From Chitinophaga vietnamensis (GTDB taxonomy: Bacteria > Bacteroidota > Bacteroidia > Chitinophagales > Chitinophagaceae): a stretch of DNA of 64,000 nt. Numbering within the stretch: position 1 is the stretch's first letter; the number at the start of each line of letters is the position of its first letter. Where the stretch lies: assembly GCF_902167635.1 (NCBI RefSeq), contig NZ_CABHMS010000007.1, positions 248,001 to 312,000 on the forward strand. The letters run 5' to 3'. The notes beneath the pieces were generated by a model. That model searched no databases. It was not told the origin of the DNA and saw nothing but the letters and a program-made list of their open reading frames with translations. This document shows, one piece after another, positions 1 to 64,000 of the stretch. The translations under genes and the position numbers were made by a program.

Positions 1-379
1 ATATCCGCACCAGTGGCACAGCGGCGTGTTTGTTGACATCTACATGATATTGCGGTAACAAGTGATGTTTGGCAGGATGCATGCCGTGGGGGCAGCTCAT
101 CATGAAGGCCGGCGCCTCCAGCTTCCAGGCGGCAGGTAATATCGCCGCTACCTCTTCCACGGGTGCGCATACTTTCAGAAAGATATGCGGCGCATCAATT
201 GTTGCCGCCAGTTCACGCACCATCGGCGTACAGGCCGGAAAAACATAACGGGTCTTGATCCCGGGCCAGCCCACCTCTGTACGGAAACCATCGCCAAACG
301 GCTCTGGCGGCGGCACCTCACGAGCCATCGACCATCCCTTCACCCAGGTCTCTAATATACAAGCATCTACGGCGCTCAT
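1..379 (-). CDS. GNAT-like acetyltransferase, 3' part cut by window edge
   Basis: An open frame on the minus strand runs from an ATG ending at 379 to the window edge without a stop, giving about 126 N-terminal residues. The protein opens with a segment containing TWVKGWSMAR, followed by RTEVGWPG and TRYVFP. This pattern is one I associate with a small family annotated as GNAT acetyltransferases in Bacteroidota and Pseudomonas, but the acetyl-CoA-binding part would lie outside the window, so the family name is tentative. It is divergent from the AraC gene that starts 58 bp away, so the two probably share a promoter region and the regulator may act on it. Confidence 0.55.
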   Translation of the reverse strand, partial: MSAVDACILETWVKGWSMAREVPPPEPFGDGFRTEVGWPGIKTRYVFPACTPMVRELAATIDAPHIFLKVCAPVEEVAAILPAAWKLEAPAFMMSCPHGMHPAKHHLLPQYHVDVNKHAAVPLVRI

Positions 380-437
380 GGCAACAGGTTATGTGACCCT
401 AAAGATAAGCAATCAAATATTTCACTACATTTATAGT

Positions 438-1253
438 ATGAAATACTGCGAGATCATTCCCGGAGATCAGTTGAAGCCTTACGTCAAGTGCTACTACACC
501 TTCGAGTCCTACGCCAACGTAGAACTGGATGATACCGTATTTCCCGGGGGCCATATGGAGATCATCTTCAACCTGGGAGAAGGCAAATGGCAGTCGTCTG
601 TAAATGATACCTACTATACTACCCCGCCGGTAGAACTATGGGGCAAACTTACCCAGCCCCTTCCCGTAAAATCGCTCGGCAAGCACCGGATGCTCGGTAT
701 CCGCTTCCATGCGCATTCTGCGGCCTATTTCCTGCAAGATGAGATCTCACAGTTCAATAACCAGGTAGCCGATCTGCGCGACCTGCTCGGTGAACCAGTG
801 CGCACACTGCATGCGCAATTACTGGAAGCTGTGAGTCTTGATGCGCGTATACAACTCATCGAAAAATTCCTGCTCAAACGATTGGCACAACAGGAAGGCA
901 AGATGAACCATCTGGCCATGATCGGCCAGATCATCCGCGAGATGCAGCAAAGCGATAGCCAGGATCATATTGAAAGCATTGCTGCACGCTATCGCCTCTC
1001 CTCCCGTTATCTCCGCAAACTGTTCCTGCAATATACCGGTGTAAGCCCGAAGCTATACAATAAGATTAACCGCTTCCAGCATAGCTTGCAACTGATCACT
1101 GCCAACAGGTCTTCCCTTACTTCCATCACTTACGACTGCGGTTATTTCGATCAATCGCATTTCATCCGCGATTTCAAAACATTTGCAGGCATCACCCCTT
1201 CTGATTACTCACTGAACGCCTCTCCCGTATCGCAGGCAATAGCAGGTCATTAA
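438..1253 (+). CDS. AraC-family transcriptional regulator (DUF6597-type N-terminus)
   Basis: Predicted cytoplasmic DNA-binding regulator of 271 residues. The N-terminal half (about 1-160, starting MKYCEIIPGD and containing FPGGHMEIIFN) looks like the DUF6597 sensor found in many Bacteroidota AraC proteins. The C-terminal 90 residues form the double helix-turn-helix, with SIAARYRLSSRYLRKLF as first motif and the diagnostic YDCGYFDQSHFIRDFK as second. I chose the ATG at 438 because the longer upstream frame has no family similarity and would overlap the divergent gene. It lies just upstream of, and in the same direction as, the PEP mutase-like gene, whose promoter carries a dyad that could be its target (inference). 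Confidence 0.88.
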   Translation: MKYCEIIPGDQLKPYVKCYYTFESYANVELDDTVFPGGHMEIIFNLGEGKWQSSVNDTYYTTPPVELWGKLTQPLPVKSLGKHRMLGIRFHAHSAAYFLQDEISQFNNQVADLRDLLGEPVRTLHAQLLEAVSLDARIQLIEKFLLKRLAQQEGKMNHLAMIGQIIREMQQSDSQDHIESIAARYRLSSRYLRKLFLQYTGVSPKLYNKINRFQHSLQLITANRSSLTSITYDCGYFDQSHFIRDFKTFAGITPSDYSLNASPVSQAIAGH

Positions 1254-1272
1254 ATTGTTCCGTTTTATACAA

Positions 1273-1301
1273 TTTGCGCTGCCGCACCCAGGCTACTTTT
1301 G
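1273..1301 (+). promoter_or_regulatory. Bacteroidota-type promoter of the PEP mutase-like gene
   Basis: TTTG at 1273-1276 and TACTTTTG at 1294-1301 match the Bacteroidota -33 (TTTG) and -7 (TAnnTTTG) boxes, 17 bp apart. The box ends 21 bp before the ATG at 1323. Known consensus spacing is a little longer, so this is a good but unproven promoter. Confidence 0.55.
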
Positions 1302-1318
1302 TAGTGTTAAAACTACAA
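1299..1318. promoter_or_regulatory. Dyad overlapping the -7 box (candidate operator)
   Basis: TTGTAGT (1299-1305) and ACTACAA (1312-1318) form perfect 7-bp arms around a 6-bp centre. The dyad overlaps the end of the -7 box and the expected transcription start, the position expected for a repressor site or an mRNA 5' hairpin. Confidence 0.4.
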
Positions 1319-1322
1319 GATC

Positions 1323-2096
1323 ATGTTTTCCAAATTTGAACAATTCAAACACCTGCATACAGCGCCGGGGCTACTCGTATTACCCAACGCCTGGAATGCA
1401 AAGAGCGCACAGGTTTTCCAGGATGCCGGCGCTAAAGCCGTAGCCACTTCCAGCATGGCGGTAGCCAACAGTCTGGGCTATGACGACGGAGAAGCGATGT
1501 CCTTCGATGAATATCTTTTTATCGTCAAGAGGATATTATCCGCAGTAGATATTCCTGTATCGGTAGATATAGAGATGGGGTACGGCCATACGAAAGAGGA
1601 AATTTACGACCACATCGCTACGCTGGCACAATTGGGTGTGGCGGGTATCAACATCGAAGACTCACAGCTCAGTGATGGCGCCCGCAGCTTGCAAGCTGCC
1701 GAAACGTTTGCGGCCAATATCTCTTACATCAAAGAACAGCTCACAGCCGCGCAGCTGGCCATTTTCATCAATATCCGCTGCGATACTTATATTTTAAATG
1801 TAGATCATAAACAAGCTGCCACGCAGCAACGACTGGCGCTCTACGAACACACAGGCGCCGATGGTATTTTCCTGCCTTGTATTACAGCGCCGGAAGATAT
1901 CGCCGCCGCTGTAAAGGCCACCACGCTACCCCTGAATGTGATGTGCATTCCCGGCCTGCCCGATTTCCAGACCTTACAGCAACTGGGCGTGAAACGCGCC
2001 AGCGCCGGGCCTTTCCTCTTCAGCAAGGCAGCCGCACATACAGGTGAATTATATCAACAGATCCTCCGTGACAACAATTTTTCTTCCATCCTCTAA
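1323..2096 (+). CDS. Isocitrate lyase/PEP mutase family protein
   Basis: A 257-residue TIM-barrel enzyme of the isocitrate lyase/phosphoenolpyruvate mutase superfamily. Visible hallmarks are PNAWNAKSA near residue 21, VDIEMGYG at 81-88 (acidic metal ligands) and GINIEDS at 108-114, plus INIRCDTY further on. Family members cleave or rearrange C-C or C-P bonds of 2-oxo acids such as 2-methylisocitrate, oxaloacetate or phosphonopyruvate. The cysteine-containing KKCGH loop of true isocitrate lyases is absent, and I cannot assign a substrate. It is followed 11 bp later by an NTF2-fold gene in the same direction, so the two are probably co-transcribed. Confidence 0.85.
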   Translation: MFSKFEQFKHLHTAPGLLVLPNAWNAKSAQVFQDAGAKAVATSSMAVANSLGYDDGEAMSFDEYLFIVKRILSAVDIPVSVDIEMGYGHTKEEIYDHIATLAQLGVAGINIEDSQLSDGARSLQAAETFAANISYIKEQLTAAQLAIFINIRCDTYILNVDHKQAATQQRLALYEHTGADGIFLPCITAPEDIAAAVKATTLPLNVMCIPGLPDFQTLQQLGVKRASAGPFLFSKAAAHTGELYQQILRDNNFSSIL

Positions 2097-2107
2097 AACA
2101 ACATCAT

Positions 2108-2488
2108 ATGCAATTACCTACCAAAGCACAAGACGCGCATGCCGCACTAGCCGCCGCTTTCAACACCGGCGATGTAAACACCGTGATGAACATGTACGAT
2201 CTCAGTGGCATCATCGTACCCGAGCCAGGGAAGGCCGTTTCAGGCCAGGCGCAATTTGAAGCGGCCATCCGGTCCATCCTCTCCATCAAAGGCAAAATGG
2301 AGATCAAAACCGTATACTGCCTGCAAAGCGGCAATATCGCCGTAGGCAGGTCAGAATGGAACATCACCGATGGCAACGAAGTGAAAGTAAACGCCAAAGG
2401 CATTGAAGTGATGCGCCAGCAGGCAGACGGCACCTGGAAGATCGTGATCGATCATGCCTTCGGTGCAGAAAAGGATCTTATTGCTTAA
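2108..2488 (+). CDS. NTF2-like (DUF4440/SnoaL-type) small protein
   Basis: A 126-residue soluble protein with the cone-shaped NTF2-like fold pattern: an N-terminal helix (AHAALAAAFNTGDVNTVMNMYD), a valine/glycine-rich strand region, and a final WKIVIDHAF strand typical of DUF4440/YybH-type proteins. No catalytic residues can be assigned with confidence; such proteins range from isomerases to ligand binders. It closes a probable two-gene operon with the PEP mutase-like gene and is followed by a clear hairpin terminator. Confidence 0.75.
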   Translation: MQLPTKAQDAHAALAAAFNTGDVNTVMNMYDLSGIIVPEPGKAVSGQAQFEAAIRSILSIKGKMEIKTVYCLQSGNIAVGRSEWNITDGNEVKVNAKGIEVMRQQADGTWKIVIDHAFGAEKDLIA

Positions 2489-2512
2489 TCAGCATTTTGG
2501 TTGAAATAGAAA

Positions 2513-2543
2513 AACCCGGTTATCCAACCGGGTTATTTTTTTT
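2513..2543 (+). terminator. Intrinsic terminator
   Basis: AACCCGGTT (2513-2521) pairs perfectly with AACCGGGTT (2526-2534) over a 4-nt loop and is followed by a run of eight T. It ends the operon of the PEP mutase-like and NTF2-like genes. Confidence 0.85.
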
Positions 2544-2596
2544 CCTGATGTTGTCCTATTCTTTTGTTCCCGTTTGATATAAAAGAAAACATCATC

Positions 2597-3415
2597 ATGA
2601 AAACAAACATCCTGCTCCCTGAGCGCGTATTTGGCGAATCAGTCCGCTGGCATGAAGATCGCTGCTGGTTCTCCGACTGGGGCACACAAGAGATCATTGC
2701 AGTGGATCCGCAAGGCCGCAGCGAAACCATGGTACGCCTGCCTTTCCAGTCCTTTCCCTTCTGTTTCGACTGGCTCCCCGATGGCCGCCTGCTCATCACT
2801 TCCTCCAGCGATCAGCCACTGTTGCGCCAGGAAGCCGATGGGTCGTTTGTATCACATGCCGATGTGCAACACCTCTCCCCATTCGGCTGGAACGAGATCG
2901 TGACCGACAACAGAGGTTATGCCTACCTCAACTGTGTTGATTTTGATATGATGAACGGCGCGCCTTTCCAACCTGGCCACATCGCGGTGGTGGCGCCGGA
3001 TGGCAGCGCCCGGAAAGTGGCGGGCGACCTTTATTTCCCCAATGGGATGATCATCACATCCGACCATCAAACCCTCATTGTAGCGGAATCTTATGGCAAG
3101 CGGCTCAGCGCATTTGATATCGCAGCGGACGGCAGTTTACACAATCGCCGTATATGGGCCGATCTTGGCAACGGCGTGCCCGATGGCATCTGCGATGGCG
3201 GCGAACATACCATCTGGTATGCAGATGTGCCCAACAAAAGCTGCACCCGCGTGCGGGAAGGCGGCGAGGTAGTAGAAAGCATCACGCTGGACCAGGGTTG
3301 TTTCTCCTGCGCCAGCAATGGCCATCAGCTGTTTATGGCTACGATGGAATGGAAAGGGCCACAGCAGCTGTTCAGCGGGCCACGCACCGGCAATATTGTA
3401 ATGGCGGAATGGTGA
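2597..3415 (+). CDS. SMP-30/gluconolactonase family lactonase
   Basis: A 272-residue six-bladed beta-propeller of the SMP-30/gluconolaconase/LRE family, which hydrolyses sugar or other lactones using one divalent metal. The metal-site positions are recognisable: the Glu in FGESVRWHE near the N-terminus, Asn in FGWNEIVTD, Asn in YFPNGMII, and Asp in VPDGICDG. No signal peptide is seen, so it should be cytoplasmic. I prefer the start at 2597 over an upstream in-frame ATG because MKTNILLPERVFGES aligns with family N-termini. The downstream GNAT gene starts 44 bp after its stop. Confidence 0.88.
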   Translation: MKTNILLPERVFGESVRWHEDRCWFSDWGTQEIIAVDPQGRSETMVRLPFQSFPFCFDWLPDGRLLITSSSDQPLLRQEADGSFVSHADVQHLSPFGWNEIVTDNRGYAYLNCVDFDMMNGAPFQPGHIAVVAPDGSARKVAGDLYFPNGMIITSDHQTLIVAESYGKRLSAFDIAADGSLHNRRIWADLGNGVPDGICDGGEHTIWYADVPNKSCTRVREGGEVVESITLDQGCFSCASNGHQLFMATMEWKGPQQLFSGPRTGNIVMAEW

Positions 3416-3459
3416 TCTTTCAAAGATTGCGCGTAACTTCCGGGCTCAAAGGAACGTTT

Positions 3460-3963
3460 ATGCGCCACGTATTCAACACCGCCCGGCTTGCCCTGCAGCC
3501 ACTGACAAGCGGCGATGCGCCTTTCATCTACGAGCTGCTCAATACTGAAGGATGGAAGACTTTCATCGGCGACCGGCATATCCACACGCTGGATGATGCT
3601 GCCGCCTACATAGAAAAAATATTATCGAACCCGGACGTGACCTATGTGGTGGCCAGGCTGGCACAGGATCAGGAACCGGCGGGCATCGTCACGTTCATCA
3701 AACGGACCTACCTGCCATATCATGATATCGGCTTTGCCTTCCTGCCTGCCTATGCAGGCCAAGGCCTTGCCTATGAAGCGGCTGCCGCATTCCTGGAATT
3801 GATCCGGGCAGATGCCTCGCATAAAGAGGTGCTGGCTACCACCCTGCCCGGGAACAGCCGCTCTATACAATTACTGGAAAAACTGGGACTGTCGCTACAG
3901 GAAAAAATGATGCTGAACGGAGAAGAATTATTGTTGTTCCGCCTGGTATTAACACCGCAATAA
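3460..3963 (+). CDS. GNAT family N-acetyltransferase
   Basis: A 167-residue acetyltransferase of the RimJ/RimL-like branch, which transfers acetyl from acetyl-CoA to an amine. The start MRHVFNTARLALQPL is typical of that branch, the centre has GFAFLPAYAGQGLAYEAA (motif A, Q/R-x-x-G-x-A pyrophosphate loop), and NSRSIQLLEKLGL near the end is motif B. The frame stays open far upstream into the SMP-30 gene, but that extension is out-of-frame coding of another gene, so the ATG at 3460 is preferred. The substrate is not inferable. Confidence 0.88.
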   Translation: MRHVFNTARLALQPLTSGDAPFIYELLNTEGWKTFIGDRHIHTLDDAAAYIEKILSNPDVTYVVARLAQDQEPAGIVTFIKRTYLPYHDIGFAFLPAYAGQGLAYEAAAAFLELIRADASHKEVLATTLPGNSRSIQLLEKLGLSLQEKMMLNGEELLLFRLVLTPQ

Positions 3964-4081
3964 TTACTGCTGGAATCCCCCTGCAAATACCGTAAATTGT
4001 AAATATGGTACTTGAAAACAAAACAGCCGTAATATATGCCACAGGCATGGCTGCCCGCATCACCGGCATAACGATCGCGAT

Positions 4082-5080
4082 ATGAGTAAACATATCCTGC
4101 TGATCCTCCTGCTCTGCGCTACCGGCTACACCCGGGCACAAGCGCCGTTTGATACGGCGCTGCGCAATAACAAGGGTATCTATTCACTGGTCATCAGTAT
4201 GCACGACAGCATCGTATATGCAAAGGGTTATAACGGCAAGGACTATACGGAATTATGCAATAACCAATCGCTTACGAAAAGCATCGAAGCTGTTTTGATC
4301 GGCATTGCGATCGACAGAGGACTGATCCCGTCGACAGATACAAAAATTGCTGCGTACTTTCCTGCGCTTATAACGGATAAGGATAAACGAAAAACCGCCA
4401 TCACCATCGCGGATGTGATGAACCAGGCTTCAGGGCTGTGGCATGAAGACCTCATGCGGCTGGACCGCTACCTGCGTCTCTCCGACCCTTCCGACTATGT
4501 GCTCCGGCAGCCATTGCTCGCCGATCCCGGCAGCGAGCTGCATTATAACAATGCCGCCTCGCACCTGCTATCGGTGATACTCACCAAAGCAACAGGGCAG
4601 GCAACGGAAGATTTTGCACGCCAGTATCTCTTTGAGCCGCTGGGCATCCACCAAACCGAATGGCCCCGCATGGCCGACGGCTATAACGATGGCAGCGGCC
4701 TGCTGAGCGTACATATGAGCACTGCGGCCGTCAACAAGATAGGGCAACTGCTGCTGGATGAAGGCCGCTACCAGGGGCGGCAGCTCGTTTCCGCAAAATG
4801 GGTACAAGCCCTGTTATCTCCCGAAAAAAAATATCCTGCTCCCTGGGGCCTCGTCAACACTGATTACGCTTTGTGCTTTTACCACAAAATATACCGGGGA
4901 GAAAAAATGATCTTCGGCATGGGCTGGGGTGGGCAATACCTGATACTACTGCCCCACCTGCATGCGGTGATCACCGTGAACCAGGACGTGAACGACCGTA
5001 ACGCCATCCAACAATCCAATACGTTTATGGGACAGCTGTTTCCTTTGATATTCGACTGGCTACAAACGCTGAAAAAGTAA
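4082..5080 (+). CDS. Secreted serine hydrolase (class C beta-lactamase fold)
   Basis: A 332-residue exported protein with a signal peptide (residues 1-20, ending TRAQ). It belongs to the penicillin-binding/class C beta-lactamase superfamily: the SxxK motif is SLTK at 63-66, YxN is YNN at 155-157, and a GWGGQ segment near residue 280 stands where the third KTG/HxG motif lies. Such serine hydrolases include esterases, D-aminopeptidases and amidases, so resistance should not be assumed. It stands alone between the GNAT gene and the GH27 gene, all in the same direction. Confidence 0.85.
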   Translation: MSKHILLILLLCATGYTRAQAPFDTALRNNKGIYSLVISMHDSIVYAKGYNGKDYTELCNNQSLTKSIEAVLIGIAIDRGLIPSTDTKIAAYFPALITDKDKRKTAITIADVMNQASGLWHEDLMRLDRYLRLSDPSDYVLRQPLLADPGSELHYNNAASHLLSVILTKATGQATEDFARQYLFEPLGIHQTEWPRMADGYNDGSGLLSVHMSTAAVNKIGQLLLDEGRYQGRQLVSAKWVQALLSPEKKYPAPWGLVNTDYALCFYHKIYRGEKMIFGMGWGGQYLILLPHLHAVITVNQDVNDRNAIQQSNTFMGQLFPLIFDWLQTLKK

Positions 5081-5120
5081 TATCTACAGAAAGCGGCGTT
5101 TTCATCTTCTTCCAAAAATA

Positions 5121-5139
5121 AATTGTCAATAAGACAATT
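5121..5139. promoter_or_regulatory. Dyad upstream of the GH27 gene
   Basis: AATTGTC (5121-5127) and GACAATT (5133-5139) form perfect 7-bp arms around AATAA, 32 bp before the GH27 start. A small operator is the simplest reading. Part of it, AATAAGACAATTAT, recurs at 63240-63253 before the second sigma gene. Confidence 0.4.
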
Positions 5140-5171
5140 ATTTTATTATCTTACGCAGCCAAATCATCTTC

Positions 5172-6503
5172 ATGAAAAGGATCGCCCTTTGTCTCGCCAC
5201 CTTATTATTCAATGTAGCTGTACATGGCCAGCAGACTGCTTTTCACGACTGGGCGCCCACACCGCCCATGGGATGGAACAGCTGGGATTGTTTCGGCCCT
5301 ACGGTAGTAGAGCAGGAAGTAAAAGATAATGCTGATTACATGGCGCGCTACCTGAAAGCAGCGGGCTGGCAGTATATCGTTGTGGATATACGCTGGTATG
5401 TATCCAACGACAAAGCCCATGGTTATAACCAGGCCAATCCGATATATAACCTGGATAAATACGGACGCTTCATACCGGCGCCCAACCGCTTCCCCTCTGC
5501 CAGTGGTGGCAAGGGTTTCAAGCCGCTGGCAGATTATATACACGGCAAAGGGCTGAAGTTCGGCATCCATATCATGAGAGGCGTACCCATGATCGCCGTG
5601 CAGCAACGCACTCCGGTAAAAGGTACCAAGGTAACTGCCGCCGATATTTATTCTCCAAAGGACAGCTGCGCATGGCTGCACGATATGTGTACCATCGATG
5701 CAGCGAAAAGCGGCAGTCAGGCCTATTACAATTCCCTGTTTGAGCTGTATGCCGCCTGGGGCGTTGATTTTGTGAAGATAGATGATCTGTCGAGGCCCTA
5801 TCATACCGCAGAAATTGACATGATCCGCAAGGCGATCGACCGTTGCGGCCGCGCCATCGTGTTAAGCACTTCTCCCGGCGAAACGCCGCTGGAGGCGGCG
5901 CCGCACGTCAGCGCACATGCCAATATGTGGCGCGTGATCGATGATTTCTGGGACCGGTGGGCACAGGTGGATGAACATTTTGATATTTTCGAGAGATGGA
6001 ATAAATGGAGAATATCCGGCGCCTGGCCCGACGGCGATATGCTGCCCCTTGGCAAACTGTCTGTTAGAGGGGAAGTCGGAAACCCGCGCATGACGGCCCT
6101 CTCCAAAGATGAGCAATACACGCTGATGACCCTCTTCGCGATCTTCCGTTCGCCCTTGTTCTTTGGTGGTCATCTTCCCGACAACGATCCTTTCACACTT
6201 TCCTTACTCACCAACCGGCAGGTGCTGGATGTGCTTAACAACAGCACTAACAACCGTCAACTGTTCAAAGACGCCAGCAGTGCGGTTTGGGTGGCCGACA
6301 ACCCGCTCACCGGCGAAAAATATCTCGCAGTATTTAACCGCAGCAATAGCCAACGCACTATACCCGTTACACTATCTTCCTTCGCCAGCGAGGCCGCGCA
6401 CCGGATCAAAGACCTGTGGACCGGCAAAGAGCTGGGAACTTTTTCTGCATCTTTTCAACCAATAATCGCACCACATGGCGCAGGCCTTTACAAGCTAAAG
6501 TAA
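5172..6503 (+). CDS. GH27 alpha-galactosidase-like glycoside hydrolase
   Basis: A 443-residue exported enzyme with a signal peptide (1-20, ending AVHGQ) and a GH27 TIM barrel. The diagnostic start PPMGWNSWD is at 31-39. The nucleophile loop reads VDFVKIDDL near residue 205, and the acid/base region reads NMWRVIDDFWDRW near 255, where GH27 enzymes have a tryptophan-arginine-then-Asp pattern. The C-terminal 80 residues look like the usual antiparallel beta domain (YLAVFNRSN). Expected activity is hydrolysis of alpha-galactosides or related alpha-linked sugars in the periplasm or outside. It is followed by a strong terminator and is not in a PUL operon here. Confidence 0.88.
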   Translation: MKRIALCLATLLFNVAVHGQQTAFHDWAPTPPMGWNSWDCFGPTVVEQEVKDNADYMARYLKAAGWQYIVVDIRWYVSNDKAHGYNQANPIYNLDKYGRFIPAPNRFPSASGGKGFKPLADYIHGKGLKFGIHIMRGVPMIAVQQRTPVKGTKVTAADIYSPKDSCAWLHDMCTIDAAKSGSQAYYNSLFELYAAWGVDFVKIDDLSRPYHTAEIDMIRKAIDRCGRAIVLSTSPGETPLEAAPHVSAHANMWRVIDDFWDRWAQVDEHFDIFERWNKWRISGAWPDGDMLPLGKLSVRGEVGNPRMTALSKDEQYTLMTLFAIFRSPLFFGGHLPDNDPFTLSLLTNRQVLDVLNNSTNNRQLFKDASSAVWVADNPLTGEKYLAVFNRSNSQRTIPVTLSSFASEAAHRIKDLWTGKELGTFSASFQPIIAPHGAGLYKLK

Positions 6504-6511
6504 GGCCCAAC

Positions 6512-6553
6512 AAAATTTAGAGCCCTTGAAACGTTTCAAGGGCTTTAAATTTT
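6512..6553 (+). terminator. Long terminator hairpin between GH27 and ars genes
   Basis: A roughly 20-bp stem around a 2-nt loop: the core AGCCCTTGAAA (6521-6531) pairs with TTTCAAGGGCT (6534-6544), and the AAAATTTA/TAAATTTT extension continues it, with T-rich sequence after. It separates the GH27 gene from the arsenic operon. Confidence 0.85.
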
Positions 6554-6575
6554 GTTTTTGTTTTCTCAATCATCC

Positions 6576-6591
6576 ATCGTAATATTGCGAT
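6576..6591. promoter_or_regulatory. Candidate ArsR operator 1
   Basis: ATCGTAATATTGCGAT is a near-perfect palindrome located 18 bp before the arsR ATG. A second copy lies before arsM, and the two 34-bp surroundings agree at 29 positions, which argues for a conserved regulator site. Confidence 0.65.
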
Positions 6592-6609
6592 ATCACAATC
6601 AATACAATC

Positions 6610-6939
6610 ATGGGCGCTACCAAATCAGACCTTTTCACCCGGCAGCAAAATGAAATAGCGGCGATGGCCAAGGCCCTGGCGCATCCTGCGCGGGTGGCCA
6701 TTTTGCAGTATCTCGTTAAAAAGAACGCCTGCGTGTGCGGCGACCTCGTAGATGAGCTGGGCCTGGCGCAGGCCACCACCTCCCAGCACCTGAAGGAATT
6801 AAAAACGGCAGGTATTATACAAGGCGCGATAGAAGGCACGAACGTATGCTACTGCATCAACCCGAAAGTGTGGAAACAATATAAAGAACTGTTCAACAGC
6901 TTCTTTAAAGACGTGGATCCGAAAAATAACTGCTGCTGA
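6610..6939 (+). CDS. arsR: ArsR arsenite-responsive repressor
   Basis: A 109-residue winged-helix repressor of the ArsR/SmtB family. The metal-sensing box reads CVCGDL at 41-46, equivalent to ELCVCDL of arsenic-sensing ArsR proteins, followed by the recognition helix region GLAQATTSQHLKEL. Further cysteines occur at 80, 82 and in the terminal CC. By family knowledge it leaves DNA when As(III) or Sb(III) binds the cysteines. It heads the arsR-arsM-arsC cluster and is bracketed by two copies of its presumed operator, implying autoregulation. Confidence 0.92.
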   Translation: MGATKSDLFTRQQNEIAAMAKALAHPARVAILQYLVKKNACVCGDLVDELGLAQATTSQHLKELKTAGIIQGAIEGTNVCYCINPKVWKQYKELFNSFFKDVDPKNNCC

Positions 6940-6957
6940 TTTTTTTTGACATCATTC

Positions 6958-6973
6958 ATCGCAATATTGCAAT
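6958..6973. promoter_or_regulatory. Candidate ArsR operator 2
   Basis: ATCGCAATATTGCAAT repeats the palindrome found upstream of arsR and lies 20 bp before the arsM ATG, in a 54-bp gap. It suggests that arsM-arsC have their own ArsR-controlled promoter in addition to read-through from arsR. Confidence 0.62.
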
Positions 6974-6993
6974 AACACAATTAATATACTATC

Positions 6994-7830
6994 ATGACCA
7001 CAAACGAAGCGATAAAAGAACTGGTAAAATTACAGTACAGCGAGATCGCGCAGCAGGACCGGGAGTCCAACGCTGCCTCCTGCTGTGGCGCCAGCTGTTG
7101 TTCTACCGAAGTGTATAACATCATGAGTGAGGATTATTCCGCACTGGAAGGTTACCAGCCCGATGCCGATCTGGGCCTCGGCTGCGGCCTGCCTACACAA
7201 TTTGCCCATATCAAAAGCGGCGATATTGTAATCGACCTGGGCTCCGGCGCGGGCAACGACTGCTTTATAGCCCGCCAGCAAACCGGTGCAAGCGGCAAAG
7301 TGATCGGCATCGACTTCACCCCTGCCATGATTGAAAAAGCAAGGGCCAATGCGGAGAAACTGGGCTTCAACAACGTAGAGTTCCGCCAGGGCGATATTGA
7401 AAAAATGCCGGTAAGCGCCAACGTCGCCGATGTGATCGTGAGCAATTGTGTGCTCAACCTGGTTCCCGACAAAGCCGCCGTTTTCAGCGAGATGTTCCGC
7501 GTACTCAAACCTGGCGGACATTTCAGCATCTCCGATATTGTATTACAGGGCGCCCTGCCCGCGCCGATACAACAAGCCGCTGAAATGTATGCCGGCTGCG
7601 TATCCGGCGCGATTCAACAACAACATTATCTCGGATTGATCGAAGAGAGCGGTTTTACCAACCTCGCCATTCAAAAAGAAAAGACCATCAACATTCCCGA
7701 TGATATCCTGCTGCAATACATGGATGCTGCAGCGATACAGGATTTCCGTAACAGCGGCACCGGCATCTACAGCATTACCGTATATGCAGAGAAACCCGCA
7801 GCAGCGTGTTGCGCGCCCGGCTGTTGCTGA
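6994..7830 (+). CDS. arsM: Arsenite S-adenosylmethionine methyltransferase
   Basis: A 278-residue class I methyltransferase. The SAM loop is DLGSGAGNDC (81-90), with GIDFTP (105-110) ending strand 2. The three cysteines that bind As(III) in ArsM are present in the right contexts: GLGCGLP (Cys64), SNCVLN (Cys152) and AGCVSGA (Cys202). Extra cysteine pairs occur at both ends (SCCGASCC at 29-36 and a terminal CAPGCC). The enzyme methylates arsenite to methylated and volatile arsenicals in the cytoplasm, using glutathione or thioredoxin. The gene is 18 bp from arsC. No arsenite pump gene is present beside it. Confidence 0.93.
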   Translation: MTTNEAIKELVKLQYSEIAQQDRESNAASCCGASCCSTEVYNIMSEDYSALEGYQPDADLGLGCGLPTQFAHIKSGDIVIDLGSGAGNDCFIARQQTGASGKVIGIDFTPAMIEKARANAEKLGFNNVEFRQGDIEKMPVSANVADVIVSNCVLNLVPDKAAVFSEMFRVLKPGGHFSISDIVLQGALPAPIQQAAEMYAGCVSGAIQQQHYLGLIEESGFTNLAIQKEKTINIPDDILLQYMDAAAIQDFRNSGTGIYSITVYAEKPAAACCAPGCC

Positions 7831-7848
7831 CAAACTAAAATTTTCTAC

Positions 7849-8262
7849 ATGAAAAAAATCCTCGTCCTCTGCACTGGCAACAGTTGCCGCAGCCAGATAG
7901 CAGAAGGTTATTTGAAATATTTTGCCGGCAACAAGGCGGCCGTGTACAGCGCCGGCGTGGAAACACATGGCGTAAACCCGAGGGCGGTGGCCATCATGCA
8001 GGAAGATGGCATCGATATCTCTTCACATACCTCTAATAACGTGAACGAATACACGCATATCCCGTTTGACTTCGTGATCACGGTATGCGATCATGCAAAA
8101 GAACGGTGCCCGGTCTTCCCTGCTGCTGCGCGAACATTCCATGAAAACTTTCCCGACCCGGCAAAGGCCATCGGCAGCGAAGCAGCTATCATGGCTGAAT
8201 TCAGGAAGGTAAGGCAACTGATAAAAGACTATTGTAAGGCCTTTGTTGAAACACACTTGTAA
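7849..8262 (+). CDS. arsC: Arsenate reductase, thioredoxin-coupled (LMW-PTP fold)
   Basis: A 137-residue low-molecular-weight phosphatase-like arsenate reductase. The P-loop CTGNSCR (8-14) is at the N-terminus, and cysteines 80 and 87 lie in VCDHAKERCPVF. The spacing of Cys8, Cys80 and Cys87 equals that of Cys10, Cys82 and Cys89 of the plasmid pI258 enzyme, so the thioredoxin-dependent mechanism is expected. The general acid Asp is in NFPDPA. It reduces As(V) to As(III), the substrate of the adjacent ArsM and the signal for ArsR. A bidirectional hairpin follows. Confidence 0.93.
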   Translation: MKKILVLCTGNSCRSQIAEGYLKYFAGNKAAVYSAGVETHGVNPRAVAIMQEDGIDISSHTSNNVNEYTHIPFDFVITVCDHAKERCPVFPAAARTFHENFPDPAKAIGSEAAIMAEFRKVRQLIKDYCKAFVETHL

Positions 8263-8269
8263 TAAGAGG

Positions 8270-8293
8270 AACGGCGATGGGATCATCGCCGTT
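8270..8293. terminator. Bidirectional terminator hairpin
   Basis: AACGGCGAT (8270-8278) pairs with ATCGCCGTT (8285-8293) around a 6-nt loop, followed by ATTTTGC. It sits between the convergent arsC and astacin-like genes. Confidence 0.75.
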
Positions 8294-8320
8294 ATTTTGC
8301 TTGTTTATCAACCATAATAA

Positions 8321-9190
8321 TCAATTCGGATACATGTGCCTCATGGCGCGGTAGTCGCTGGCAGACGGCGCTGCACGCTGTACGCTGAAGGTGCTGCCAT
8401 CGGATTTTGTCATCGTAGGGATGCTGCCGTCTACCGCAAAATAGTACGATCCATACATCATCACAGAGCCAAAGTCCAGCGTATCTACTTCAAAACCCTG
8501 TGTGGTATCGTAGCCGCTGTAGATATCATAGTTATGTTCGTACCCTGACTGGATATTATCGAAGTTGATCGTCACATATTGGTCCCTGTCTTTGCGCGTA
8601 TGCTCGTGAAACAGGCCCAGTGCGTGTCCGAGCTCATGTGCATAGCGGCCTACTTCCTGGGAGCGGGCAATGTTCACATATTGCAATCTGCCGGTGTAGC
8701 CCAGTGTGGCAGAGTTACCGGATGAATTACGGATAAGCACATACGCAGTTTCGCCGCTTCTTTTTTCGCGGAAGCGTACATTGGTGCTGTCGGACCACAT
8801 GTTCATCGCGCGGGCTACATCCGTTTTCTGTTGCTGGTTAAGGCTGGCATCGAGTGAATACACCAGTGTATCGTTTGGCCAATGGCGGCTGGCGGTTTCA
8901 AAGCCGGTGCCCTCCGTTGCAACAGGGGTGTTCCTGATCGCCGTTGCGGGCAAAAGGATGTCGCCCTGAAAAACAGCTTCTCCATTGATGAGTGAGTAGG
9001 TGACCGGCCGGCCGCCCAGGTAACCTTTCATCGCCTGTCCGGTTTGTCCGGGAAAGGCTTCTTCCGGGCGCTCCGCCGCTGATCTGGACGCGCGTGTACC
9101 GGCATGTTGCTGCTCTTTCTGGCAGGCGTAGGTTGTTGTTACTGCAATCGCAAGTACAGTGAAGGTTTTGAGAACAGATGTTTTGCTCAT
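8321..9190 (-). CDS. Astacin-like zinc metalloprotease, lipoprotein
   Basis: A 289-residue exported protein. Residues 1-22 form a signal peptide with Cys23 as likely lipidation site (TTTYACQ). The catalytic domain carries HELGHALGLFHEH near 184-196, the full astacin (M12A) zinc signature, and a downstream SVMMYGSYYF Met-turn with its conserved tyrosine. The N-terminal region holds short propeptide-like sequence. It should be a surface or periplasmic endopeptidase. It stands alone; its 5' region contains a TGTCA/TGACA dyad. Confidence 0.9.
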   Translation of the reverse strand: MSKTSVLKTFTVLAIAVTTTYACQKEQQHAGTRASRSAAERPEEAFPGQTGQAMKGYLGGRPVTYSLINGEAVFQGDILLPATAIRNTPVATEGTGFETASRHWPNDTLVYSLDASLNQQQKTDVARAMNMWSDSTNVRFREKRSGETAYVLIRNSSGNSATLGYTGRLQYVNIARSQEVGRYAHELGHALGLFHEHTRKDRDQYVTINFDNIQSGYEHNYDIYSGYDTTQGFEVDTLDFGSVMMYGSYYFAVDGSIPTMTKSDGSTFSVQRAAPSASDYRAMRHMYPN

Positions 9191-9232
9191 GTTTATTCAA
9201 TTTGGGTTAAAAATTCACGCACAGGACAACAG

Positions 9233-9249
9233 ATGTCATATCATGACAT
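9233..9249. promoter_or_regulatory. Dyad upstream of astacin-like gene
   Basis: ATGTCA (9233-9238) and TGACAT (9244-9249) are 6-bp inverted arms around TATCA, 43 bp before the start of the minus-strand protease gene. Possible operator; short enough to be chance. Confidence 0.3.
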
Positions 9250-9432
9250 AGCGGGTCATCATACCATAATGGAAAATAAGAAATTAGTGCAAGTTGTTCT
9301 CAGACAGAAAATTCATTACATAGATACAACAACAAAAATAAAATTCCAAATCTCTGCCGTTAAGAAATTAATTTCCTATTTTACAGTATACAGTGAACAT
9401 CTATCTTAACCATTATCTAAAATCTGTCATCC

Positions 9433-10755
9433 ATGAAAGTGAACATCCGCGCTATTTTTATCTTTACCATAGCCATCTGCGTACTGTCGTGCAGCAAAAG
9501 CCGGGAAGCCGTGCCCACAGCCAATGACAGCAACCCTATTAAAACTGAATCCTTACCGCCGGCCTCCAGCTACCTGGTGCCGCTGGCAGGCAATGGCTTT
9601 GTTACTACGCTTGCCGCTGGCGGCGCAGAAACCATCACGGCCAAGGGTCTTGGCAACTGGACCAATGCCAACAGCATCACCAGCGCCTATTTTCGTGTAG
9701 GCCTTACCGGTACCCTCAACATCAGCGTAAGAGTGAAAGTACCTTCCGGCACCAGCGTGATCAAGGTAACGGTGAACGGCGCTTCATTTAACAAAACCGT
9801 CACTGGCAGCAGTTATACCGATTACAGCATTGGCTCTGTGAACATCGGCAGCGCAGGATATGTGAAAGTAGACCTGCAAGGCGTGAGTAAAACCGGCGGC
9901 TATTTTGGCGATGTGTCGCACATCATCATCAGTGGCAGCGCTACTGCAAGCAATGTAGTATACGCCAATGATTCGGCGAACTACTACTGGTCCAGGCGTG
10001 GCCCTTCCGTACATCTTGGCTACACCATTCCATCCGGTACTACTGCAGAATGGTTCTACAATGAAGTGACTGTACCGGCCGGCGAAGACAAGATCGGCTC
10101 TTATTTTATGAGCAATGGCTTTAATGGCGGCTACTTCGGTATCCAGGTAAACAGCGCCACCGAACGCCGCGTGCTCTTCTCCATCTGGGACCCTTCCACC
10201 GGTAAAACCTCGCTGGTACGCAAAGGGCCGAATGTAGTGGATAACAGCTTCGGCGGCGAAGGTACGGGCGGACAAAGCTACCTCGTATTCAACTGGCAGG
10301 CCGGCGCCACCTACAAATTCCTCACGCACGTATTGCCTGACGGCGCCGGCGGCACCGATTTCTCTTCCTGGATATATACGCCTGAAACCAGCGCCTGGCG
10401 CTTCATCGCCACCTGGAAACAGCCCAATACCACCACCTATCTCGGCGGCCTTTATTCTTTCCTGGAGAACTTCATCGATACCAATGGTTACCTTGGCAGA
10501 AGCGGCCAATACAGCAATGCCTGGATACGCAGCACCACCGGCGTATGGACAGAGCTGACCAGCGCCCGCTTCACCGCTGATGCTACTGCTACCAACGACC
10601 AACGGCGCGATTATGCCGGCGGCGTTGATGCCAGCACCGGCAGGTTCTTCCTCAAAAACGGCGGCTTCTTCGCCGCCTACGTAAACTACAATACCACGTT
10701 TACCCGCAGCGCCACCGGGGTTGCGCCGAATGTGAACCTGAATACACTGCCCTGA
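9433..10755 (+). CDS. DUF5077/DUF3472 domain lipoprotein
   Basis: A 440-residue exported lipoprotein with lipidation at Cys20 (CVLSCSKS). Residues about 45-170 form a beta-rich domain resembling DUF5077 (LVPLAGNGFVTT). Residues about 180-430 match DUF3472, recognisable from NYYWSRRGPSVHLGY, the repeated aromatic strands and the SFGGEGTGGQSY loop. Family members occur in Bacteroidota carbohydrate loci and are of unknown biochemical function; a polysaccharide-binding or lyase-like role has been suggested only by fold. It is monocistronic, ended by a perfect 22-bp hairpin. Confidence 0.82.
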   Translation: MKVNIRAIFIFTIAICVLSCSKSREAVPTANDSNPIKTESLPPASSYLVPLAGNGFVTTLAAGGAETITAKGLGNWTNANSITSAYFRVGLTGTLNISVRVKVPSGTSVIKVTVNGASFNKTVTGSSYTDYSIGSVNIGSAGYVKVDLQGVSKTGGYFGDVSHIIISGSATASNVVYANDSANYYWSRRGPSVHLGYTIPSGTTAEWFYNEVTVPAGEDKIGSYFMSNGFNGGYFGIQVNSATERRVLFSIWDPSTGKTSLVRKGPNVVDNSFGGEGTGGQSYLVFNWQAGATYKFLTHVLPDGAGGTDFSSWIYTPETSAWRFIATWKQPNTTTYLGGLYSFLENFIDTNGYLGRSGQYSNAWIRSTTGVWTELTSARFTADATATNDQRRDYAGGVDASTGRFFLKNGGFFAAYVNYNTTFTRSATGVAPNVNLNTLP

Positions 10756-10776
10756 TCTTATTCAGGGGTATACGCT

Positions 10777-10822
10777 AAAAAATAAGCGGCTGACGAATGT
10801 ATTCGTCAGCCGCTTATTTTTT
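10777..10822 (+). terminator. Perfect 22-bp-arm hairpin terminator
   Basis: The 22-bp arm at 10777-10798 is the exact reverse complement of 10801-10822, with a 2-nt loop; the core is AAGCGGCTGACGAAT. The arms start and end in A6 and T6 runs, so it can terminate in both directions. It also ends only 17 bp before the next start codon. Confidence 0.85.
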
Positions 10823-10839
10823 ATCTTTATAAAAAAAAC

Positions 10840-11394
10840 ATGACCCGTTTCCGCCTTCTGTCTGTGCTGGCCTTCAGCATATGTTTGTTGACCTACAACA
10901 CGCTGCATGCACAAACCCTCACAGATACTGCTACCCTGCTGCATACCGGCGATACCGCCCCTGATGTCACTTTCGAGACCAGCCCCGGCAAAACCAATAC
11001 CTTCGCAGATTACAGGGGCAAGATCGTTTTCATCGATTTCTTTGCCACCTGGTGCGGCCCTTGCCGGGAAGAGTTTCCACACCTTACCCAAAAGGTATGG
11101 AATGTTTATAAAGATGATCCCCATTTCGTATTCCTCGCTTTCGGCAGAGAACATAACTGGAAAGAAGTAGAGGCCTTCAAAAAGAAGGTCAATCCCGGTT
11201 TCCCGCTGCTGCCGGATGTAGGCCGGAACGTATTCGGCAAGTTTGCTACCAGCTTCATTCCGCGCAACGTCATACTCGACGAAAACGGCAAGATCATCTG
11301 GCAAACCACCGGCTATGTACCACAGGAGTTTGAAGCCATGTTACAGCTGCTGCAACAAACGATGGCCGCCAGGAAAGCTACGGCTGCCAACTAG
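10840..11394 (+). CDS. TlpA/ResA-like periplasmic thioredoxin
   Basis: A 184-residue exported protein (signal peptide 1-24, ending LHAQ) with a thioredoxin fold of the AhpC-TSA/TlpA type. The active site is TWCGPCREEF near residues 70-79, preceded by FIDFFA; the cis-Pro segment is in TSFIPRNVILDENG. It should reduce or exchange disulfides of periplasmic proteins. TATCTTTA lies just upstream as a possible -7 box. No cytochrome maturation genes are nearby, so its partner is unknown. Confidence 0.88.
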   Translation: MTRFRLLSVLAFSICLLTYNTLHAQTLTDTATLLHTGDTAPDVTFETSPGKTNTFADYRGKIVFIDFFATWCGPCREEFPHLTQKVWNVYKDDPHFVFLAFGREHNWKEVEAFKKKVNPGFPLLPDVGRNVFGKFATSFIPRNVILDENGKIIWQTTGYVPQEFEAMLQLLQQTMAARKATAAN

Positions 11395-11403
11395 CGCTTT
11401 ACT

Positions 11404-12318
11404 TCAACCGAAAGACTGCCGGAACGCTACCGGCGAGAGATGCGTTTTCATCTTGAATAACTTGCTGAAGGACTGCGGGTGTTCAAATCCCAGTTCATAG
11501 GCAATTTCACTAACAGAAAGGTCGGTAGTCGATAATTTCTCTTTTGCTTTGCTAATGAGTTTTTCATGGATGTGCTGCTGTGTATTTTGCCCGGTGAGCA
11601 CTTTCAATAAATTGCTGAGATAATTGGGAGAGAGATGAAGTTGCTGCGCGATCTGCTGAACAGATGGCAAACCTTTCCGCATCAGCTCATCATTGTTGAA
11701 ATAGGCATCCAGTATGGTTTCCAGGCGATCCAGCACCTGGTGGTTGCTGATCTTGCGGGTAAGGAATTGTCGGTGATAGAACCGTTCGGCATAGGTCAGC
11801 AACAGCTCAAGCTGCGCGATCATCACCTGTTGACTAAACTGATCGATGTTCGCATGATACTCCTGTTCTATATTACTGATGATACCCGTGATCACCGCTT
11901 CTTCTTTTTCGGATAGATAGAGCGCTTCATTCACAGCATAACTGAAATATTCGTACTGCCTGATCGCTTTGGCCAGTGGCGTATTCCAGAGAAAATCAGG
12001 ATGGATCAGCAAGATCCATCCTGTATGTTTCAGCAGTACATTTGGCTCGATGGAGAATACCTGTCCGGGCGCCATGAAAAACATCACGCCGGCATCAAAA
12101 TCGTATTCCTGCTGGCCGTATTTCATTCTGCCATCAAAATTGCGTTTCAGGGAGATGGCATAAAAATGCTGGATGATGCTTTGCGGCTCATCGCTGCGCA
12201 GCCTGGCGATATCCTTGCAGTTGACCACGCTGATCAGCGGATGCGCAGGCCCCGGCAGGTTCCTGAACTGATGGTAAGCAGTGATGGTATGAATATGATG
12301 CGGTGCAGGATGTTTCAT
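11404..12318 (-). CDS. AraC-family transcriptional regulator
   Basis: A 304-residue regulator: an N-terminal cupin-like sensor (YGQQEYDFDAGVMFFMAPGQVF near residue 75) and a C-terminal AraC double HTH (VQQIAQQLHLSPNYLSNLL and ISEIAYELGFEHPQSFSKLF variants). The ATG at 12318 is chosen because it follows the stop of the NmrA-like gene by 4 bp, giving a two-gene operon. It is a close relative of the AraC genes near 32 kb and 55 kb, which share the FFMAPGQ-type motif. Probable role: sensing a substrate or product of the NmrA-type oxidoreductase. Confidence 0.9.
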   Translation of the reverse strand: MKHPAPHHIHTITAYHQFRNLPGPAHPLISVVNCKDIARLRSDEPQSIIQHFYAISLKRNFDGRMKYGQQEYDFDAGVMFFMAPGQVFSIEPNVLLKHTGWILLIHPDFLWNTPLAKAIRQYEYFSYAVNEALYLSEKEEAVITGIISNIEQEYHANIDQFSQQVMIAQLELLLTYAERFYHRQFLTRKISNHQVLDRLETILDAYFNNDELMRKGLPSVQQIAQQLHLSPNYLSNLLKVLTGQNTQQHIHEKLISKAKEKLSTTDLSVSEIAYELGFEHPQSFSKLFKMKTHLSPVAFRQSFG

Positions 12319-12322
12319 GATA

Positions 12323-13210
12323 CTATGCTTTAAATGCCGCAGCAAATTCCGCTGCAAAGGTTTCCAGTTTTACGGCGCCCATGGCGATCGGCGCTTGTTG
12401 CCGGTATTCTTTTACGAAGATACCATTATGCACAATGCGGAACAATTCCACGTAGCTGGTTGCCAGCAAGGCAGGCAGGCCACGGCTTTCCAGCTGCTGC
12501 TGCATTTGTTCGTCTGTGCATAGCTTCCATTGCAGCGCGGGCTTGCCAATGGCGGCGCCCAGCACGGCAGCTATCTCGTTACAGGTACGTTCATCGCTGG
12601 CAACATAACGTACTGGTTTTACTGCATGAACAGTGGTCAGCTCTTCTGCTGCTGCGGCGGCAATATCCACTGGCGATACCAGCACAACGGGATCTGCGCC
12701 GCCATAGTTGGCTTGCATCAGGCCGGCGCCTTTGATCATATCTGTGAACTGGTACAGGTTATAATAAAAATAACCTGGCCGCAGATGGGTGAGTGCGATG
12801 CCCGGCAACTGGTTCAACAGTTGTTCCACATGATGCGCGCCGAGGATGATGCCTGTGCCCTCTGTTTGCTCTGCTCCCATGCTGCTGAGGTACACTACTC
12901 TTTTCACGCCTGCCTGTGTAATGGCCTGCGCGTAGTTGCCGCCTATCAAACGGTAGTAGTCGCGCGGATCGGGCATGGCAAAGAGATTGGGAGGCACCAT
13001 GGCATACACTGCATCGGCGCCGGTAAAAGCGCGGGTAACAAAAGCGGCATCTTCCAAAGGCCCGATGGCGGCGGTGGCGCCCAGCGCTTCAATATCTTCC
13101 TGCTTATCTGCCTTGCTGCTGATAATGGTAACGGCATGTCCTTGCTGAATGAGGGTGGTGGCCAGCGGCCGGCTGATGTGTCCTAAAGATCCTGTGATAA
13201 CAATTTTCAT
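12323..13210 (-). CDS. NmrA-like NAD(P)-binding protein
   Basis: A 295-residue atypical short-chain dehydrogenase of the NmrA/HSCARG type. It starts MKIVITGSLGHISRPL, a glycine-rich nucleotide loop whose third glycine is replaced by serine. VVYLSSMGAEQTEGTG follows in mid-protein, and the catalytic YxxxK of classical SDRs is not obvious, as usual in this group. Members are NAD(P) sensors or quinone/aldehyde reductases. It is the first gene of an operon with the AraC regulator. Confidence 0.88.
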   Translation of the reverse strand: MKIVITGSLGHISRPLATTLIQQGHAVTIISSKADKQEDIEALGATAAIGPLEDAAFVTRAFTGADAVYAMVPPNLFAMPDPRDYYRLIGGNYAQAITQAGVKRVVYLSSMGAEQTEGTGIILGAHHVEQLLNQLPGIALTHLRPGYFYYNLYQFTDMIKGAGLMQANYGGADPVVLVSPVDIAAAAAEELTTVHAVKPVRYVASDERTCNEIAAVLGAAIGKPALQWKLCTDEQMQQQLESRGLPALLATSYVELFRIVHNGIFVKEYRQQAPIAMGAVKLETFAAEFAAAFKA

Positions 13211-13319
13211 CTGGCTGTTTTTTTATGCTACAAAGTTCTGTTGCAGCACAAAAAATGGCGTAGCCGAATCTATGATTGTCGTAACCAAAACAATGGTAAT
13301 TTTGGTAAACTTTTCACTT

Positions 13320-13529
13320 ATGAGCTTCCTGAAAACCAAGACCACCTGGAGCAATGCAGAATTCATTCCTTTCAAACTCTGTATTGCCAGCCTTTACATT
13401 ATTGTTGGCGCTTATTTCCATGAATTTTTCAGCCGGTATTATATCCCGCTGGCTATCCTGTTCGTCATTGCAACAGTATGGACAATATACCTGTGGGCAA
13501 AGAAACCGAAAGTCTCACAACCTGAATAG
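13320..13529 (+). CDS. Small two-helix membrane protein
   Basis: A 69-residue protein starting MSFLKTKTTWSN, with two hydrophobic helices (about 14-33, LCIASLYIIVGAYF, and 40-58, IPLAILFVIATVWTIYLW) and a basic tail. I recall similar short proteins with a conserved start in other Bacteroidota, but know no function. Longer upstream starts exist but cover sequence with no coding character. Its 3' end overlaps the convergent porin gene by 15 bp. Confidence 0.6.
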   Translation: MSFLKTKTTWSNAEFIPFKLCIASLYIIVGAYFHEFFSRYYIPLAILFVIATVWTIYLWAKKPKVSQPE

Positions 13530-14876
13530 CAGCGCCAGTATCACCCGGTCTTCCGACTTCACAAGGTCGGGCCGCCAGTTGGCCGGCAAGGGCGTAGTGC
13601 TGTAACCATCAGGAGAGGTAACGCCGCCAGCGCCGGCGAAGTAAGGCACATTGGCGTGACGGTGCACATATTCCAGTCTTACTAAAAAACTTTGATTAGG
13701 CATCCAGTCGAAATTGGTGGAACAATCCCAGCCCTTGAAACTCGTACCTGGATTGGTATCGAAGGGATACTTACCTTCGGTTTGTGTAGGATTGTTAGGA
13801 TCGGGCAATGGACTGGCCTGTCCGGTGGGCGCCAGTACCAGGTAGCGACCCGGGTTGGTCATGACGCCACCGCCGATCGTCCACGCAAATTTATTTTTAT
13901 TGAACCAGATGCGGTTGTAGAACATGGCGCTTAGAAAATATTGCGCCGGCTTGCTGGTATCGCTGTTCTTGAAACCGCTTACGCCGCCGCCGTTTTCAAA
14001 GCCGATATCGCCTGTGAGTGAAAAGGCCATACGGGAAACGCCTTTCGATGCAGGCTTGTTAAAATATCTCACCAACATACTATTATCCGAGTGGAAGCGG
14101 TTCCTGGTGGGGATGCCACCTGCATCCGCGCCATAGTAATCGTTAGTCAGTATCTTGAAACGACTGGAAGGATTCCAGGTAATATTTGCGCCTACGCCTG
14201 GCCGCCGGTTAAATACGCCGTAGCTCTGCCAGCCGTTGATGATCCAGGGTTCTATCTTGAGGTATTTGCTCGGATAGATCTGCACGCGCACTCCATTAAA
14301 AAACCAGGGCGTATTGTCCGATGTAAAGGAAGCCTGGTACTCCCAGTTCTCTACCTGGTAATAAGAGTTAAGCCCGATGTACGACATGAACAAACCTGCG
14401 TCCACATTGATACCATACCATACATTGAAATGATAGCCTACATAGGTTTCGCTGAGGTAACGATATACATCAGCGAGTTTATATTGGCCGCGGTATGGGC
14501 TCAGATCATTCCTGGGCACCACTTGCGAACGTGTGCCGAATTGCAGCATGATACGCGCACGTGCGTTATGAAAATTCAGATCGCCGCCCAGACTGAGATG
14601 CGACAACTGAATTTCATCATTCCTCGACAATGCCGTAGAACCCACTACGGTATGATCATTCGGGTGATTGAAGGAATGTGTGTAATTAATATCTACCATT
14701 ACGCTCGGCGTAAAATATTTACCGGAAAATATAGAGGAGTCTCTCCGGTCGCTCCCGTTCTGCCAGTTGGTTTCGATACCATCGAAGGGTATCTTTTCAT
14801 TGGTGGATTCCTGTGCGTACGATGTGGAAATACCTGCAGTAAATATACAAGCAAGGATAAGTAACCTTCTTACCAT
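13515..14876 (-). CDS. Outer-membrane beta-barrel porin (OmpL-like, bbp2)
   Basis: A 453-residue exported barrel with a signal peptide (MVRRLLILAC to about residue 19, ending SYAQ). The body alternates hydrophobic and polar residues with many aromatic girdle residues, for example YVGYHFNVWYGINVDAG and YLKIEPWIINGWQSYG, and ends in RVILALLFRL with an aromatic/hydrophobic C-terminus required for BAM insertion. It resembles the putative beta-barrel porin-2 group. I trimmed an upstream extension that carries no signal-peptide character. Substrate unknown; no SusD or TonB plug is present. Confidence 0.82.
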   Translation of the reverse strand: MVRRLLILACIFTAGISTSYAQESTNEKIPFDGIETNWQNGSDRRDSSIFSGKYFTPSVMVDINYTHSFNHPNDHTVVGSTALSRNDEIQLSHLSLGGDLNFHNARARIMLQFGTRSQVVPRNDLSPYRGQYKLADVYRYLSETYVGYHFNVWYGINVDAGLFMSYIGLNSYYQVENWEYQASFTSDNTPWFFNGVRVQIYPSKYLKIEPWIINGWQSYGVFNRRPGVGANITWNPSSRFKILTNDYYGADAGGIPTRNRFHSDNSMLVRYFNKPASKGVSRMAFSLTGDIGFENGGGVSGFKNSDTSKPAQYFLSAMFYNRIWFNKNKFAWTIGGGVMTNPGRYLVLAPTGQASPLPDPNNPTQTEGKYPFDTNPGTSFKGWDCSTNFDWMPNQSFLVRLEYVHRHANVPYFAGAGGVTSPDGYSTTPLPANWRPDLVKSEDRVILALLFRL

Positions 14877-15099
14877 AACAACTATTTTAAGATAGGCAAA
14901 AGTGAGTCTTTTTTTCAATTCTGCGAAATAATGCACCCTACTAAATTGGAGCGATTTACAGCACGCCCCTGGCAGCATTCATCCGCCAACAACCTTTACC
15001 ACAAAGGGTTTCAGCGGACAAATAAAATATTGGCCGGATATTTGTATTTGTGGGAACCGGTCCCACCGCCACTATTATGCCATTAACCTACATGTACAC

Positions 15100-15945
15100 A
15101 TGAACAATGCAACCGATCCCACAACCAGGCAAAATTTCAAGGGCAATAACTTTACATTACCAAGCTCCATCTATTACCAGTTTGTTGGCGCAGCCACATT
15201 GGAAAAACCGGTGAGAGATGAAGATTTTGTATTTATCTTATTCGAAAGCGGAGATGGTATACATACCATCAATGATATTGACCATGAAATCAAACCCCGA
15301 CAGGTACACATCACCTTTCCCGGGCAGGTACGCTCCTGGAGCTGCGGCCCCGACACTATAGGGTATCGACTCAAGATCCCTGCTGAAGTGATCGAAACGT
15401 TTCCCGTCCAGTTCCAGTTCTCACTCACCAGATATAAGCACTGCCCTGTCATCAATCTTGACCCGGTTATTTTCAAAGAGATCCGGTCAGAATTAATGCT
15501 GATAGAAGGTATCCAGGCAGATGGGATAGACTGCTGCGAGATTCTCTACGCCCGGCTCCGGATGGTAGCCTTGCTGATCAACAAACAGATGGCATTACTC
15601 CATAAAGACATGCTGATGTATGACAGCAATCCTCTCCTGGTAAAATTGCAATCACTCATCGATACGCATTTCGCGCAACAACGTTCAGTGGCTTTCTATG
15701 CGCGCCAGCTGAATGTTTCACCCGGATACCTTGGTATCCTTTGTAAAAAAGGATTGCAGGTATCTCCCATTCAACTGATACAGCAACGCATTATCCTGGA
15801 AGCAAAACGTTTGATCAGATCTTCCAACAAATCTATCAAAGAAATCGCTTTCGAGCTCGGATTCGGCGACCTGGCTTACTTCTCCCGCTTCTTTAAATCC
15901 AATACCGGCTTTGCGCCGCGCCACTTCAAGCAGCATGATAAATAA
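15100..15945 (+). CDS. AraC-family transcriptional regulator
   Basis: A 281-residue regulator with an N-terminal cupin sensor (VHITFPGQVRSW) and a C-terminal double HTH (AFYARQLNVSPGYLGILCK and IKEIAFELGFGDLAYFSRFF). Its closest relative in the window is the AraC gene on the opposite strand 480 bp downstream; they share LLxxNKQ, RQRIxLEAKRLI and SIKEI stretches. It stands alone 223 bp from the divergent porin gene and may control it (inference only). Confidence 0.9.
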   Translation: MNNATDPTTRQNFKGNNFTLPSSIYYQFVGAATLEKPVRDEDFVFILFESGDGIHTINDIDHEIKPRQVHITFPGQVRSWSCGPDTIGYRLKIPAEVIETFPVQFQFSLTRYKHCPVINLDPVIFKEIRSELMLIEGIQADGIDCCEILYARLRMVALLINKQMALLHKDMLMYDSNPLLVKLQSLIDTHFAQQRSVAFYARQLNVSPGYLGILCKKGLQVSPIQLIQQRIILEAKRLIRSSNKSIKEIAFELGFGDLAYFSRFFKSNTGFAPRHFKQHDK

Positions 15946-16035
15946 AAAAACTATGATTCAGTCAACAAATGTAGCGATTCGGATAACCTGAAAAATGTAA
16001 GGACCACTACCTTTACAGCGACGTAAATATTCTAC

Positions 16036-16386
16036 ATGAGATCACCCCGAATTGTCATGGAAGGGAGCCATAAAACAAAATCGCTGGTCAGGGAAAAATT
16101 GATATGGGCCGTTGGCGAAGTGCTGAGGACCCAAAGCTATATCCATCTTACAGGTGGCAATATCTCCGACGTTGCCGGCATATCACTGTCACGCATATAC
16201 GATTATTTTAGCAGTGTTGATAAACTGATGGTGATCTATTGGGAGATGAATGAGAACAGCTGGATCACACGGCAGGTGCAGGAATATTTTCTGCCAAGCT
16301 CAGAGGCATATATACAATTCGATACGCTCCCAGAAGAATACCACTGGACAATCTTCAGGTCAACTCGGGCTTATCCAGGCCATTAG
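16036..16386 (+). pseudogene. TetR/AcrR-type regulator, truncated
   Basis: A 116-residue frame. Residues 15-75 have the TetR N-terminal pattern: a helix, then GGNISDVAGISLSRIYDYFSSVDKLM, which fits the HTH and its following helix. A normal TetR protein has about 190-210 residues, so the ligand-binding half is missing. After FRSTRAYPGH the frame stops; in another frame SGQLGLIQAISCFTKTF continues as a plausible helix before a stop, which suggests a frameshift plus deletion. The remaining space is occupied by the convergent AraC gene. A small intact regulator is possible but less likely. Confidence 0.5.
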
Positions 16387-16423
16387 TTGTTTTACAAAAA
16401 CGTTTAGTTAGCCCCAAAATTTC

Positions 16424-17278
16424 TTATCCGCTATCGCTTTTTACGTATTGCTTGGGAGAAAATCCGGTATGGAATTTAAAGAAGCGGGAGAAGCTCGACA
16501 GGTCTTTAAAGCCCAGCGAATAACCAATCTCTTTGATCGACATGTCTGTGCTTTGTATCAGTCTTTTCGCTTCCAGCAGTATCCTTTGTCGTATCAGGCT
16601 GGAAGCGGAAACTTTGAACTGTCGCTTGCACAATATATTCAGGTAGTTGGGTACAATAAACAAATGTTCGGCATAAAAGGCCACCATCTTCTGTTCCCGG
16701 AAATGCTGGTCTATCAGCAATAAAAAATTATACAGCAAAGGATTGATGCGCCGGCTGATCGTACGTCTGAAATCCTTCTCTGCCTGGCGGCTCACGAGCA
16801 TGGCGATCAGGCGTGCGCGTTCATGTACGATCTCCCAGAAAATATTGGACGATGCCAGCTCATGTTCAATAGCCTCGAACTCATTCGATATCTTTCGGAA
16901 CAGTGCAGCGTCCAGCGTCAGCACGCTGTGCTGGTTAAATCTTGCAAAAGAAAATTGCAAGGTCGAAGAAAATGTCTCAAAAAGACGACGGTCGATGATC
17001 AGTTTCATCCCTTTTGTATTCTTGCCCAGATCCCACTTATGTATCTGGCCCGGAAAAAGCAGGTGTACCTGGTTTGCTTCTACCGGATGATCGATAAAAT
17101 CGATCCAATGTACGCCGCTGCCTCTCTCAAATAACAGGAATACAAAAAAGTCATGAGAACGCGCTTCTTCAATGCTACTGGCCCCATCAAAGCGGTGGAA
17201 TACCACACTACCATCGGGATCCCAGGCCTCCTGAAATTTCCTGATCTCAAGTATTGGAAATTTTTCTTTGGATTTCAT
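16424..17278 (-). CDS. AraC-family transcriptional regulator
   Basis: A 284-residue AraC regulator starting MKSKEKFPILEI, with an N-terminal cupin (VHLLFPGQIHKWD) and a C-terminal double HTH (AFYAEHLFIVPNYLNILCK and IKEIGYSLGFKDLSSFSRFF). It is paralogous to the AraC gene at 15.1 kb. Its translation start lies in a 17-bp tandem duplication, which creates a four-codon upstream reading frame (Met-Lys-Pro-Lys-stop). Confidence 0.9.
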   Translation of the reverse strand: MKSKEKFPILEIRKFQEAWDPDGSVVFHRFDGASSIEEARSHDFFVFLLFERGSGVHWIDFIDHPVEANQVHLLFPGQIHKWDLGKNTKGMKLIIDRRLFETFSSTLQFSFARFNQHSVLTLDAALFRKISNEFEAIEHELASSNIFWEIVHERARLIAMLVSRQAEKDFRRTISRRINPLLYNFLLLIDQHFREQKMVAFYAEHLFIVPNYLNILCKRQFKVSASSLIRQRILLEAKRLIQSTDMSIKEIGYSLGFKDLSSFSRFFKFHTGFSPKQYVKSDSG

Positions 17279-17300
17279 TCTTATTTGGGTTTCATTCTTA
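17267..17300 (-). repeat. 17-bp tandem duplication of the AraC start region
   Basis: On the minus strand TAAGAATGAAACCCAAA is immediately followed by TAAGAATGAAATCCAAA (16 of 17 identical). The second copy contains the start codon of the AraC gene; the first contains an ATG that opens a four-codon frame ending in the TAA at the copy junction. Confidence 0.75.
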
Positions 17301-17795
17301 AAAACGACAAATGGGACTTTAATCTAAATCAAGTTGACATGGCATCATTGACATAGATATTCCATGAAATGGCTGGCAAATAATCGCTGCATACCGCCGT
17401 TCTCCAGCAATGAAACGGCGTATTAAAACGCTAACAGGTATACAACCCAATGGTGTGACAAGTCCGGTTTTTCCGGAAATAATACTTCAAATGCTAACGA
17501 TGCGTACAATCAATTGCGCAAGTAATTTATTGATAAAACAATCTCTTACTGGCTCTCAATTCAATAGGTACAAAAATATGGTAACGGTATAAAGGGATCA
17601 TTGTCCTGTTTATTAAAAAACTTGGCTGTTTTATAGCTCCCGCCCCTGTTATTGATACGACCGATAATAGTGTTGGGCACGGTACTATATGCGTTACCGT
17701 TAGGGGCAATTAATCGTATTGAACCAGACAACATGCATCTTGCAAAATATTATCAGAGATGAGAGAAGCGTCAGGTAAAACTGTGAAGAAACAAG
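17301..17795. other. AT-rich intergenic stretch without a gene
   Basis: About 500 bp between the AraC gene and the GH18 terminator. Two frames of 60 codons exist, one on each strand, but neither has coding character or family resemblance. TTGACAT at 17334-17340 and again at 17348-17354 is the only repeated word I notice. The sequence is clearly more AT-rich than its neighbours and could be decayed DNA. Confidence 0.5.
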
Positions 17796-17823
17796 ACAGG
17801 CCGGCTTTTGCAAGCCGGCCTGT
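17796..17823 (-). terminator. Terminator of the GH18 gene
   Basis: ACAGGCCGGCTT (17796-17807) pairs perfectly with AAGCCGGCCTGT (17812-17823) around a 4-nt loop. On the minus strand it lies 28 bp after the GH18 stop and is followed by T-rich sequence. Confidence 0.8.
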
Positions 17824-17851
17824 GATTATCGTATTACTATAAATGTTACGA

Positions 17852-18850
17852 TCAGTGTGCAGGATTCATGATCTGTATCAGTTGTTTGCTCACGATATAA
17901 GTAGGTGCATACAAAGTATTATCTGTAGCAGAAGTGAGTGGCGCATCTCTATCGATCGCATAGCCGAATACGCCGCCTTTCTTTGCCCCTGTGGGTTCCC
18001 AGCGGGCGTAGTCGTAGGCGCGGCCGGTGCCATTCACCGGGTAAGTTACATCATACCATACATTGGAAGGGTAACCATTTTCTTCATAGAAGGAGAAGCC
18101 CGGCACAAACTGGCTGGATTTGATGTAGGGAGAAAATGTTTGCCAGGTGGATTGCAAGGTGCTGGCGCCGCGGCCATAGGCCTGTAACCATACATAGTCC
18201 ACCATGGTATATACTTTTCTGAAAAGGCTGTTGGTGCCGCTCTGATTAGTATCAAATGTAAGCAGCTTGCCGGTGCCTGATTTCGGGCCGAGGTATTTGG
18301 ATAAGGCCGTATATACGCCCGCCATATCGGTGAGTGTTTGTCCGCTCGGTGTGCTCTCCACATCGATATCATAACCATCAAATCCATATTTGTTGATGGT
18401 GCTGTCCATGATATACCGTGCTGTTTTGCCATAGCCGCTGGTATCATGCGTAGCGCCGGCCACGAGGTTGAGATTACCGGTGAGGATCACTTTGGTGCCT
18501 TTGGCATGTAATGCGCTGATCCATCCCGGCACGCTGCTGGCAATGGGAGAGGTAGAAGAGAAGCAGAAGAGGATCAATACATCGAGGCTATCAGGCACTT
18601 GTGAGAAGTTAGTGCCAAAGGGCGCGGCGCCGTAGCAAGGGCCCTGGATGCGGTAAAAGCCGGCATAGATCTCATGCGGGCGGCTCTTGTAGGCCAGCAG
18701 GCTATCCAGGTAAGGATTGCTGCTGAGTGTGGTCATAGCTTTGTTCGTGGACAGTTTTTCTTTTTGTTGGGCATCTTTTGTGCAGGCGGCGCCGAGTATC
18801 AGCATGGCCAATGCCATCCATACCAGCGGCAATAAGCGCTTGTGTTGCAT
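17852..18850 (-). CDS. GH18 endo-beta-N-acetylglucosaminidase/chitinase-like lipoprotein
   Basis: A 332-residue exported lipoprotein: signal peptide followed by GAACTKD with Cys23 as lipidation site. The GH18 catalytic motif DGYDIDVE is near residues 156-163, the D-x-x-D-x-D-x-E pattern whose final Glu is the acid; substrate-assisted catalysis is expected. Total length and the short barrel resemble endo-beta-N-acetylglucosaminidases (F/H type), which cut the chitobiose core of N-glycans, more than processive chitinases. No chitin-binding module is seen. The start at 18850 is chosen for the signal peptide. Transcribed alone. Confidence 0.85.
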   Translation of the reverse strand: MQHKRLLPLVWMALAMLILGAACTKDAQQKEKLSTNKAMTTLSSNPYLDSLLAYKSRPHEIYAGFYRIQGPCYGAAPFGTNFSQVPDSLDVLILFCFSSTSPIASSVPGWISALHAKGTKVILTGNLNLVAGATHDTSGYGKTARYIMDSTINKYGFDGYDIDVESTPSGQTLTDMAGVYTALSKYLGPKSGTGKLLTFDTNQSGTNSLFRKVYTMVDYVWLQAYGRGASTLQSTWQTFSPYIKSSQFVPGFSFYEENGYPSNVWYDVTYPVNGTGRAYDYARWEPTGAKKGGVFGYAIDRDAPLTSATDNTLYAPTYIVSKQLIQIMNPAH

Positions 18851-19027
18851 GTGTGTGGGTTTTATGAGTAAATAAAAAATCGACAGGACAAACGACCAGC
18901 ACGTATTTTTCATCGTTCAGGTTGCAGTATTTGTATAAATAAAAGAGAAGCCACCAGGAAGGCGGCAAGTGCGAGCAAACGTCAGATATGAGATTAACAA
19001 GATAGGTTAAAAATGGAAACCGAGCAA

Positions 19028-19124
19028 ATATTTAGGGATTTATTGATTTACGGATTTTTTGATTTGAGGAAACCTTGAGTTCCCTCAAATCAAAAAATCC
19101 GTAAATCAATAAATCCCTAAATAT
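19028..19124. repeat. Long palindrome with 42-bp arms
   Basis: The arm at 19028-19069 is the exact reverse complement of 19083-19124, separated by 13 bp. The arms are AT-rich with internal quasi-repeats (GGGATTTATTGATTTACGG). The right arm contains the stop codon of the epimerase gene. This is far longer than an ordinary terminator; it may be a REP-like or MITE-like intergenic element that also terminates transcription. Confidence 0.9.
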
Positions 19125-20010
19125 AATACCCTGGTCGGTCGATATCAGCCAGCAATGAGGGGTGTGTGGGAAGCCATGATAGTTGTTCCTGCGTTTGTTT
19201 GCTGGAGGCAGGAACATCCAGGGAGAAGAAACGCGCTATCCAGCCGAAGTGGTCGGATGCCGTTTCCGGCGATTGGGCTACCACCGGCACTTGCAGCTGT
19301 TTGCCGATAATGGCGGCAATATCCCTGGTGGGGATGCCTTCGTCGCCCACGGCATGATACCTGGCGCCGGCAACGCCTCGCTCCAGTATCAACCTGAACG
19401 CCCGTGCGGCATCCAGCCTGTGCACGGCCGGCCAGCGGTTCAGGCCATCGCCGATGAAGGCTGACACGCCCTTCTCCCGTGCAATGTTGATGAGCGCCGG
19501 CACAAAGCCATGATCGCCATCGCCATGAACAGATGGGGGCAAACGCAGCACCGATGCCCGTACACCGCGTGCGGCCAGGGCCATCGCTGCCTCTTCCGAT
19601 GCGGCGCGCGGCAGGGAGCGCGGCCCGGCCGCCGGTCCGTCGTTCTCTGTGGCAATGCCGCCATTATGCACGATGCTGGTACCGGAGGTCACCACCAGCG
19701 GGCGCGCCGAACCCTCCAATGCGGCGCCTATTGCAGTAATGGCGCGCCGGTCGGCTTCGCAACTGGCTTCAAAGTTGGCGAAATCATGTATGAACGCCGT
19801 ATGGATTACGCCATCGGCGGCCATCGCACCACGTTGCAAACTATCGGTATCATTCACATCACCGCGATGCACGGCCGCACCCGCCGCCGCCAGCCGCTGT
19901 GCAGCGGCATCTGAACGTGCAAGGCCCAGCACCTCATGCCCTGCCTGTAATAATTCCTGAACAATGGCCGAACCAATAAAGCCCGTAGCGCCTGTAACAA
20001 AAACACGCAT
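19117..20010 (-). CDS. NAD(P)-dependent epimerase/dehydratase-type SDR
   Basis: A 297-residue extended/atypical SDR starting MRVFVTGATGFIGSAI, with the GxxGxxG nucleotide loop at residues 7-13. GVIHTAFIHDF and VVTSGTS follow in the expected strands. The usual YxxxK is not clear, as in several atypical SDRs. The final codons and the stop lie inside the long palindrome. The gene is divergent from the Crp/Fnr regulator 114 bp away, which likely controls it. Confidence 0.88.
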   Translation of the reverse strand: MRVFVTGATGFIGSAIVQELLQAGHEVLGLARSDAAAQRLAAAGAAVHRGDVNDTDSLQRGAMAADGVIHTAFIHDFANFEASCEADRRAITAIGAALEGSARPLVVTSGTSIVHNGGIATENDGPAAGPRSLPRAASEEAAMALAARGVRASVLRLPPSVHGDGDHGFVPALINIAREKGVSAFIGDGLNRWPAVHRLDAARAFRLILERGVAGARYHAVGDEGIPTRDIAAIIGKQLQVPVVAQSPETASDHFGWIARFFSLDVPASSKQTQEQLSWLPTHPSLLADIDRPGYYI

Positions 20011-20063
20011 AAATCCTGATTTTGATGTACCACAAAATTGCAGCGCAACAAGCCCCCGGCACA

Positions 20064-20099
20064 AGGTCATTTGACACAATTTTACCAGGTCATTTGACA
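20064..20099. promoter_or_regulatory. 13-bp direct repeat, candidate regulator sites
   Basis: AGGTCATTTGACA occurs at 20064-20076 and again at 20087-20099, a 23-bp period. Each copy contains the dyad GTCA-TT-TGAC. They lie in the divergent gap between the epimerase and the Crp/Fnr-type gene. Confidence 0.6.
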
Positions 20100-20107
20100 T
20101 ATCTTTG
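20100..20107 (+). promoter_or_regulatory. -7 box of the Crp/Fnr-type gene
   Basis: TATCTTTG matches the Bacteroidota TAnnTTTG box, 17 bp before the start codon. The second repeat copy abuts it, so a bound protein would block or contact RNA polymerase. Confidence 0.5.
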
Positions 20108-20124
20108 TACTGAAATTATCGCCC

Positions 20125-20712
20125 ATGTCTGAACTTTTTGAAAACTATATCCAGTCTAAAATTCATCTTACCAAAGACGAATTGCAACATATTATTTCCC
20201 TGGCCGTCACGAAAAGAGTACGCAAAAGGCAGCTGCTGCTGGAAGAGGGCGAAGTATGCATCCATAAGATGTTCGTGATAAAAGGACTGCTAAAAACCTA
20301 CATACTCAAAGATGACGGCACGGAATATATCATGCGCTTCGCACCGGAAAACAGCTGGATCACCGACCATGAGAGCTATACGCACCAGACGCCGTCGAAA
20401 TATTATATTGAAGCGATGGAAGACAGCACCGTGATGTTGTGGGCGCGCGATCATTTCTATATTCTGCTGGAAAGCATCCCTGCCCTGAAAGCCTACGCCG
20501 TTAATACGATATCCAACAGCCTCAATGCCAGCCAGGACAGGATACGCATGCATATCAGCGCTTCTTCAGAAGAAAAATACCAGGAATTTCTTCACACCTT
20601 TCCCGATCTGGCTAACCGTATCCCCTTACATCTGATCGCCTCCTACCTTGGCATATCCAGGGAAACACTCAGCAGGATACGCCATGCACAACGTAGTGTG
20701 AAAAGCCATTAG
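20125..20712 (+). CDS. Crp/Fnr-family transcriptional regulator
   Basis: A 195-residue regulator. Residues about 25-120 form a cyclic-nucleotide-binding-type beta-barrel (LLLEEGEVCIHKMFVIKG), and residues about 160-190 a winged HTH (LIASYLGISRETLSRIR). The phosphate-binding cassette residues for cAMP are not evident and there is no FNR cysteine cluster, so the signal is unknown. This form is common in Bacteroidota beside single oxidoreductases. Divergent from the epimerase. Confidence 0.9.
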   Translation: MSELFENYIQSKIHLTKDELQHIISLAVTKRVRKRQLLLEEGEVCIHKMFVIKGLLKTYILKDDGTEYIMRFAPENSWITDHESYTHQTPSKYYIEAMEDSTVMLWARDHFYILLESIPALKAYAVNTISNSLNASQDRIRMHISASSEEKYQEFLHTFPDLANRIPLHLIASYLGISRETLSRIRHAQRSVKSH

Positions 20713-20815
20713 TTTTTACGCGTGAGCTGATTAGGAAATTATTCGGCTCATGAAGTACAATTGGCAACAACCGGACTATTAACAAACCAGGGGTAACAAA
20801 CCATCTTTCTACTAG

Positions 20816-21406
20816 CTATTTCACGTGTACCGCCGGTATCGCAAATGCGGCCACTGCATTCCGCGAAGCCTCCATGCCCGTTTTCAGACGGTTCAGAAAG
20901 GCCGTCACATCTTTACCATAAGCCCTTTCGCTTAGAGAGAACAGGACTACGCCGGATGGGTCTTTCATGGCTACGTACCGGTAAACATTTCTTTCAAGAA
21001 TATCTATCCGCTTTCCGTCGGCATTGTTGGCGCTCACGAGAAAATCGAGCAACACTTCGCCATCTTTCTCAAACACCTGGTATTGCACCATGGGATTACT
21101 TTCCTTCATCTTTTTCAACTCTGCCACCTTATGCCCAGCAAGATCCTTTACGGTGGCTTGTCCGCGGAGATAGTCGATCGACAGCATTTTTGAAAAATGC
21201 TCAACATTATCACCGGTGGTAAAATATTCCTGCTTGTAATAATTAGCTGCGGGGTGCGAGGACCATTGCAGATGCCAGCTTGTTTTGTTGAATTGAATGG
21301 GGCCCGGCACATGCAGGTAATCAGTGGCCGCAGGGGTTTGCGCTGATGCTACCGTACTAAAGAGCCATACAGCTAAGGCGAGGCTCATTAAAAATATCTT
21401 CTTCAT
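20816..21406 (-). CDS. Secreted protein of unknown function
   Basis: A 196-residue exported protein (signal peptide 1-22, ending ASAQ). I do not recognise the family. The mature part is a mix of strands and helices with no cysteines; DFLVSANNADGKR and ERNVYRYVA are its most patterned segments, and the C-terminal third is helical. It is transcribed away from, and just downstream of, the AraC gene on the same strand and has a 9-bp-arm dyad in its 5' region. Confidence 0.7.
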   Translation of the reverse strand: MKKIFLMSLALAVWLFSTVASAQTPAATDYLHVPGPIQFNKTSWHLQWSSHPAANYYKQEYFTTGDNVEHFSKMLSIDYLRGQATVKDLAGHKVAELKKMKESNPMVQYQVFEKDGEVLLDFLVSANNADGKRIDILERNVYRYVAMKDPSGVVLFSLSERAYGKDVTAFLNRLKTGMEASRNAVAAFAIPAVHVK

Positions 21407-21413
21407 CTCTCAA

Positions 21414-21435
21414 AAATAGACATTATTGTCTATTT
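21414..21435. promoter_or_regulatory. 9-bp-arm inverted repeat at AraC stop/secreted gene start
   Basis: AAATAGACA (21414-21422) and TGTCTATTT (21427-21435) are perfect arms around TTAT. The site overlaps the AraC stop codon and lies 7 bp before the start of the secreted protein gene on the same strand. It may be an operator or a weak attenuator. Confidence 0.5.
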
Positions 21436-22302
21436 CCGCTCTTCTATCAGTCGTTGTTGCCGGCGATAGGCCCCGGGCGTCATTCCGCGGTGTTTTCTGA
21501 ATAATTTAGAGAGATAACTCTCATCATTGAACGACAGTTCAAGGGCGATCTCTTTCAATCGCATGTTGCTGTATACAAGCCGTGTTTCTATCAGTTTCAA
21601 CCGGTATTCCAACAAATAATCCTGCAAGCTGCGGCCAGTGTGTTTTTTAAAATATTCGCCGAGATAATGAGGGGAGATATTCACGCGTTCCGCCATGGTA
21701 TCAATTTTCAGGGCGGCTGCATCGCCGATGTGCTGCTGTATATAGCTGATCATTTTCATCGCCAATGGTTGCTCGCTGCCACTGCTCACAGAGCCTTCAC
21801 TGGCGATCAGGTTACGGGCGATCAGGTTGATGAGGATAGATAATGATTGACGGATGATCAAGGTATGGCCATAAGACTTTTGTTGATACTCCCGGATGAT
21901 CCCGTCCAGCAAGGCATGCGCCAGTTTCTCATCATTGCGTTCCCGGAAGATACAACCGGCTTTTGCATGATAATGGTTCAGGATATAACTGATCTTCCGG
22001 AGGTTGTCGCAGGTTTCAAGGCGTTCATTCTCGAACCTCACCTGTTCGATGAAGGCCGGGCTGAAACGCAGCAAGGCAATGCTGCTGCCGGTTTCGGGCG
22101 AAAAGGTATAAGGCGTGCCTTGTTGCAAAAGAAATAATTTACGGGGCGCATAACGGTAATCATATTGCCCCTCGCTGAACTGCCCCTTCCCTTCCAGCAC
22201 GTATGCCATTTCAAAGAAGTAGTCGGACCGGAACCTGTGCCTGCGCATGTTGGTTTGCACGATGTCCACTTCCACCTGGTCTATTATCTTCATAAACGCC
22301 AT
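21430..22302 (-). CDS. AraC-family transcriptional regulator
   Basis: A 290-residue AraC regulator with an N-terminal cupin (YAPRKLFLLQQGTPYTF) and a C-terminal double HTH (MAERVNISPHYLGEYFKKHTG and LKEIALELSFNDESYLSKLFR). Start sites at 22302 (MAFMKII) and 22293 (MKII) are both possible. It is divergent from the MFS exporter gene with about 80 bp between them, which suggests that it controls export in response to a small molecule. Confidence 0.88.
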   Translation of the reverse strand: MAFMKIIDQVEVDIVQTNMRRHRFRSDYFFEMAYVLEGKGQFSEGQYDYRYAPRKLFLLQQGTPYTFSPETGSSIALLRFSPAFIEQVRFENERLETCDNLRKISYILNHYHAKAGCIFRERNDEKLAHALLDGIIREYQQKSYGHTLIIRQSLSILINLIARNLIASEGSVSSGSEQPLAMKMISYIQQHIGDAAALKIDTMAERVNISPHYLGEYFKKHTGRSLQDYLLEYRLKLIETRLVYSNMRLKEIALELSFNDESYLSKLFRKHRGMTPGAYRRQQRLIEERK

Positions 22303-22380
22303 CCGTCGAAGGTACAAAACAAACCCCTTATAGTACCATTTTTTTTGTACTCTCTGTCGTTGCTTTGCCATCAAAAAAAA

Positions 22381-23769
22381 ATGGCAGCTGCAAAACACCG
22401 ATGGTTCATATTGGCTATTTTATCTGCAGGCGCGTTTTTATCGCCCCTCGATTTCTTTATTGTGAATGTGGCGCTGCCTTCCGTAAAAACCGCGCTGCAA
22501 GCGACTGACACGGCTTTGCAATTAGTAGTGGCAGGCTACGGGCTGACCTATGCGGTGCTGGTGGTAACAGGCGGCAGACTGGGCGATATCTATGGACGCA
22601 AGAAAGTATTCATCGGCGGCATGCTGCTATTCACGATGGCATCCGCAGCATGCGCATTGGCAAAAGAGGTACAATGGCTGATTGCCGCGCGGATATGGCA
22701 AGGCATGGGCGCGGCGATGCTGGCGCCACAAGTGATCGCTACAATACGCGTGATCTTTCCGCCGGAAGAACAAGCGCGCGCCATGGGCATTTTCGGCGCT
22801 ATGTTTGGCCTGGCAGCCATCGGCGGACAATTACTCGGCGGCCTGCTGATCAATGCGCAGCTCTTCGGCTGGACCTGGGAAAGCGTGTTTATGGTGAACC
22901 TGCCTATCGGCATCCTCTGTAGCATCGCCGCCTATTTCGTAATGCAGGAAAACCGCGCCGGCACGCGGCCCCGGCTGGATATCACCGGCATGCTGCTCGC
23001 TACGTTGTCGCTCCTCTTATTCATCTACCCCATCGTAAAAGGCCGCGAGGCACATTGGCCTGCCTGGGTATTTATAAGCATGGCGCTGGCCATCCTCACG
23101 GGATGGGCGCTGTTCCGCTATGAAGAAAAATTACTGCAACGCGGCAAAGCGCCGCTGCTGTATATGCCGCTGCTGAGAGACAGGTCATTTCTGAAAGGCA
23201 TCGGTGTGATCTTCCTATACAATCATACGGCTGCCTTCTTCCTGATATTCCCTTATTACCTGCAAAATGGCTTGCACTATGGCGCTTTTGAAGCGGGATT
23301 ATCGATACTGCCTTATGCTATCGGCTTCTTTATAGCTCCGTTGAGCAGCCATCGTTTCCGCGCTTCCAGTCAGCAATTGATGCAAGCGGGCCTCTTGCTG
23401 CTTATCGCCGGTTTTATGATTGGCGCAGTGGGCATTCATTTTCAACCGGCGCCGGGATGGTGGCTCAAAGCAGGATTGCTGCTGGCTGGTGCGGGCCATG
23501 GCATGGTGATGCCTGCCATGTTACGGCAGATCATGGCCGGTACCGCCGCTTCGCTGGCGGGCCAGGCTTCCGGTATCGTGAGCACGGCCATCCAGGTGGG
23601 CAGCGTTACCGGCACGGCAGTGATCAGCACTTTGTTCTTTTCACTGCTCGGCTCCTTTTCGTATAGCCGTTCCCTTGAGGTGGCATTCATTACGCTGGCA
23701 GCATTGCAATTGGCAGGCTGGCGGCTGGCAAAACGCTATGGTAAAACACAAACAAACAATAATATATGA
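22381..23769 (+). CDS. MFS drug exporter, DHA2-like
   Basis: A 462-residue inner-membrane protein with about 14 hydrophobic helices, consistent with the DHA2 family of proton-driven exporters. DFFIVNVALPSV in helix 1 and GGRLGDIYGRKKVF between helices 2 and 3 (motif A) are diagnostic. The ATG at 22381 is chosen because sequence upstream belongs to the divergent AraC promoter. Substrate unknown; EmrB-type members export hydrophobic toxicants. The last bases overlap the start of the next gene (ATGA-type coupling). Confidence 0.9.
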   Translation: MAAAKHRWFILAILSAGAFLSPLDFFIVNVALPSVKTALQATDTALQLVVAGYGLTYAVLVVTGGRLGDIYGRKKVFIGGMLLFTMASAACALAKEVQWLIAARIWQGMGAAMLAPQVIATIRVIFPPEEQARAMGIFGAMFGLAAIGGQLLGGLLINAQLFGWTWESVFMVNLPIGILCSIAAYFVMQENRAGTRPRLDITGMLLATLSLLLFIYPIVKGREAHWPAWVFISMALAILTGWALFRYEEKLLQRGKAPLLYMPLLRDRSFLKGIGVIFLYNHTAAFFLIFPYYLQNGLHYGAFEAGLSILPYAIGFFIAPLSSHRFRASSQQLMQAGLLLLIAGFMIGAVGIHFQPAPGWWLKAGLLLAGAGHGMVMPAMLRQIMAGTAASLAGQASGIVSTAIQVGSVTGTAVISTLFFSLLGSFSYSRSLEVAFITLAALQLAGWRLAKRYGKTQTNNNI

Positions 23770-24146
23770 ATCATGCTGATCAGGCCAGCAAAATGGTCAA
23801 GGATTTTCACGTGGGCATACAGGACTGGTTCCGTGGCAATAACAATGTGAGCGCAGCGCAACTGCTGCATGCTTTCAGTGCACAATTTCAGATGACAGGC
23901 GCCAATGGCCAGGAGATGGACTTTCCGGCACTCGCAGCCTGGCTGCTATCGGTAAAGGGCAGCCGGCCGGGTATCATCGTCAGCTTCGATAATCTGTGGA
24001 CCGCTTCTACCTTTCATCATACACTGGTGTATTATGAAGAAACACAGTCGATGGGAGACATTACCACCAAACGCAGGTCCAGCGCCATTTTCCGCTTGGA
24101 AGGCGATGACCTGAAATGGTGGCGGTTACAAGAAGAGTGGATGTAA
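23766..24146 (+). CDS. Small NTF2-like protein, translationally coupled to MFS
   Basis: A 126-residue soluble protein overlapping the MFS stop by 4 bp, hence in its operon. An N-terminal helix, FDNLWTASTFHHTLVYYEET strands and the final KWWRLQEEWM strand suggest an NTF2-like cone fold, but no family can be named firmly. There is no signal peptide. Possibly a ligand-binding or modifying partner of the exporter's substrate (inference). Confidence 0.65.
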   Translation: MNHADQASKMVKDFHVGIQDWFRGNNNVSAAQLLHAFSAQFQMTGANGQEMDFPALAAWLLSVKGSRPGIIVSFDNLWTASTFHHTLVYYEETQSMGDITTKRRSSAIFRLEGDDLKWWRLQEEWM

Positions 24147-24149
24147 AGA

Positions 24150-25229
24150 TCAGGGAATAATATGTTCCGCGAGGCGTGCGGCAAATTCGTCCAGACTGGT
24201 CGTTACCGCATTGCTGAGTATAATAATCGTGGAGCCATCTTCCAGTACATGAAACAACATGGCCTGCGCTCCCATAATGGAGCCGGGCCTTTTCACGATG
24301 GTATATTGCTGCTGATGGATCTTGTAATTCTTATACACCCAAACGCCATAGCCATACTCGCCTAATCCTGAGGTGAACATCAGGTCGAGCGTAGCTTGTT
24401 TCAACAGCTTCCGGCCAAACAGTGCGTTGGAAAATTTCAGTACATCGTCTGCAGTAGAATACATGGCGCCCGAAGCATACCAGTTCTCCATGTACACCGG
24501 CAGATCGTTGACCAGCTGCCTGATATCATCCCGGTAAAAATAGGTATCTGCCAATTTCGGAATGACCGTTTGCTGATATGCGATACCGGTATTATTCAGC
24601 TGCAATGGTTGCAGGATGCGGGTTTTCAGGTTCTCTTCAAAACTTTTGCCGCTCACCTGTTCGATGATCTTGCCGAGAATAATATAATCAGCATTGTTGT
24701 AGTCCCACTCCTTCCCTGGTATGGTGTCCAGTTTACCGCTGCTGAAAAGTGTCAGCATTTCATCGGAAGTATGCGGCAGCTGGTATTGCGGCATCCCGTT
24801 CTTCAATACTGATTCCATGGAAGTGATGTTGGCATCCATATTATGAATGCCGGAAGTCATGTTGAGGAGCTGTTCTATAGTTACTTTATCTGCTCCTTCT
24901 CCTTTGTAGCCGGGCAGGTACGCGCTGATCGTTTTATGCAGATCGATCTTGTCTTGTTCATACAATTGCAGTATCAGTACGGCGGCAAATGCTTTGGTGA
25001 TAGAGGCGATCTTGTAACGTGTATCCGGTGTGTTAGGCGTTTTATGTTGGAAATTGGCCAGCCCGAAACTCTTTCTGTACCAGGCTTTGTCGTGCTTTGC
25101 CAGTACGATGGTACCATTGAAATTATTCTTCCTGGCGAAGGAGTCGATGAAAGCCGCTGCCCCAGGGGATTGTGCAGCAATGGAACAGGTGATAGCGAGA
25201 AAGGCGATCAGGGAGATTATCTTTTTCAT
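24150..25229 (-). CDS. Secreted serine hydrolase (class C beta-lactamase fold)
   Basis: A 359-residue exported protein (signal peptide 1-20, ending IAAQ). SITK at 76-79 is the SxxK catalytic motif and YNN at 177-179 the YxN motif; PGSIMGAQA in the C-terminal third stands near the third motif. It is closer to D-Ala-D-Ala carboxypeptidase/esterase-like Pfam Beta-lactamase proteins than to resistance enzymes. Its stop is 3 bp from the convergent NTF2-like gene. Confidence 0.88.
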   Translation of the reverse strand: MKKIISLIAFLAITCSIAAQSPGAAAFIDSFARKNNFNGTIVLAKHDKAWYRKSFGLANFQHKTPNTPDTRYKIASITKAFAAVLILQLYEQDKIDLHKTISAYLPGYKGEGADKVTIEQLLNMTSGIHNMDANITSMESVLKNGMPQYQLPHTSDEMLTLFSSGKLDTIPGKEWDYNNADYIILGKIIEQVSGKSFEENLKTRILQPLQLNNTGIAYQQTVIPKLADTYFYRDDIRQLVNDLPVYMENWYASGAMYSTADDVLKFSNALFGRKLLKQATLDLMFTSGLGEYGYGVWVYKNYKIHQQQYTIVKRPGSIMGAQAMLFHVLEDGSTIIILSNAVTTSLDEFAARLAEHIIP

Positions 25230-25281
25230 GGCAGGATGTATATCTAAATATACTCTTTTTCATTTCAGAAAAAAATTTTGC

Positions 25282-25326
25282 GCAGTCAAATAACTGCATT
25301 AAATTGCAGTCAAATAGCTGCATAAT
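25282..25326 (+). promoter_or_regulatory. Two tandem dyads abutting the ArsR-type start codon
   Basis: GCAGTCAAATAACTGCATTAA (25282-25302, shown as 21 positions) is repeated with three changes at 25306-25326, a 24-bp period. Each copy carries a GCAG/CTGC dyad. The second ends at the base before the ATG, so binding would block transcription or translation start. A good candidate for autoregulation. Confidence 0.65.
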
Positions 25327-25665
25327 ATGAAGATCCGCAGAGACGTATTTCAAGCCCTGGCCGATCCTACCCGCAGGCTCATTCTGAGCCTGGTAGCGAT
25401 GCAGGCCATGACGCCGGGGGCCATCGCCGAGCATTTCGGCTCATCGCGACAAACCATCTCCAAACATATCCAGATACTCACGGAATGCGAACTGCTGAAA
25501 CAGGAGCAATCCGGCCGGGAGATCCATTATCATTTCAATGCGAAAAAACTGAAGGAAGTGGCAGACTGGATAGATCCTTACCGGAAGCTATGGGAAAACA
25601 GGCTGGATGAGATCGAAGGACTGCTGGAAGAGATGCAGCAGAAGAAAACAAAGCGCAAAAAATAA
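25327..25665 (+). CDS. ArsR-family winged-helix regulator (SdpR/SRPBCC-linked)
   Basis: A 112-residue winged-helix regulator: RRDVFQALADPTRRLIL at the start and AIAEHFGSSRQTISKHIQIL as the recognition region, ending in a basic KKKTKRKK tail. It lacks the metal-binding cysteine box of metal sensors. This subtype commonly heads operons with SRPBCC (AHSA1) and VOC proteins, as here. It probably represses its own operon through the tandem dyads at its start. Confidence 0.9.
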   Translation: MKIRRDVFQALADPTRRLILSLVAMQAMTPGAIAEHFGSSRQTISKHIQILTECELLKQEQSGREIHYHFNAKKLKEVADWIDPYRKLWENRLDEIEGLLEEMQQKKTKRKK

Positions 25666-25676
25666 AATCAAACTAT

Positions 25677-26102
25677 ATGAAAGAACAATTGTATCCTTGT
25701 CTTTGGTTTGATGGCCAGGCAAGAGCGGCAGCAGATTTCTACTGCAACATTTTCCCCAATTCACGCATCCTCCACGACTCCGGGATGGTAGTGAATTTTG
25801 AACTGAACGGAAAATTTTTCATGGGCCTGAATGGCGGCCCGCAATTCGCTTTCAACGAAGCGGTTTCCTTCGTGATCAACTGTAAAGACCAGCAGGAGAT
25901 TGATCACTACTGGTACAAACTCACTGCCAACGGCGGTTCCGAAGGTAGATGCGGTTGGTGTAAAGACCAGTTCGGATTATCCTGGCAAGTGGTGCCAAGC
26001 GTACTGGGCGAGTTAATGTCTGACCCGGAAAAAGGGCCGCGCGTAGCGAAAGCATTTATGCAAATGCAGAAATTTGATATCGAAGCATTGCAAAATGCCT
26101 GA
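25677..26102 (+). CDS. VOC-family protein (PhnB/3-demethylubiquinone-type)
   Basis: A 141-residue vicinal-oxygen-chelate fold protein of the PhnB-like type. YPCLWFDGQARAAADFYCNIFPNS at the start, GGPQFAFNEAVSFVI in the middle and CGWCKDQFGLSWQVVP toward the end are the family signature. Function is usually unassigned; members do not need to be enzymes. It is 11 bp from the ArsR gene and 27 bp from the SRPBCC gene. Confidence 0.9.
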   Translation: MKEQLYPCLWFDGQARAAADFYCNIFPNSRILHDSGMVVNFELNGKFFMGLNGGPQFAFNEAVSFVINCKDQQEIDHYWYKLTANGGSEGRCGWCKDQFGLSWQVVPSVLGELMSDPEKGPRVAKAFMQMQKFDIEALQNA

Positions 26103-26129
26103 TCATTCTTCACCTTCATTACTGTAACC

Positions 26130-26606
26130 ATGGCAAAACAAGTGGAAGTTACCCGAACCTTCAATGCGCCGGTAGAAATGGTCTGGAAAGTATGGACCGA
26201 TCCCGAACTGGTGAAACGCTGGTGGGGCCCGCAACACTTCACCTCTCCTCTCGCCAGGATCGATTTCCGCGAAGGCGGCCAATCGCTCGTGAGCATGAAA
26301 GCCCCGCCGGAAATGGGCGGCCAGGAATTTTATTCTATCTGGGATTATATAAAGATCGTTCCACACGAAAGCATCGAGTTCATTCAAAACCTCGCAGATG
26401 AAAACGGCCAGAAAACAGCTCCCGTAAAACTGGGCATGCCGGCGGATTTTCCACTGGACATCAGAACCGTGGTCACTTTCAAAAAAACAGGCGATGGCAA
26501 AACAGAGATGACGGTGACAGAATACGCTGAATTTGGCTCTATGAGCCAGTTTGCGCAACTCGGCCTGGAACAAAGTATCGCGAAGATGGCAGCCATCTTC
26601 CAATAA
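26130..26606 (+). CDS. SRPBCC/AHSA1-family protein
   Basis: A 158-residue START/Bet v1-like protein of the Activator of Hsp90 ATPase 1-like (AHSA1) family: VTRTFNAPVEMVWKVWTDPE at the start, WWGPQHFTSP, and a C-terminal long helix ending KMAAIFQ. It has a large hydrophobic cavity in known structures and binds lipids or aromatic ligands. It ends the ArsR-VOC-SRPBCC operon, before a strong hairpin. Ligand not inferable. Confidence 0.9.
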   Translation: MAKQVEVTRTFNAPVEMVWKVWTDPELVKRWWGPQHFTSPLARIDFREGGQSLVSMKAPPEMGGQEFYSIWDYIKIVPHESIEFIQNLADENGQKTAPVKLGMPADFPLDIRTVVTFKKTGDGKTEMTVTEYAEFGSMSQFAQLGLEQSIAKMAAIFQ

Positions 26607-26649
26607 TTATTATTCTCCCGATACACAGATCGTACCGGGAGAATAATAA
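26607..26649 (+). terminator. Terminator of the ArsR-VOC-SRPBCC operon
   Basis: TTATTATTCTCCCG (26607-26620) pairs with CGGGAGAATAATAA (26636-26649) over a 15-nt loop with further partial pairing, followed by ATTTATG. It starts at the stop codon of the SRPBCC gene. Confidence 0.8.
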
Positions 26650-26723
26650 ATTTATGTTTGCAGACATTTCGTTATTTTTATAACGTTATTCCAATTCCCC
26701 AAAATATAAAACCCCAAATAACC

Positions 26724-27560
26724 ATGGGTAATAACAATCATCCAGACCACGTCAATGACGTGATGAACAGAGATATCTCCGACAGTGCGCCCATCGCCAC
26801 CTTGAACGATCTCAAAACCAAAACAATGGTCAATGACCAGACTGCCTACATTATTGCAGATGCATTTATCGGAAATCCTTATCAGCTGTTAGGACAGGTG
26901 ATTGAGGTTAGGAAAACAGATGGTCAATGCCCTACCAACCTTGTCAATGCAAAGGACCTGAACTTTGAATTTTCATCGTTTCCGGTCACCGGCCTTAAAG
27001 TTGACGAACAGTCAAAATTAGCCAAGCCTCAATTACGCGGGTCCATTATCGTTAACAAAGCATTGTGCGCGCAGGCGGGTTTCCTCAATTTCCTGAGCGC
27101 GCAGCTGGATCAGAAAAGTACGTTCAGCCTTGTTATCATGGATCAGGCCAGCGGGCTGGTCAACTTCCAGGACCCATCCTGGACAAATGCCATCACGCAA
27201 TGGAAACAGAATAACCAGGACAAAATGAATGATCCGGAGATCTGTTACATCTATGTTGTCAGTGGCTTCATTCAAAAAAATATCATCAAGAAAAAATATT
27301 ATCTTTTTGAAGCAGGCGCTAAAGGCGGCGCTTATGGGCTGAACATTGACGGCAAATTGTCTACCAGCACCGACGAATACTCCCTCGATGTGGTTTTCGG
27401 GCTTACGCCCGCTATTATCAAACGTCCGCCGGCAGCAAGCGCCAATGTACTAAAGGCAGCACCTGCACCCTCCCCTTCTACCGAACATACATTCACGCCT
27501 TCCGTTGACGAAGCCCGGCTCTTCAACCTCACTTCCGGCCTCGTTCTGGATGTCCCCTGA
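26724..27560 (+). CDS. Unrecognised 278-residue cytoplasmic protein
   Basis: I do not recognise this family. The protein starts MGNNNHPDHV (an ATG chosen over one 66 bp upstream because the upstream part is low-quality sequence). It has no signal peptide and no membrane helix. Residues about 30-215 alternate strands and helices, with patterned segments VIEVRKTDGQC, FSLVIMDQASG and YYLFEAGAKGGAYG. The last 55 residues are proline/alanine-rich and then helical (PAPSPSTEHTF). Gasdermin-like or pore-forming proteins were considered but no diagnostic residue supports this. It is monocistronic after a terminator. Confidence 0.65.
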   Translation: MGNNNHPDHVNDVMNRDISDSAPIATLNDLKTKTMVNDQTAYIIADAFIGNPYQLLGQVIEVRKTDGQCPTNLVNAKDLNFEFSSFPVTGLKVDEQSKLAKPQLRGSIIVNKALCAQAGFLNFLSAQLDQKSTFSLVIMDQASGLVNFQDPSWTNAITQWKQNNQDKMNDPEICYIYVVSGFIQKNIIKKKYYLFEAGAKGGAYGLNIDGKLSTSTDEYSLDVVFGLTPAIIKRPPAASANVLKAAPAPSPSTEHTFTPSVDEARLFNLTSGLVLDVP

Positions 27561-27621
27561 GTAAGCATTTGGAGTAGCCGGCTTAATTACAGATATTTGA
27601 GGATAAAATAACCCGGCCTCC

Positions 27622-28428
27622 ATGCGCTTCTTTTTTCTTTTGCTATTGCTGACCTATAGCGGCATCACCTTCGGACAAAATATCCATACCATCGAAAACG
27701 ACCTGCTCCAAAACTTCCAGCAGATACAGTATTGGGGAGATCATAAAGAAACTGATGCAGGCGACTCCATCCTGCTCGCCAACAAACGCTTCGAACAAAA
27801 ACTGCTTCAGTATACCAGCAACAACCCCGCTACGATTAGCGCAGACTTTGCACCACTCGATGCAAAAGGCCTGCAAATCGTCACTTCAAAAGACAAGCAT
27901 TTGCGGATATACAGTTGGGACACAGAAATGGGCGGCACCATGCGCTTCTTCAGCAACGTGTATCAATATCAATCTGACGGTAAAGTATTTTCACTGAATC
28001 CGCATGCAAACGACGATAAGCTCCATGCAGCGGCCGCCTATGTAGCGATCTACACCCTGGAAAACCAGGGAAAAACGTACTACCTGGGCGTTTACAATGC
28101 TGTTTATTCTAACAAAGACGCTTACCAGGGCATCAAAGTTTTTGCGATCAGCAACAACCAGTTGAGCGATAGCGTAAGATTGATAAAAACAAAAACAGGC
28201 ATCAAAAATCAGCTCAGCTTTGCTTATGATTTCTTTTCTGTAGTAGATAGAAAAGAACGCCCGATCCATCTGATCACTTTCGATCCTGATACGCAAACGA
28301 TCAGTCTTCCCGTGGTAAAGCCCGATGGTACGGTAACAGAGAAGTATATCCAGTATAAATTTACCGGAGAATATTTTGAGCGCGTGATACCCGGGCAACA
28401 ACTTTCGCCGGTAAAAACGGGTAGCTGA
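27622..28428 (+). CDS. Secreted protein of unknown function
   Basis: A 268-residue exported protein (signal peptide 1-18, ending TFGQ). The mature protein starts with a helix, then many short strands; TEMGGTMRFFSNVYQY and KTYYLGVYNAVYSN are its most conserved-looking parts, and the C-terminus has short beta hairpins. No catalytic or binding motif is evident to me. It follows the unrecognised 278-residue protein by 61 bp in the same direction, so the two could be co-transcribed. Confidence 0.7.
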   Translation: MRFFFLLLLLTYSGITFGQNIHTIENDLLQNFQQIQYWGDHKETDAGDSILLANKRFEQKLLQYTSNNPATISADFAPLDAKGLQIVTSKDKHLRIYSWDTEMGGTMRFFSNVYQYQSDGKVFSLNPHANDDKLHAAAAYVAIYTLENQGKTYYLGVYNAVYSNKDAYQGIKVFAISNNQLSDSVRLIKTKTGIKNQLSFAYDFFSVVDRKERPIHLITFDPDTQTISLPVVKPDGTVTEKYIQYKFTGEYFERVIPGQQLSPVKTGS

Positions 28429-28482
28429 CCGGCAGATCTTCTTGGTTTTACCTAATGCATATTTTCAGGCCCTGTTGATACA

Positions 28483-28507
28483 GGTAGTTTTACAACCAAA
28501 AACTACC
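28483..28507. promoter_or_regulatory. 9-bp-arm dyad before the monooxygenase start
   Basis: GGTAGTTTT (28483-28491) and AAAACTACC (28499-28507) form perfect arms around 7 bases, 5 bp before the ATG. TAGTTTTA within it resembles a -7 box. Probably an operator, or a leader hairpin that affects translation. Confidence 0.5.
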
Positions 28508-28512
28508 CTGTT

Positions 28513-29721
28513 ATGAACACTTCCAACATCCTCATCATCGGTGGCGGCATCGGTGGCCTGGCGCTTGCTTTATTCCTGCACAAAGCCGGCATACCGGCTG
28601 CCATCTACGAAGCCTATGCCTGGAAAGATGGCGTGGGCGGCGGTTTGAACATTGCGCCCAATGGTATGAATGTGCTGGCAACACTTGGTCTTGCAGAAGA
28701 AATAAAAAAACGCGGCGCCCTTACCACTGAGCACTGTTTTCAGAATGAAAAAGGTAAGGTATTAGCAAGGATGAGCAATGGCAACATTCAGCGATACGGC
28801 CAATTCGGCGTCAGCATTACCAGGAGCGCCTTGCATGAGGTGTTGACAATAGCGGTGAATAAAGCCGGCATCCCCATTCATTACAATAAAAGATTACAAA
28901 ACATCCGGCAGCAGCCGGATAGCGTTACTGCTTTTTTTGAAGACGGCACTGAAACAAGCGGCTCCCTGCTGATCGGCGCCGACGGCATACATTCGGCCAC
29001 CCGCCGCATCATATGGCCGGATGGGCCGAAACCCGCATTCACAGGCATGTTGGGAGTAGGAGGCTTTGTGAAATTGGCAAACGTACCTTCTCTTTCACAG
29101 CGGGACCTTGCCAGCTTGCACTATGTTTTCGGAGCCAAAGGTTTCTTTGGCTACTCCCCTGCTGATAAAGACTATGCCATGTGGTGGTCGAACCTGCCCT
29201 CTCCTACAGCGATGAGTGCCGAAGTATTGCAGGATACATCCGTAGAAAACGTGAAACGTGAGATGCTGGCTATCTATAAAGATTACGAAAACCCGGTGGT
29301 AGCGCTCATTGCACACTCCGAAAAGGTATTGAAACAAAACATCAGCGATATACCATCATTGCCGGTATGGCATCAGCAGCGGGTATTGCTGATGGGAGAT
29401 GCCGCACATGCGGTAAGTCCGAATGCAGGCCAGGGTGCGTCTATGGCGCTGGAAGACGCCATCTGCCTCGCCAGGTTGCTCAGGGATATTCCCGGCGATC
29501 ATGAAAAAGTGTTCGGGTTGTTTGAAGCCGCACGTAAACCGCGCGTAGAGAGGATTGTAGCCGAAGGGAGAAGGAGGGGCGATGATAAAAAGATCGTTAC
29601 ACCTATGCAGGCGAAGATCCGCAACTTCATGATCAGCGTGTTCATCCGGCTCTTTGGATCTACATCACAGGACTGGCTATATCGTTATAAAATAAACTGG
29701 GAAGAGAAAGTGGCCGCCTGA
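28513..29721 (+). CDS. FAD-dependent monooxygenase (PHBH/TetX-like)
   Basis: A 402-residue class A flavoprotein monooxygenase. The FAD-binding loop is GGGIGG at 10-15, GADGIHSATRR follows mid-protein (DG motif, NADPH/FAD), and GDAAHAVSPNAGQGASMALED near 294 is the GD motif. These enzymes hydroxylate aromatic or polyketide substrates using NAD(P)H and O2; the closest look is to the TetX/MhpA-like general group. Assigning tetracycline inactivation is not justified. It stands alone and is followed by a strong bidirectional hairpin. Confidence 0.92.
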   Translation: MNTSNILIIGGGIGGLALALFLHKAGIPAAIYEAYAWKDGVGGGLNIAPNGMNVLATLGLAEEIKKRGALTTEHCFQNEKGKVLARMSNGNIQRYGQFGVSITRSALHEVLTIAVNKAGIPIHYNKRLQNIRQQPDSVTAFFEDGTETSGSLLIGADGIHSATRRIIWPDGPKPAFTGMLGVGGFVKLANVPSLSQRDLASLHYVFGAKGFFGYSPADKDYAMWWSNLPSPTAMSAEVLQDTSVENVKREMLAIYKDYENPVVALIAHSEKVLKQNISDIPSLPVWHQQRVLLMGDAAHAVSPNAGQGASMALEDAICLARLLRDIPGDHEKVFGLFEAARKPRVERIVAEGRRRGDDKKIVTPMQAKIRNFMISVFIRLFGSTSQDWLYRYKINWEEKVAA

Positions 29722-29759
29722 GCAAAAGCCCGTAAACACTATTACTTACGGGCTTTTGC
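29722..29759. terminator. Bidirectional terminator hairpin
   Basis: GCAAAAGCCCGTAA (29722-29735) pairs perfectly with TTACGGGCTTTTGC (29746-29759). It sits between the convergent monooxygenase and secreted DJ-1 genes, 6 bp from the latter's stop. Confidence 0.85.
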
Positions 29760-29764
29760 GTAGG

Positions 29765-30535
29765 TTAATGTTTTACGATCAACCCTTGTTCAGGTACGTA
29801 TTTATCATATTCCATATGCCGGGCGATGCGCAGTGCTTCTGCTTCTCCACGTAGCCTGGCCACCAGGTGCAGCGCGCCATCGATGCCAGCGGAGATGCCT
29901 GCCGTGGTGATGACCCGGCCATTATCTACATAACGCACATTGGATAATACTTTGGCTGAAGGCACTTCCTGCTGCAATGCCTGTATGCTCCTGTGAAAAG
30001 TGGTAACGGTAAGGCTATCCAGCAAACCGGTTTTGCCCAGTACAAAAGCGCCGGTGCAAACAGAGAAATAACCTTTGGTACTGGCATCCCTGCTTTTGAT
30101 CCAGCGGATCACTTCCGGATCGCCGGCAGCTACGTCGTCGTTACCGCCAAAGATGGCGAAGAAGTCCGCTGGCGGCGCATCCTGGATACTATAGTCCGGA
30201 TTTACTTTCAGTATGCCTTGCACTGTTACCGGCGCTTTCGTTTTTCCTACAGTAAATATTTTGAAGCCGGCATAGGAAAATACTTCCAGCGGTCCTGCGA
30301 AGTCGAGCACTTCCGTGCCGTCATAGAGGTAAAAGCAGATGCTGTAAGTTTGCGGTGGTGGCGCTTTAGCGGCGTCTTTAGGTATCAATGCCATGCCGCA
30401 ATGGGGGCATATACCGGGCTGGTGATATACAATGGAGTCGCATGTGCCGCAGGGCGGGCAAACGTAGTCGGAACTTTTTTGCTGCGCCCAAGCCCATAAA
30501 GGCAAACATAGCAGCAAGATGACCAGATGTTTCAT
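29765..30535 (-). CDS. Exported DJ-1/PfpI protein with Cys-rich N-terminal metal-binding motif
   Basis: A 256-residue exported protein: signal peptide (1-18, ending AWAQ), then a short cysteine cluster (Cys26, 29, 32, 43, 46 in CPPCGTC and CPHCGMALIP) typical of the heavy-metal-binding HMBD segment, a proline linker, and a DJ-1/PfpI domain from about 62. The nucleophile is Cys160 in FSVCTGAFVLG. Related DJ-1 domains bind small molecules or serve as amidases. A periplasmic location is unusual for this fold. It lies next to the GlxA-type gene, with which it shares the DJ-1 domain. Confidence 0.88.
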   Translation of the reverse strand: MKHLVILLLCLPLWAWAQQKSSDYVCPPCGTCDSIVYHQPGICPHCGMALIPKDAAKAPPPQTYSICFYLYDGTEVLDFAGPLEVFSYAGFKIFTVGKTKAPVTVQGILKVNPDYSIQDAPPADFFAIFGGNDDVAAGDPEVIRWIKSRDASTKGYFSVCTGAFVLGKTGLLDSLTVTTFHRSIQALQQEVPSAKVLSNVRYVDNGRVITTAGISAGIDGALHLVARLRGEAEALRIARHMEYDKYVPEQGLIVKH

Positions 30536-30601
30536 ATCGCTTGATTATACCTGCAAGGTAATGTGGCAAGCGCGTGCAAAGAAGGACAAGCACCCGGCAA
30601 A

Positions 30602-31534
30602 TCAGGCCAATTTTGCCGTCATGCCTGTCTTCCGGGCCAGCTGTCCCAATTGCCGGGTGTTGCCCATGCCGCAGGCTTTGGCTACCCATGACAGCTTCTG
30701 ACCCTCTTTCAATAATTGCGTGGCCTTTTCTTCGCGCAGCTGTTGGATATATTCGCCGATCGTAATGCCGGTAGTAGATTTGAAGAGACGGGTAAGATTT
30801 CTGGGAGACATGAACACCATCGCTGCCAATGCGGTGATGGTGAGTTTCAGATGCAGATGATGCGTGATATAGTCCTGTACCTCATGCACCTGGTGATTGA
30901 TATGCTGCCGATATTGCAGGTGGATGCTATGCTGCGCTGAGGCGCCATCACGGCGGATATACACCACCATATCTTTCGCCACCGTACAAGCAAAGGCAGG
31001 ACCATAATGCTCTTCCACCAGGAACAGCGCCAGGTCGATGCCTGTGGAGATGCCTGCACTGGTGTAAATATTATCGCTCTTCACAAAGAGCCTGTTCTCT
31101 ATTACCTGCAATTTCGGAAAGTGTTCCTGCAAGGCGGCGGTGTAAGCCCAGTGGGTAGTACAACTGCGGCCATCGAGCAATCCTGCCGCAGCGAGGGCAA
31201 ATGCTGCGGTACATACAGAGCATACCGTGGCGCCCACTGCGGCAGCGTGTTGCAGCCAGGGTATCCAGCCACTGTCATCTTCACGGCTCCATCGGCTCAG
31301 GTCCATACCCGCAACGATCACAATATCATCAGCCTTAAGGGCAATGTCGGTCAAAGGCTCTACACGCGTAAATCCCAAACCGGAAGAAGCAAGCGGCGAT
31401 GTATAAGGCGATACATACCGCAGTTCATATGGATGGCCGCAGCATCCCGCTTCATAAAAAACTGTTACAGCGCCTGCCAGATCCAGCAGATGTACGCTAT
31501 CGAAGAGGAAGAAAATGATCCGTTTCTTTTCCAT
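30602..31534 (-). CDS. GlxA-type DJ-1/AraC transcriptional regulator
   Basis: A 310-residue fusion: DJ-1/PfpI-like sensor (about 1-190, with Cys108 in CSVCTAAFALA) and a C-terminal AraC double HTH (about 215-305, ALAAMVFMSPRNLTRLF and VAKACGMGNTRQLGQLARKTG). Such GlxA-family regulators control catabolic or stress genes after binding a ligand in the DJ-1 domain. It is directly upstream, same strand, of the secreted DJ-1 gene (66 bp), an obvious target. Confidence 0.92.
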   Translation of the reverse strand: MEKKRIIFFLFDSVHLLDLAGAVTVFYEAGCCGHPYELRYVSPYTSPLASSGLGFTRVEPLTDIALKADDIVIVAGMDLSRWSREDDSGWIPWLQHAAAVGATVCSVCTAAFALAAAGLLDGRSCTTHWAYTAALQEHFPKLQVIENRLFVKSDNIYTSAGISTGIDLALFLVEEHYGPAFACTVAKDMVVYIRRDGASAQHSIHLQYRQHINHQVHEVQDYITHHLHLKLTITALAAMVFMSPRNLTRLFKSTTGITIGEYIQQLREEKATQLLKEGQKLSWVAKACGMGNTRQLGQLARKTGMTAKLA

Positions 31535-31617
31535 GGTGTGAAGGTACGATTCTCATCAGCGCGAGAACAGTTTTTCCAAGTCCTGCCAGCTGTGATAAAA
31601 TCATACACAACAAAAAA

Positions 31618-31649
31618 CCAGGTTACCCGTTTCTGATCAGGTAACCTGG
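31618..31649 (-). terminator. Terminator of the AraC gene
   Basis: CCAGGTTACC (31618-31627) pairs perfectly with GGTAACCTGG (31640-31649). On the minus strand it is 9 bp after the stop and is followed by a T6 run. Confidence 0.85.
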
Positions 31650-31658
31650 CAAATGAAA

Positions 31659-32573
31659 TTAATCCACATACAGCTGATGGCTGAATTTCGTGAGATTATT
31701 CTTAAACGCATTGGGCGTTAGTCCGGCGATGCGTTTGAAGAGACGCGAGAAATAAGGGTGATTTTCAAAACCGAGATTATAAGATATTTCAGAAATGGAA
31801 AGATCTGTTCCTGTCAGCAGGTTCTTGGCTTCTGATATCAGGAAGAGATGAATGAGTTCCAGCGCTGTTTTGCCGGTTTCCTGTTTCAGTACATCGCTGA
31901 GGTAGTGCGGCGAAACATGCAGCTGTTCTGCCAGGTACTTTACAGAGGGCAAGCCCTGTGTGGCGGCGATGCCTGTTTCAAAATAGGCCGACAGCTGTTC
32001 ATGGAAGCGGTTGGCTATTTTACCGGAATGGTCTGCGCGATCAATGAACTGCCGTTTGTAGAAACGCTGGCTATACCTGAGCAGCGACGCAATATGCCCC
32101 AGGATAATTTCTTTGGATAGCTCATCCTGGTGATGGTGATATTCCGCTTCAATTTCTTTTGATATCCTGATCATCGTTTGTTCTTCCTGCGGCGTTAAAT
32201 GCAGGGCTTCGTTGATATCATATTCAAAGTAGCGGTATTTCCTGATCTCCGCATGTAAGGGATGACCATATAAATATTCTTCCTGGAAGATCAAACAAAA
32301 TCCATCGCCATCTGTAACGATATTGTCATTTGCGACGGTTTGCCCCGGTTTCATAAAAAACATACCGCCTCCTTTTGCATCGTACCGTGTACGGCCATAT
32401 TTCAGCTCGCCGGATTTATGCCGGTTAAGACACATGGAATAGTAACCCAGTGTGATAGGGCCCATATTACAAACAGAATCGGGGGTAGAGGGTTTGAGCA
32501 CCAGGAGCGGGTTTTCAGGGGGCTCCTCGCCTTTCAATATGAAGAGTTCTGTAATGTTCGTACGTTCTGCCAT
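31659..32573 (-). CDS. AraC-family transcriptional regulator
   Basis: A 304-residue AraC regulator with the FFMKPGQTV cupin motif shared with the genes near 12 kb and 55 kb and a C-terminal double HTH (VKYLAEQLHVSPHYLSDVLK and ISEISYNLGFENHPYFSRLF). The family is the same subfamily that elsewhere in the window sits next to an oxidoreductase; here the downstream neighbours are the GlxA-type regulator and the secreted DJ-1 protein. Confidence 0.9.
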   Translation of the reverse strand: MAERTNITELFILKGEEPPENPLLVLKPSTPDSVCNMGPITLGYYSMCLNRHKSGELKYGRTRYDAKGGGMFFMKPGQTVANDNIVTDGDGFCLIFQEEYLYGHPLHAEIRKYRYFEYDINEALHLTPQEEQTMIRISKEIEAEYHHHQDELSKEIILGHIASLLRYSQRFYKRQFIDRADHSGKIANRFHEQLSAYFETGIAATQGLPSVKYLAEQLHVSPHYLSDVLKQETGKTALELIHLFLISEAKNLLTGTDLSISEISYNLGFENHPYFSRLFKRIAGLTPNAFKNNLTKFSHQLYVD

Positions 32574-32664
32574 AAAACAAAATAGTTTGAAGATATGACG
32601 TATTATCCTGTTAAAATTAGGACAAATGTGTGAATGAAATTTGTTGCTTGCTTTTTACGGAAAT

Positions 32665-32688
32665 AGGCGGCCGTCGAAACGGCCGCCT
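32665..32688 (-). terminator. Terminator of the RND efflux operon
   Basis: AGGCGGCCGT (32665-32674) pairs with ACGGCCGCCT (32679-32688) over a 4-nt CGAA loop. It lies about 40 bp after the outer-membrane factor stop on the minus strand and is followed by A/T-rich sequence. Confidence 0.8.
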
Positions 32689-32727
32689 GACATATAAAAA
32701 ACCTACAACTGTTACACTATCGTTCTG

Positions 32728-34143
32728 CTATTTCCAACCTCCTCCTGTGCTCCTGTACAATTCTACAACAGCAGTCAAAAGGTTGCTATGGATATTTGCA
32801 AGTCCCAGGTCCGCTTGTAAAGCATTGCTTTGCGCGGTAATGACTTCTAAATAGTTCGCCATATCTCCCTGGTATAGCAAGAGCGCATGCTCGATGGCCC
32901 GGTGCAGATCAGTAGACTGTATGTAGGTTGCCCGTTCTTGTTGTTTCAGTTTATCTATTTGCGCCAGCGCGTTAGACACTTCGCCTACAGCGCGCAGCAC
33001 GGATTGCCGGAACGCGATCTCTGAATTATCGCGATTCAGCCTGGCTACCTCATATTGCGTTTTGTATTGCCGCCTGTTGAAGACGGGCTGCACAATGCCA
33101 CCCGCTGCATTCGCCAGCCAGGAAGCCGGTTTGAACCAATCGCTGGCTTTCAACGACTCAAACCCGATACCGGAAGTGATCGTGAGCTTGGGATACATAT
33201 CCGCCGCAGCCACGCCTACACGGGCATTTGCGGCCATCACGTCCAGCTCCGCGGCACGCACATCCGGACGGCGGCTCACAATGGAGGCAGGCAAGCCCGC
33301 CGGCAAGCTGGAGGGCACGGCCATATCTGTCAGCTTCACACTCCTGGCAATCTCGCCAGGATAGGCTCCTGTCAACAATTGCAGGGCATTTTCCTGCAGG
33401 GTGATATATTGTTCCAGCAATGGTATCTGCGCGGCGATGCCTTCCCGCTGCGCCTTTACCTGGTCGATGGATAATTGTGTCACATTGGGGGTGCCGGCAT
33501 TCATCAGCAGCGTGGTGATCTGCAACGTGCTATCGCTCAGGGTGAGGTTCTCTTTGGTGATGGTCAGTTGCTTATCGAGCATCAGCAAATTGTAAAAACC
33601 TTTGGCGATATCTGATACCACCGTTGTTTGTACTGCTTTCCTAGCTTCATAGCTTTGCAGGTATTGGTCTACCACGGCTTCTTTCTGCCGTCTGATCTTC
33701 CCCCATATCCCCAGCTCCCAGGTGAGATTAAGCGTCACCTGGTGATCCTGGAAATAGTTGCTTCCCTGCATCAATGCGCCATTGAAGCTGTTGCCGGACG
33801 GATGGTTATATTGATATCCAGCCTGTGCATTTAACTGCGGCGTCCAGAATAGTTTTGCCTGCTTCAGTTGCTGATCGGCGATATCGATGTTCTTTAAAGC
33901 GGTCAGCATATTGTTATTACGTGCAATACCTTTCTCTATCAGCGCCTGCAAAGCCGGCTCCGTGAAAAAAGTATTCCATGGCATGTCTGAGATCGAAGAA
34001 GTGTCGCTGTAACTGAGGCCATTGTACTGCGCCGGCAATTGCAGATCCGGACGCTGGTAGTCGCGGGTAACTTTGCAGGAAGCAATGACAACGACTACCA
34101 CCGGAGCTAACAGCAGATAACGCATATAATCTTTGCGGTCCAT
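32728..34143 (-). CDS. RND efflux outer-membrane factor (TolC/NodT type) lipoprotein
   Basis: A 471-residue lipoprotein (Cys23 in VIASCKV) of the outer-membrane factor family; LPAGLPASIVSRRPDVRAAELDVMAANA is the OEP signature, and two long coiled-coil repeats (IDIADQQLKQAKL, LNRDNSEIAFRQ) form the periplasmic barrel. It is the outer-membrane exit duct for the adjacent RND pump. Last gene of the three-gene operon, 34 bp after the pump. Confidence 0.93.
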   Translation of the reverse strand: MDRKDYMRYLLLAPVVVVVIASCKVTRDYQRPDLQLPAQYNGLSYSDTSSISDMPWNTFFTEPALQALIEKGIARNNNMLTALKNIDIADQQLKQAKLFWTPQLNAQAGYQYNHPSGNSFNGALMQGSNYFQDHQVTLNLTWELGIWGKIRRQKEAVVDQYLQSYEARKAVQTTVVSDIAKGFYNLLMLDKQLTITKENLTLSDSTLQITTLLMNAGTPNVTQLSIDQVKAQREGIAAQIPLLEQYITLQENALQLLTGAYPGEIARSVKLTDMAVPSSLPAGLPASIVSRRPDVRAAELDVMAANARVGVAAADMYPKLTITSGIGFESLKASDWFKPASWLANAAGGIVQPVFNRRQYKTQYEVARLNRDNSEIAFRQSVLRAVGEVSNALAQIDKLKQQERATYIQSTDLHRAIEHALLLYQGDMANYLEVITAQSNALQADLGLANIHSNLLTAVVELYRSTGGGWK

Positions 34144-34177
34144 TATTATTTAGAATTTATACTTGTCTGAATGAAAG

Positions 34178-37100
34178 TTATTGTACTGCTACCTGGCGCG
34201 TCCGGACAGACGCGGCTTTCCGGGCAGATATCTTTTCCTGCATGTACTGGAAAATCACGAACAATACGGGTATCAGGAATATGCCGAGCACCACACCGGA
34301 AAGCATACCGCCAACAGCGCTCCATCCGATAGAATGGTTACCCTGTGCAGAAGCGCCTTGCGTAAAGATCAGCGGCAGCATACCCACGATGAATGCAAAG
34401 GAGGTCATGAGTATCGGGCGTAAGCGCAGATGCGCCGCTTCCAGCGCGGCTTCTACGAGTGTGTGCCCCGCTCGTCGCCTTTGCACGGCAAACTCCACGA
34501 TCAGGATGGCGTTCTTGGCGATGAGACCTATCAGCATAATCAAGCCTACCTGTACATACACGTTGTTTTGTACGCCACCGAAACCGATAAACGCAAACAC
34601 GCCCAACAAGCCTGTAGGCACGGTGAGGATCACCGCCAGCGGCAGCACATAGCTTTCATATTGTGCGGCCAGCAGGAAATACACGAAGAATACGCTGAGC
34701 AGGAAGATGAACACCGTTTGGTTACCGGCCTTGATCTCTTCCCTGCTGATACCGGTGAACTCATAGCCATATGAAGCGGGCAATGACTGTTTGGCCGTAG
34801 CCTGGATGGCTTTGATCGCGTCGCCGGTACTGTAGCCCGGTTTGGGGATCACCTGTATCTGCACAGCCTTGTAAAGGTTGTTGCGGGTCACCACTTCCGG
34901 GCCATAGGTGCGCACAAACTTGGCGACTGTAGACACGGGCACCATCGTGCCGAGATTATTCTTTACATAGATACCATCCAGCGAACTTTCGTCTACGCGG
35001 TAAGGCACATCGGCCTGCGCCATCACGCGGTAGTATTTACCGAAACGGTTAAAGTCTGTCACGAAGCTGCTACCATAATACACCTGCAAAGTGTTCATCA
35101 GATCGCTGATGGAAACGCCGAGTTGTTTGGCTTTGATATCATCTACTTCCAGGTTGTATTGCGGGTTGCTGGTATTGAAGGTGGTGAACGCTGTAGCGAT
35201 CTCTTTTCTTTTGGAAAGCTCGCCAATAAAGGCCCATGCGGTGTTTCCCAGTTGCTGCAATGATCCGTCTCCCCTGTCCTGCAAGGTAAATTCTGCACCG
35301 CTCACGTTACCGAAACCTTGCACGGTAGGGAAGTTCACGAATACGGTCATGGCATCATGCACCTGGCTTGTTTTAGCGATCAGGCCGCCGGCAATCACAT
35401 CCGGGTCTGTTACAGCGCCTCTCTCTTTGATGGGCTTCAGGCGCGAGAAGATAGCTGCCTGCGGCGAAGAGGTGGCAAAAGTGATGAGGTTAAAACCGTT
35501 GATCACCCAGGAGCCGTTTGTGGATGGATCTTTGTCGATGATATCACTGATCTGCGCGGTGGCGGCTGTGGTCCTGTCCAGCGAGCTACCCGCAGGTGTT
35601 TGCACAACTGACAATACGAAACCCTGGTCCTCGTTCGGGATAAAGCCGGTAGGGCTGTTTCTCATCAGCACCACGCTGCCCAATGTAACCAGCAGCAGCG
35701 CTGCAATGGCCACCCACTTGTTCTTCAACAGGAATTTTATACTGCCTACATATTTATCCGTCATCGCATTGAAGCCGGTGTTAAAGGCAGTGAAGAAACG
35801 TTTGCCAAGACCCGCTTTCTTCTCTTCTTCCGCATCCGCATGATGGTTTTTCAACAGCAGGGCGCACAAGGCAGGACTGAGCGTTAACGCATTGATCGCA
35901 GAGATGATGATGGCGGTAGCGATCGTAAAGGCAAACTGTTTGTAGAACACGCCGGCAGGGCCTTGTACAAAACTCACCGGCACAAATACGGCGGCCATCA
36001 CGAGGGTAATGGAAACGATCGCACCGGATATCTCGCTCATCGCGCTGATGGTGGCCTCTTTCGGCGCCAGGTGCGTTCGAGCCATCTTCGTATGCACTGC
36101 TTCCACCACCACGATGGCATCATCCACCACAATGCCGATGGCCAGTACCAGCGCAAAGAGTGTGAGCAGGTTGATGGTAAAGCCCAGCAGCTGCATGAAG
36201 AAGAAAGTACCTACGATCGCTACAGGAACAGCAATCACCGGTATCAAAGTAGAACGCCAGTCTTGCAGGAAAACAAATACCACCAATGCCACCAGTATGA
36301 AGGCGATGATCAGTGTTTCTTTTACCTGGTCGATAGAGGCATCCAGGAAGTTCTTCACATTGTACATAATCTCGAAACGGGTGCCCACCGGGAGTTTCGG
36401 CGTAAACTCTTTCAGCTGCCTTTGTACTTCTGTAAGGATCTCGTTGGCATTGGAGCCAGGTGTTTGCAGGATGGCAAAACCGGAGGTAGGCTTGTTGCTC
36501 AACTTGTTGGTGGATGTATAACTATATCCGCCAAACTCAATACGGGCCACATCTTTCAGTCGAAGTACGGAGCCATCGTTATTGGATTTGAGCACCATAT
36601 TTTCATAGTCCTCGTTCTTATTCAGCTTGCCTTTATATTTGATGATGTATTCAAAGGAGGCGCTGCTTCCCTGTCCCAGCCTGCCGGGCGCCGCTTCGAT
36701 GTTCTGGTCCCTGATGGCGTTCATCACATCCTGCGGAGACAGGTTGTTGGCGGCCAGGCGTTCGGGCTTCAGCCAAATGCGCATGGAATAATCCTTGGCG
36801 CTGAACACCGTTGCCTGCGCCACACCGGGAATACGTTGCAGTTGCGGAATAAGATTGATCCTGAGATAGTTTTCCAGGAAAAGCTCATTATAACCTTTGG
36901 TGGTATCAAAAGCCTGCAAGCCCACGAACATGATAGTACTGTTCTGCACTTTTTGTGTGGAGATGCCCGCCTGTATTACTTCCTGTGGCAGCTGGCTATT
37001 GGCTTTCGATACACGGTTTTGTACGTTCACCGCATTGATATCCGGATTGGTACCTTGCTTGAAATAAACGGTGAGCGTATAGTTACCGTCGTTGCTGGAG

Positions 37101-37342
37101 TTGGAGGTCATGTAGCTCATGTTCTCCACGCCGTTCACCGCTTCTTCAATAGGCGTGGCCACTGCGCGCGCTACTACTTCCGAGTTGGCGCCGGGATAGT
37201 TGGCCGTTACCTGAACAGATGGCGGCGCAATATCCGGGAACAAAGTAATGGGTAATGTGAGAAGGGAGATCACCCCGAGTGATAGCAATATGATAGACAC
37301 CACCGTAGATAATACGGGACGTTCAATAAATTTTCGTAGCAT
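34178..37342 (-). CDS. RND multidrug efflux pump (HAE1 family)
   Basis: A 1054-residue inner-membrane pump starting MLRKFIERPVLSTVVS, with two internal repeats and about 12 helices. The proton relay acidic pair is in VDDAIVVVEAV (helix 4) and the matching lysine in LAKNAILIVEFAV (helix 10). The two periplasmic porter and docking regions match AcrB/MexB. Exports hydrophobic toxicants by proton drive through the adaptor and outer-membrane factor encoded next to it. Start chosen at 37342 to match family N-termini. Confidence 0.95.
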   Translation of the reverse strand: MLRKFIERPVLSTVVSIILLSLGVISLLTLPITLFPDIAPPSVQVTANYPGANSEVVARAVATPIEEAVNGVENMSYMTSNSSNDGNYTLTVYFKQGTNPDINAVNVQNRVSKANSQLPQEVIQAGISTQKVQNSTIMFVGLQAFDTTKGYNELFLENYLRINLIPQLQRIPGVAQATVFSAKDYSMRIWLKPERLAANNLSPQDVMNAIRDQNIEAAPGRLGQGSSASFEYIIKYKGKLNKNEDYENMVLKSNNDGSVLRLKDVARIEFGGYSYTSTNKLSNKPTSGFAILQTPGSNANEILTEVQRQLKEFTPKLPVGTRFEIMYNVKNFLDASIDQVKETLIIAFILVALVVFVFLQDWRSTLIPVIAVPVAIVGTFFFMQLLGFTINLLTLFALVLAIGIVVDDAIVVVEAVHTKMARTHLAPKEATISAMSEISGAIVSITLVMAAVFVPVSFVQGPAGVFYKQFAFTIATAIIISAINALTLSPALCALLLKNHHADAEEEKKAGLGKRFFTAFNTGFNAMTDKYVGSIKFLLKNKWVAIAALLLVTLGSVVLMRNSPTGFIPNEDQGFVLSVVQTPAGSSLDRTTAATAQISDIIDKDPSTNGSWVINGFNLITFATSSPQAAIFSRLKPIKERGAVTDPDVIAGGLIAKTSQVHDAMTVFVNFPTVQGFGNVSGAEFTLQDRGDGSLQQLGNTAWAFIGELSKRKEIATAFTTFNTSNPQYNLEVDDIKAKQLGVSISDLMNTLQVYYGSSFVTDFNRFGKYYRVMAQADVPYRVDESSLDGIYVKNNLGTMVPVSTVAKFVRTYGPEVVTRNNLYKAVQIQVIPKPGYSTGDAIKAIQATAKQSLPASYGYEFTGISREEIKAGNQTVFIFLLSVFFVYFLLAAQYESYVLPLAVILTVPTGLLGVFAFIGFGGVQNNVYVQVGLIMLIGLIAKNAILIVEFAVQRRRAGHTLVEAALEAAHLRLRPILMTSFAFIVGMLPLIFTQGASAQGNHSIGWSAVGGMLSGVVLGIFLIPVLFVIFQYMQEKISARKAASVRTRQVAVQ

Positions 37343-37407
37343 AAAATGAGATTGTGATGCAGCGGACAAAGCCGCAGAAATAAATAATGTTTTCCGGGAA
37401 CAGACCA

Positions 37408-38604
37408 CTAAATTGGTTTCGCTCTCAGCAGGCTATCCATGGAAGCCATTTTCGGCTGGATGGCCATTCCATCTTTCAATCCGCCCATCAGCAAGGTAGA
37501 TTGAGAAGACAACACAATCCGTTCTCCTTTCTTTACGCCATCGGCTACAAAATAGTAGTTAGGTGTTTTGCCGGCAATGGTGAGCGACCGGGTCACTACT
37601 TTGTTACTGTCGGCTACGAGGTAAACGAATATTTTGTCCTGTATTTCAAAGGTGGCTTCCTGGGGCACCACCAGTGCGGACGACAGCGTAGTGGGTATCC
37701 TGATCTTGCCGGTGCTGCCGCTTTTCAGCGTTCCGGATGCATTAGGAAACGAGGCTCTGAAATTGATGGCGCCGATCGTTTTATCGAATTGTCCTTTTGC
37801 CAATTCTACCTTTCCTTTTTCCGGGTACACGCTGCCATCAGCCAGCACCAGTTGTACCGGGGGCATTGATTTTACTTTCTCCGCAATGGATTGGCCCGGG
37901 TATTTTTCTGTGAATTGCAGAAAACCTGTTTCGCTCAGGGAGAAATACACCCTTACTTCTTTTGTTTCAGAAACAGTGGTGAGCGCGCCTGGCATGCCTT
38001 TGGTGACCAGGCTGCCGGTTTTATAAGGGATGCTGCCGATGTAACCATCGCCCGGCGCAGTGATAGTAGTATACCCGATATTGATGCGGGCTGCTTCTAC
38101 CTGCGCTTCGGCTTGTGCTACATTGGCCTGCGCGGAATGATATACTGCTTCAGCTGATTTCAGTTGTATGTCAGATACCACTTTCGCCGCCACCAGCGGT
38201 TTCAGTTTGTCAACATTGATCTGCGCATTTTCCTGCGCTGCTTTTGCCGCCTGCAAATTGGCCATGGCGTTGTGAAGTTGTTCTTCATAAGGCCTTTTGT
38301 CGATGTGGAATAACACCTGCCCTTTGTGTACGGCGGCGCCTTCATCTACCGCGATGTCTGTTAAATAACCATCCACCAATGGTCTTATTTCTATATCGCG
38401 GCTGCCTTGTATAGCGGCAGTGAAATCCTGGTAAGTAGTAGCGGGCAAAGCACTGACGGCCACCACAGGCACGGTGGGCGGCGCGTTGTTAACTGCCGCA
38501 CGTCCGGCACAACCGTATAAACCAGTCATGAAAGAAAGCGCCAGGCCCCCGGCCAGTAGCTGCCTGAGATGTAAACGGTATGATTGATGATTCTTTGCGG
38601 TCAT
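37408..38604 (-). CDS. RND efflux periplasmic adaptor (MFP) lipoprotein
   Basis: A 398-residue adaptor lipoprotein (Cys32 in LYGCAG) of the AcrA type: DEGAAVHKGQVLFHID is the lipoyl-like half, a long coiled coil follows (LQAAKAAQENAQINVDKL), then the second lipoyl half TITAPGDGYIGSIPYKTG and beta-barrel domains. Couples the pump to the outer-membrane duct. First gene of the efflux operon; two perfect or near-perfect 16-bp palindromes precede it, sites for the upstream TetR repressor. Confidence 0.94.
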   Translation of the reverse strand: MTAKNHQSYRLHLRQLLAGGLALSFMTGLYGCAGRAAVNNAPPTVPVVAVSALPATTYQDFTAAIQGSRDIEIRPLVDGYLTDIAVDEGAAVHKGQVLFHIDKRPYEEQLHNAMANLQAAKAAQENAQINVDKLKPLVAAKVVSDIQLKSAEAVYHSAQANVAQAEAQVEAARINIGYTTITAPGDGYIGSIPYKTGSLVTKGMPGALTTVSETKEVRVYFSLSETGFLQFTEKYPGQSIAEKVKSMPPVQLVLADGSVYPEKGKVELAKGQFDKTIGAINFRASFPNASGTLKSGSTGKIRIPTTLSSALVVPQEATFEIQDKIFVYLVADSNKVVTRSLTIAGKTPNYYFVADGVKKGERIVLSSQSTLLMGGLKDGMAIQPKMASMDSLLRAKPI

Positions 38605-38649
38605 ATAGTATAGTATTAGAAAATGAACATGTAATGCAAAAATTAAAGG

Positions 38650-38691
38650 GTAACCATTTGGTTACAAATATATGCGTAACCAATTGGTTAC
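38650..38691. promoter_or_regulatory. Two TetR-type operators before the efflux operon
   Basis: GTAACCATTTGGTTAC (38650-38665) and GTAACCAATTGGTTAC (38676-38691) are 16-bp palindromes, the second perfect and the first with one central mismatch, 26 bp apart centre to centre. They occupy the gap between the TetR gene and the adaptor gene. Confidence 0.85.
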
Positions 38692-38723
38692 ACAATTTTT
38701 TTTTCAGATTTTTTTTCAAACAT

Positions 38724-39341
38724 TCAGGATGGGGAATGAAAACGGCGCAGGTAGGTAATATAAGCGGTGATGCTTTCTTCCATCACTTCCTTATCCATTT
38801 TATAATCCACATCCGGGTTACGCATCATGACAATGGAAATAAGCCCGTGCAGCATACTCCAGAGCAGGGAGGCCCTGAAATCAATTTCATGCTCGTTCAT
38901 TCTTTGCAGGTAATCTATCTCCTTCATGGCGTTACCGATCAGGCGGCCGAAAATATTCAGCTCGGGCTTCAGCCTGCCTGTGCTGGAACAGGGCATGCCT
39001 ATGCCATACATCAGTTGATAATATTCCCTGTTTTTGAAAGCAAAATCCCAGTAGGCGCAAGACAACCTTTTCAACTGCTCCTCGGGTATGGCGCAGGATA
39101 CCAGGGCGGCGTTCAGATCTTTTTTAAGAAGATGGAATCCTTCGAGCGAAAGTTCGAACAGCAGGGCTTCCTTGTTGTCAAAGTATTCGTAAATCACCGG
39201 TACGCTATATTCTATGACATCGGCTATCTTCCGGACAGACAATGCCTGCCACCCTTCCATTTTCACCAGTTGTTTCGCTGCGTGCAGGATACTTGCCTTA
39301 ACTTCTTCTCTGTGTCTTAATTTACGTTCTGATATACCCAT
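38724..39341 (-). CDS. TetR/AcrR-family repressor of the efflux operon
   Basis: A 205-residue TetR repressor: residues about 7-55 carry the HTH (LSVRKIADVIEYSVPVIYEYFDNKEALLF), and the helical rest is the ligand-binding and dimer domain. It is transcribed in the same direction as, and 120 bp before, the adaptor gene; the double palindrome in that gap is the obvious operator. Release upon binding a pump substrate would induce efflux. Start at 39341 (MGISERK) preferred over one 9 bp earlier. Confidence 0.93.
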   Translation of the reverse strand: MGISERKLRHREEVKASILHAAKQLVKMEGWQALSVRKIADVIEYSVPVIYEYFDNKEALLFELSLEGFHLLKKDLNAALVSCAIPEEQLKRLSCAYWDFAFKNREYYQLMYGIGMPCSSTGRLKPELNIFGRLIGNAMKEIDYLQRMNEHEIDFRASLLWSMLHGLISIVMMRNPDVDYKMDKEVMEESITAYITYLRRFHSPS

Positions 39342-39552
39342 CGCTAACACTGTTATTTTTTCTGGAACGGTTAGATTTTATACCGGTGATTAACGATGTA
39401 AAGCTATGACGCAAAAAAACGTGGATGTTTATACAAAAAGCAGGAAGACTGATACAAATTGCGGGTGGCCCGCTAAATAAATCCGGTCGGGATAAATCAA
39501 TTAGAACCGGAAATGGCATATTTTTACGGAATTGGCAATCACTGATCCGATC

Positions 39553-40401
39553 ATGAAAGTACACCGGCACATTCCAACATATCCACTCTCAGACTTTATT
39601 CAGCACATTATTTACGTTAGCGGATCATTATCAATACCCTACATCAAAGAGCTTCCGGAAGGCGGGATAAACCTCGTGATCGAACTGAATGAAAATACCC
39701 TGAATACAGTTTATCCCGAAATAAACGCCGCTTGCAAAAAAGAGGTGAAGCATGCCTGGATCTCGGGGATGCAGAAACAGGCGATCCATTACAAAAACAA
39801 TCCTGATTCCACTATCATCAGTATCCGTTTTACGGTGGGCGGCTTTTTTTCGCTTACGAAGATACCAGTTACCGTATTGGACGACGTGGGCATTGAGGCC
39901 GAAGCTGTTTTTGGAAACTCCTTCACGCGATTGTATGAAAAACTACTCAATGCCGCCGCCCTGGCAGAAAAGTTCGCGTTGATCGAAAACTACTTTTTAC
40001 AATATTCGGTTGAAGAGAACATGGGATACCATATCGTGAGGTTTATAAACCAGCATATCGACAAACCCATCGACTGGTTGGTACAGAAATCCGGCTATTC
40101 CCAAAAGCACGTCATTCACCTGCTTAAAACATATACGGGCTTCTCACCCAAATACCTGCAAAGAGTTCATCGGCTACAGCAGGTGATTACTGAAATCCAA
40201 AAAAACAAAACCCATATCGACTGGTTCTCCATCATCCACCGGTATGGCTATTTTGACCAGGCCCATTTCATAAAAGACTTTGCCTTTTTTACAGGGCTAA
40301 AGCCAATGGAGTACCTGAGATCTCAATTGGCCCTGGATGAAAACGAGCTGGTGCCCGAAATGATCCTGCAATTTCCTAATGATAACCCGGATGCAAAGTA
40401 A
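39553..40401 (+). CDS. AraC-family transcriptional regulator (DUF6597-type)
   Basis: A 282-residue regulator with a DUF6597-like N-terminus (LPEGGINLVIELNEN) and a C-terminal AraC HTH pair (LVQKSGYSQKHVIHLLKTYTG and IIHRYGYFDQAHFIKDFAFFTG). It belongs to the same type as the AraC gene at the left end. It precedes the epoxide hydrolase gene by about 100 bp in the same direction and is a likely regulator of it. Confidence 0.9.
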   Translation: MKVHRHIPTYPLSDFIQHIIYVSGSLSIPYIKELPEGGINLVIELNENTLNTVYPEINAACKKEVKHAWISGMQKQAIHYKNNPDSTIISIRFTVGGFFSLTKIPVTVLDDVGIEAEAVFGNSFTRLYEKLLNAAALAEKFALIENYFLQYSVEENMGYHIVRFINQHIDKPIDWLVQKSGYSQKHVIHLLKTYTGFSPKYLQRVHRLQQVITEIQKNKTHIDWFSIIHRYGYFDQAHFIKDFAFFTGLKPMEYLRSQLALDENELVPEMILQFPNDNPDAK

Positions 40402-40464
40402 ACCCTGACTTACCGACAAATGTCCCTGGTAAATTTTTTACAATGACAGGAAAAGCCTGCCAAG

Positions 40465-40472
40465 TACCTTTG
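40465..40472 (+). promoter_or_regulatory. -7 box of the epoxide hydrolase gene
   Basis: TACCTTTG matches TAnnTTTG, 27 bp before the start codon. No convincing TTTG -33 box is seen at the right distance, so activation by a regulator is plausible. Confidence 0.4.
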
Positions 40473-40499
40473 TATCGAACAAAATAAAAACAACGATTT

Positions 40500-41618
40500 A
40501 TGAAACCTTTTAGCATTAATGTACCGCAAGAAACTCTGAACGATTTATCAGCAAGACTTAAACAAACAAGATGGACAGATGAACCTGAAAATGCCGGATG
40601 GAATTATGGCACCAATCCAGGATATTTGCGGGAATTGGTGCGCTACTGGCAAACTGAGTACGATTGGAGAACCCACGAAGCGGAGATCAACCAGTTTCCC
40701 CAATACAAAACTGAAATAGACGGCATTACCATTCATTTCATTTATGTAAAAGGCCAGGGAGAAAATACTTCGCCGCTGATCCTGAGCCATGGATGGCCGG
40801 ATTCATTCTATCGCTTTCTCCAGATCATTCCGATGCTGACCAATCCAACTGAAGGCGGGCGTTCCTATGACCTCGTAATCCCTTCCATACCCGGATTCGG
40901 ATTCTCCCAGCAAACAGCTGTGAACAGCGATAAAACGGCAGCCCTGTTCAATAAACTCATGACAGAAGTACTGGGATATTCCTCCTACTTTGCCGCAGGC
41001 GGCGATATGGGCACTTTGATCACGAAGTCGCTGGCAGTGCAGTTCCCAGGCAATGTAAAGGCTATTCATTTAACGGATGTAGGCTATCCCAACGGCAGCG
41101 AGGACTGGGCAACGATGACACCCGCCGAACAGGCGTTTGGGCAACAAATACAACATTGGTTCTTTACAGAAGGCGCGTTTAATATGATCCAGTCAACCAA
41201 ACCACAAACCCTGGGTTATGGGCTCAACGACAGCCCCGTAGGACTGGCCTCCTGGATCATCGAAAAATTCCATGCCTGGAGCGACCACGACGGAAACCTC
41301 GGCAATAGCATTAGGATGGACAAACTGATCACAAACATTATGATCTACTGGGTAAGCCAATCTATTAATTCCTCCATCAGAACATATGCCGAGAATGCCC
41401 GCGCCAGTTATATGGGAGGACTACAATCCTCACAACGGGTAGGCGTACAAACAGGCGTATCGCTGTTTCCCAAGGAAGCCCAATTCCCTAAAGAATGGGC
41501 GGAAAGGATGGCCAATGTTGTGAGCTTCAATGTACTGGGCAAAGGAGGTCATTTTGCAGCGATGGAACAGCCTGAAGTCTATTCCAGGGAGCTTGCCGGA
41601 TTCTTTGGAAAAATGTAA
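40500..41618 (+). CDS. Epoxide hydrolase (EHN + alpha/beta hydrolase)
   Basis: A 372-residue enzyme with the epoxide hydrolase N-terminal domain (about 1-105, FSINVPQETLNDLSARLKQTRW and WRTHEAEINQFPQYKTEIDG) and an alpha/beta hydrolase fold. The oxyanion motif is SHGWPDSF near 97, the nucleophile Asp in AGGDMGT near 169, and the catalytic His in GKGGHFAAME near 351. It opens epoxides to diols and is a detoxifier. No signal peptide. A terminator follows. Confidence 0.92.
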   Translation: MKPFSINVPQETLNDLSARLKQTRWTDEPENAGWNYGTNPGYLRELVRYWQTEYDWRTHEAEINQFPQYKTEIDGITIHFIYVKGQGENTSPLILSHGWPDSFYRFLQIIPMLTNPTEGGRSYDLVIPSIPGFGFSQQTAVNSDKTAALFNKLMTEVLGYSSYFAAGGDMGTLITKSLAVQFPGNVKAIHLTDVGYPNGSEDWATMTPAEQAFGQQIQHWFFTEGAFNMIQSTKPQTLGYGLNDSPVGLASWIIEKFHAWSDHDGNLGNSIRMDKLITNIMIYWVSQSINSSIRTYAENARASYMGGLQSSQRVGVQTGVSLFPKEAQFPKEWAERMANVVSFNVLGKGGHFAAMEQPEVYSRELAGFFGKM

Positions 41619-41647
41619 TCGCATTGCTGCATCTTCGTTATTAAAGA

Positions 41648-41680
41648 GCGCCTCAAAAGTAAATTTGAGGCGCCCTTTTT
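41648..41680. terminator. Bidirectional terminator
   Basis: GCGCCTCAAA (41648-41657) pairs with TTTGAGGCGC (41664-41673) over a 6-nt loop, followed by CCTTTTTCTTTTTTT. It separates the epoxide hydrolase from the convergent phosphodiesterase. Confidence 0.85.
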
Positions 41681-41686
41681 CTTTTT

Positions 41687-42448
41687 TTAGTTCCTTAAAA
41701 AGCGGATCAATGCTGCCGGATGATCTGTCTGCATCCCTGCTACGCCTTCCGCCAGGGCTTGCCGCCATTGCGGCGGGCCTTCATCTTTCGACTGCACATC
41801 CAGCCATACCGCTACGCCGCGCTGTTTGCACAAGGCCAGCATCTCCTTTGTATATTGTCCACGCGAGCCGTCTATCGCCGATACCGGGAACTGATCGAGG
41901 AAACCCGCCAGCGATGCGGCATCCCGCACAGTATCCGGCACGCTGCACATCAGCGGCATAGTGGGCGCTACTTCCCGCCATTGCCACAATTGCGCTTCTG
42001 CATTAGCATATACCACTACCCGTTTTTCCATTTTAAATTCCTTTATCAACTTGTACGCTGCCACAACATCGGCCTCTTTAAAATCAAGATAGATATTCAC
42101 TTTCTGCCGGCATAAACGTAGCACATCACGGAAGCCAGGTATCTGGCCCTTTTGGCAAAGCTGCGCCCATGAGCTGCTGCGGATGTCCATCCCATGCCAT
42201 TGTTCGCCATGAGAGATCACCAGCTGGCTGTCGGCCGTCATGCGCAGGTCTGTTTCTATGTAATCCGCGCCCAGCCTGATGGCGCTGGCATAAGCAGCTA
42301 AAGTATTTTCCGGCAATGTAACATGATCGCCCCGGTGCGCAATCACCACCGGATGATGCGCAGCCGGCGGCAAGGGTGGTCGTACGGGCATCTGCAGGCC
42401 TAACAAAAAAATCAGGAATGATAGCATAGCGCTTATTTTAAATACCAC
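41687..42448 (-). CDS. Exported glycerophosphodiester phosphodiesterase
   Basis: A 253-residue exported GDPD (signal peptide about 1-23) with a TIM barrel. The catalytic residues are visible in VIAHRGDHVTLPENTLAAY (His, Arg, Glu) and YIETDLRMTADSQLVISHGE (Glu, Asp, His). It splits glycerophosphodiesters into glycerol-3-phosphate and an alcohol. The start overlaps the SusD-like stop by 16 bp, so it is translationally coupled to the SusC/D locus. Confidence 0.92.
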   Translation of the reverse strand: MVFKISAMLSFLIFLLGLQMPVRPPLPPAAHHPVVIAHRGDHVTLPENTLAAYASAIRLGADYIETDLRMTADSQLVISHGEQWHGMDIRSSSWAQLCQKGQIPGFRDVLRLCRQKVNIYLDFKEADVVAAYKLIKEFKMEKRVVVYANAEAQLWQWREVAPTMPLMCSVPDTVRDAASLAGFLDQFPVSAIDGSRGQYTKEMLALCKQRGVAVWLDVQSKDEGPPQWRQALAEGVAGMQTDHPAALIRFLRN

Positions 42449-43899
42449 ATGAGCGTTGTAATGGCATCGGCTCCCTGCCGCGCCACGGCGGCGGTGTACT
42501 GATCCAGGTTATAAGACTGCTCCGCAGATGGATAGATATACCTGCTGGGAATGCTGCTCACCGCGGCCAGCGGCCCGGTCACAAACACCGGGTAACCTGT
42601 ACGGCGATGATCAAACCAACCCTCCGCCCCTTTCAGGAAACCAGCGATCCATTTCTGCGTGATCAGCTGCGACAACGTACCATTGTATTGCACAGCTGCC
42701 TGCAACTGGTAATCGCTGGCTGCCTTCCCGGTGATGCCATAATAAGCAAGCGAAGCGCTGATACCTTTGTTATACAGGGTGGCAGCGGTTTCGCCGGGCA
42801 CGGTCACTTTCCCTGCCTGCGCTGCTTCTGCTAAAATGAAGCACTGTTCCGCATAAGTGATCAAAGCAGCTTTCAACAGATCATTGCTATTCTGGTAAAA
42901 AATATCTGCGAGCAAAGAAATATGTTCTTCTCCGCCATTATAATCATAAGGAGAACGGATGGCATTGGGCACACCTACATAAGGATGCGGATCTACCGTA
43001 TAACCTGCAGGTTTGGCCACTGGCGCCACCCACACGGCCAGGCGCGGGTCGTTGAGGCGCAGCAGCGTATCAACGATCTCCTTGCTCGGTTTATATTTAT
43101 TGATCTCCGTTGCGGAATTGTTCAGGTTACCGCCTGGCCAGGCATTGTTTTTACTAATACCCAGGTATTTCAATTCAGCATTATCTGCATTACCTGCCAG
43201 CAGCGGATACTTGTCTGGATGATCCAGTATATTTTGCATCTCCGTATAGGCGTTACCGTAATGTTTTGCTGCACGCAGCAGCAAACGCAAACGCAGCGCA
43301 TTCGCGAAGCGCCGCCACTTGATAGCACTGCCACCATAAAGGATGTCGTAGCCAGGATCGATCGCCTGGGTATTGGAGGCCAGTGTATCATTGGCGGCTG
43401 CCAGCGTTTGCAACAGGGAGGGATAGATAGTTTCTTGTTTATCGTATACCGGGTGCACGATATTGCTGTCTTTCGATAACAACGCCGCGGAGTAAGGAAT
43501 ATCGCCGTAGAGATCTGTGATATAGGCAAAGTTGAACACCTTCAGTATATCGGAGATAGCGGTATACTGATGCATGTTGTTAAGAGCGGCGAGGTCGTGA
43601 AATGTTTTATTGATGCTAAGGGTATTATAATAAGTATCCCAGCTATCGGCGGACCAGCCAAACAAGTCCACGCCTTCATTGCGCACCTTGGTAATATAGC
43701 GTGCCGCTTCTGCGGGCTTGTCCAGAAAGGCGTCGTCCTGGTAGGGATAAGCGGTTTGCACTAAAGTGGTAGACAAAAGGTACTGCGGGCTCACCGTAGT
43801 AGCGTTATTGGGATTGGTATTGATGTCGCCGAACTGTTTGGTACAGGCGCCGAAGAGGAACATTGATCCCAGCAGCAGCGATGAATATATCTTTCTCAT
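42433..43899 (-). CDS. SusD/RagB-like nutrient-binding lipoprotein (SusD-like_2)
   Basis: A 488-residue surface lipoprotein (Cys19 in LFGACTKQ). The start FGDINTNPNNATTVSPQYLL and the tetratricopeptide-like helical build match the SusD-like_2 group. It forms the lid of the SusC channel and selects the ligand. It lies 18 bp after SusC and overlaps the phosphodiesterase start, making it part of one operon. Confidence 0.93.
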   Translation of the reverse strand: MRKIYSSLLLGSMFLFGACTKQFGDINTNPNNATTVSPQYLLSTTLVQTAYPYQDDAFLDKPAEAARYITKVRNEGVDLFGWSADSWDTYYNTLSINKTFHDLAALNNMHQYTAISDILKVFNFAYITDLYGDIPYSAALLSKDSNIVHPVYDKQETIYPSLLQTLAAANDTLASNTQAIDPGYDILYGGSAIKWRRFANALRLRLLLRAAKHYGNAYTEMQNILDHPDKYPLLAGNADNAELKYLGISKNNAWPGGNLNNSATEINKYKPSKEIVDTLLRLNDPRLAVWVAPVAKPAGYTVDPHPYVGVPNAIRSPYDYNGGEEHISLLADIFYQNSNDLLKAALITYAEQCFILAEAAQAGKVTVPGETAATLYNKGISASLAYYGITGKAASDYQLQAAVQYNGTLSQLITQKWIAGFLKGAEGWFDHRRTGYPVFVTGPLAAVSSIPSRYIYPSAEQSYNLDQYTAAVARQGADAITTLMWYLK

Positions 43900-43917
43900 A
43901 ATGATCGCAGATGATGA

Positions 43918-46900
43918 TTAAAAATTAAGACCCAGTTTAACTCCATATGATCGTGTATAGGGCAATGACCAGCTGGAAGTACCCGGCGTAATGCCGCCAC
44001 TGCTGATGGTCATGGCGGTTTCAGGATCATAGCCTTGCCCCGCCGCGGTCCAGCTGAAAAGGTTGCGGGCAATGAAGGCGATAGACAGATTGGAAACGGG
44101 CAGGCGGCCGGTTTGCGCCTTGCTGAACAGGTAGCTAAGACTTAGCTCGCGCAGCTTTACATAAGTGGCGCTGAAAGTATTGCGGGAATGCATTTTCCAG
44201 TAGTAGTCGCCGTAATAACTTTCCGGATCGGTGATGTTGGTATTTTTCACATAGCCGCCGTTGCCGTCAGACACATAACCATCTTCGATCATGCCATCGG
44301 TACGGTTGCTGCTGCCATCGTTCCAGCTCAGGCCCCCGTGTTGTGGATCGCGGCCCTGAAGCGTATTGGTGGTGCGGCCGTCCGACAAGAGGTTCATATA
44401 CATGTAAGAGAAGAACTGCCCGCCCATGCGCCAGTCGATGAGCATGTTGAGTGTCCAGTGCTGATACGTGAAAGTGTTGCTGAATCCCAGCATGAAATCG
44501 GGATTGTAATTGCCGATCTTCACTTTGTCGGTGGCGTATTGCGAATGCCCTGTGTTGTCGAGTAATTCTTTTCCTTTAAAAGGCCCGTCGGGCACGGTTT
44601 TCCAGGTAACGCCCCACATATCTCCGAGTTGTTGTCCTTCGCGTATCTGGTAGTCGATCCCTTCGGCATTGCCTTGCAGGTATTGTGTGATACCTTCAGA
44701 TAATTTGATCACTTTGTTGCGGTTGCGGGTGAAATTGATGCCGGTTTCCCAGATAAATTTCCCGGCTACCGGTGTGCCGTTCAGGCTGATCTCCCATCCC
44801 CTGTTGCGGATTTCGCCGGCGTTGATGATCTTGCCATTATAGCCGGAAGCCATGGTGGTAGGCGTTTGTATGATCTGGTTACGGCTGTTGGTAGTATACC
44901 AGGTAGCATCCAGTCCGAGGCGGCCATGGAAGAACTTCAGTTCTGTTCCCACTTCATAAGAGGTAGCGATCTCCGGTTTCAGGTTGTTATTTTTAAGCAT
45001 CTTGCTGAAGTCGGCCATCTTCACATTACCCCAATCCGGCGAGCTGAAATAAAAATTGTTATACAGGCTGTAAGGGTCTGTATCCTTGCCCACTTTCGAC
45101 CAGTTGAGGCGCAGCTTGGCGTACGACAGCGCCGCATTGTTGAGATGCAGCATATCCGACAGTATCAGGCTGAGAGAAGCCGAAGGATAGAAATAAGCAT
45201 TGTTACCTGCCGGCAAGGTGCTGGACCAGTCATTCCTGGCAGTGAGATCGAGGAAAGCATAACTGCGGAAAGCGATCTCGCCCATGCTGTACAAGCTGTT
45301 GATCCTTTTGCGGGAACGGAAAGAATTGTTGGCCACCGTGCCTGCGGCGGCATTGGAGATGTTATACACACCCGGCATCACCAATTGCCCGGCTGATTGC
45401 GACTCGCTGTTATAGCGCTGGTCCATGCGGTTGCCGCCGCCAGAGATAAAGAAAGACCAGTCTTTATTGATCTCGCGTTTGTAGGTCAACAGGAAATCTG
45501 TGTTCTGTTCACTGTTGAAGAGGTCACCGATATAATAGCCGCCATAGGGATTTTTCACGGCGCTGAAAGCGCGTTTGCTTTCATCTGTTTCAGAGAACAT
45601 ATCCAGGCCGCTGCGGCCCATCAGGGTGAGGCCTTTCGCCAGTTCCATCGTTAACTGAACATTGCCGGTGAGGTGGTTGCGATTATATCCGTTGGTGAGC
45701 TGATAGGCAACGAAATAAGGATTATCCGTACTGCCCTGATCCTGTGAAAACTGCTGTAGTCCGTCTTTCCCGGCCATCCAGTAATTTTTCAGCAACTGTG
45801 AATTGATGTTGGCCGGCATGGTATACAGGATATACGCAGAGCTGCCACGGTTGAACGTTGGCCGGTTATCACTTTTATTATTCGTATAGCCGACATTGGT
45901 AGTTACTTTTATTTTCCTGCTCAGTTCATAACCGGCAGAAAGGTTGATGGTATTGCGTTGCAGGTCGGTATTAGGCGTGATACCGGTATTCCGCAGGTTG
46001 GTATACGATAGCCGGAAATTGCTGCCGGTAACCGCTACGTTGCTGGTATAAGTGGAACCTGTCTGGAAAAAATCTTTCACACGATTGGGATAGGCTACCC
46101 AATCGGTGGCGATAAGGTTGCCGCTGGCGTCCCGCGGGCTGTTCCACTGAATATGTTTGGCGCCCTGATCCAGGCGCGGGCCCCAGGAAGAGGTAGATAA
46201 AGTATTGGTAGGATCAGTAGAACCAGTGGCATCTCCTGCGCCAAATTCATTTTGAAAATCGGGGAACTGCCAGGCTTTATCGAATATCGCGGAGAAGTTG
46301 ACATTTACGTTGAGGCCTTTCCGTGCCTTACCCGCGCCGGTTTTGGTAACGATCAATATCACGCCGTTGGCGGCGCGGCTGCCGTAGAGGGCCGCAGCGC
46401 TGGCGCCTTTCAGCACGGTGATGCTGGCGATATCATCCGGGTTGATATCTGAAACAGGACTGCCGTAATCAACGGTCACCTGCCCTACCGGCTGCGAAGG
46501 CGATCTGTTGGCCGATGCTACCGGCACACCATCTACTACAAACAGCGGGCGGTTATTATTAGCGATGGAAGATGAACCACGGATCGTTACCAACACAGAA
46601 GCGCCAGGATCAGAGCTGGCCGCCCTGATATCCACGCCCGCTACTTTGCCGGAAAGTGAATTGAGCACGTTCACATCCTTCACGGTATTGACTTTCGAGC
46701 CATCCATGGTGGCGATGGAATAGCCCAATGCTTTTTCTTCCCGCTTGATGCCCAAAGCTGTTACCACTACGGCCGATAGCTCTTTGGTATTGGTCACCAT
46801 TTGCACATTGAGCAAGTCCTTGTCATCTACTTTTACTTCTTTACTGAAATAGCCGATAGAGCGGAATACAAGTGTGCTGGTATGCGCATCGGTTTCTATC

Positions 46901-47349
46901 ACATAGCGTCCTTGTTCATCAGATATGACACTCTTGCCAGATGCAGGATCGGAGATCGTCGCGCCAGGCACCGGTTCTCCTTTTTCGTTGCGAATAGTAC
47001 CGCTGATGGTGTGGCGGTCCGGAGTGTTCGCCTGCTTTGCGGCGGCAGGTATGCGACGTACGGCATAGTCGGTGCTGCTGAGTTGCTCCAGCATCAGGCC
47101 CAAAGGCCGTAACAGGTGATTGACGCGCGCGGCGTCGAAACTGCCGGAAACAGGCAACTGCTCTTGCAGTATATATTTATCTGCAATGGCTGCACTGCTG
47201 TAATTAAAGTTGACATGAAAAGTGTTTTGCAGTTGCTGCAAAGCGGTGATCAGTTTGATCGGATCTTCACCGGGATGTGCCTGTCCGCGCCAAGGTATAG
47301 ACAATAGGAGCATGATCAGGACGAAGTACCTGTTCAGTTGTTGTTTCAT
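43918..47349 (-). CDS. SusC/RagA-type TonB-dependent transporter with STN domain
   Basis: A 1143-residue outer-membrane transporter. Order: signal peptide (ending RGQA), STN domain (about 30-100), CarboxypepD-regulatory-like domain (about 112-200, ISGTIRNEKGEPVPGATIS), plug (GKVAGVDIRAASSDPGAS and LFVVDGVPVA), and a barrel ending in GVKLGLNF. The STN domain signals through FecR when the ligand binds. It is preceded by a FecR gene and an ECF sigma gene, the standard TonB-FecR-sigma cascade. Confidence 0.95.
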   Translation of the reverse strand: MKQQLNRYFVLIMLLLSIPWRGQAHPGEDPIKLITALQQLQNTFHVNFNYSSAAIADKYILQEQLPVSGSFDAARVNHLLRPLGLMLEQLSSTDYAVRRIPAAAKQANTPDRHTISGTIRNEKGEPVPGATISDPASGKSVISDEQGRYVIETDAHTSTLVFRSIGYFSKEVKVDDKDLLNVQMVTNTKELSAVVVTALGIKREEKALGYSIATMDGSKVNTVKDVNVLNSLSGKVAGVDIRAASSDPGASVLVTIRGSSSIANNNRPLFVVDGVPVASANRSPSQPVGQVTVDYGSPVSDINPDDIASITVLKGASAAALYGSRAANGVILIVTKTGAGKARKGLNVNVNFSAIFDKAWQFPDFQNEFGAGDATGSTDPTNTLSTSSWGPRLDQGAKHIQWNSPRDASGNLIATDWVAYPNRVKDFFQTGSTYTSNVAVTGSNFRLSYTNLRNTGITPNTDLQRNTINLSAGYELSRKIKVTTNVGYTNNKSDNRPTFNRGSSAYILYTMPANINSQLLKNYWMAGKDGLQQFSQDQGSTDNPYFVAYQLTNGYNRNHLTGNVQLTMELAKGLTLMGRSGLDMFSETDESKRAFSAVKNPYGGYYIGDLFNSEQNTDFLLTYKREINKDWSFFISGGGNRMDQRYNSESQSAGQLVMPGVYNISNAAAGTVANNSFRSRKRINSLYSMGEIAFRSYAFLDLTARNDWSSTLPAGNNAYFYPSASLSLILSDMLHLNNAALSYAKLRLNWSKVGKDTDPYSLYNNFYFSSPDWGNVKMADFSKMLKNNNLKPEIATSYEVGTELKFFHGRLGLDATWYTTNSRNQIIQTPTTMASGYNGKIINAGEIRNRGWEISLNGTPVAGKFIWETGINFTRNRNKVIKLSEGITQYLQGNAEGIDYQIREGQQLGDMWGVTWKTVPDGPFKGKELLDNTGHSQYATDKVKIGNYNPDFMLGFSNTFTYQHWTLNMLIDWRMGGQFFSYMYMNLLSDGRTTNTLQGRDPQHGGLSWNDGSSNRTDGMIEDGYVSDGNGGYVKNTNITDPESYYGDYYWKMHSRNTFSATYVKLRELSLSYLFSKAQTGRLPVSNLSIAFIARNLFSWTAAGQGYDPETAMTISSGGITPGTSSWSLPYTRSYGVKLGLNF

Positions 47350-47372
47350 AAAAAATTTAAAGTGATATGATA

Positions 47373-48230
47373 CTATTGGAAAGTAATCGTTTGGCCTTCC
47401 TGCACTACGGTTCCTTTATCGAATACGGCACGGATGGCAGCCAGCAGCATGGGCAGCTTATCCGCCGGCACGGAACCGGTGAAGCGTTCCTGTTGCAGCG
47501 CGGTGTTTTTCCACCTGACCTGGTAACCATAATTATCTGCAATCACCTGCGCCACCTGTTGCAATGGAATGTTGTTGAATACGAGGCGACCATTCTTAGG
47601 CGTGATAACGCCTGCGAGGTGCAATGCTTTCAGTCGTTTGTCTGTAACATCCAGCTGTACTGCTTCTCCGGGCAATAGCCGGTAGCTTCCTCCGCCATCA
47701 GCCCATCCGGTGGCGGCGGCGGTCACCTTCCCTTCTTCCAGCCTTACCTCTATATGCTTCCTGCGATTGTAAACATTAAAAGCGGTGCCCATCACCTTTA
47801 CATCAAGACCGCCGGTATGCACTACAAATTTCGGGTGGAAGCCGGCAGGCTTTTTCGTGACCTTAAAAAATGCTTCCCCATCCAGCCATACAGCCCGTTC
47901 TTTCCAGGAGAGCCACCAGCTGCTGTAACGCAGGGTGGAATTAGCATTGAGCGTAACGATAGAACCATCTGGCAGCCTGACTATTTTCGTACTGGCGTAA
48001 CCGTTAACAATGGTGGTGCTGCGGGTTGCCAGCAAGTAAAAAGTGGCGGCCAGCACCAGCAGTACCGAAGCGGCTATAGCGGCCCTGCGCACCCAAAGCT
48101 GTATCAGCTTCCCTCTCAGCCTGCCGTCTATCTGACGTTTCACCGCCTCGATCTCATCGGCTGATAATGCGGTTTCCTGTGCACGTAGGCCAGCCAGTAT
48201 GTTTGTTATCTTTTGTGTTTGATTGTCCAT
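47373..48230 (-). CDS. FecR-family anti-sigma regulator
   Basis: A 285-residue inner-membrane regulator: N-terminal cytoplasmic DUF4880-like part, one helix near residues 47-67 (AIAASVLLVLAATFYLLA), then the FecR domain (IVRLPDGSIVTLNANSTLRY, VWLDGEAFFKV) and a DUF4974 domain at the end (NNIPLQQVAQVIADNYG). It relays the SusC signal to the upstream ECF sigma. The ATG at 48230 is preferred over one 6 bp earlier. Confidence 0.92.
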   Translation of the reverse strand: MDNQTQKITNILAGLRAQETALSADEIEAVKRQIDGRLRGKLIQLWVRRAAIAASVLLVLAATFYLLATRSTTIVNGYASTKIVRLPDGSIVTLNANSTLRYSSWWLSWKERAVWLDGEAFFKVTKKPAGFHPKFVVHTGGLDVKVMGTAFNVYNRRKHIEVRLEEGKVTAAATGWADGGGSYRLLPGEAVQLDVTDKRLKALHLAGVITPKNGRLVFNNIPLQQVAQVIADNYGYQVRWKNTALQQERFTGSVPADKLPMLLAAIRAVFDKGTVVQEGQTITFQ

Positions 48231-48298
48231 CGTCATCTATAAGAGGAAAGGATGATGAAAAATACCCTCAGGAAAATGAAAGTTTTTTTAAAAAAAAT

Positions 48299-48901
48299 TC
48301 AGCTTTCCAGTAATCCGGAGAGTTGCTGGTTGCCGGCAAAGGCCTCACGCATCTCCGCGAGCGCCCGGTATATCAGCGTGCGGGCGTATTTCACTTCTTT
48401 CATCGACATGATATCAGCGATGCCATCATAGCCGATGTTCTCAAAAAAATACAGGTATACGGCCTCTCTTTGCCGGTTGCTGAGCTGATTGATCACTTGT
48501 TGTACTACCAGTTGCAGGTGACTATCCTGTTGTTTATGGATCAGGGGATGATCGGCGGAGAGCTCCAAATGGAAATCATAGGCATCTTCTTCTTCCAGGT
48601 TCAGCGTAGAACGAACCTTTTGCTGCCGGAGGGTTTTCAATAATTTTCTTCTGGCGGATACAAAGAGATAACTCTTCAGCTGCCGGATATTTCCACGGCG
48701 GGAACTTTGGGTAAATAGCTCGATAAAAAAATCCTGCAATACATCTTTAATCAGGTCTCTGTCGGCCGTAAACTTGCTGCAATACTGGAACAGTAAAGGA
48801 AAGTAGGTGTAGTACAAGCTATCAAATGCTTCCTTGTTTCCTTTGCAAAATCGCTCCCAGAGCCGGGATTCATCTTCCTGTTCTACGGCCGTTTTATTCA
48901 T
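48299..48901 (-). CDS. ECF sigma-70 factor
   Basis: A 200-residue ECF sigma factor: region 2 (DESRLWERFCKGNKEAFDSLYYTYFPLLFQYCSKF, split by the linker DLIKDVLQDFFIELF) and region 4 near the end (INQLSNRQREAVYLYFFENIGYDGIADIM). It directs RNA polymerase to the SusC/D operon when FecR is activated. The first ATG is 30 bp upstream; the start at 48901 is preferred because sequence before it lacks coding character. Confidence 0.92.
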   Translation of the reverse strand: MNKTAVEQEDESRLWERFCKGNKEAFDSLYYTYFPLLFQYCSKFTADRDLIKDVLQDFFIELFTQSSRRGNIRQLKSYLFVSARRKLLKTLRQQKVRSTLNLEEEDAYDFHLELSADHPLIHKQQDSHLQLVVQQVINQLSNRQREAVYLYFFENIGYDGIADIMSMKEVKYARTLIYRALAEMREAFAGNQQLSGLLES

Positions 48902-48987
48902 ATATGCAGATTTGGCACAGCGCAACCGCAAAGCTATCGGATTATCCCTCGGGAGTATATTAAGTTTGTGTTATCGGCTCGCAAAGG

Positions 48988-49043
48988 CGCAAAGGCGCAA
49001 AGCAGCAAAGATCGAAGCGCCTTTGCTGCTTTGCGCCTTTGCG
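48988..49043. repeat. GC-rich palindrome of CGCAAAG units (23-bp arms)
   Basis: The 23-bp arm at 48988-49010 is the exact reverse complement of 49021-49043, separated by 10 bp; an extra copy of CGCAAAGG precedes the left arm. The arms are built of CGCAAAGG/GCAGCAAAG units. It lies 20 bp after the VioB-like stop on the minus strand. I know the CTTTGCGCCTTTGCG word as a dispersed element in other Bacteroidota genomes. Confidence 0.85.
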
Positions 49044-49062
49044 AGAAAAACACCCGCGGTCA

Positions 49063-51843
49063 TTAATGTACATAGGGCAGTTGAAACGCCGGCCCTGCCG
49101 TGGTGCCGTCATTCCTGCCTGATGGCGTTTGCATCAGCACGCGCGCCTGTACGCTCAGGGAGTACATAGCGCCGATGGCTTCATTGAGATTATCGGGATT
49201 ACCATTGAAGGTATCGTGCAGCGCGTTGAGCATCTTCTGATAACTGCGGGCAAACTCGTTGGATAATATCTGTGCACGGGAGCCATCGGGATAGCCTACC
49301 GGTTGCGGATCATCCACCATCGGGTATACGCCATTGGGATCAAAAGGTATCGGGTCGCCGGTATAAGTGTAGGTGTTGCCGGCAGGCACCAGTTTGCGGC
49401 CAGCCACGATCTCCGCAAATTTATAATAATGCGCCAGCTCGCCCTGACCCGTTTGCGGGTCCATGTTCGCCATCCCTTCACCCTGGTCTACAATTTCGCT
49501 GATGGCATTCTGCGCATCTGCCAAAGACTTGATCACATACAGTTGTCCTGTCATGCCGCTCCAGTTGGATACCTGCTTGTCGGCATTTCCGAACGAGATC
49601 CTGCCGGCGCCGGAGAGGTCCTGCAAGGCTTGCAACACCTGGCTGTAAAACCAGCCGATGGTATAAGTAGTGGTTTGCTGTGCGGCGAAAGACGGTCGCA
49701 TGGCCTTCAAACGCTGGATGGTAGTACCTTCCGGCTCTTCGATAGACATGAAGCAATCGCGTATCTGATCGATAGAGCAGCGGCGCAGTCTAACGGTGAG
49801 GCCTGTACGTAAACCACCGGGCAAGCCGCCGGGATACCTCGGGATGAAATTGGGATGCCGCAGGTCGGGAGCGCCGCCGATGGAGATCAGGATATTGGAG
49901 GCCAGTGCCATGTGCAGCATCTCTTCCACTACCACGCTGCGTATGAGGCCGGCCACTTCTGCATTGCAGCCCGGCATAATACTGTATAAGGCGCAGAGAT
50001 AAGGCGGAATAGTGGAATGCTCCAGCTCTACGGCCAGTTGCAGGGCTTTCTTCAACCCCTCCACCGAATTGAAATTCAGGTAGGCGGGTTCATCTGCCTT
50101 GAGCCATTTTTGTATCATCGCCAGTTTGCTGCCGGAAAGGTCGCGCGTTACCGGCATATAGTTCGGACTGGTGATGGGCGTATTGAATACGTTCCGCAGG
50201 ATATTGAGGCGTTCCATCACGCTGCCATAATCGGAGAGATCGACGATCGGTTTCATCACGGGATAGAGGTCGGCATATTGCTGGAAGATGGGTTGTATAT
50301 CATCCACCCAGGTAGGCGCATCAGGTATGGGCGATTGCGTGAACACGTGCATATTCAGCAACTGGTTGCCGTTGGTAACGCCCGGTGGCGGCGGAGTATC
50401 GCCCAGTTGATAGGATACGCAATACAATTGGCCATCGATATATCCTCTCGGGTTGCCGGGGTCGGTAGCAGTGATGCTCAATGTAGCCGTACCATTCTGA
50501 TCGGTCTTTAGCTGGAGTTTATCGATCGTTACTTTATTATACAGCAACACATCGGGCGTGCCTACCGGGTGCGGACCGGCCAGGGGCCCTTGTTTGATCT
50601 GTCCTACCAGCAGCGTGGGATCATAGGCACAAGTGATCGCTTTATTTGCCAGTGGCTGACCAAATTTTGTAGCATAGAACTTTGTTGTTTGCGCCGCCGC
50701 ACCAGGATCGATGCGGAACACAAAATGATCGGCCCGGAGGTAAGTGCCATCGGGGCTTTCACTCAGCAAAGGCAGGAGCATGCCGGAATTGGGATCGGTG
50801 CCATATACCGCCAGCGGATTGGCGGCTACCAGCGCGGCATTATCAGCAGAGAGAGGTATGGAGATCACGCCTGCGGTAGTTTTATACCAATCGCAATCCT
50901 GGTATCTTAGTTCTCCCAATATCACTTTATCTTTTCCGGCGGGCGTTACCCACAGCTGGATATCGCCGATATCTTTCAATGGGCCGCCAACAGCGGTGGT
51001 GCCAAGACTATTGCCCATATCTATCTGTAATACTTTATTATTATTACTGTCCGTATCCACTACACAATAGGCTGTATTGAGCGTGTAAGGCGCACCGGGT
51101 GCGGGATTCAGCTGACGGCCAGCTACAAAGAAATCAGGATCTCCCGCTATTTGTTTGCCTATCGTACCGCAGATACGCCCCAGTGTGAAATTGGCCTGCG
51201 AATGATCTACTTCAAAACCGTCCAGGTTGAATTTGATGCTGAAAGTCTGGCTGTCTGTCTTGGTATCCATCATCGTTGTAGACGCCAGCTCAGTAAGGAA
51301 GCGGGAACTGATCGTGTTCTTCCCTTGTGTGATGCTGTTATTCCATGCAGACGTAGTGAGGATGCTCTGGTAGAACGCGCCCCAGCATGTATCGCTCGGA
51401 AAGGTTTTGGGATAACGTGGCCAGATATCACCAAAAGGAGCGGCCAGGAAATCGCTTCTGAAGCCGATCTGCGTGGCGTCGCCCACTACTACCTGGAAGC
51501 CCCATATCTCCGATACCATCTGGTTTTCCGGATCGAGGTCTACGATCTTGCCTTCTGCGCGGCCGTCAGCGCCGGTTACCGGCATACCGATGATAGGATC
51601 GATGGCGGGATCGTCACACCAGGTGCCATCACGGTAATACACTCTTTGCACCGTGCATCCGTACAGTCGCCAGGCGCCGCTGCCGCCGGGGTTCCACCAG
51701 CCATTGGAAGGCCCTTCGCCATAAAGCTGGAAGCTCGTCTGGAAAGTGTTGGTGTTAAAATGATAAGGGTCGTTATTGACCGTAGAAGGATCTGCCTGGA
51801 ACTGACCAGAGAATTCTAAACGAGGGAATTGTAAATAACTCAT
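49063..51843 (-). CDS. VioB-like protein with ferritin-like domain
   Basis: A 926-residue protein I recognise as VioB-like (iminophenyl-pyruvate dimer synthase family). The start (FPRLEFSGQFQADPST) and a beta-rich N-terminal 560 residues are followed by VTRDLSGSKLAMIQKWL and, at about 597-810, a ferritin-like domain: AVELEHSTIPPYLCALYSI (Glu near 606), EEMLHMAL near 640, EIVDQGEG and ELAHYYKF near 783-805 offer Glu and His iron ligands. VioB couples indole-pyruvate imine dimers. No tryptophan oxidase or other violacein gene is nearby, so the reaction here is open. No signal peptide. Confidence 0.85.
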   Translation of the reverse strand: MSYLQFPRLEFSGQFQADPSTVNNDPYHFNTNTFQTSFQLYGEGPSNGWWNPGGSGAWRLYGCTVQRVYYRDGTWCDDPAIDPIIGMPVTGADGRAEGKIVDLDPENQMVSEIWGFQVVVGDATQIGFRSDFLAAPFGDIWPRYPKTFPSDTCWGAFYQSILTTSAWNNSITQGKNTISSRFLTELASTTMMDTKTDSQTFSIKFNLDGFEVDHSQANFTLGRICGTIGKQIAGDPDFFVAGRQLNPAPGAPYTLNTAYCVVDTDSNNNKVLQIDMGNSLGTTAVGGPLKDIGDIQLWVTPAGKDKVILGELRYQDCDWYKTTAGVISIPLSADNAALVAANPLAVYGTDPNSGMLLPLLSESPDGTYLRADHFVFRIDPGAAAQTTKFYATKFGQPLANKAITCAYDPTLLVGQIKQGPLAGPHPVGTPDVLLYNKVTIDKLQLKTDQNGTATLSITATDPGNPRGYIDGQLYCVSYQLGDTPPPPGVTNGNQLLNMHVFTQSPIPDAPTWVDDIQPIFQQYADLYPVMKPIVDLSDYGSVMERLNILRNVFNTPITSPNYMPVTRDLSGSKLAMIQKWLKADEPAYLNFNSVEGLKKALQLAVELEHSTIPPYLCALYSIMPGCNAEVAGLIRSVVVEEMLHMALASNILISIGGAPDLRHPNFIPRYPGGLPGGLRTGLTVRLRRCSIDQIRDCFMSIEEPEGTTIQRLKAMRPSFAAQQTTTYTIGWFYSQVLQALQDLSGAGRISFGNADKQVSNWSGMTGQLYVIKSLADAQNAISEIVDQGEGMANMDPQTGQGELAHYYKFAEIVAGRKLVPAGNTYTYTGDPIPFDPNGVYPMVDDPQPVGYPDGSRAQILSNEFARSYQKMLNALHDTFNGNPDNLNEAIGAMYSLSVQARVLMQTPSGRNDGTTAGPAFQLPYVH

Positions 51844-52052
51844 ACGATAATGGTTAGATTTATACGGAGGTGAATAAATGAGAGGGAGCTGAAAGCGCCT
51901 GGCGGCGCCGCATTCAAGGGTTTATCATAGTATAAATGGTTATTTTGAGATTTTGCTCTTACAAGGTAATGGATATTTTTGAAATAATTAGTAGTCCTGC
52001 CTTTAAAAAAATATCGTACATTCATTGTACCCTCATCAATAACTATTATCCC

Positions 52053-53435
52053 ATGAAAAACAAAACACTATTGACTGCTACCCTCGCAGTCGCCTCTTGC
52101 ATCATCATCCTGAGCAGATGCAATACCAGCCAGCCAAAGCAGGCGCGCTTCGAATTTACAGACATACAAATGGACCCTTTCCAGGATCACCGCGACAGCA
52201 TCCCGCCGAAGTCGGTGTATAATGGTCCGCTCTTCACATTGAACCATCATTATCCTGCTTCAGCAACGCCGTTCACCAATACGCCCTGGCAGCAAGCGTT
52301 GGGCGGCAAGCCCATCTCCGCTGCCAATGCCCTCAAATATGTGGAGGCATTGAAAGCATACGTAGCGCCGGCTATTGTCAAGTTCCTGTATCAGCACAAT
52401 AACTGGAATGCGGCCGCTGAAGGCTGGTACCAGGAACCCTGGACCGGCAGCCGCCGCGAAGCCATCTGGGGCAGCTATCTCGGCACCCGCTTCGATTCCG
52501 GCACTTTTGCCGGCTTGAAGAAATTCATGAGAACCTATGTACTAACCATGTACGATAAAACAGCGGCGGCCACCCTGGGCAAGATATGGGGCCAAACTGC
52601 TGAAAGACCATTGCTGGAAGATAAAAGCAATAGCCAGTTTACAGAAGGCAGCGTGATCGTGAAGTTCGCCTTTTCCACTGCCAATGCCAAGGATTGGGAC
52701 GACATGCAAAATGCGCTCACCATATCGGTGTACGATACCGCCGTTGCATTCAAGGATCCGCATTACCAGCTGCGGCAACTCAGCTTTTTCCAGATGGATA
52801 TCATTGTGAAAGATAGCGCCACCTCGCCTAAAACAGGATGGGTGTTCTCTACCCTGGTGTATGATAAAAATGCGCCTGGCAAAACTGCCTGGGACAAGAT
52901 GGTGCCTCTTGGCGCACAGTGGGGCAATGATCCCGACGTCAACAGTACTGCCAATCCGGGCGCGCCTCTACAGGAAACTGTGATCAACCCGGCAGCGCCT
53001 AAATACAGTACCGCCACATTAGGCTGGGGTGGCCGCATCAGCGGCCCTAACGATGCTGCCGTAATCCCCAGCGCCGTTACCGTCAAAGGGGTATATTACA
53101 AAAACCTCGCTGCCTCTTCGTGTATGAGCTGCCATAGTTCAGCACAATACCTGATGCTGAGCAATCTTCTGCCCGGGCCCATCAAAGGGAATAAAGGAGA
53201 TACTTTCAAAGTATTCACACCCGGTGGAACTGAATGGAGAAGATGGTTTCAGGACAATGCCGGCACTACGCCTTTCGATAAATTGAAAGGACAAGTGGCG
53301 CTCGACTATGATATGGTCACCGCTTTCAAATCCATACCTGCCTGGGAAGCATCCATTAAGGGCAAAACGCAGCAAACGATCGACGAGATAGAACACTACC
53401 GCATGCGGCCCGAGAAACAGTATAACGGAAGATGA
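52053..53435 (+). CDS. Mono-haem c-type cytochrome lipoprotein
   Basis: A 460-residue lipoprotein (Cys22 in ILSRCNTS) with one haem c site CMSCH near 356-360. The rest of the protein is a large domain without family resemblance to me. It has repeated WxxP-like turns, and GWVFSTLVYDK and LGWGGRISGP are patterned segments. It is divergent from the VioB-like gene with about 210 bp between, which suggests co-regulation and a possible electron-transfer role for it (inference). The first in-frame ATG lies further upstream, but only this start gives a signal peptide. Confidence 0.75.
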   Translation: MKNKTLLTATLAVASCIIILSRCNTSQPKQARFEFTDIQMDPFQDHRDSIPPKSVYNGPLFTLNHHYPASATPFTNTPWQQALGGKPISAANALKYVEALKAYVAPAIVKFLYQHNNWNAAAEGWYQEPWTGSRREAIWGSYLGTRFDSGTFAGLKKFMRTYVLTMYDKTAAATLGKIWGQTAERPLLEDKSNSQFTEGSVIVKFAFSTANAKDWDDMQNALTISVYDTAVAFKDPHYQLRQLSFFQMDIIVKDSATSPKTGWVFSTLVYDKNAPGKTAWDKMVPLGAQWGNDPDVNSTANPGAPLQETVINPAAPKYSTATLGWGGRISGPNDAAVIPSAVTVKGVYYKNLAASSCMSCHSSAQYLMLSNLLPGPIKGNKGDTFKVFTPGGTEWRRWFQDNAGTTPFDKLKGQVALDYDMVTAFKSIPAWEASIKGKTQQTIDEIEHYRMRPEKQYNGR

Positions 53436-53775
53436 TGCCCTACTAACGTGAACAGCTATACGAAGTTCATTTTTCCCGACAGCATCCATTGCCGGATGGT
53501 CGAGGCTCAGCGCTCCGCAAAAGCTGGCGCGGATCACATCCATCGAGCGGGAAAGCCACTTGTAGAGCTCCACGCGCATCGCCAATTTTAGAGGCGGCAA
53601 ATCGTTCACCATCTTCGCGATGTGGCGGTGCTGCTGCAAATGATAGGATAACAAAGCCGTTCGACGAAAATCCGGCAGATGAAATACCTCGATTTGGCTA
53701 CAAAGTAGCCTGATCAGACTACCGGCAAATAAAAATGCAGGCTGACCTTTGCTGTACACTAAAATTAAAACATCC
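53436..53775. other. Gap of 340 bp, possible gene remnant
   Basis: No convincing gene. A minus-strand frame covers the gap and runs into the cytochrome gene antisense; its gap part (HLPDFRRTALLSYHL, ELYKWLSRSMDVIR) looks protein-like but has no family resemblance, so it may be a decayed remnant. The right end must hold the promoter of the SDR gene. Confidence 0.4.
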
Positions 53776-54612
53776 ATGATCACAAATCAAAAAACATGGT
53801 TCATCACCGGTACTTCAAGAGGCTTCGGACGCATATGGGCGGAGGCTGCATTACAGCGGGGCGACAGGGTTGCGGCTACTGCGCGTCAATTAGCCAGCAT
53901 CGCTGATCTGAAAGAGAAATATGGAGACCAGGTGCTGACACTGGCGCTCGACGTTACTGATCCCGTGCAGGTAAAGACCGCCGTAACACAAGCCCATAGC
54001 CATTTCGGCAGACTTGACATCATTCTCAACAACGCCGGCTATTCACTGATAGGCACTATTGAAGAAGCCAGCGCAGCGGAAGTGAGGCAGCTCTATGACA
54101 CGAATGTATTCGGTCCGCTTGCGGTGATCCAGTCTGCCCTCCCACTGTTACGGGAACAAGGCGGCGGGCACATCATCGGCGTGTCGAGCACCCTCGGCCA
54201 TGTGGCCATGCCCGTAATCGGCTACTATTGTTCTTCCAAATGGACGTTCGAGGCGATCCATGAAAGTCTGGCCGCCGAAGTCAAACCCTGGGGCATCAAG
54301 GTAACCATTGTAGAGCCCGGGGCCTATGCCACTGAATTCGGCAGTCAGGAGTCTTTGAAGTTTTCCAAAGCACTCGACATCTACACAGATTTTAAAACAC
54401 AATTTACGACGGCATTGAGGAAGATGGAGAGAGGCGATCCACGGGCCACCCCGGAGGCGCTCTTCAAAATTGTAGATGCGGAACAGCCGCCACTGCGCTG
54501 CTTCCTGGGCAGCCGCAACCTCTCCGAAGTGCGCGCCGTATATGCAGAGCGACTGGCCACCTGGGAAACCTGGCAGCCCCTTGCTGCTTCCGCGCAAGGC
54601 GAAGCAAAATAA
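53776..54612 (+). CDS. Classical short-chain dehydrogenase/reductase
   Basis: A 278-residue classical SDR: cofactor loop TGTSRGFG at 11-18, NNAGYSLIG near 92, and the catalytic tyrosine and lysine in YYCSSKW near 152-156. The KTWFITGTS start is typical of the group of aldehyde/ketone reductases annotated as oxidoreductase in Bacteroidota. It is followed 23 bp later by an AraC gene in the same direction, the arrangement also seen near 12 kb. Confidence 0.92.
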   Translation: MITNQKTWFITGTSRGFGRIWAEAALQRGDRVAATARQLASIADLKEKYGDQVLTLALDVTDPVQVKTAVTQAHSHFGRLDIILNNAGYSLIGTIEEASAAEVRQLYDTNVFGPLAVIQSALPLLREQGGGHIIGVSSTLGHVAMPVIGYYCSSKWTFEAIHESLAAEVKPWGIKVTIVEPGAYATEFGSQESLKFSKALDIYTDFKTQFTTALRKMERGDPRATPEALFKIVDAEQPPLRCFLGSRNLSEVRAVYAERLATWETWQPLAASAQGEAK

Positions 54613-54635
54613 GTAATCATTATATTGCATAGCAG

Positions 54636-55565
54636 ATGAAAAAGGAAGAAAATAAACCTCATCGATTTGAGTCCTTATCAGATGCTCACCAGGCCATGGG
54701 CCTGCCTAATCCGAAGCATCCGCTGATAAGCCTTATCAATATCAACACGCAGGCAGTGGCAACGGCAGCAGCGCCAGCCGCCCCTCATGTGCTGAACTTT
54801 TATAAAATATCATACCGGCCAAAGTTCAGCAGTAAATTGAAATACGGGCAAGGCTACTATGATTTTGATGAAGGAGGGCTGCTATTCGCTTCGCCAGGGC
54901 AGATCATAGGCAGTAGCAACGACGACGGCGATACCGGCTCCTGTTCTGAATATACCCTGCTGATACATCCGGATTTTCTGTGGGGCTATCCCATCGCTAA
55001 AAAGATCAGGCAGTATGGCTTTTTCTCTTATTCCGCCAATGAGGCATTGCATCTCTCGGAAGATGAAAAAGCAACGATCGTTGCTATCTTCAAAATGATT
55101 GAAACAGAGTTGAACCACAGGATAGATGATTTCAGTCAGGACGTAATGATCTCACATATCGAACTGCTGCTGAACTATGCCAGCCGTTTTTACAAACGGC
55201 AGTTCCTTACCCGCAAAGTGGTGCACAGCGGCCTGTTACAACAGATAGAAGACCTGTTGGAAGATTATTTCAACAAAGAAAATTCACTTACACAAGGTTT
55301 GCCAACTGTTCAATATCTCGCCGCACAATTAAATATCTCAGCAGGTTATCTAAGCGATATGCTGAGATCACTGATCGGACAAAATGCGCAGCAATTTATT
55401 CATGGCAAACTCATTGAAAAGGCCAAGGCGCTCTTATCTACCACCAGTCTATCTGTGTCTGAAGTAGCCTTCCTGCTTGGGTTTGAGCATTCCCAATCAT
55501 TCAGCAAATTTTTCAAGACCAAAGCAAAAGTTTCTCCGCTACAGTTCAGACAATCTTTTAACTGA
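54636..55565 (+). CDS. AraC-family transcriptional regulator
   Basis: A 309-residue AraC regulator of the subfamily found near 12 kb and 32 kb: cupin motif YGQGYYDFDEGGLLFASPGQ and double HTH (VQYLAAQLNISAGYLSDMLR and SEVAFLLGFEHSQSFSKFF). It closes a two-gene operon with the SDR and probably regulates it in response to a substrate. A bidirectional terminator follows. Confidence 0.92.
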   Translation: MKKEENKPHRFESLSDAHQAMGLPNPKHPLISLININTQAVATAAAPAAPHVLNFYKISYRPKFSSKLKYGQGYYDFDEGGLLFASPGQIIGSSNDDGDTGSCSEYTLLIHPDFLWGYPIAKKIRQYGFFSYSANEALHLSEDEKATIVAIFKMIETELNHRIDDFSQDVMISHIELLLNYASRFYKRQFLTRKVVHSGLLQQIEDLLEDYFNKENSLTQGLPTVQYLAAQLNISAGYLSDMLRSLIGQNAQQFIHGKLIEKAKALLSTTSLSVSEVAFLLGFEHSQSFSKFFKTKAKVSPLQFRQSFN

Positions 55566-55576
55566 TAGATGATCAG

Positions 55577-55612
55577 GCGCCGGGAAGATGCAATAATGCG
55601 TCTTCCCGGCGC
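55577..55612. terminator. Bidirectional terminator
   Basis: GCGCCGGGAAGA (55577-55588) pairs perfectly with TCTTCCCGGCGC (55601-55612) around a 12-nt loop. It separates the AraC gene from the convergent subtilase gene. Confidence 0.85.
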
Positions 55613-55628
55613 TTGATCTATCCTGTTA

Positions 55629-57173
55629 TCATTGGTCCGCCAAAGTAGCGGCCTTCGCATCCACTACTCCATAGCCGTATTTATCGCTCTTGTTCAGGTA
55701 GAGGCTTCCGGCCTTATCCATCCTGGCCAATATCTGATCCCTGGTGTCCGCAGGGTACCTGCTCCATACCAGGGCCGCGATGCCTGCACAGGTGGAAGTA
55801 GCCACAGAAGAGCCGCCTACCGTGGAAGGCACATCGCCGCTCATCGCCAGCGATAAAGGATGTTTGCCATCGCTGCTTCTTTCCATCACTACTACAAAGC
55901 GCACCTGTGTGCCGGTATGACAGGCATCGCAGCGGTCCTGCAAATTATCTTTGATACCGGTTACTGCTACCACTTCATTCATATATGCCGGGAATACCAC
56001 GCCGATGCCCAATGCGTTGGCGATTTCCGCGACGAGATAGGTAGAAGTGCCTGCAGCGCAGAAGATCAGCTTGCCTTTATTGCGGGCATAGATAACTGCA
56101 TCCTTGATCTTTCCACTTTCGAAGGGCGTGCCCATGCTCATGCTAACGATCTTTACCGTCGAGTCGTCGCCGGCCATGGTAAAGGCATCTGATACGCCTT
56201 GTATTTCATCATTACCGCTGATGAACACATCATCGGTGGCGTGTACGGTCATGAGGCTTGCGTTGTAGGCCACGCCGGTGCTGGCGCTGTCTGTTCCCCT
56301 GGGAGCGGCGCAAACGCTGGCCATTTCGGTGCCATGTCCGCAAGCGTCATTAGGTGTGGCATTGGGACGGGTTACTTTTTTCTCGATGGTCCTGTTACCG
56401 GAAGCGCCCTGGTTGAAGGCGCTGCCGAGGTTATCCTGCTGATCGCTCACGCCGGTATCGATGATCATCACTTTCACGCCGCTGCCGGTGGTTTTAGCCC
56501 ACGCCTCATCGATCTTGTGATAGGCATAATTCCAGGACTGCCGGGCGCCGGGGAAGATGCCTTTGTACATATTGGTGTTCAGGATGCCTGTTTCGCCATT
56601 GTTATTGCCGCAGCCGGAGGCAGTATTGATATCGATGTTCTCTGTTCTGGGAGAGGCATCAGGGTTCATCACGTCGCCGTACCCGCCTGGTTCTGCATAG
56701 CGTACCAGCGCCGATGCCCGCAATGCCTTGATGGTAGCCGCTTTGGTAACTTTCACATCTATCACGGGCAACCTGTTTTCGTTATACGCGATCCTGACAG
56801 TTGAGACCTGCTCGTATGCCTCCACCAGCCTGATGATGGCGGCCTTTGCATCTTTCCATTCAGCGCTGTTGATATCGATCAGGTGTAGCTTGCTGTCGAG
56901 ATCCCGGAAGCCCGCAGGCTGGTAGCCGATCGTGAGAATAGAATCGCTGTATAACAGCGCGCTGCGCAGCATGCCGGGCGTGGCGGCAGCCCAGTTGAAA
57001 CGTCCTTTGCTTTTCAGTTCTTCTGCTACAAAATGGTTGATCGCTTGTTTGCTTACAAGCGCCGTATCTGTGGCGCTTTCGCCAGGGATGGGCGTCAGCG
57101 GCTTTTCCGCTTTATTACAGGCAAACAGGCAGCATAGCGCGCTGCCGAGTACAGTGAGGTGAACTTTTTTCAT
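55629..57173 (-). CDS. Subtilisin-like serine protease lipoprotein (S8)
   Basis: A 514-residue exported lipoprotein (Cys19 in LFACNKA). The S8 triad is visible: Asp in MIIDTGVSD near 237, His in GHGTEMAS near 280, and Ser in GGSSVATST near 454. The first 200 residues are a propeptide-like domain; the central part has inserted loops (NDACGHG, CDACHTG) with extra cysteines. A cell-surface or secreted endopeptidase. It is divergent from nothing and stands alone between the AraC gene and the terpene synthase operon. Confidence 0.93.
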   Translation of the reverse strand: MKKVHLTVLGSALCCLFACNKAEKPLTPIPGESATDTALVSKQAINHFVAEELKSKGRFNWAAATPGMLRSALLYSDSILTIGYQPAGFRDLDSKLHLIDINSAEWKDAKAAIIRLVEAYEQVSTVRIAYNENRLPVIDVKVTKAATIKALRASALVRYAEPGGYGDVMNPDASPRTENIDINTASGCGNNNGETGILNTNMYKGIFPGARQSWNYAYHKIDEAWAKTTGSGVKVMIIDTGVSDQQDNLGSAFNQGASGNRTIEKKVTRPNATPNDACGHGTEMASVCAAPRGTDSASTGVAYNASLMTVHATDDVFISGNDEIQGVSDAFTMAGDDSTVKIVSMSMGTPFESGKIKDAVIYARNKGKLIFCAAGTSTYLVAEIANALGIGVVFPAYMNEVVAVTGIKDNLQDRCDACHTGTQVRFVVVMERSSDGKHPLSLAMSGDVPSTVGGSSVATSTCAGIAALVWSRYPADTRDQILARMDKAGSLYLNKSDKYGYGVVDAKAATLADQ

Positions 57174-57325
57174 TTGATATAGTTTGGGTTAAAAAATCAG
57201 GGAATACAAACAGGGTATTAGTGCCGGCAGCAAGATAGGAACAGGGGAAGTATTAAAATATTGGCAGGAAGATTTTTAGAGGTTTTATAAAATTAGTGGC
57301 GTTAAACAGCGAAAATGCACGGCAG

Positions 57326-57369
57326 CGGGCACATTAGGAACGGTTTATATACCGCGCCTATTGTGCCCG
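57326..57369 (-). terminator. Hairpin after the terpene synthase operon
   Basis: CGGGCACATTAGG (57326-57338) pairs with CCTATTGTGCCCG (57357-57369) with one mismatch, with an inner CGGT/ACCG stem. On the minus strand it lies 34 bp after the second terpene synthase stop; there is no strong T run, so the terminator role is likely but not certain. Confidence 0.6.
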
Positions 57370-57402
57370 AATACAGCCCGCTGGCTGTTGAAACAGCGCT
57401 GC

Positions 57403-58401
57403 TCATTGCCCGCTGTCAGTACTCGCTGGTTGATAGATATGCTTCGGAAACTCAGAGGGTATATATCGTACAGTGTCGCCATTGTACCAATCATCCAGTC
57501 CTGTTATGCTGAGCGTTAAGTGGTATACATAATTCTCTATATTTTCCTGATGAATACCAAAGTCTGGCAAATCAGATTTAATAGCATCCATTTCATCCAC
57601 ATAGGCGTTGTGGATACGTTCTGCTTCCTGTATAGCTTCTTCCAGAGATATCTTATGTTCATGCTTCAATACAAGGATGTGATTACACACTTCAAATTTG
57701 TCGTCAGCCATCTCTTTTTCGAGCGTGTACCAGTCATTCTGGATGGCCATGATCCTGCACAGCAATGCCCTCAAACGCATGATTACAGGATGTTCCATGA
57801 TGTGCCTGGGCACCATGTAGTTCATACCGGCTTCCGTCATGTCTCCATAAGGATACATGGCGATGGTGTATTCCCTGAGAAACGACAATCGCAGCAGGCT
57901 GGGATAGCGGCCTTCACGGCGATAGGGCGCTTCCTCCATGATGCCGTAGGTAGTATACCGGTACATGTGCCTGGCCAGCCGTTCTATCCATTCATAAGGC
58001 ATGTAAGTCAGCCATTCATCCCTGCATTTAGCGATCTGGCGATATAGGCCGGTATCGGTGGGCTTGGGTGTTTCTCCCAGTAACACGTTAATGATACGGT
58101 CTCTTTCTATGCTTATCTTATCTATAGGCCAGCGTTCATAATAATCGTCATACAGGGTAAGCCACAAAAAGAAACGGGCAATGGGTCTAAGATGGTCGAT
58201 ATTGGTAGTGGTAGGCGCCATCCAGGATGCACCGTTAGCCAGATTGTGTCCTTTTATTTTCTCTACAGCTTCCTTTGACATAAACGTGGCATAATCTTCA
58301 TCCAGCCATTGCCGTTCTTCTTCAGCAAAATAGTCAGGATATGCCGGTGGAACATGCGCCCATGGATACTTTAACGGTGGCATTCTTAATTTTCGTAACA
58401 T
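57403..58401 (-). CDS. Class I terpene synthase
   Basis: A 332-residue class I terpene cyclase. All four diagnostic elements are present with correct spacing: acidic motif DDYYE at 85-89, pyrophosphate-sensor Arg176, NSE triad N222-D-x-x-T226-x-x-x-E230 exactly 46 residues after it, and the RY pair at 312-313. It therefore ionises an isoprenyl diphosphate with Mg2+ and cyclises the cation. Product unknown; Chitinophaga pinensis is known to carry such enzymes, for example an 18-hydroxydolabella-3,7-diene synthase. Start chosen at 58401, 17 bp after the partner gene's stop. Confidence 0.94.
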   Translation of the reverse strand: MLRKLRMPPLKYPWAHVPPAYPDYFAEEERQWLDEDYATFMSKEAVEKIKGHNLANGASWMAPTTTNIDHLRPIARFFLWLTLYDDYYERWPIDKISIERDRIINVLLGETPKPTDTGLYRQIAKCRDEWLTYMPYEWIERLARHMYRYTTYGIMEEAPYRREGRYPSLLRLSFLREYTIAMYPYGDMTEAGMNYMVPRHIMEHPVIMRLRALLCRIMAIQNDWYTLEKEMADDKFEVCNHILVLKHEHKISLEEAIQEAERIHNAYVDEMDAIKSDLPDFGIHQENIENYVYHLTLSITGLDDWYNGDTVRYIPSEFPKHIYQPASTDSGQ

Positions 58402-58418
58402 AGTTATCTTTTTTGAAA

Positions 58419-59387
58419 TTAATGTACAGAAGGAAAGCCTTGCAGTGAGGTATACCGCTCCAACCGCGAGGACACTGATTTCCATCCACTCAATGTCATG
58501 CTGATATAATGCACCCGGTTTACCACTGCATCCTGCCATTCGCCGAAATCAGGCAGGGATTGTTGCAGGCGGATAAATTCCTGCAGCGCTTCATTGTGAA
58601 TGCGCAGGTCTTCCAGGCAGGCTTCTTCGAGAGAGAGGTTCCTGCTATGCTGAATTGCCTTTACCACATTGTAATAGATGCTGCCTGTTGCCTCATCTTT
58701 GATGATGGATTGTACTTCGTTAAAATAGACCATCATCCGTACGGCCAATGTCCGCAGGCGTTGCAATACCGGATGTTCATTGATCCCGGCCGGCAACGGG
58801 ATACCTGTTTCCAGGTCTGTCAACTCCAGGAAAGGATACAGGCACAGTGAATTCTCGCGGATCGCCATACATTCTTCCACACTTGGAAATACTCTTTTCA
58901 GCTTATACTCCAGCTCATGCTCCAGCCCCATGAAATACCGGTCAACAGCCGTAGTAAAGCGTTGCATCGATTCTTCGGAAATAAGTGGCAAGAGTTCTTC
59001 GCGTAAAGAACCTAACAAACTTCCCAACGGAATACCTGATTGCGCTGCACTCACTTCACCTTTCAATATCGAAACAGATTGCTGGCGAATGAAGCGGACC
59101 TGTTCGGGAGTGCCTTCTTCATACTTGTCATCATTAAATAGTGTCCAAAGCATAAAGCGGCAAACGGGCTTCAGACGTTCCTGGCTGGCTGTCGGAAACC
59201 ACTGCGAAGCTATATGGGCCGTTTTCGTTTTCTTATACTTCTGTCGGGTCGCAAAGTCGTCCTTATATAGCCAGAGATAATCACCGTCGATCCATTGATT
59301 GTCGGTGATCTCCTGTAAAGCCTCTGCAAAAGGGTTTTTGAGTGTTGGGAAAGGGTAACTGAATAAGGATAGCATCTTTGTATTCAT
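58419..59387 (-). CDS. Class I terpene synthase, second paralogue
   Basis: A 322-residue class I terpene cyclase related to its downstream neighbour but clearly distinct. Acidic motif DDKYE at 86-90, sensor Arg177, NSE triad N223-E-x-x-S227-x-x-x-D231 (NE instead of ND, and Asp as the final acid), RY at 311-312. The triad is still 46 residues from the sensor. The variant NSE may alter metal use or product. Translationally close to the other gene, so the two are one operon. Confidence 0.93.
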   Translation of the reverse strand: MNTKMLSLFSYPFPTLKNPFAEALQEITDNQWIDGDYLWLYKDDFATRQKYKKTKTAHIASQWFPTASQERLKPVCRFMLWTLFNDDKYEEGTPEQVRFIRQQSVSILKGEVSAAQSGIPLGSLLGSLREELLPLISEESMQRFTTAVDRYFMGLEHELEYKLKRVFPSVEECMAIRENSLCLYPFLELTDLETGIPLPAGINEHPVLQRLRTLAVRMMVYFNEVQSIIKDEATGSIYYNVVKAIQHSRNLSLEEACLEDLRIHNEALQEFIRLQQSLPDFGEWQDAVVNRVHYISMTLSGWKSVSSRLERYTSLQGFPSVH

Positions 59388-59567
59388 GGTTATTCCATTT
59401 GAGGGTAAACAGATTATATGGCGCCGGTCACAGGATATTAAAAGCTACTAATATGAAGATAATTTAAACCGGTGCATTCCAGCGTCATCACAAAGGCATG
59501 GACGGGCTGTTCAGATATTGGCAAAAGTAAATTCCCGGATGATGCCATATTAGTGTAGTTTTAGGGC

Positions 59568-60518
59568 ATGAAATCCGTTTTAACGTTCCTTATATCCGCC
59601 TGCCTGCTGTTTTGTACGACAGCAATTGCGCAAACTTCTTTCCGTATCATTCCGCTTGGCGTGAAAGGCGGCATAGATGAAAGTAACCTCTCCGCTTATA
59701 TGATCGCCCCGCAGGGCAGCGAGGCCTATGTATGCCTGGATGCAGGCACCTTGCACTATGGCATTGAAAAAGCCGTGCAGGCAAAGCTTTTGCACGGCGC
59801 TGCCGCCGAGGTGCTGAAAAAAAATATCAAAGGCTACCTCATATCGCATGCACACCTGGATCACCTGGCAGGCATGGTCATCAACTCACCCGACGATAGT
59901 TCCAAAAACATCTATGGGCTGGACTATTGCCTGGATGTGCTGAAGGATAAATATTTTTCCTGGAAAAGCTGGGCCAACTTCGCCAACGAAGGCGAGCAAC
60001 CAGCGCTGGGCAAATACCATTACGCCGTACTGACGCCCGGCGTTGAAACGCCGCTGCAAAATACAGACATGCAGGTAACTGCTTTTCCATTAAGCCATGC
60101 CAGTCCTTATCAAAGCACCGCCTTCCTCGTACGCCATCAGGACGCATATGTGCTGTACCTGGGCGATACCGGCCCGGATGCAGTGGAGCATTCCGACCGC
60201 ATGCACCAACTATGGCAACAGGTGGCGCCTTTGCTGAAAGCAAAAAAGTTGAAAGCGCTCTTTATTGAAGTTTCTTTTGCGAATGAACAAGCGGATAAAC
60301 AATTATTCGGACACCTTACTCCACACTGGCTGATGGCGGAACTACAGGAGCTCGCTGCACTTTCCGGCAAGGAAGCGTTGCATAATTTCCCGGTGGTGAT
60401 CACACACATCAAACCTGGCGGCAATCGTGAACAGACGATCCCTGCGCAATTGCAGGCGAATAACCCGCTGCATGTGAAGTTGATCATTCCAGAACAGGCG
60501 AAGTTATTGGTATTTTAG
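59568..60518 (+). CDS. Exported class II cyclic-nucleotide phosphodiesterase (MBL fold)
   Basis: A 316-residue exported metallo-beta-lactamase-fold enzyme (signal peptide about 1-21, ending AIAQ). HAHLDHLAGMVINSP (94-108) is the signature of class II 3',5'-cyclic-nucleotide phosphodiesterases (HxHxDH plus the flanking SP), and YLGDTGPDA and FIEVSFANEQ give the remaining metal ligands. Predicted to hydrolyse extracellular or periplasmic cAMP/cGMP. Divergent from the terpene synthases; 15 bp before the CPBP gene. Confidence 0.9.
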   Translation: MKSVLTFLISACLLFCTTAIAQTSFRIIPLGVKGGIDESNLSAYMIAPQGSEAYVCLDAGTLHYGIEKAVQAKLLHGAAAEVLKKNIKGYLISHAHLDHLAGMVINSPDDSSKNIYGLDYCLDVLKDKYFSWKSWANFANEGEQPALGKYHYAVLTPGVETPLQNTDMQVTAFPLSHASPYQSTAFLVRHQDAYVLYLGDTGPDAVEHSDRMHQLWQQVAPLLKAKKLKALFIEVSFANEQADKQLFGHLTPHWLMAELQELAALSGKEALHNFPVVITHIKPGGNREQTIPAQLQANNPLHVKLIIPEQAKLLVF

Positions 60519-60533
60519 TCAAACACCCTGGCA

Positions 60534-61163
60534 ATGAATAAAAACAAAATTGTGTTGCTGTCGCCCCTGATCATCATCGCCGTCAATATCATAACGGGGT
60601 ATCTTTTCGGAAGCCTGCTGGCAAAATGGGCTTTTGTTCCGGTTATATTGATCGAATGGGCGCTCTTCCTGTTCTTTATTCTAAAATACAGTGCGGCAGG
60701 CGCTATAAAAACCTGGTTGCAGGCATCAAGCAAAAACCGGGGATGGAATGTGGTGGCAGTCCTGATAGGACTAACGCCACTTCCAATCTTTTTGCAACAT
60801 AAGGAGCTGCTTACAGATTGGCAGATCTTCCTACCCTGGATATTGCTGGCGCTGATCAATCCGTGGCTGGAAGAATTTTACTGGCGAGGCTTGCTGTGCG
60901 ACCATACTGCCAGCCGGAACAAATGGCTGTCGGTGTTCGCAACAGCCGCTTTGTTTGCGCTTAATCACCTCACATTCGGCATCAACTCCACATTAATGCG
61001 TAACCCCGCCGTTTTGGTTTCTACATTTATCCTGGGTATTGTATGGGCGGTCACTTATAAAAAAACAGGAAGTTTGAGATGGGTGATATGCGCGCATTTC
61101 CTGGTAGACTTCCTCAATCTTTCCGCGCCTTCTTTCCTGGACTTATACATTCCCGGCAGATAA
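60534..61163 (+). CDS. CPBP-family membrane metalloprotease
   Basis: A 209-residue polytopic inner-membrane protein (about 6 helices) of the CPBP/Abi family. The motifs are EEFYWR (113-118, EExxxR), FALNHLTFG (His145) and AHFLVDFLN (His near 193). Related proteins process prenylated or bacteriocin-related peptides and immunity proteins, and some act as accessory membrane proteases. It follows the phosphodiesterase by 15 bp. Confidence 0.88.
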   Translation: MNKNKIVLLSPLIIIAVNIITGYLFGSLLAKWAFVPVILIEWALFLFFILKYSAAGAIKTWLQASSKNRGWNVVAVLIGLTPLPIFLQHKELLTDWQIFLPWILLALINPWLEEFYWRGLLCDHTASRNKWLSVFATAALFALNHLTFGINSTLMRNPAVLVSTFILGIVWAVTYKKTGSLRWVICAHFLVDFLNLSAPSFLDLYIPGR

Positions 61164-61175
61164 AGCGCTCTTCCT

Positions 61176-61769
61176 CTAGATCGTAACTTCGCCCGTCCTG
61201 ACTTCTCCGGCCCGTGTATAATTGGCGATGATGACGCCTTTTGATGTTACGTGACTTTCTGTTAATGTAAATGCTGCCGGGATCGCGCCATCTTTGAACA
61301 GCTTTTTTCCTTCACCAAGCATCAGCGGGTAGATTTTTAGCCGCAGCTCATCTACGAGGTCATGCTTCAACAGCAGTTGAACGAGCTCGCTACTGCCCCA
61401 AACCTGAAGGTTGGCGCCTTCCGTTTTTTTGAGCTGCTCAATATCTGCCACGCTTTTGAAGAAAACAGTATTTTTCCAGTCTGATTTTTCCAGGGTCTCC
61501 GACAGGACGTATTTGGTACCCTCATTGATACCCGGCCAAAAATCCGCGTGATGGGGCCAGTAGCCTGCAAAGATGTCAAAGGTCTTTCTGCCAAAAAGAT
61601 AATCTGTCTGTTTCAATTCCTCTCTCAGTAATTTACCAGATACCTCGTCGCCATATGATGAAGTCCAGCCGCCATATTTGAAGCCGCCAGATGTGTCTTC
61701 CCGGGAGCCGCCGGGCGCCTGCATTACGCCATCCAGCGTGATCATTGACAGAACAATTATTTTTCTCAT
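61176..61769 (-). CDS. DHFR-like (RibD C-terminal) reductase
   Basis: A 197-residue protein of the dihydrofolate reductase-like/RibD C-terminal family: start MRKIIVLSMITLDGVMQAPGG, LFGRKTFDIFAGYWP, and LQVWGSSELVQLLLKHDLVDEL are typical. NADPH-dependent reduction of an unknown substrate is expected. It overlaps nothing and follows the alpha/beta hydrolase gene in the same direction by 21 bp, so the two are likely co-transcribed. Confidence 0.9.
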   Translation of the reverse strand: MRKIIVLSMITLDGVMQAPGGSREDTSGGFKYGGWTSSYGDEVSGKLLREELKQTDYLFGRKTFDIFAGYWPHHADFWPGINEGTKYVLSETLEKSDWKNTVFFKSVADIEQLKKTEGANLQVWGSSELVQLLLKHDLVDELRLKIYPLMLGEGKKLFKDGAIPAAFTLTESHVTSKGVIIANYTRAGEVRTGEVTI

Positions 61770-61790
61770 TTTATTATTTTAGGTCAAAGA

Positions 61791-62666
61791 CTATTTCAAG
61801 AAATTGTTCAGGTAGGTCAGTATTGTCGTTGTCTGCATCATCAGGCTAACATGTCCTTGTGCAGGAACGATGGCCAGCTGTGACGGGGGCATTGACCCGA
61901 AATCAGCTACCACAGCGCCACCTAGCAATTGATATGTTTTTATCAACTCAATTTTATCCAATCCGTCATTGTCGCCGGAGATGATCAATACAGGCGCCTT
62001 GATTTTTGAAATATTGGCATCGCCCAGGTTGAATGGCGTTCCTGCGAAGGCGATCATCTGCTCCAGGAATTGGGTCCATTTTGTTTTATCGGGCGCCACG
62101 GCATTGTATGCGGTTTCCATAGGGCTATTCGCAAAAAGTTCAGGCTTCATTCCTTTAAACGCATTGTTTATCTGGGGCAACCAGCCATCACTCTTATAAG
62201 TGGCAGAGATGATCACTAATTTCTTCAAACGTTTAGGGTTTTGTATTGCAAACTGGTAGGCCACTGCGCCGCCGAAACTATATCCTGCCACATCGGCGCT
62301 GTCAATTTTCAGGTAGTCCATTACTTTTTCCACATCGCTGGCTAAAATAGCGTGCGATAATTTCCTGTCTGAAAACGGCGTATGCCCATGGCTTTGCATT
62401 TCAATAGCAATCACCTTCCTGGATTTTGACAACTCCGGGATCAATTGGCCCCAGTTCGACTGGATGGTCATAAAAGCGCCATGCAATAAAACGATGGGGC
62501 TGCCCTCGCCATATACTTCATAATACACTTTGATACCATTAACAGGTACGTAGCCGCTGCTGGAAGGCTTCGCCTGTTGTCCGTTTGACCGGGATACTGC
62601 CAACACCATGATGGCAAACAGCAGCATTGATTTAAGGGGATTACATGCTTTGAATAAATTTTTCAT
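61791..62666 (-). CDS. Exported alpha/beta hydrolase
   Basis: A 291-residue alpha/beta hydrolase with a hydrophobic N-terminal segment (about 10-29, SMLLFAIMVLAVSRSNGQ) as signal peptide. The nucleophile elbow is GYSFGG near 138-143, the oxyanion segment VLLHGAFM, and the His in AQGHVSLM. It is a carboxylesterase/haloperoxidase-like esterase of unknown substrate. Confidence 0.9.
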   Translation of the reverse strand: MKNLFKACNPLKSMLLFAIMVLAVSRSNGQQAKPSSSGYVPVNGIKVYYEVYGEGSPIVLLHGAFMTIQSNWGQLIPELSKSRKVIAIEMQSHGHTPFSDRKLSHAILASDVEKVMDYLKIDSADVAGYSFGGAVAYQFAIQNPKRLKKLVIISATYKSDGWLPQINNAFKGMKPELFANSPMETAYNAVAPDKTKWTQFLEQMIAFAGTPFNLGDANISKIKAPVLIISGDNDGLDKIELIKTYQLLGGAVVADFGSMPPSQLAIVPAQGHVSLMMQTTTILTYLNNFLK

Positions 62667-62786
62667 AACCAGTTTGAGATTTTAGTTTGAGTGCTATTGA
62701 CAATACAAAGATGAAATTAGTTTTAATACCTGGTGATGTGCAAAAATGCCAACTTAGGGGTGAATTATGGCAATTTGGTTGAAAAA

Positions 62787-62819
62787 CCCTGGAATACCTG
62801 CTGGTCAGGCATTCCAGGG
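62787..62819 (-). terminator. Terminator of the DUF3892 gene
   Basis: CCCTGGAAT (62787-62795) pairs perfectly with ATTCCAGGG (62811-62819), with an inner CCTG/CAGG. On the minus strand it is 12 bp after the DUF3892 stop and followed by TTTTTC. Confidence 0.8.
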
Positions 62820-62831
62820 CTTCGCTTCAAA

Positions 62832-63113
62832 TCATGGGCATTCCGGGAGGTTCAACAGGTTATTCGGACTGTACCCGTCAGGAACTGTTTTGAGGTATTT
62901 TCGTTGATGATGCACCGCAATGATAACGTCCACTTCTTTTTTATCAACCTCAACGTAAAATTGATATTTACCATCTTCTATTGTTTTGATGGCATCTTCT
63001 TCTGTCAATTCCCAACGGATCCTGTTGTCTATTCCACCGATATGGGAAATTCTCTCATGAGCGTTATAGAGGCTACTACGCTTCCTAACGCAGGTAACTT
63101 GATGTCTGGTCAT
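62832..63113 (-). CDS. DUF3892-domain protein
   Basis: A 93-residue protein with the DUF3892 pattern: CVRKRSSLYNAHERISHIGG, then EDGKYQFYVEVDKKEVDVIIAVH and the ending KYLKTVPDGYSPNNLLNLPEC. The family is widespread, small, and of unknown function. The motif ends in a YLKT...PNNLLxLPEC that I recognise. Independent of its neighbours. Confidence 0.85.
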   Translation of the reverse strand: MTRHQVTCVRKRSSLYNAHERISHIGGIDNRIRWELTEEDAIKTIEDGKYQFYVEVDKKEVDVIIAVHHQRKYLKTVPDGYSPNNLLNLPECP

Positions 63114-63296
63114 AATGAATGATTTATATTGAACAGCAAGATGGATTTTCGGGAGATAAATTATTTACGGAAATCCGCAGTCACTTCTGATTTCTCTCTG
63201 TAAGTCGCGCAGTCGGTTGATTTAAATAGTATATTTGTTAATAAGACAATTATATTTATGCATTTGAACTTTTGCATAATCTGATATTTTATTTTC

Positions 63297-63863
63297 ATGC
63301 GCGAAGATATCCCTGAACTGCAAAACAGAATATGTCGCGGTGATACACAGGCATTTAAAGAACTATACGACGGCTGCTGCGCATCATTGCTGCAGTTGGC
63401 CCTGGCGATCGTTCATAACAGGGAAATGGCGGAAGAAATAGTAGCCGATGTGTTTATTGCCGTATGGCGACAGCAAAAAAACATCCATCAGGTAAGTAAT
63501 CTGAAATGGTACCTCTATGCCGCTACCCGCAATATTGCGCTGAACTACCTCCGTAAATATGCACACAAGAAAACCTTGCATCTCGATGAAGCCTCTTTGC
63601 TGGAATATGAAATAAACCCGGAAATCCAACTGATCAGTAATGAAACGATGAGTCACATTAACATGGCCATCAATGAACTGCCGGCGCAATGCCGCCTCAT
63701 CTTCAAGCTCGTAAAAGAAGACGGGATGAAGTACCGGGAAGTAGCCGACCTGCTGAATATATCTATTAAAACCGTCGAAAACCAGGTAGGCATCGCCCTG
63801 AAAAAACTCACCAAAGTGAAAGCATTCCTCATCACGCCACTTCCCGGCCATCCACAATCCTGA
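63297..63863 (+). CDS. ECF sigma-70 factor
   Basis: A 188-residue ECF sigma factor: region 2 (RICRGDTQAFKELYDGCCASLLQLALAIVHNREMAEEIVADVFIAVWR) and region 4 (INELPAQCRLIFKLVKEDGMKYREVADLLNISIKTVENQV). It is the second sigma in the window and is followed 89 bp later by a FecR start, the usual pairing that precedes a SusC/D operon beyond the edge. Confidence 0.92.
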   Translation: MREDIPELQNRICRGDTQAFKELYDGCCASLLQLALAIVHNREMAEEIVADVFIAVWRQQKNIHQVSNLKWYLYAATRNIALNYLRKYAHKKTLHLDEASLLEYEINPEIQLISNETMSHINMAINELPAQCRLIFKLVKEDGMKYREVADLLNISIKTVENQVGIALKKLTKVKAFLITPLPGHPQS

Positions 63864-63952
63864 ACAAAAAAATACCTCCTTTTGGGGGTATCTGCTCTTT
63901 CTTGTTGTCTTATATCCCCGGGCGCCTTTGTTCAATTATTTTCAATATTTCT

Positions 63953-64000
63953 ATGAGCAACGATCGAATCTGGATATTACTCGGCAAACAGCTCGCCGGC
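63953..64000 (+). CDS. FecR-family anti-sigma regulator, start only (cut by window edge)
   Basis: Sixteen codons starting MSNDRIWILLGKQLAG before the window ends. The sequence fits FecR N-termini, and its position after an ECF sigma supports this. The 89-bp gap upstream has a weak ATACCTCC/GGGGGTAT hairpin, common before FecR genes. Confidence 0.75.
   Translation, partial: MSNDRIWILLGKQLAG

Follow-up and report, generated by a model that had tools for sequence, protein, structure and literature searches.

The 64,000-nucleotide stretch of Chitinophaga vietnamensis DNA analysed here (the window) codes on its minus strand for a protein of 926 residues (49063..51843) that is probably an iron-dependent oxidase tailoring an amino-acid-derived small molecule: a fused PF12902-family protein of the cytosol, to which the cytochrome encoded next door would be a mere neighbour. 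As described in an earlier note, this open reading frame is divergent from that of the cytochrome (51936-53435, plus strand, 499 aa). The protein has two modules. The N-terminal one, of about 575 residues (residues 1-574; 50122..51843, minus strand), contains a TRDLSGSK segment (residues 566-573), has no Pfam match above cut-off and is a separate gene in what we call split relatives. The second is the ferritin-like domain PF12902 (residues 601-813; 49405..50043, minus strand; 4.6e-58, 197 bits against a curated cut-off of 22.3), which carries six candidate iron ligands. Six orthologues in Chitinophaga share 50-64% identity with it, and the seven fused Chitinophaga proteins form a single clade in the tree (support 100/99). 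An export signal is found at the N-terminus of none of the seven, and we read the fused enzyme, from its sequence, as a cytosolic member of the PF12902 (VioB/ferritin-like) family. A pattern search retrieved 67 stretches from viral contigs, holding no relative of the protein, and three from genome contigs, holding one (L002).

VioB couples tryptophan-derived units on the route to the purple pigment violacein. Together with RebD and StaD it belongs to systems that dimerise an indole-pyruvate imine, with the amino-acid oxidase partner encoded alongside. The 926-residue protein resembles VioB in placing a C-terminal module of the same family behind a long N-terminal module, but it falls far below the cut-off of the VioB equivalog model TIGR04492 (9.2 bits, E 0.22, against 1250), has no amine-oxidase gene in the scanned open reading frames and lies in no violacein locus. 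TIGR04492 is its sole NCBIfam match at E up to 1, and all seven fused members match the model at that level (best 6.7e-5). What stands of the 'full VioB-type layout' proposed earlier is a distant, co-linear similarity (residues 561-622 with profile positions 559-631 of 1003), while the match to VioB as such is non-significant; on this comparison the protein is a distant relative of VioB, not VioB. The same profile gave two weak matches, none above cut-off, in 395 Bacteroidota genomes. The earlier note's view that the gene sits outside any violacein locus agrees with the failed equivalog match and with the other partner genes of the relatives. It had also seen no oxidase partner here, and indeed none of the amino-acid oxidase kind occurs in the ten open reading frames scanned between 42433 and 59387, the enzyme and cytochrome frames included (43918-47349 lies outside the scan).

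The case for iron comes from the ferritin-like domain. E608, E641, H644, E702, E789 and H805 do not differ in any of the 31 aligned sequences, the window's protein included, which span four partner classes; every one thus keeps the four Glu and two His of a ferritin-like diiron carboxylate protein, and the Glu/His ligands that the earlier note had picked out are conserved throughout these relatives. One of the 31, locus L101 of B. barranii, is a PF12902 protein with another N-terminus (the relatives of which are annotated as YCF48-related) and is therefore kept in the ligand tally without being counted as a VioB-type fusion. The family profile matches PDB 3hl1 at 5.6e-28, with Glu or His at all six ligand positions, and bacterioferritin 1nf4 at 2.7e-5, aligned over the first helix pair only. 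The first of these, presented in the part of a review used here as a ferritin-like protein from Caulobacter (PMC9705886), has a homologous C-terminal domain but counts 317 residues and lacks the N-terminal module. Both AlphaFold models, each built from two input sequences, are unusable (pLDDT 28.2 for the full protein, 34.4 for the C-terminal module), so that we infer the site from conservation: the six residues could form a 4-Glu/2-His iron site.

No VioB structure was seen in our profile searches of the PDB, and the same 2021 review, in the part used, states that none was available (PMC9705886). VioB is reported there with haem b and catalase activity, not with a diiron centre, which is a point against the diiron reading (PMC9705886, in part). 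The present protein might then work with haem b, as VioB and RebD do, its Glu/His set being structural or binding a helper metal, as the TIGR04492 matches across the fused clade could also suggest. We find this rather unlikely: the only invariant histidines of the clade (H609, H644, H805) all lie in the ferritin core, and proteins whose gene neighbours are unrelated still share the 4-Glu/2-His set. A ferritin devoid of catalysis, serving iron storage or detoxification, would suit the fold family, but it hardly accounts for the large N-terminal module or for the biosynthetic-pathway neighbours of some relatives, and we hold it to be very improbable.

In the iron-dependent oxidase that we favour, a ferritin-type four-helix core would hold two irons, bound by E608 of helix 1, E641 and H644 of helix 2, E702 of an IEEPE loop, E789 of a QGEG motif and H805 of an AHYY motif. 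O2 or H2O2 would be activated at the irons and electrons drawn from an imine, enamine or amine, the substrate being held with the N-terminal module during oxidation. A partner encoded elsewhere in the genome would supply that substrate; for comparison, the neighbours in relatives are NRPS/CmlA, a GMC oxidase or a LodA-like quinoprotein. The divergent cytochrome would be an exported protein that came to adjoin the enzyme gene in this genome.

The relatives illustrate how varied these neighbours are. Eight plasmid records have at least 80% of the query covered by a single place, and in these the two modules are annotated as two genes; in Chitinophaga L069-L072 they are separate open reading frames. 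Such split pairs, known also from Azospirillum, Mycetohabitans, Aureibacter and Gloeothece, have both modules and, in the nine pairs aligned, are 36-41% identical to the 926-residue protein end to end; they differ from it in consisting of two genes, some of them beside ebo or NRPS genes. At L068 an NRPS gene precedes the fused gene by 94 bp, both being on one strand, and in L067 an NRPS gene lies one gene away on the opposite strand, so that NRPS genes are close in two of the seven fused loci, the window among the seven; the split L072 follows an NRPS gene and a CmlA-type diiron hydroxylase gene. In the window's genome the 25 condensation-domain matches are all on contig C2, none on the window's contig C7. 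L085 and L086 have ebo genes next to the split pair; in L088 the pair adjoins genes for TatD and 3-dehydroquinate synthase. A GMC partner was found by clustering in L073-L077, L082, L083, L089, L090 and L120-L122 (Pfam checked in L073 and L089) and by annotation in L094 and L124. Clustering likewise placed LodA-like, radical-SAM and flavoprotein genes at 13 Chitinophaga loci (families checked in L103 and L104, where the LodA match is weak, 22.7 bits against 25). Around the window's own fused clade, no partner gene is conserved among the seven loci. Two candidates were set aside. The ebo cluster is uninformative within Chitinophaga because an EboE homologue is present in all 79 genomes of the genus (on contig C1 in the window's). 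The SDR and AraC neighbours that the window seems to share with L002 do not amount to synteny, the SDRs being 36% identical and the AraC proteins alike over a short stretch only.

In the cases taken from one study, fungal PF12902 genes stand beside lodA/lodB-like genes, combining the same Pfam domain with an oxidase neighbourhood as here; they have a LodA partner, whereas the window's genome gives no match to PF17990 (LodA_N), a model that may miss a more distant LodA-like class (PMC4417212, in part). PF17990 is found in 10 of the 79 Chitinophaga genomes. Could the protein still be a true iminophenyl-pyruvate dimer synthase that, together with a tryptophan oxidase encoded at an unlinked site, makes products of the chromopyrrolate type? 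The short stretch co-linear with VioB and five PF01593 amine-oxidase matches elsewhere in the genome might be so construed. None of the five is on contig C7, however, and with the missing LodA_N match and a score so far from the VioB cut-off there is very little chance of it.

The neighbour appears to be an exported mono-haem protein of 460 aa (52053..53435, plus strand). Its open reading frame was called from 51936, but the start is most likely at 52053 (MKNKTLL...), as in relatives, and the divergent intergenic region therefore measures 209 bp (51844..52052). The frame has a single CxxCH, the CMSCH haem-attachment site reported earlier (53121..53135, plus strand). Its Cys, Cys and His are invariant in the 17 aligned members, all of which have the hydrophobic N-terminus and export signal expected, with CxxCH, of a c-type cytochrome. 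The note's label of lipoprotein is plausible: a candidate lipoprotein Cys is kept in at least 90% of relatives, but in the window's protein the residue before it is Arg, which is atypical of a lipobox. No Pfam, NCBIfam or PDB match was obtained for the frame, the profile search of the PDB returning one row at chance level. Between the two genes, a TANNTTTG match at 51974-51981 (plus strand) lies some 70 bp ahead of the start of the cytochrome, and no sigma-70-like or terminator-like site is listed within 51844..52052; counts in the sigma-70, terminator and TANNTTTG scans are inside the shuffle range, so the match is not evidence of a promoter.

The earlier note had made this cytochrome the electron partner of an enzyme acting on a surface-exposed substrate, and divergent transcription could be taken for co-regulation of a redox pair. 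Adjacency in the window invites the idea, yet no gene of this cytochrome lies near any of the six other fused loci examined (L002, L064-L068), an outcome that the earlier note had itself named as refuting its idea. Of 48 PF12902-anchored loci, 2 carry one or other of the two cytochrome subfamilies, which hhalign shows to be related (E 1.9e-7 over 160 columns). The predicted compartments also differ, with export signals in 17 of 17 cytochromes and in no fused enzyme. Co-occurrence tells a similar story: in the 79 Chitinophaga genomes PF12902 is found in 37, the cytochrome in 15 and both in 9, against 7.0 expected (p 0.20); besides G000, one of 195 genomes of the family (G079) and one of 345 of the phylum (G464) have both, each time on different contigs. 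In several plasmids with both, among the PF12902 records listed (40 of 166, 60 of 169 and 60 of 174), the genes are tens of kb or more apart. On the other side, a cytochrome homologue occurs somewhere in four of the six fused-type genomes (1.1 expected, p 0.011), in three of five when the window's genome is left out (p 0.038), and in three of six when strong homologues alone are counted (p 0.053), all three values being uncorrected and ignoring kinship. Three distant lineages also have haem proteins of the same superfamily encoded close to PF12902-type genes. A single row of cytochrome, small gene, GMC and ferritin-like genes is seen in Rhizobium sp. NZLR1 and R. johnstonii; in B. barranii (L101, chosen after its coordinates were seen) a related single-haem protein is encoded next to the PF12902 gene; in Gloeothece a single-haem gene adjoins the N-module gene, with the ferritin-like gene about 6 kb off. 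Searches across genus, family, phylum and neighbourhoods having found no conservation near the fused gene, a redox partnership seems quite unlikely, and the cytochrome is probably a divergent neighbour, adjacent by chance, rather than a functional partner.

A broader scheme deserves mention. In the proposed route to scytonemin, the finishing falls to periplasmic ScyE, once ebo-dependent export has taken place. By analogy, PF12902 proteins might be modular cytosolic diiron oxidases with swappable partners (NRPS/CmlA, GMC, LodA-like/radical-SAM, ebo export), the exported mono-haem SSCxSCH-type proteins of several lineages would finish the oxidation once the product is exported, and the window would hold one such two-compartment pathway. 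We give this little credence, and just as little to its corollary that the SSCxSCH-type proteins make up an uncatalogued exported family.

The pairing with the cytochrome is in itself probably of no importance. The finding matters elsewhere: across 31 sequences the oxidase next door varies but the six Glu/His residues do not, which yields an iron-site prediction for the family, perhaps for VioB-type enzymes too, and neighbours as diverse as NRPS, ebo, GMC and LodA-like genes suggest that Chitinophaga has tailoring enzymes for metabolites here.

The enzyme of 926 residues (open reading frame at 49063-51843, minus strand) carries the PF12902 ferritin-like domain at residues 601-813 (Pfam, 4.6e-58), and in its N-terminal module, residues 1-574, a Pfam search gave no family over the cut-off. 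An earlier note had described it as VioB-like. Against the VioB model, NCBIfam TIGR04492 (1003 positions, cut-off 1250 bits), it scores 9.2 bits, with residues 561-622 co-linear with profile positions 559-631. All seven fused proteins, with both modules in one gene, match the model when E values up to 1 are allowed, the best being 6.7e-5; with a limit of 0.001, seven of 24 C-modules match, and that of the window is not one of them. With a score so far under the cut-off, the enzyme is a distant relative: the resemblance survives as the PF12902 domain and this co-linear similarity, not as identity with VioB. In profile searches of the PDB the relatives were 3hl1 (5.6e-28 with the enzyme family profile), the bacterioferritin entry 9viw (2.6e-9) and 1nf4 (2.7e-5). 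The portion of a review dealing with VioB reports haem b and catalase activity, states that no structure was then available and names 3hl1 as the best template, with 19.85% identity to VioB (PMC9705886). In the library searched, no paper combined two or more of these subjects: VioB-like proteins, VioB homologues, iminophenyl-pyruvate dimer synthase, ferritin-like proteins and Chitinophaga.

The seven fused Chitinophaga proteins form a single clade in the tree (support 100/99). The two modules are annotated as two genes in eight plasmid records among the matches listed, from Azospirillum, Mycetohabitans, Aureibacter and Gloeothece (each with one place covering at least 80% of the query, five inspected at locus level), and also at four Chitinophaga loci, L069-L072. 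N-modules occur with no ferritin-like gene directly adjoining in Gloeothece (1899-3902 in locus L088) and at locus L007 (~1.5 kb downstream viewed).

Conservation of the candidate Glu/His iron ligands proposed earlier is borne out. E608, E641, H644, E702, E789 and H805 are unvarying in an alignment of 17 full-length sequences (eight single-gene proteins, that of B. barranii at L101 included, and nine split pairs), and all 31 C-modules compared, which come from four partner classes, share the same six. We take these residues to be a four-Glu, two-His set of ferritin type; H609, the other His invariant in the seven fused Chitinophaga proteins, varies in other classes. From the alignments we infer a putative diiron site, its geometry unproven because the predicted models reach pLDDT values of 28.2 and 34.4, too low for this purpose.

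The divergent open reading frame (51936-53435, plus strand, 499 residues) encodes the cytochrome, and alignment of relatives places its start at 52053 rather than 51936. It had rightly been seen as a single-haem protein: the family has one CxxCH site, whose Cys, Cys and His stay unchanged in all 17 members aligned. Pfam and NCBIfam searches gave no match, and nothing meaningful matched in the PDB. Nearby lie a subtilase gene (55629-57173) and two adjoining terpene synthase genes (PF19086, 57403-59387, minus strand). Downstream of the enzyme, at 42433-48931 (minus strand), runs a row of sigma factor, FecR and SusD-like genes, including a 1143-residue frame that by eye resembles a TonB-type receptor. 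The window is positions 248001-312000 of contig C7. On another contig of this genome, a large NRPS region (C2:420077-504332) holds all 25 condensation-domain matches of the genome within ~85 kb.

The cytochrome had been proposed as a possible electron partner of the enzyme, and predicted compartments speak against this. A hydrophobic N-terminus is present in all 17 aligned cytochromes (maximum mean hydropathy 1.97 to 3.21) and in none of the seven fused Chitinophaga proteins (at most 0.69). Because c-type cytochromes receive their haem outside the cytosol, direct electron transfer is unlikely, barring export of the enzyme by an unseen route.

In the genus, 37 of 79 genomes have PF12902, 15 the cytochrome and nine both (expected 7.0, p 0.20). 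Fused-type genomes show some excess: four of six contain a homologue of the cytochrome, against 1.1 expected (p 0.011), one of them weak (31% identity, genome G223), three of six with strong homologues only (p 0.053) and three of five without the present genome (p 0.038), all p values being uncorrected and ignoring kinship. Adjacency in related genomes did not hold, neither the cytochrome nor any other CxxCH protein being seen at the six other fused loci (L002, L064-L068; ~19-20 kb each). The two genes lie ~1.27 Mb apart in genome G227 and on different contigs in G252. Among 195 family genomes sampled, the enzyme query matches nine and the cytochrome eight, and the two coincide here and in G079, where separate contigs carry them; among 345 Bacteroidota, at the thresholds used, PF12902 was found in ten and the cytochrome in four, G464 alone having both besides the present genome, again on different contigs. 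Leaving the window aside, two (L088, L089) of 48 loci anchored on PF12902 carry a cytochrome of one of two subfamilies, and among the matches listed several plasmids carry both genes tens of kb or more apart.

Some cases favour a partnership. In Rhizobium sp. NZLR1 and R. johnstonii, genes for a homologue of the window cytochrome, a small protein, a GMC oxidase and a PF12902 protein stand in one row, and coordinates on a second R. johnstonii plasmid agree with the same arrangement. In B. barranii the second subfamily, related to the first (hhalign E 1.9e-7), is encoded next to a PF12902 protein that has a LodA_N-matching protein at its side, and in Gloeothece it adjoins an N-module gene, ~6 kb from the ferritin-like gene of the split pair. 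The same cytochromes also lie beside tyrosinase, molybdopterin-binding protein, amidohydrolase, siderophore and other genes, and so seem to accompany gene sets of many kinds. The exported mono-haem superfamily, found beside varied plasmid gene sets (L088, L089, L092-L102), gave no Pfam or NCBIfam match in the members scanned; one member is annotated as cytochrome P460 family. Most likely, the cytochrome is a chance neighbour of the enzyme.

Putative partner genes in the neighbourhood differ from relative to relative. An NRPS gene lies 94 bp upstream on the same strand at one fused locus (L068:40-10555), one gene away on the other strand at another (L067), and upstream of a split pair, with a CmlA-type diiron hydroxylase in between (L072:1043-10573). 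ebo genes adjoin the relatives in Aureibacter and Mycetohabitans, TatD and 3-dehydroquinate synthase genes those in Gloeothece, and a GMC oxidoreductase is encoded at many loci with a stand-alone C-module. The row of small gene, GMC oxidoreductase and PF12902 gene recurs on rhizobial and Methylorubrum plasmids (L094:9310-12441, L089:3983-7125, L124:4933-8053). By clustering, 13 Chitinophaga loci (L103-L114, L119) combine a PF12902 protein of ~500 residues with a LodA-like protein of ~790 (a weak match, under the cut-off), a radical-SAM/SPASM protein whose best NCBIfam match, below its cut-off, is quinohemoprotein amine dehydrogenase maturation protein, and a halogenase-like flavoprotein; judged by these matches, the set looks like a quinoprotein with its own maturation genes. 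PF12902 genes beside lodA/lodB-like genes were already noted for fungi in a passage of a 2015 paper (PMC4417212).

On balance we rather favour the view that the enzyme, as a PF12902 protein, works in the cytosol as an iron oxidase that tailors an amino-acid-derived metabolite. The family itself is already known, and its family-wide pattern is modestly interesting.
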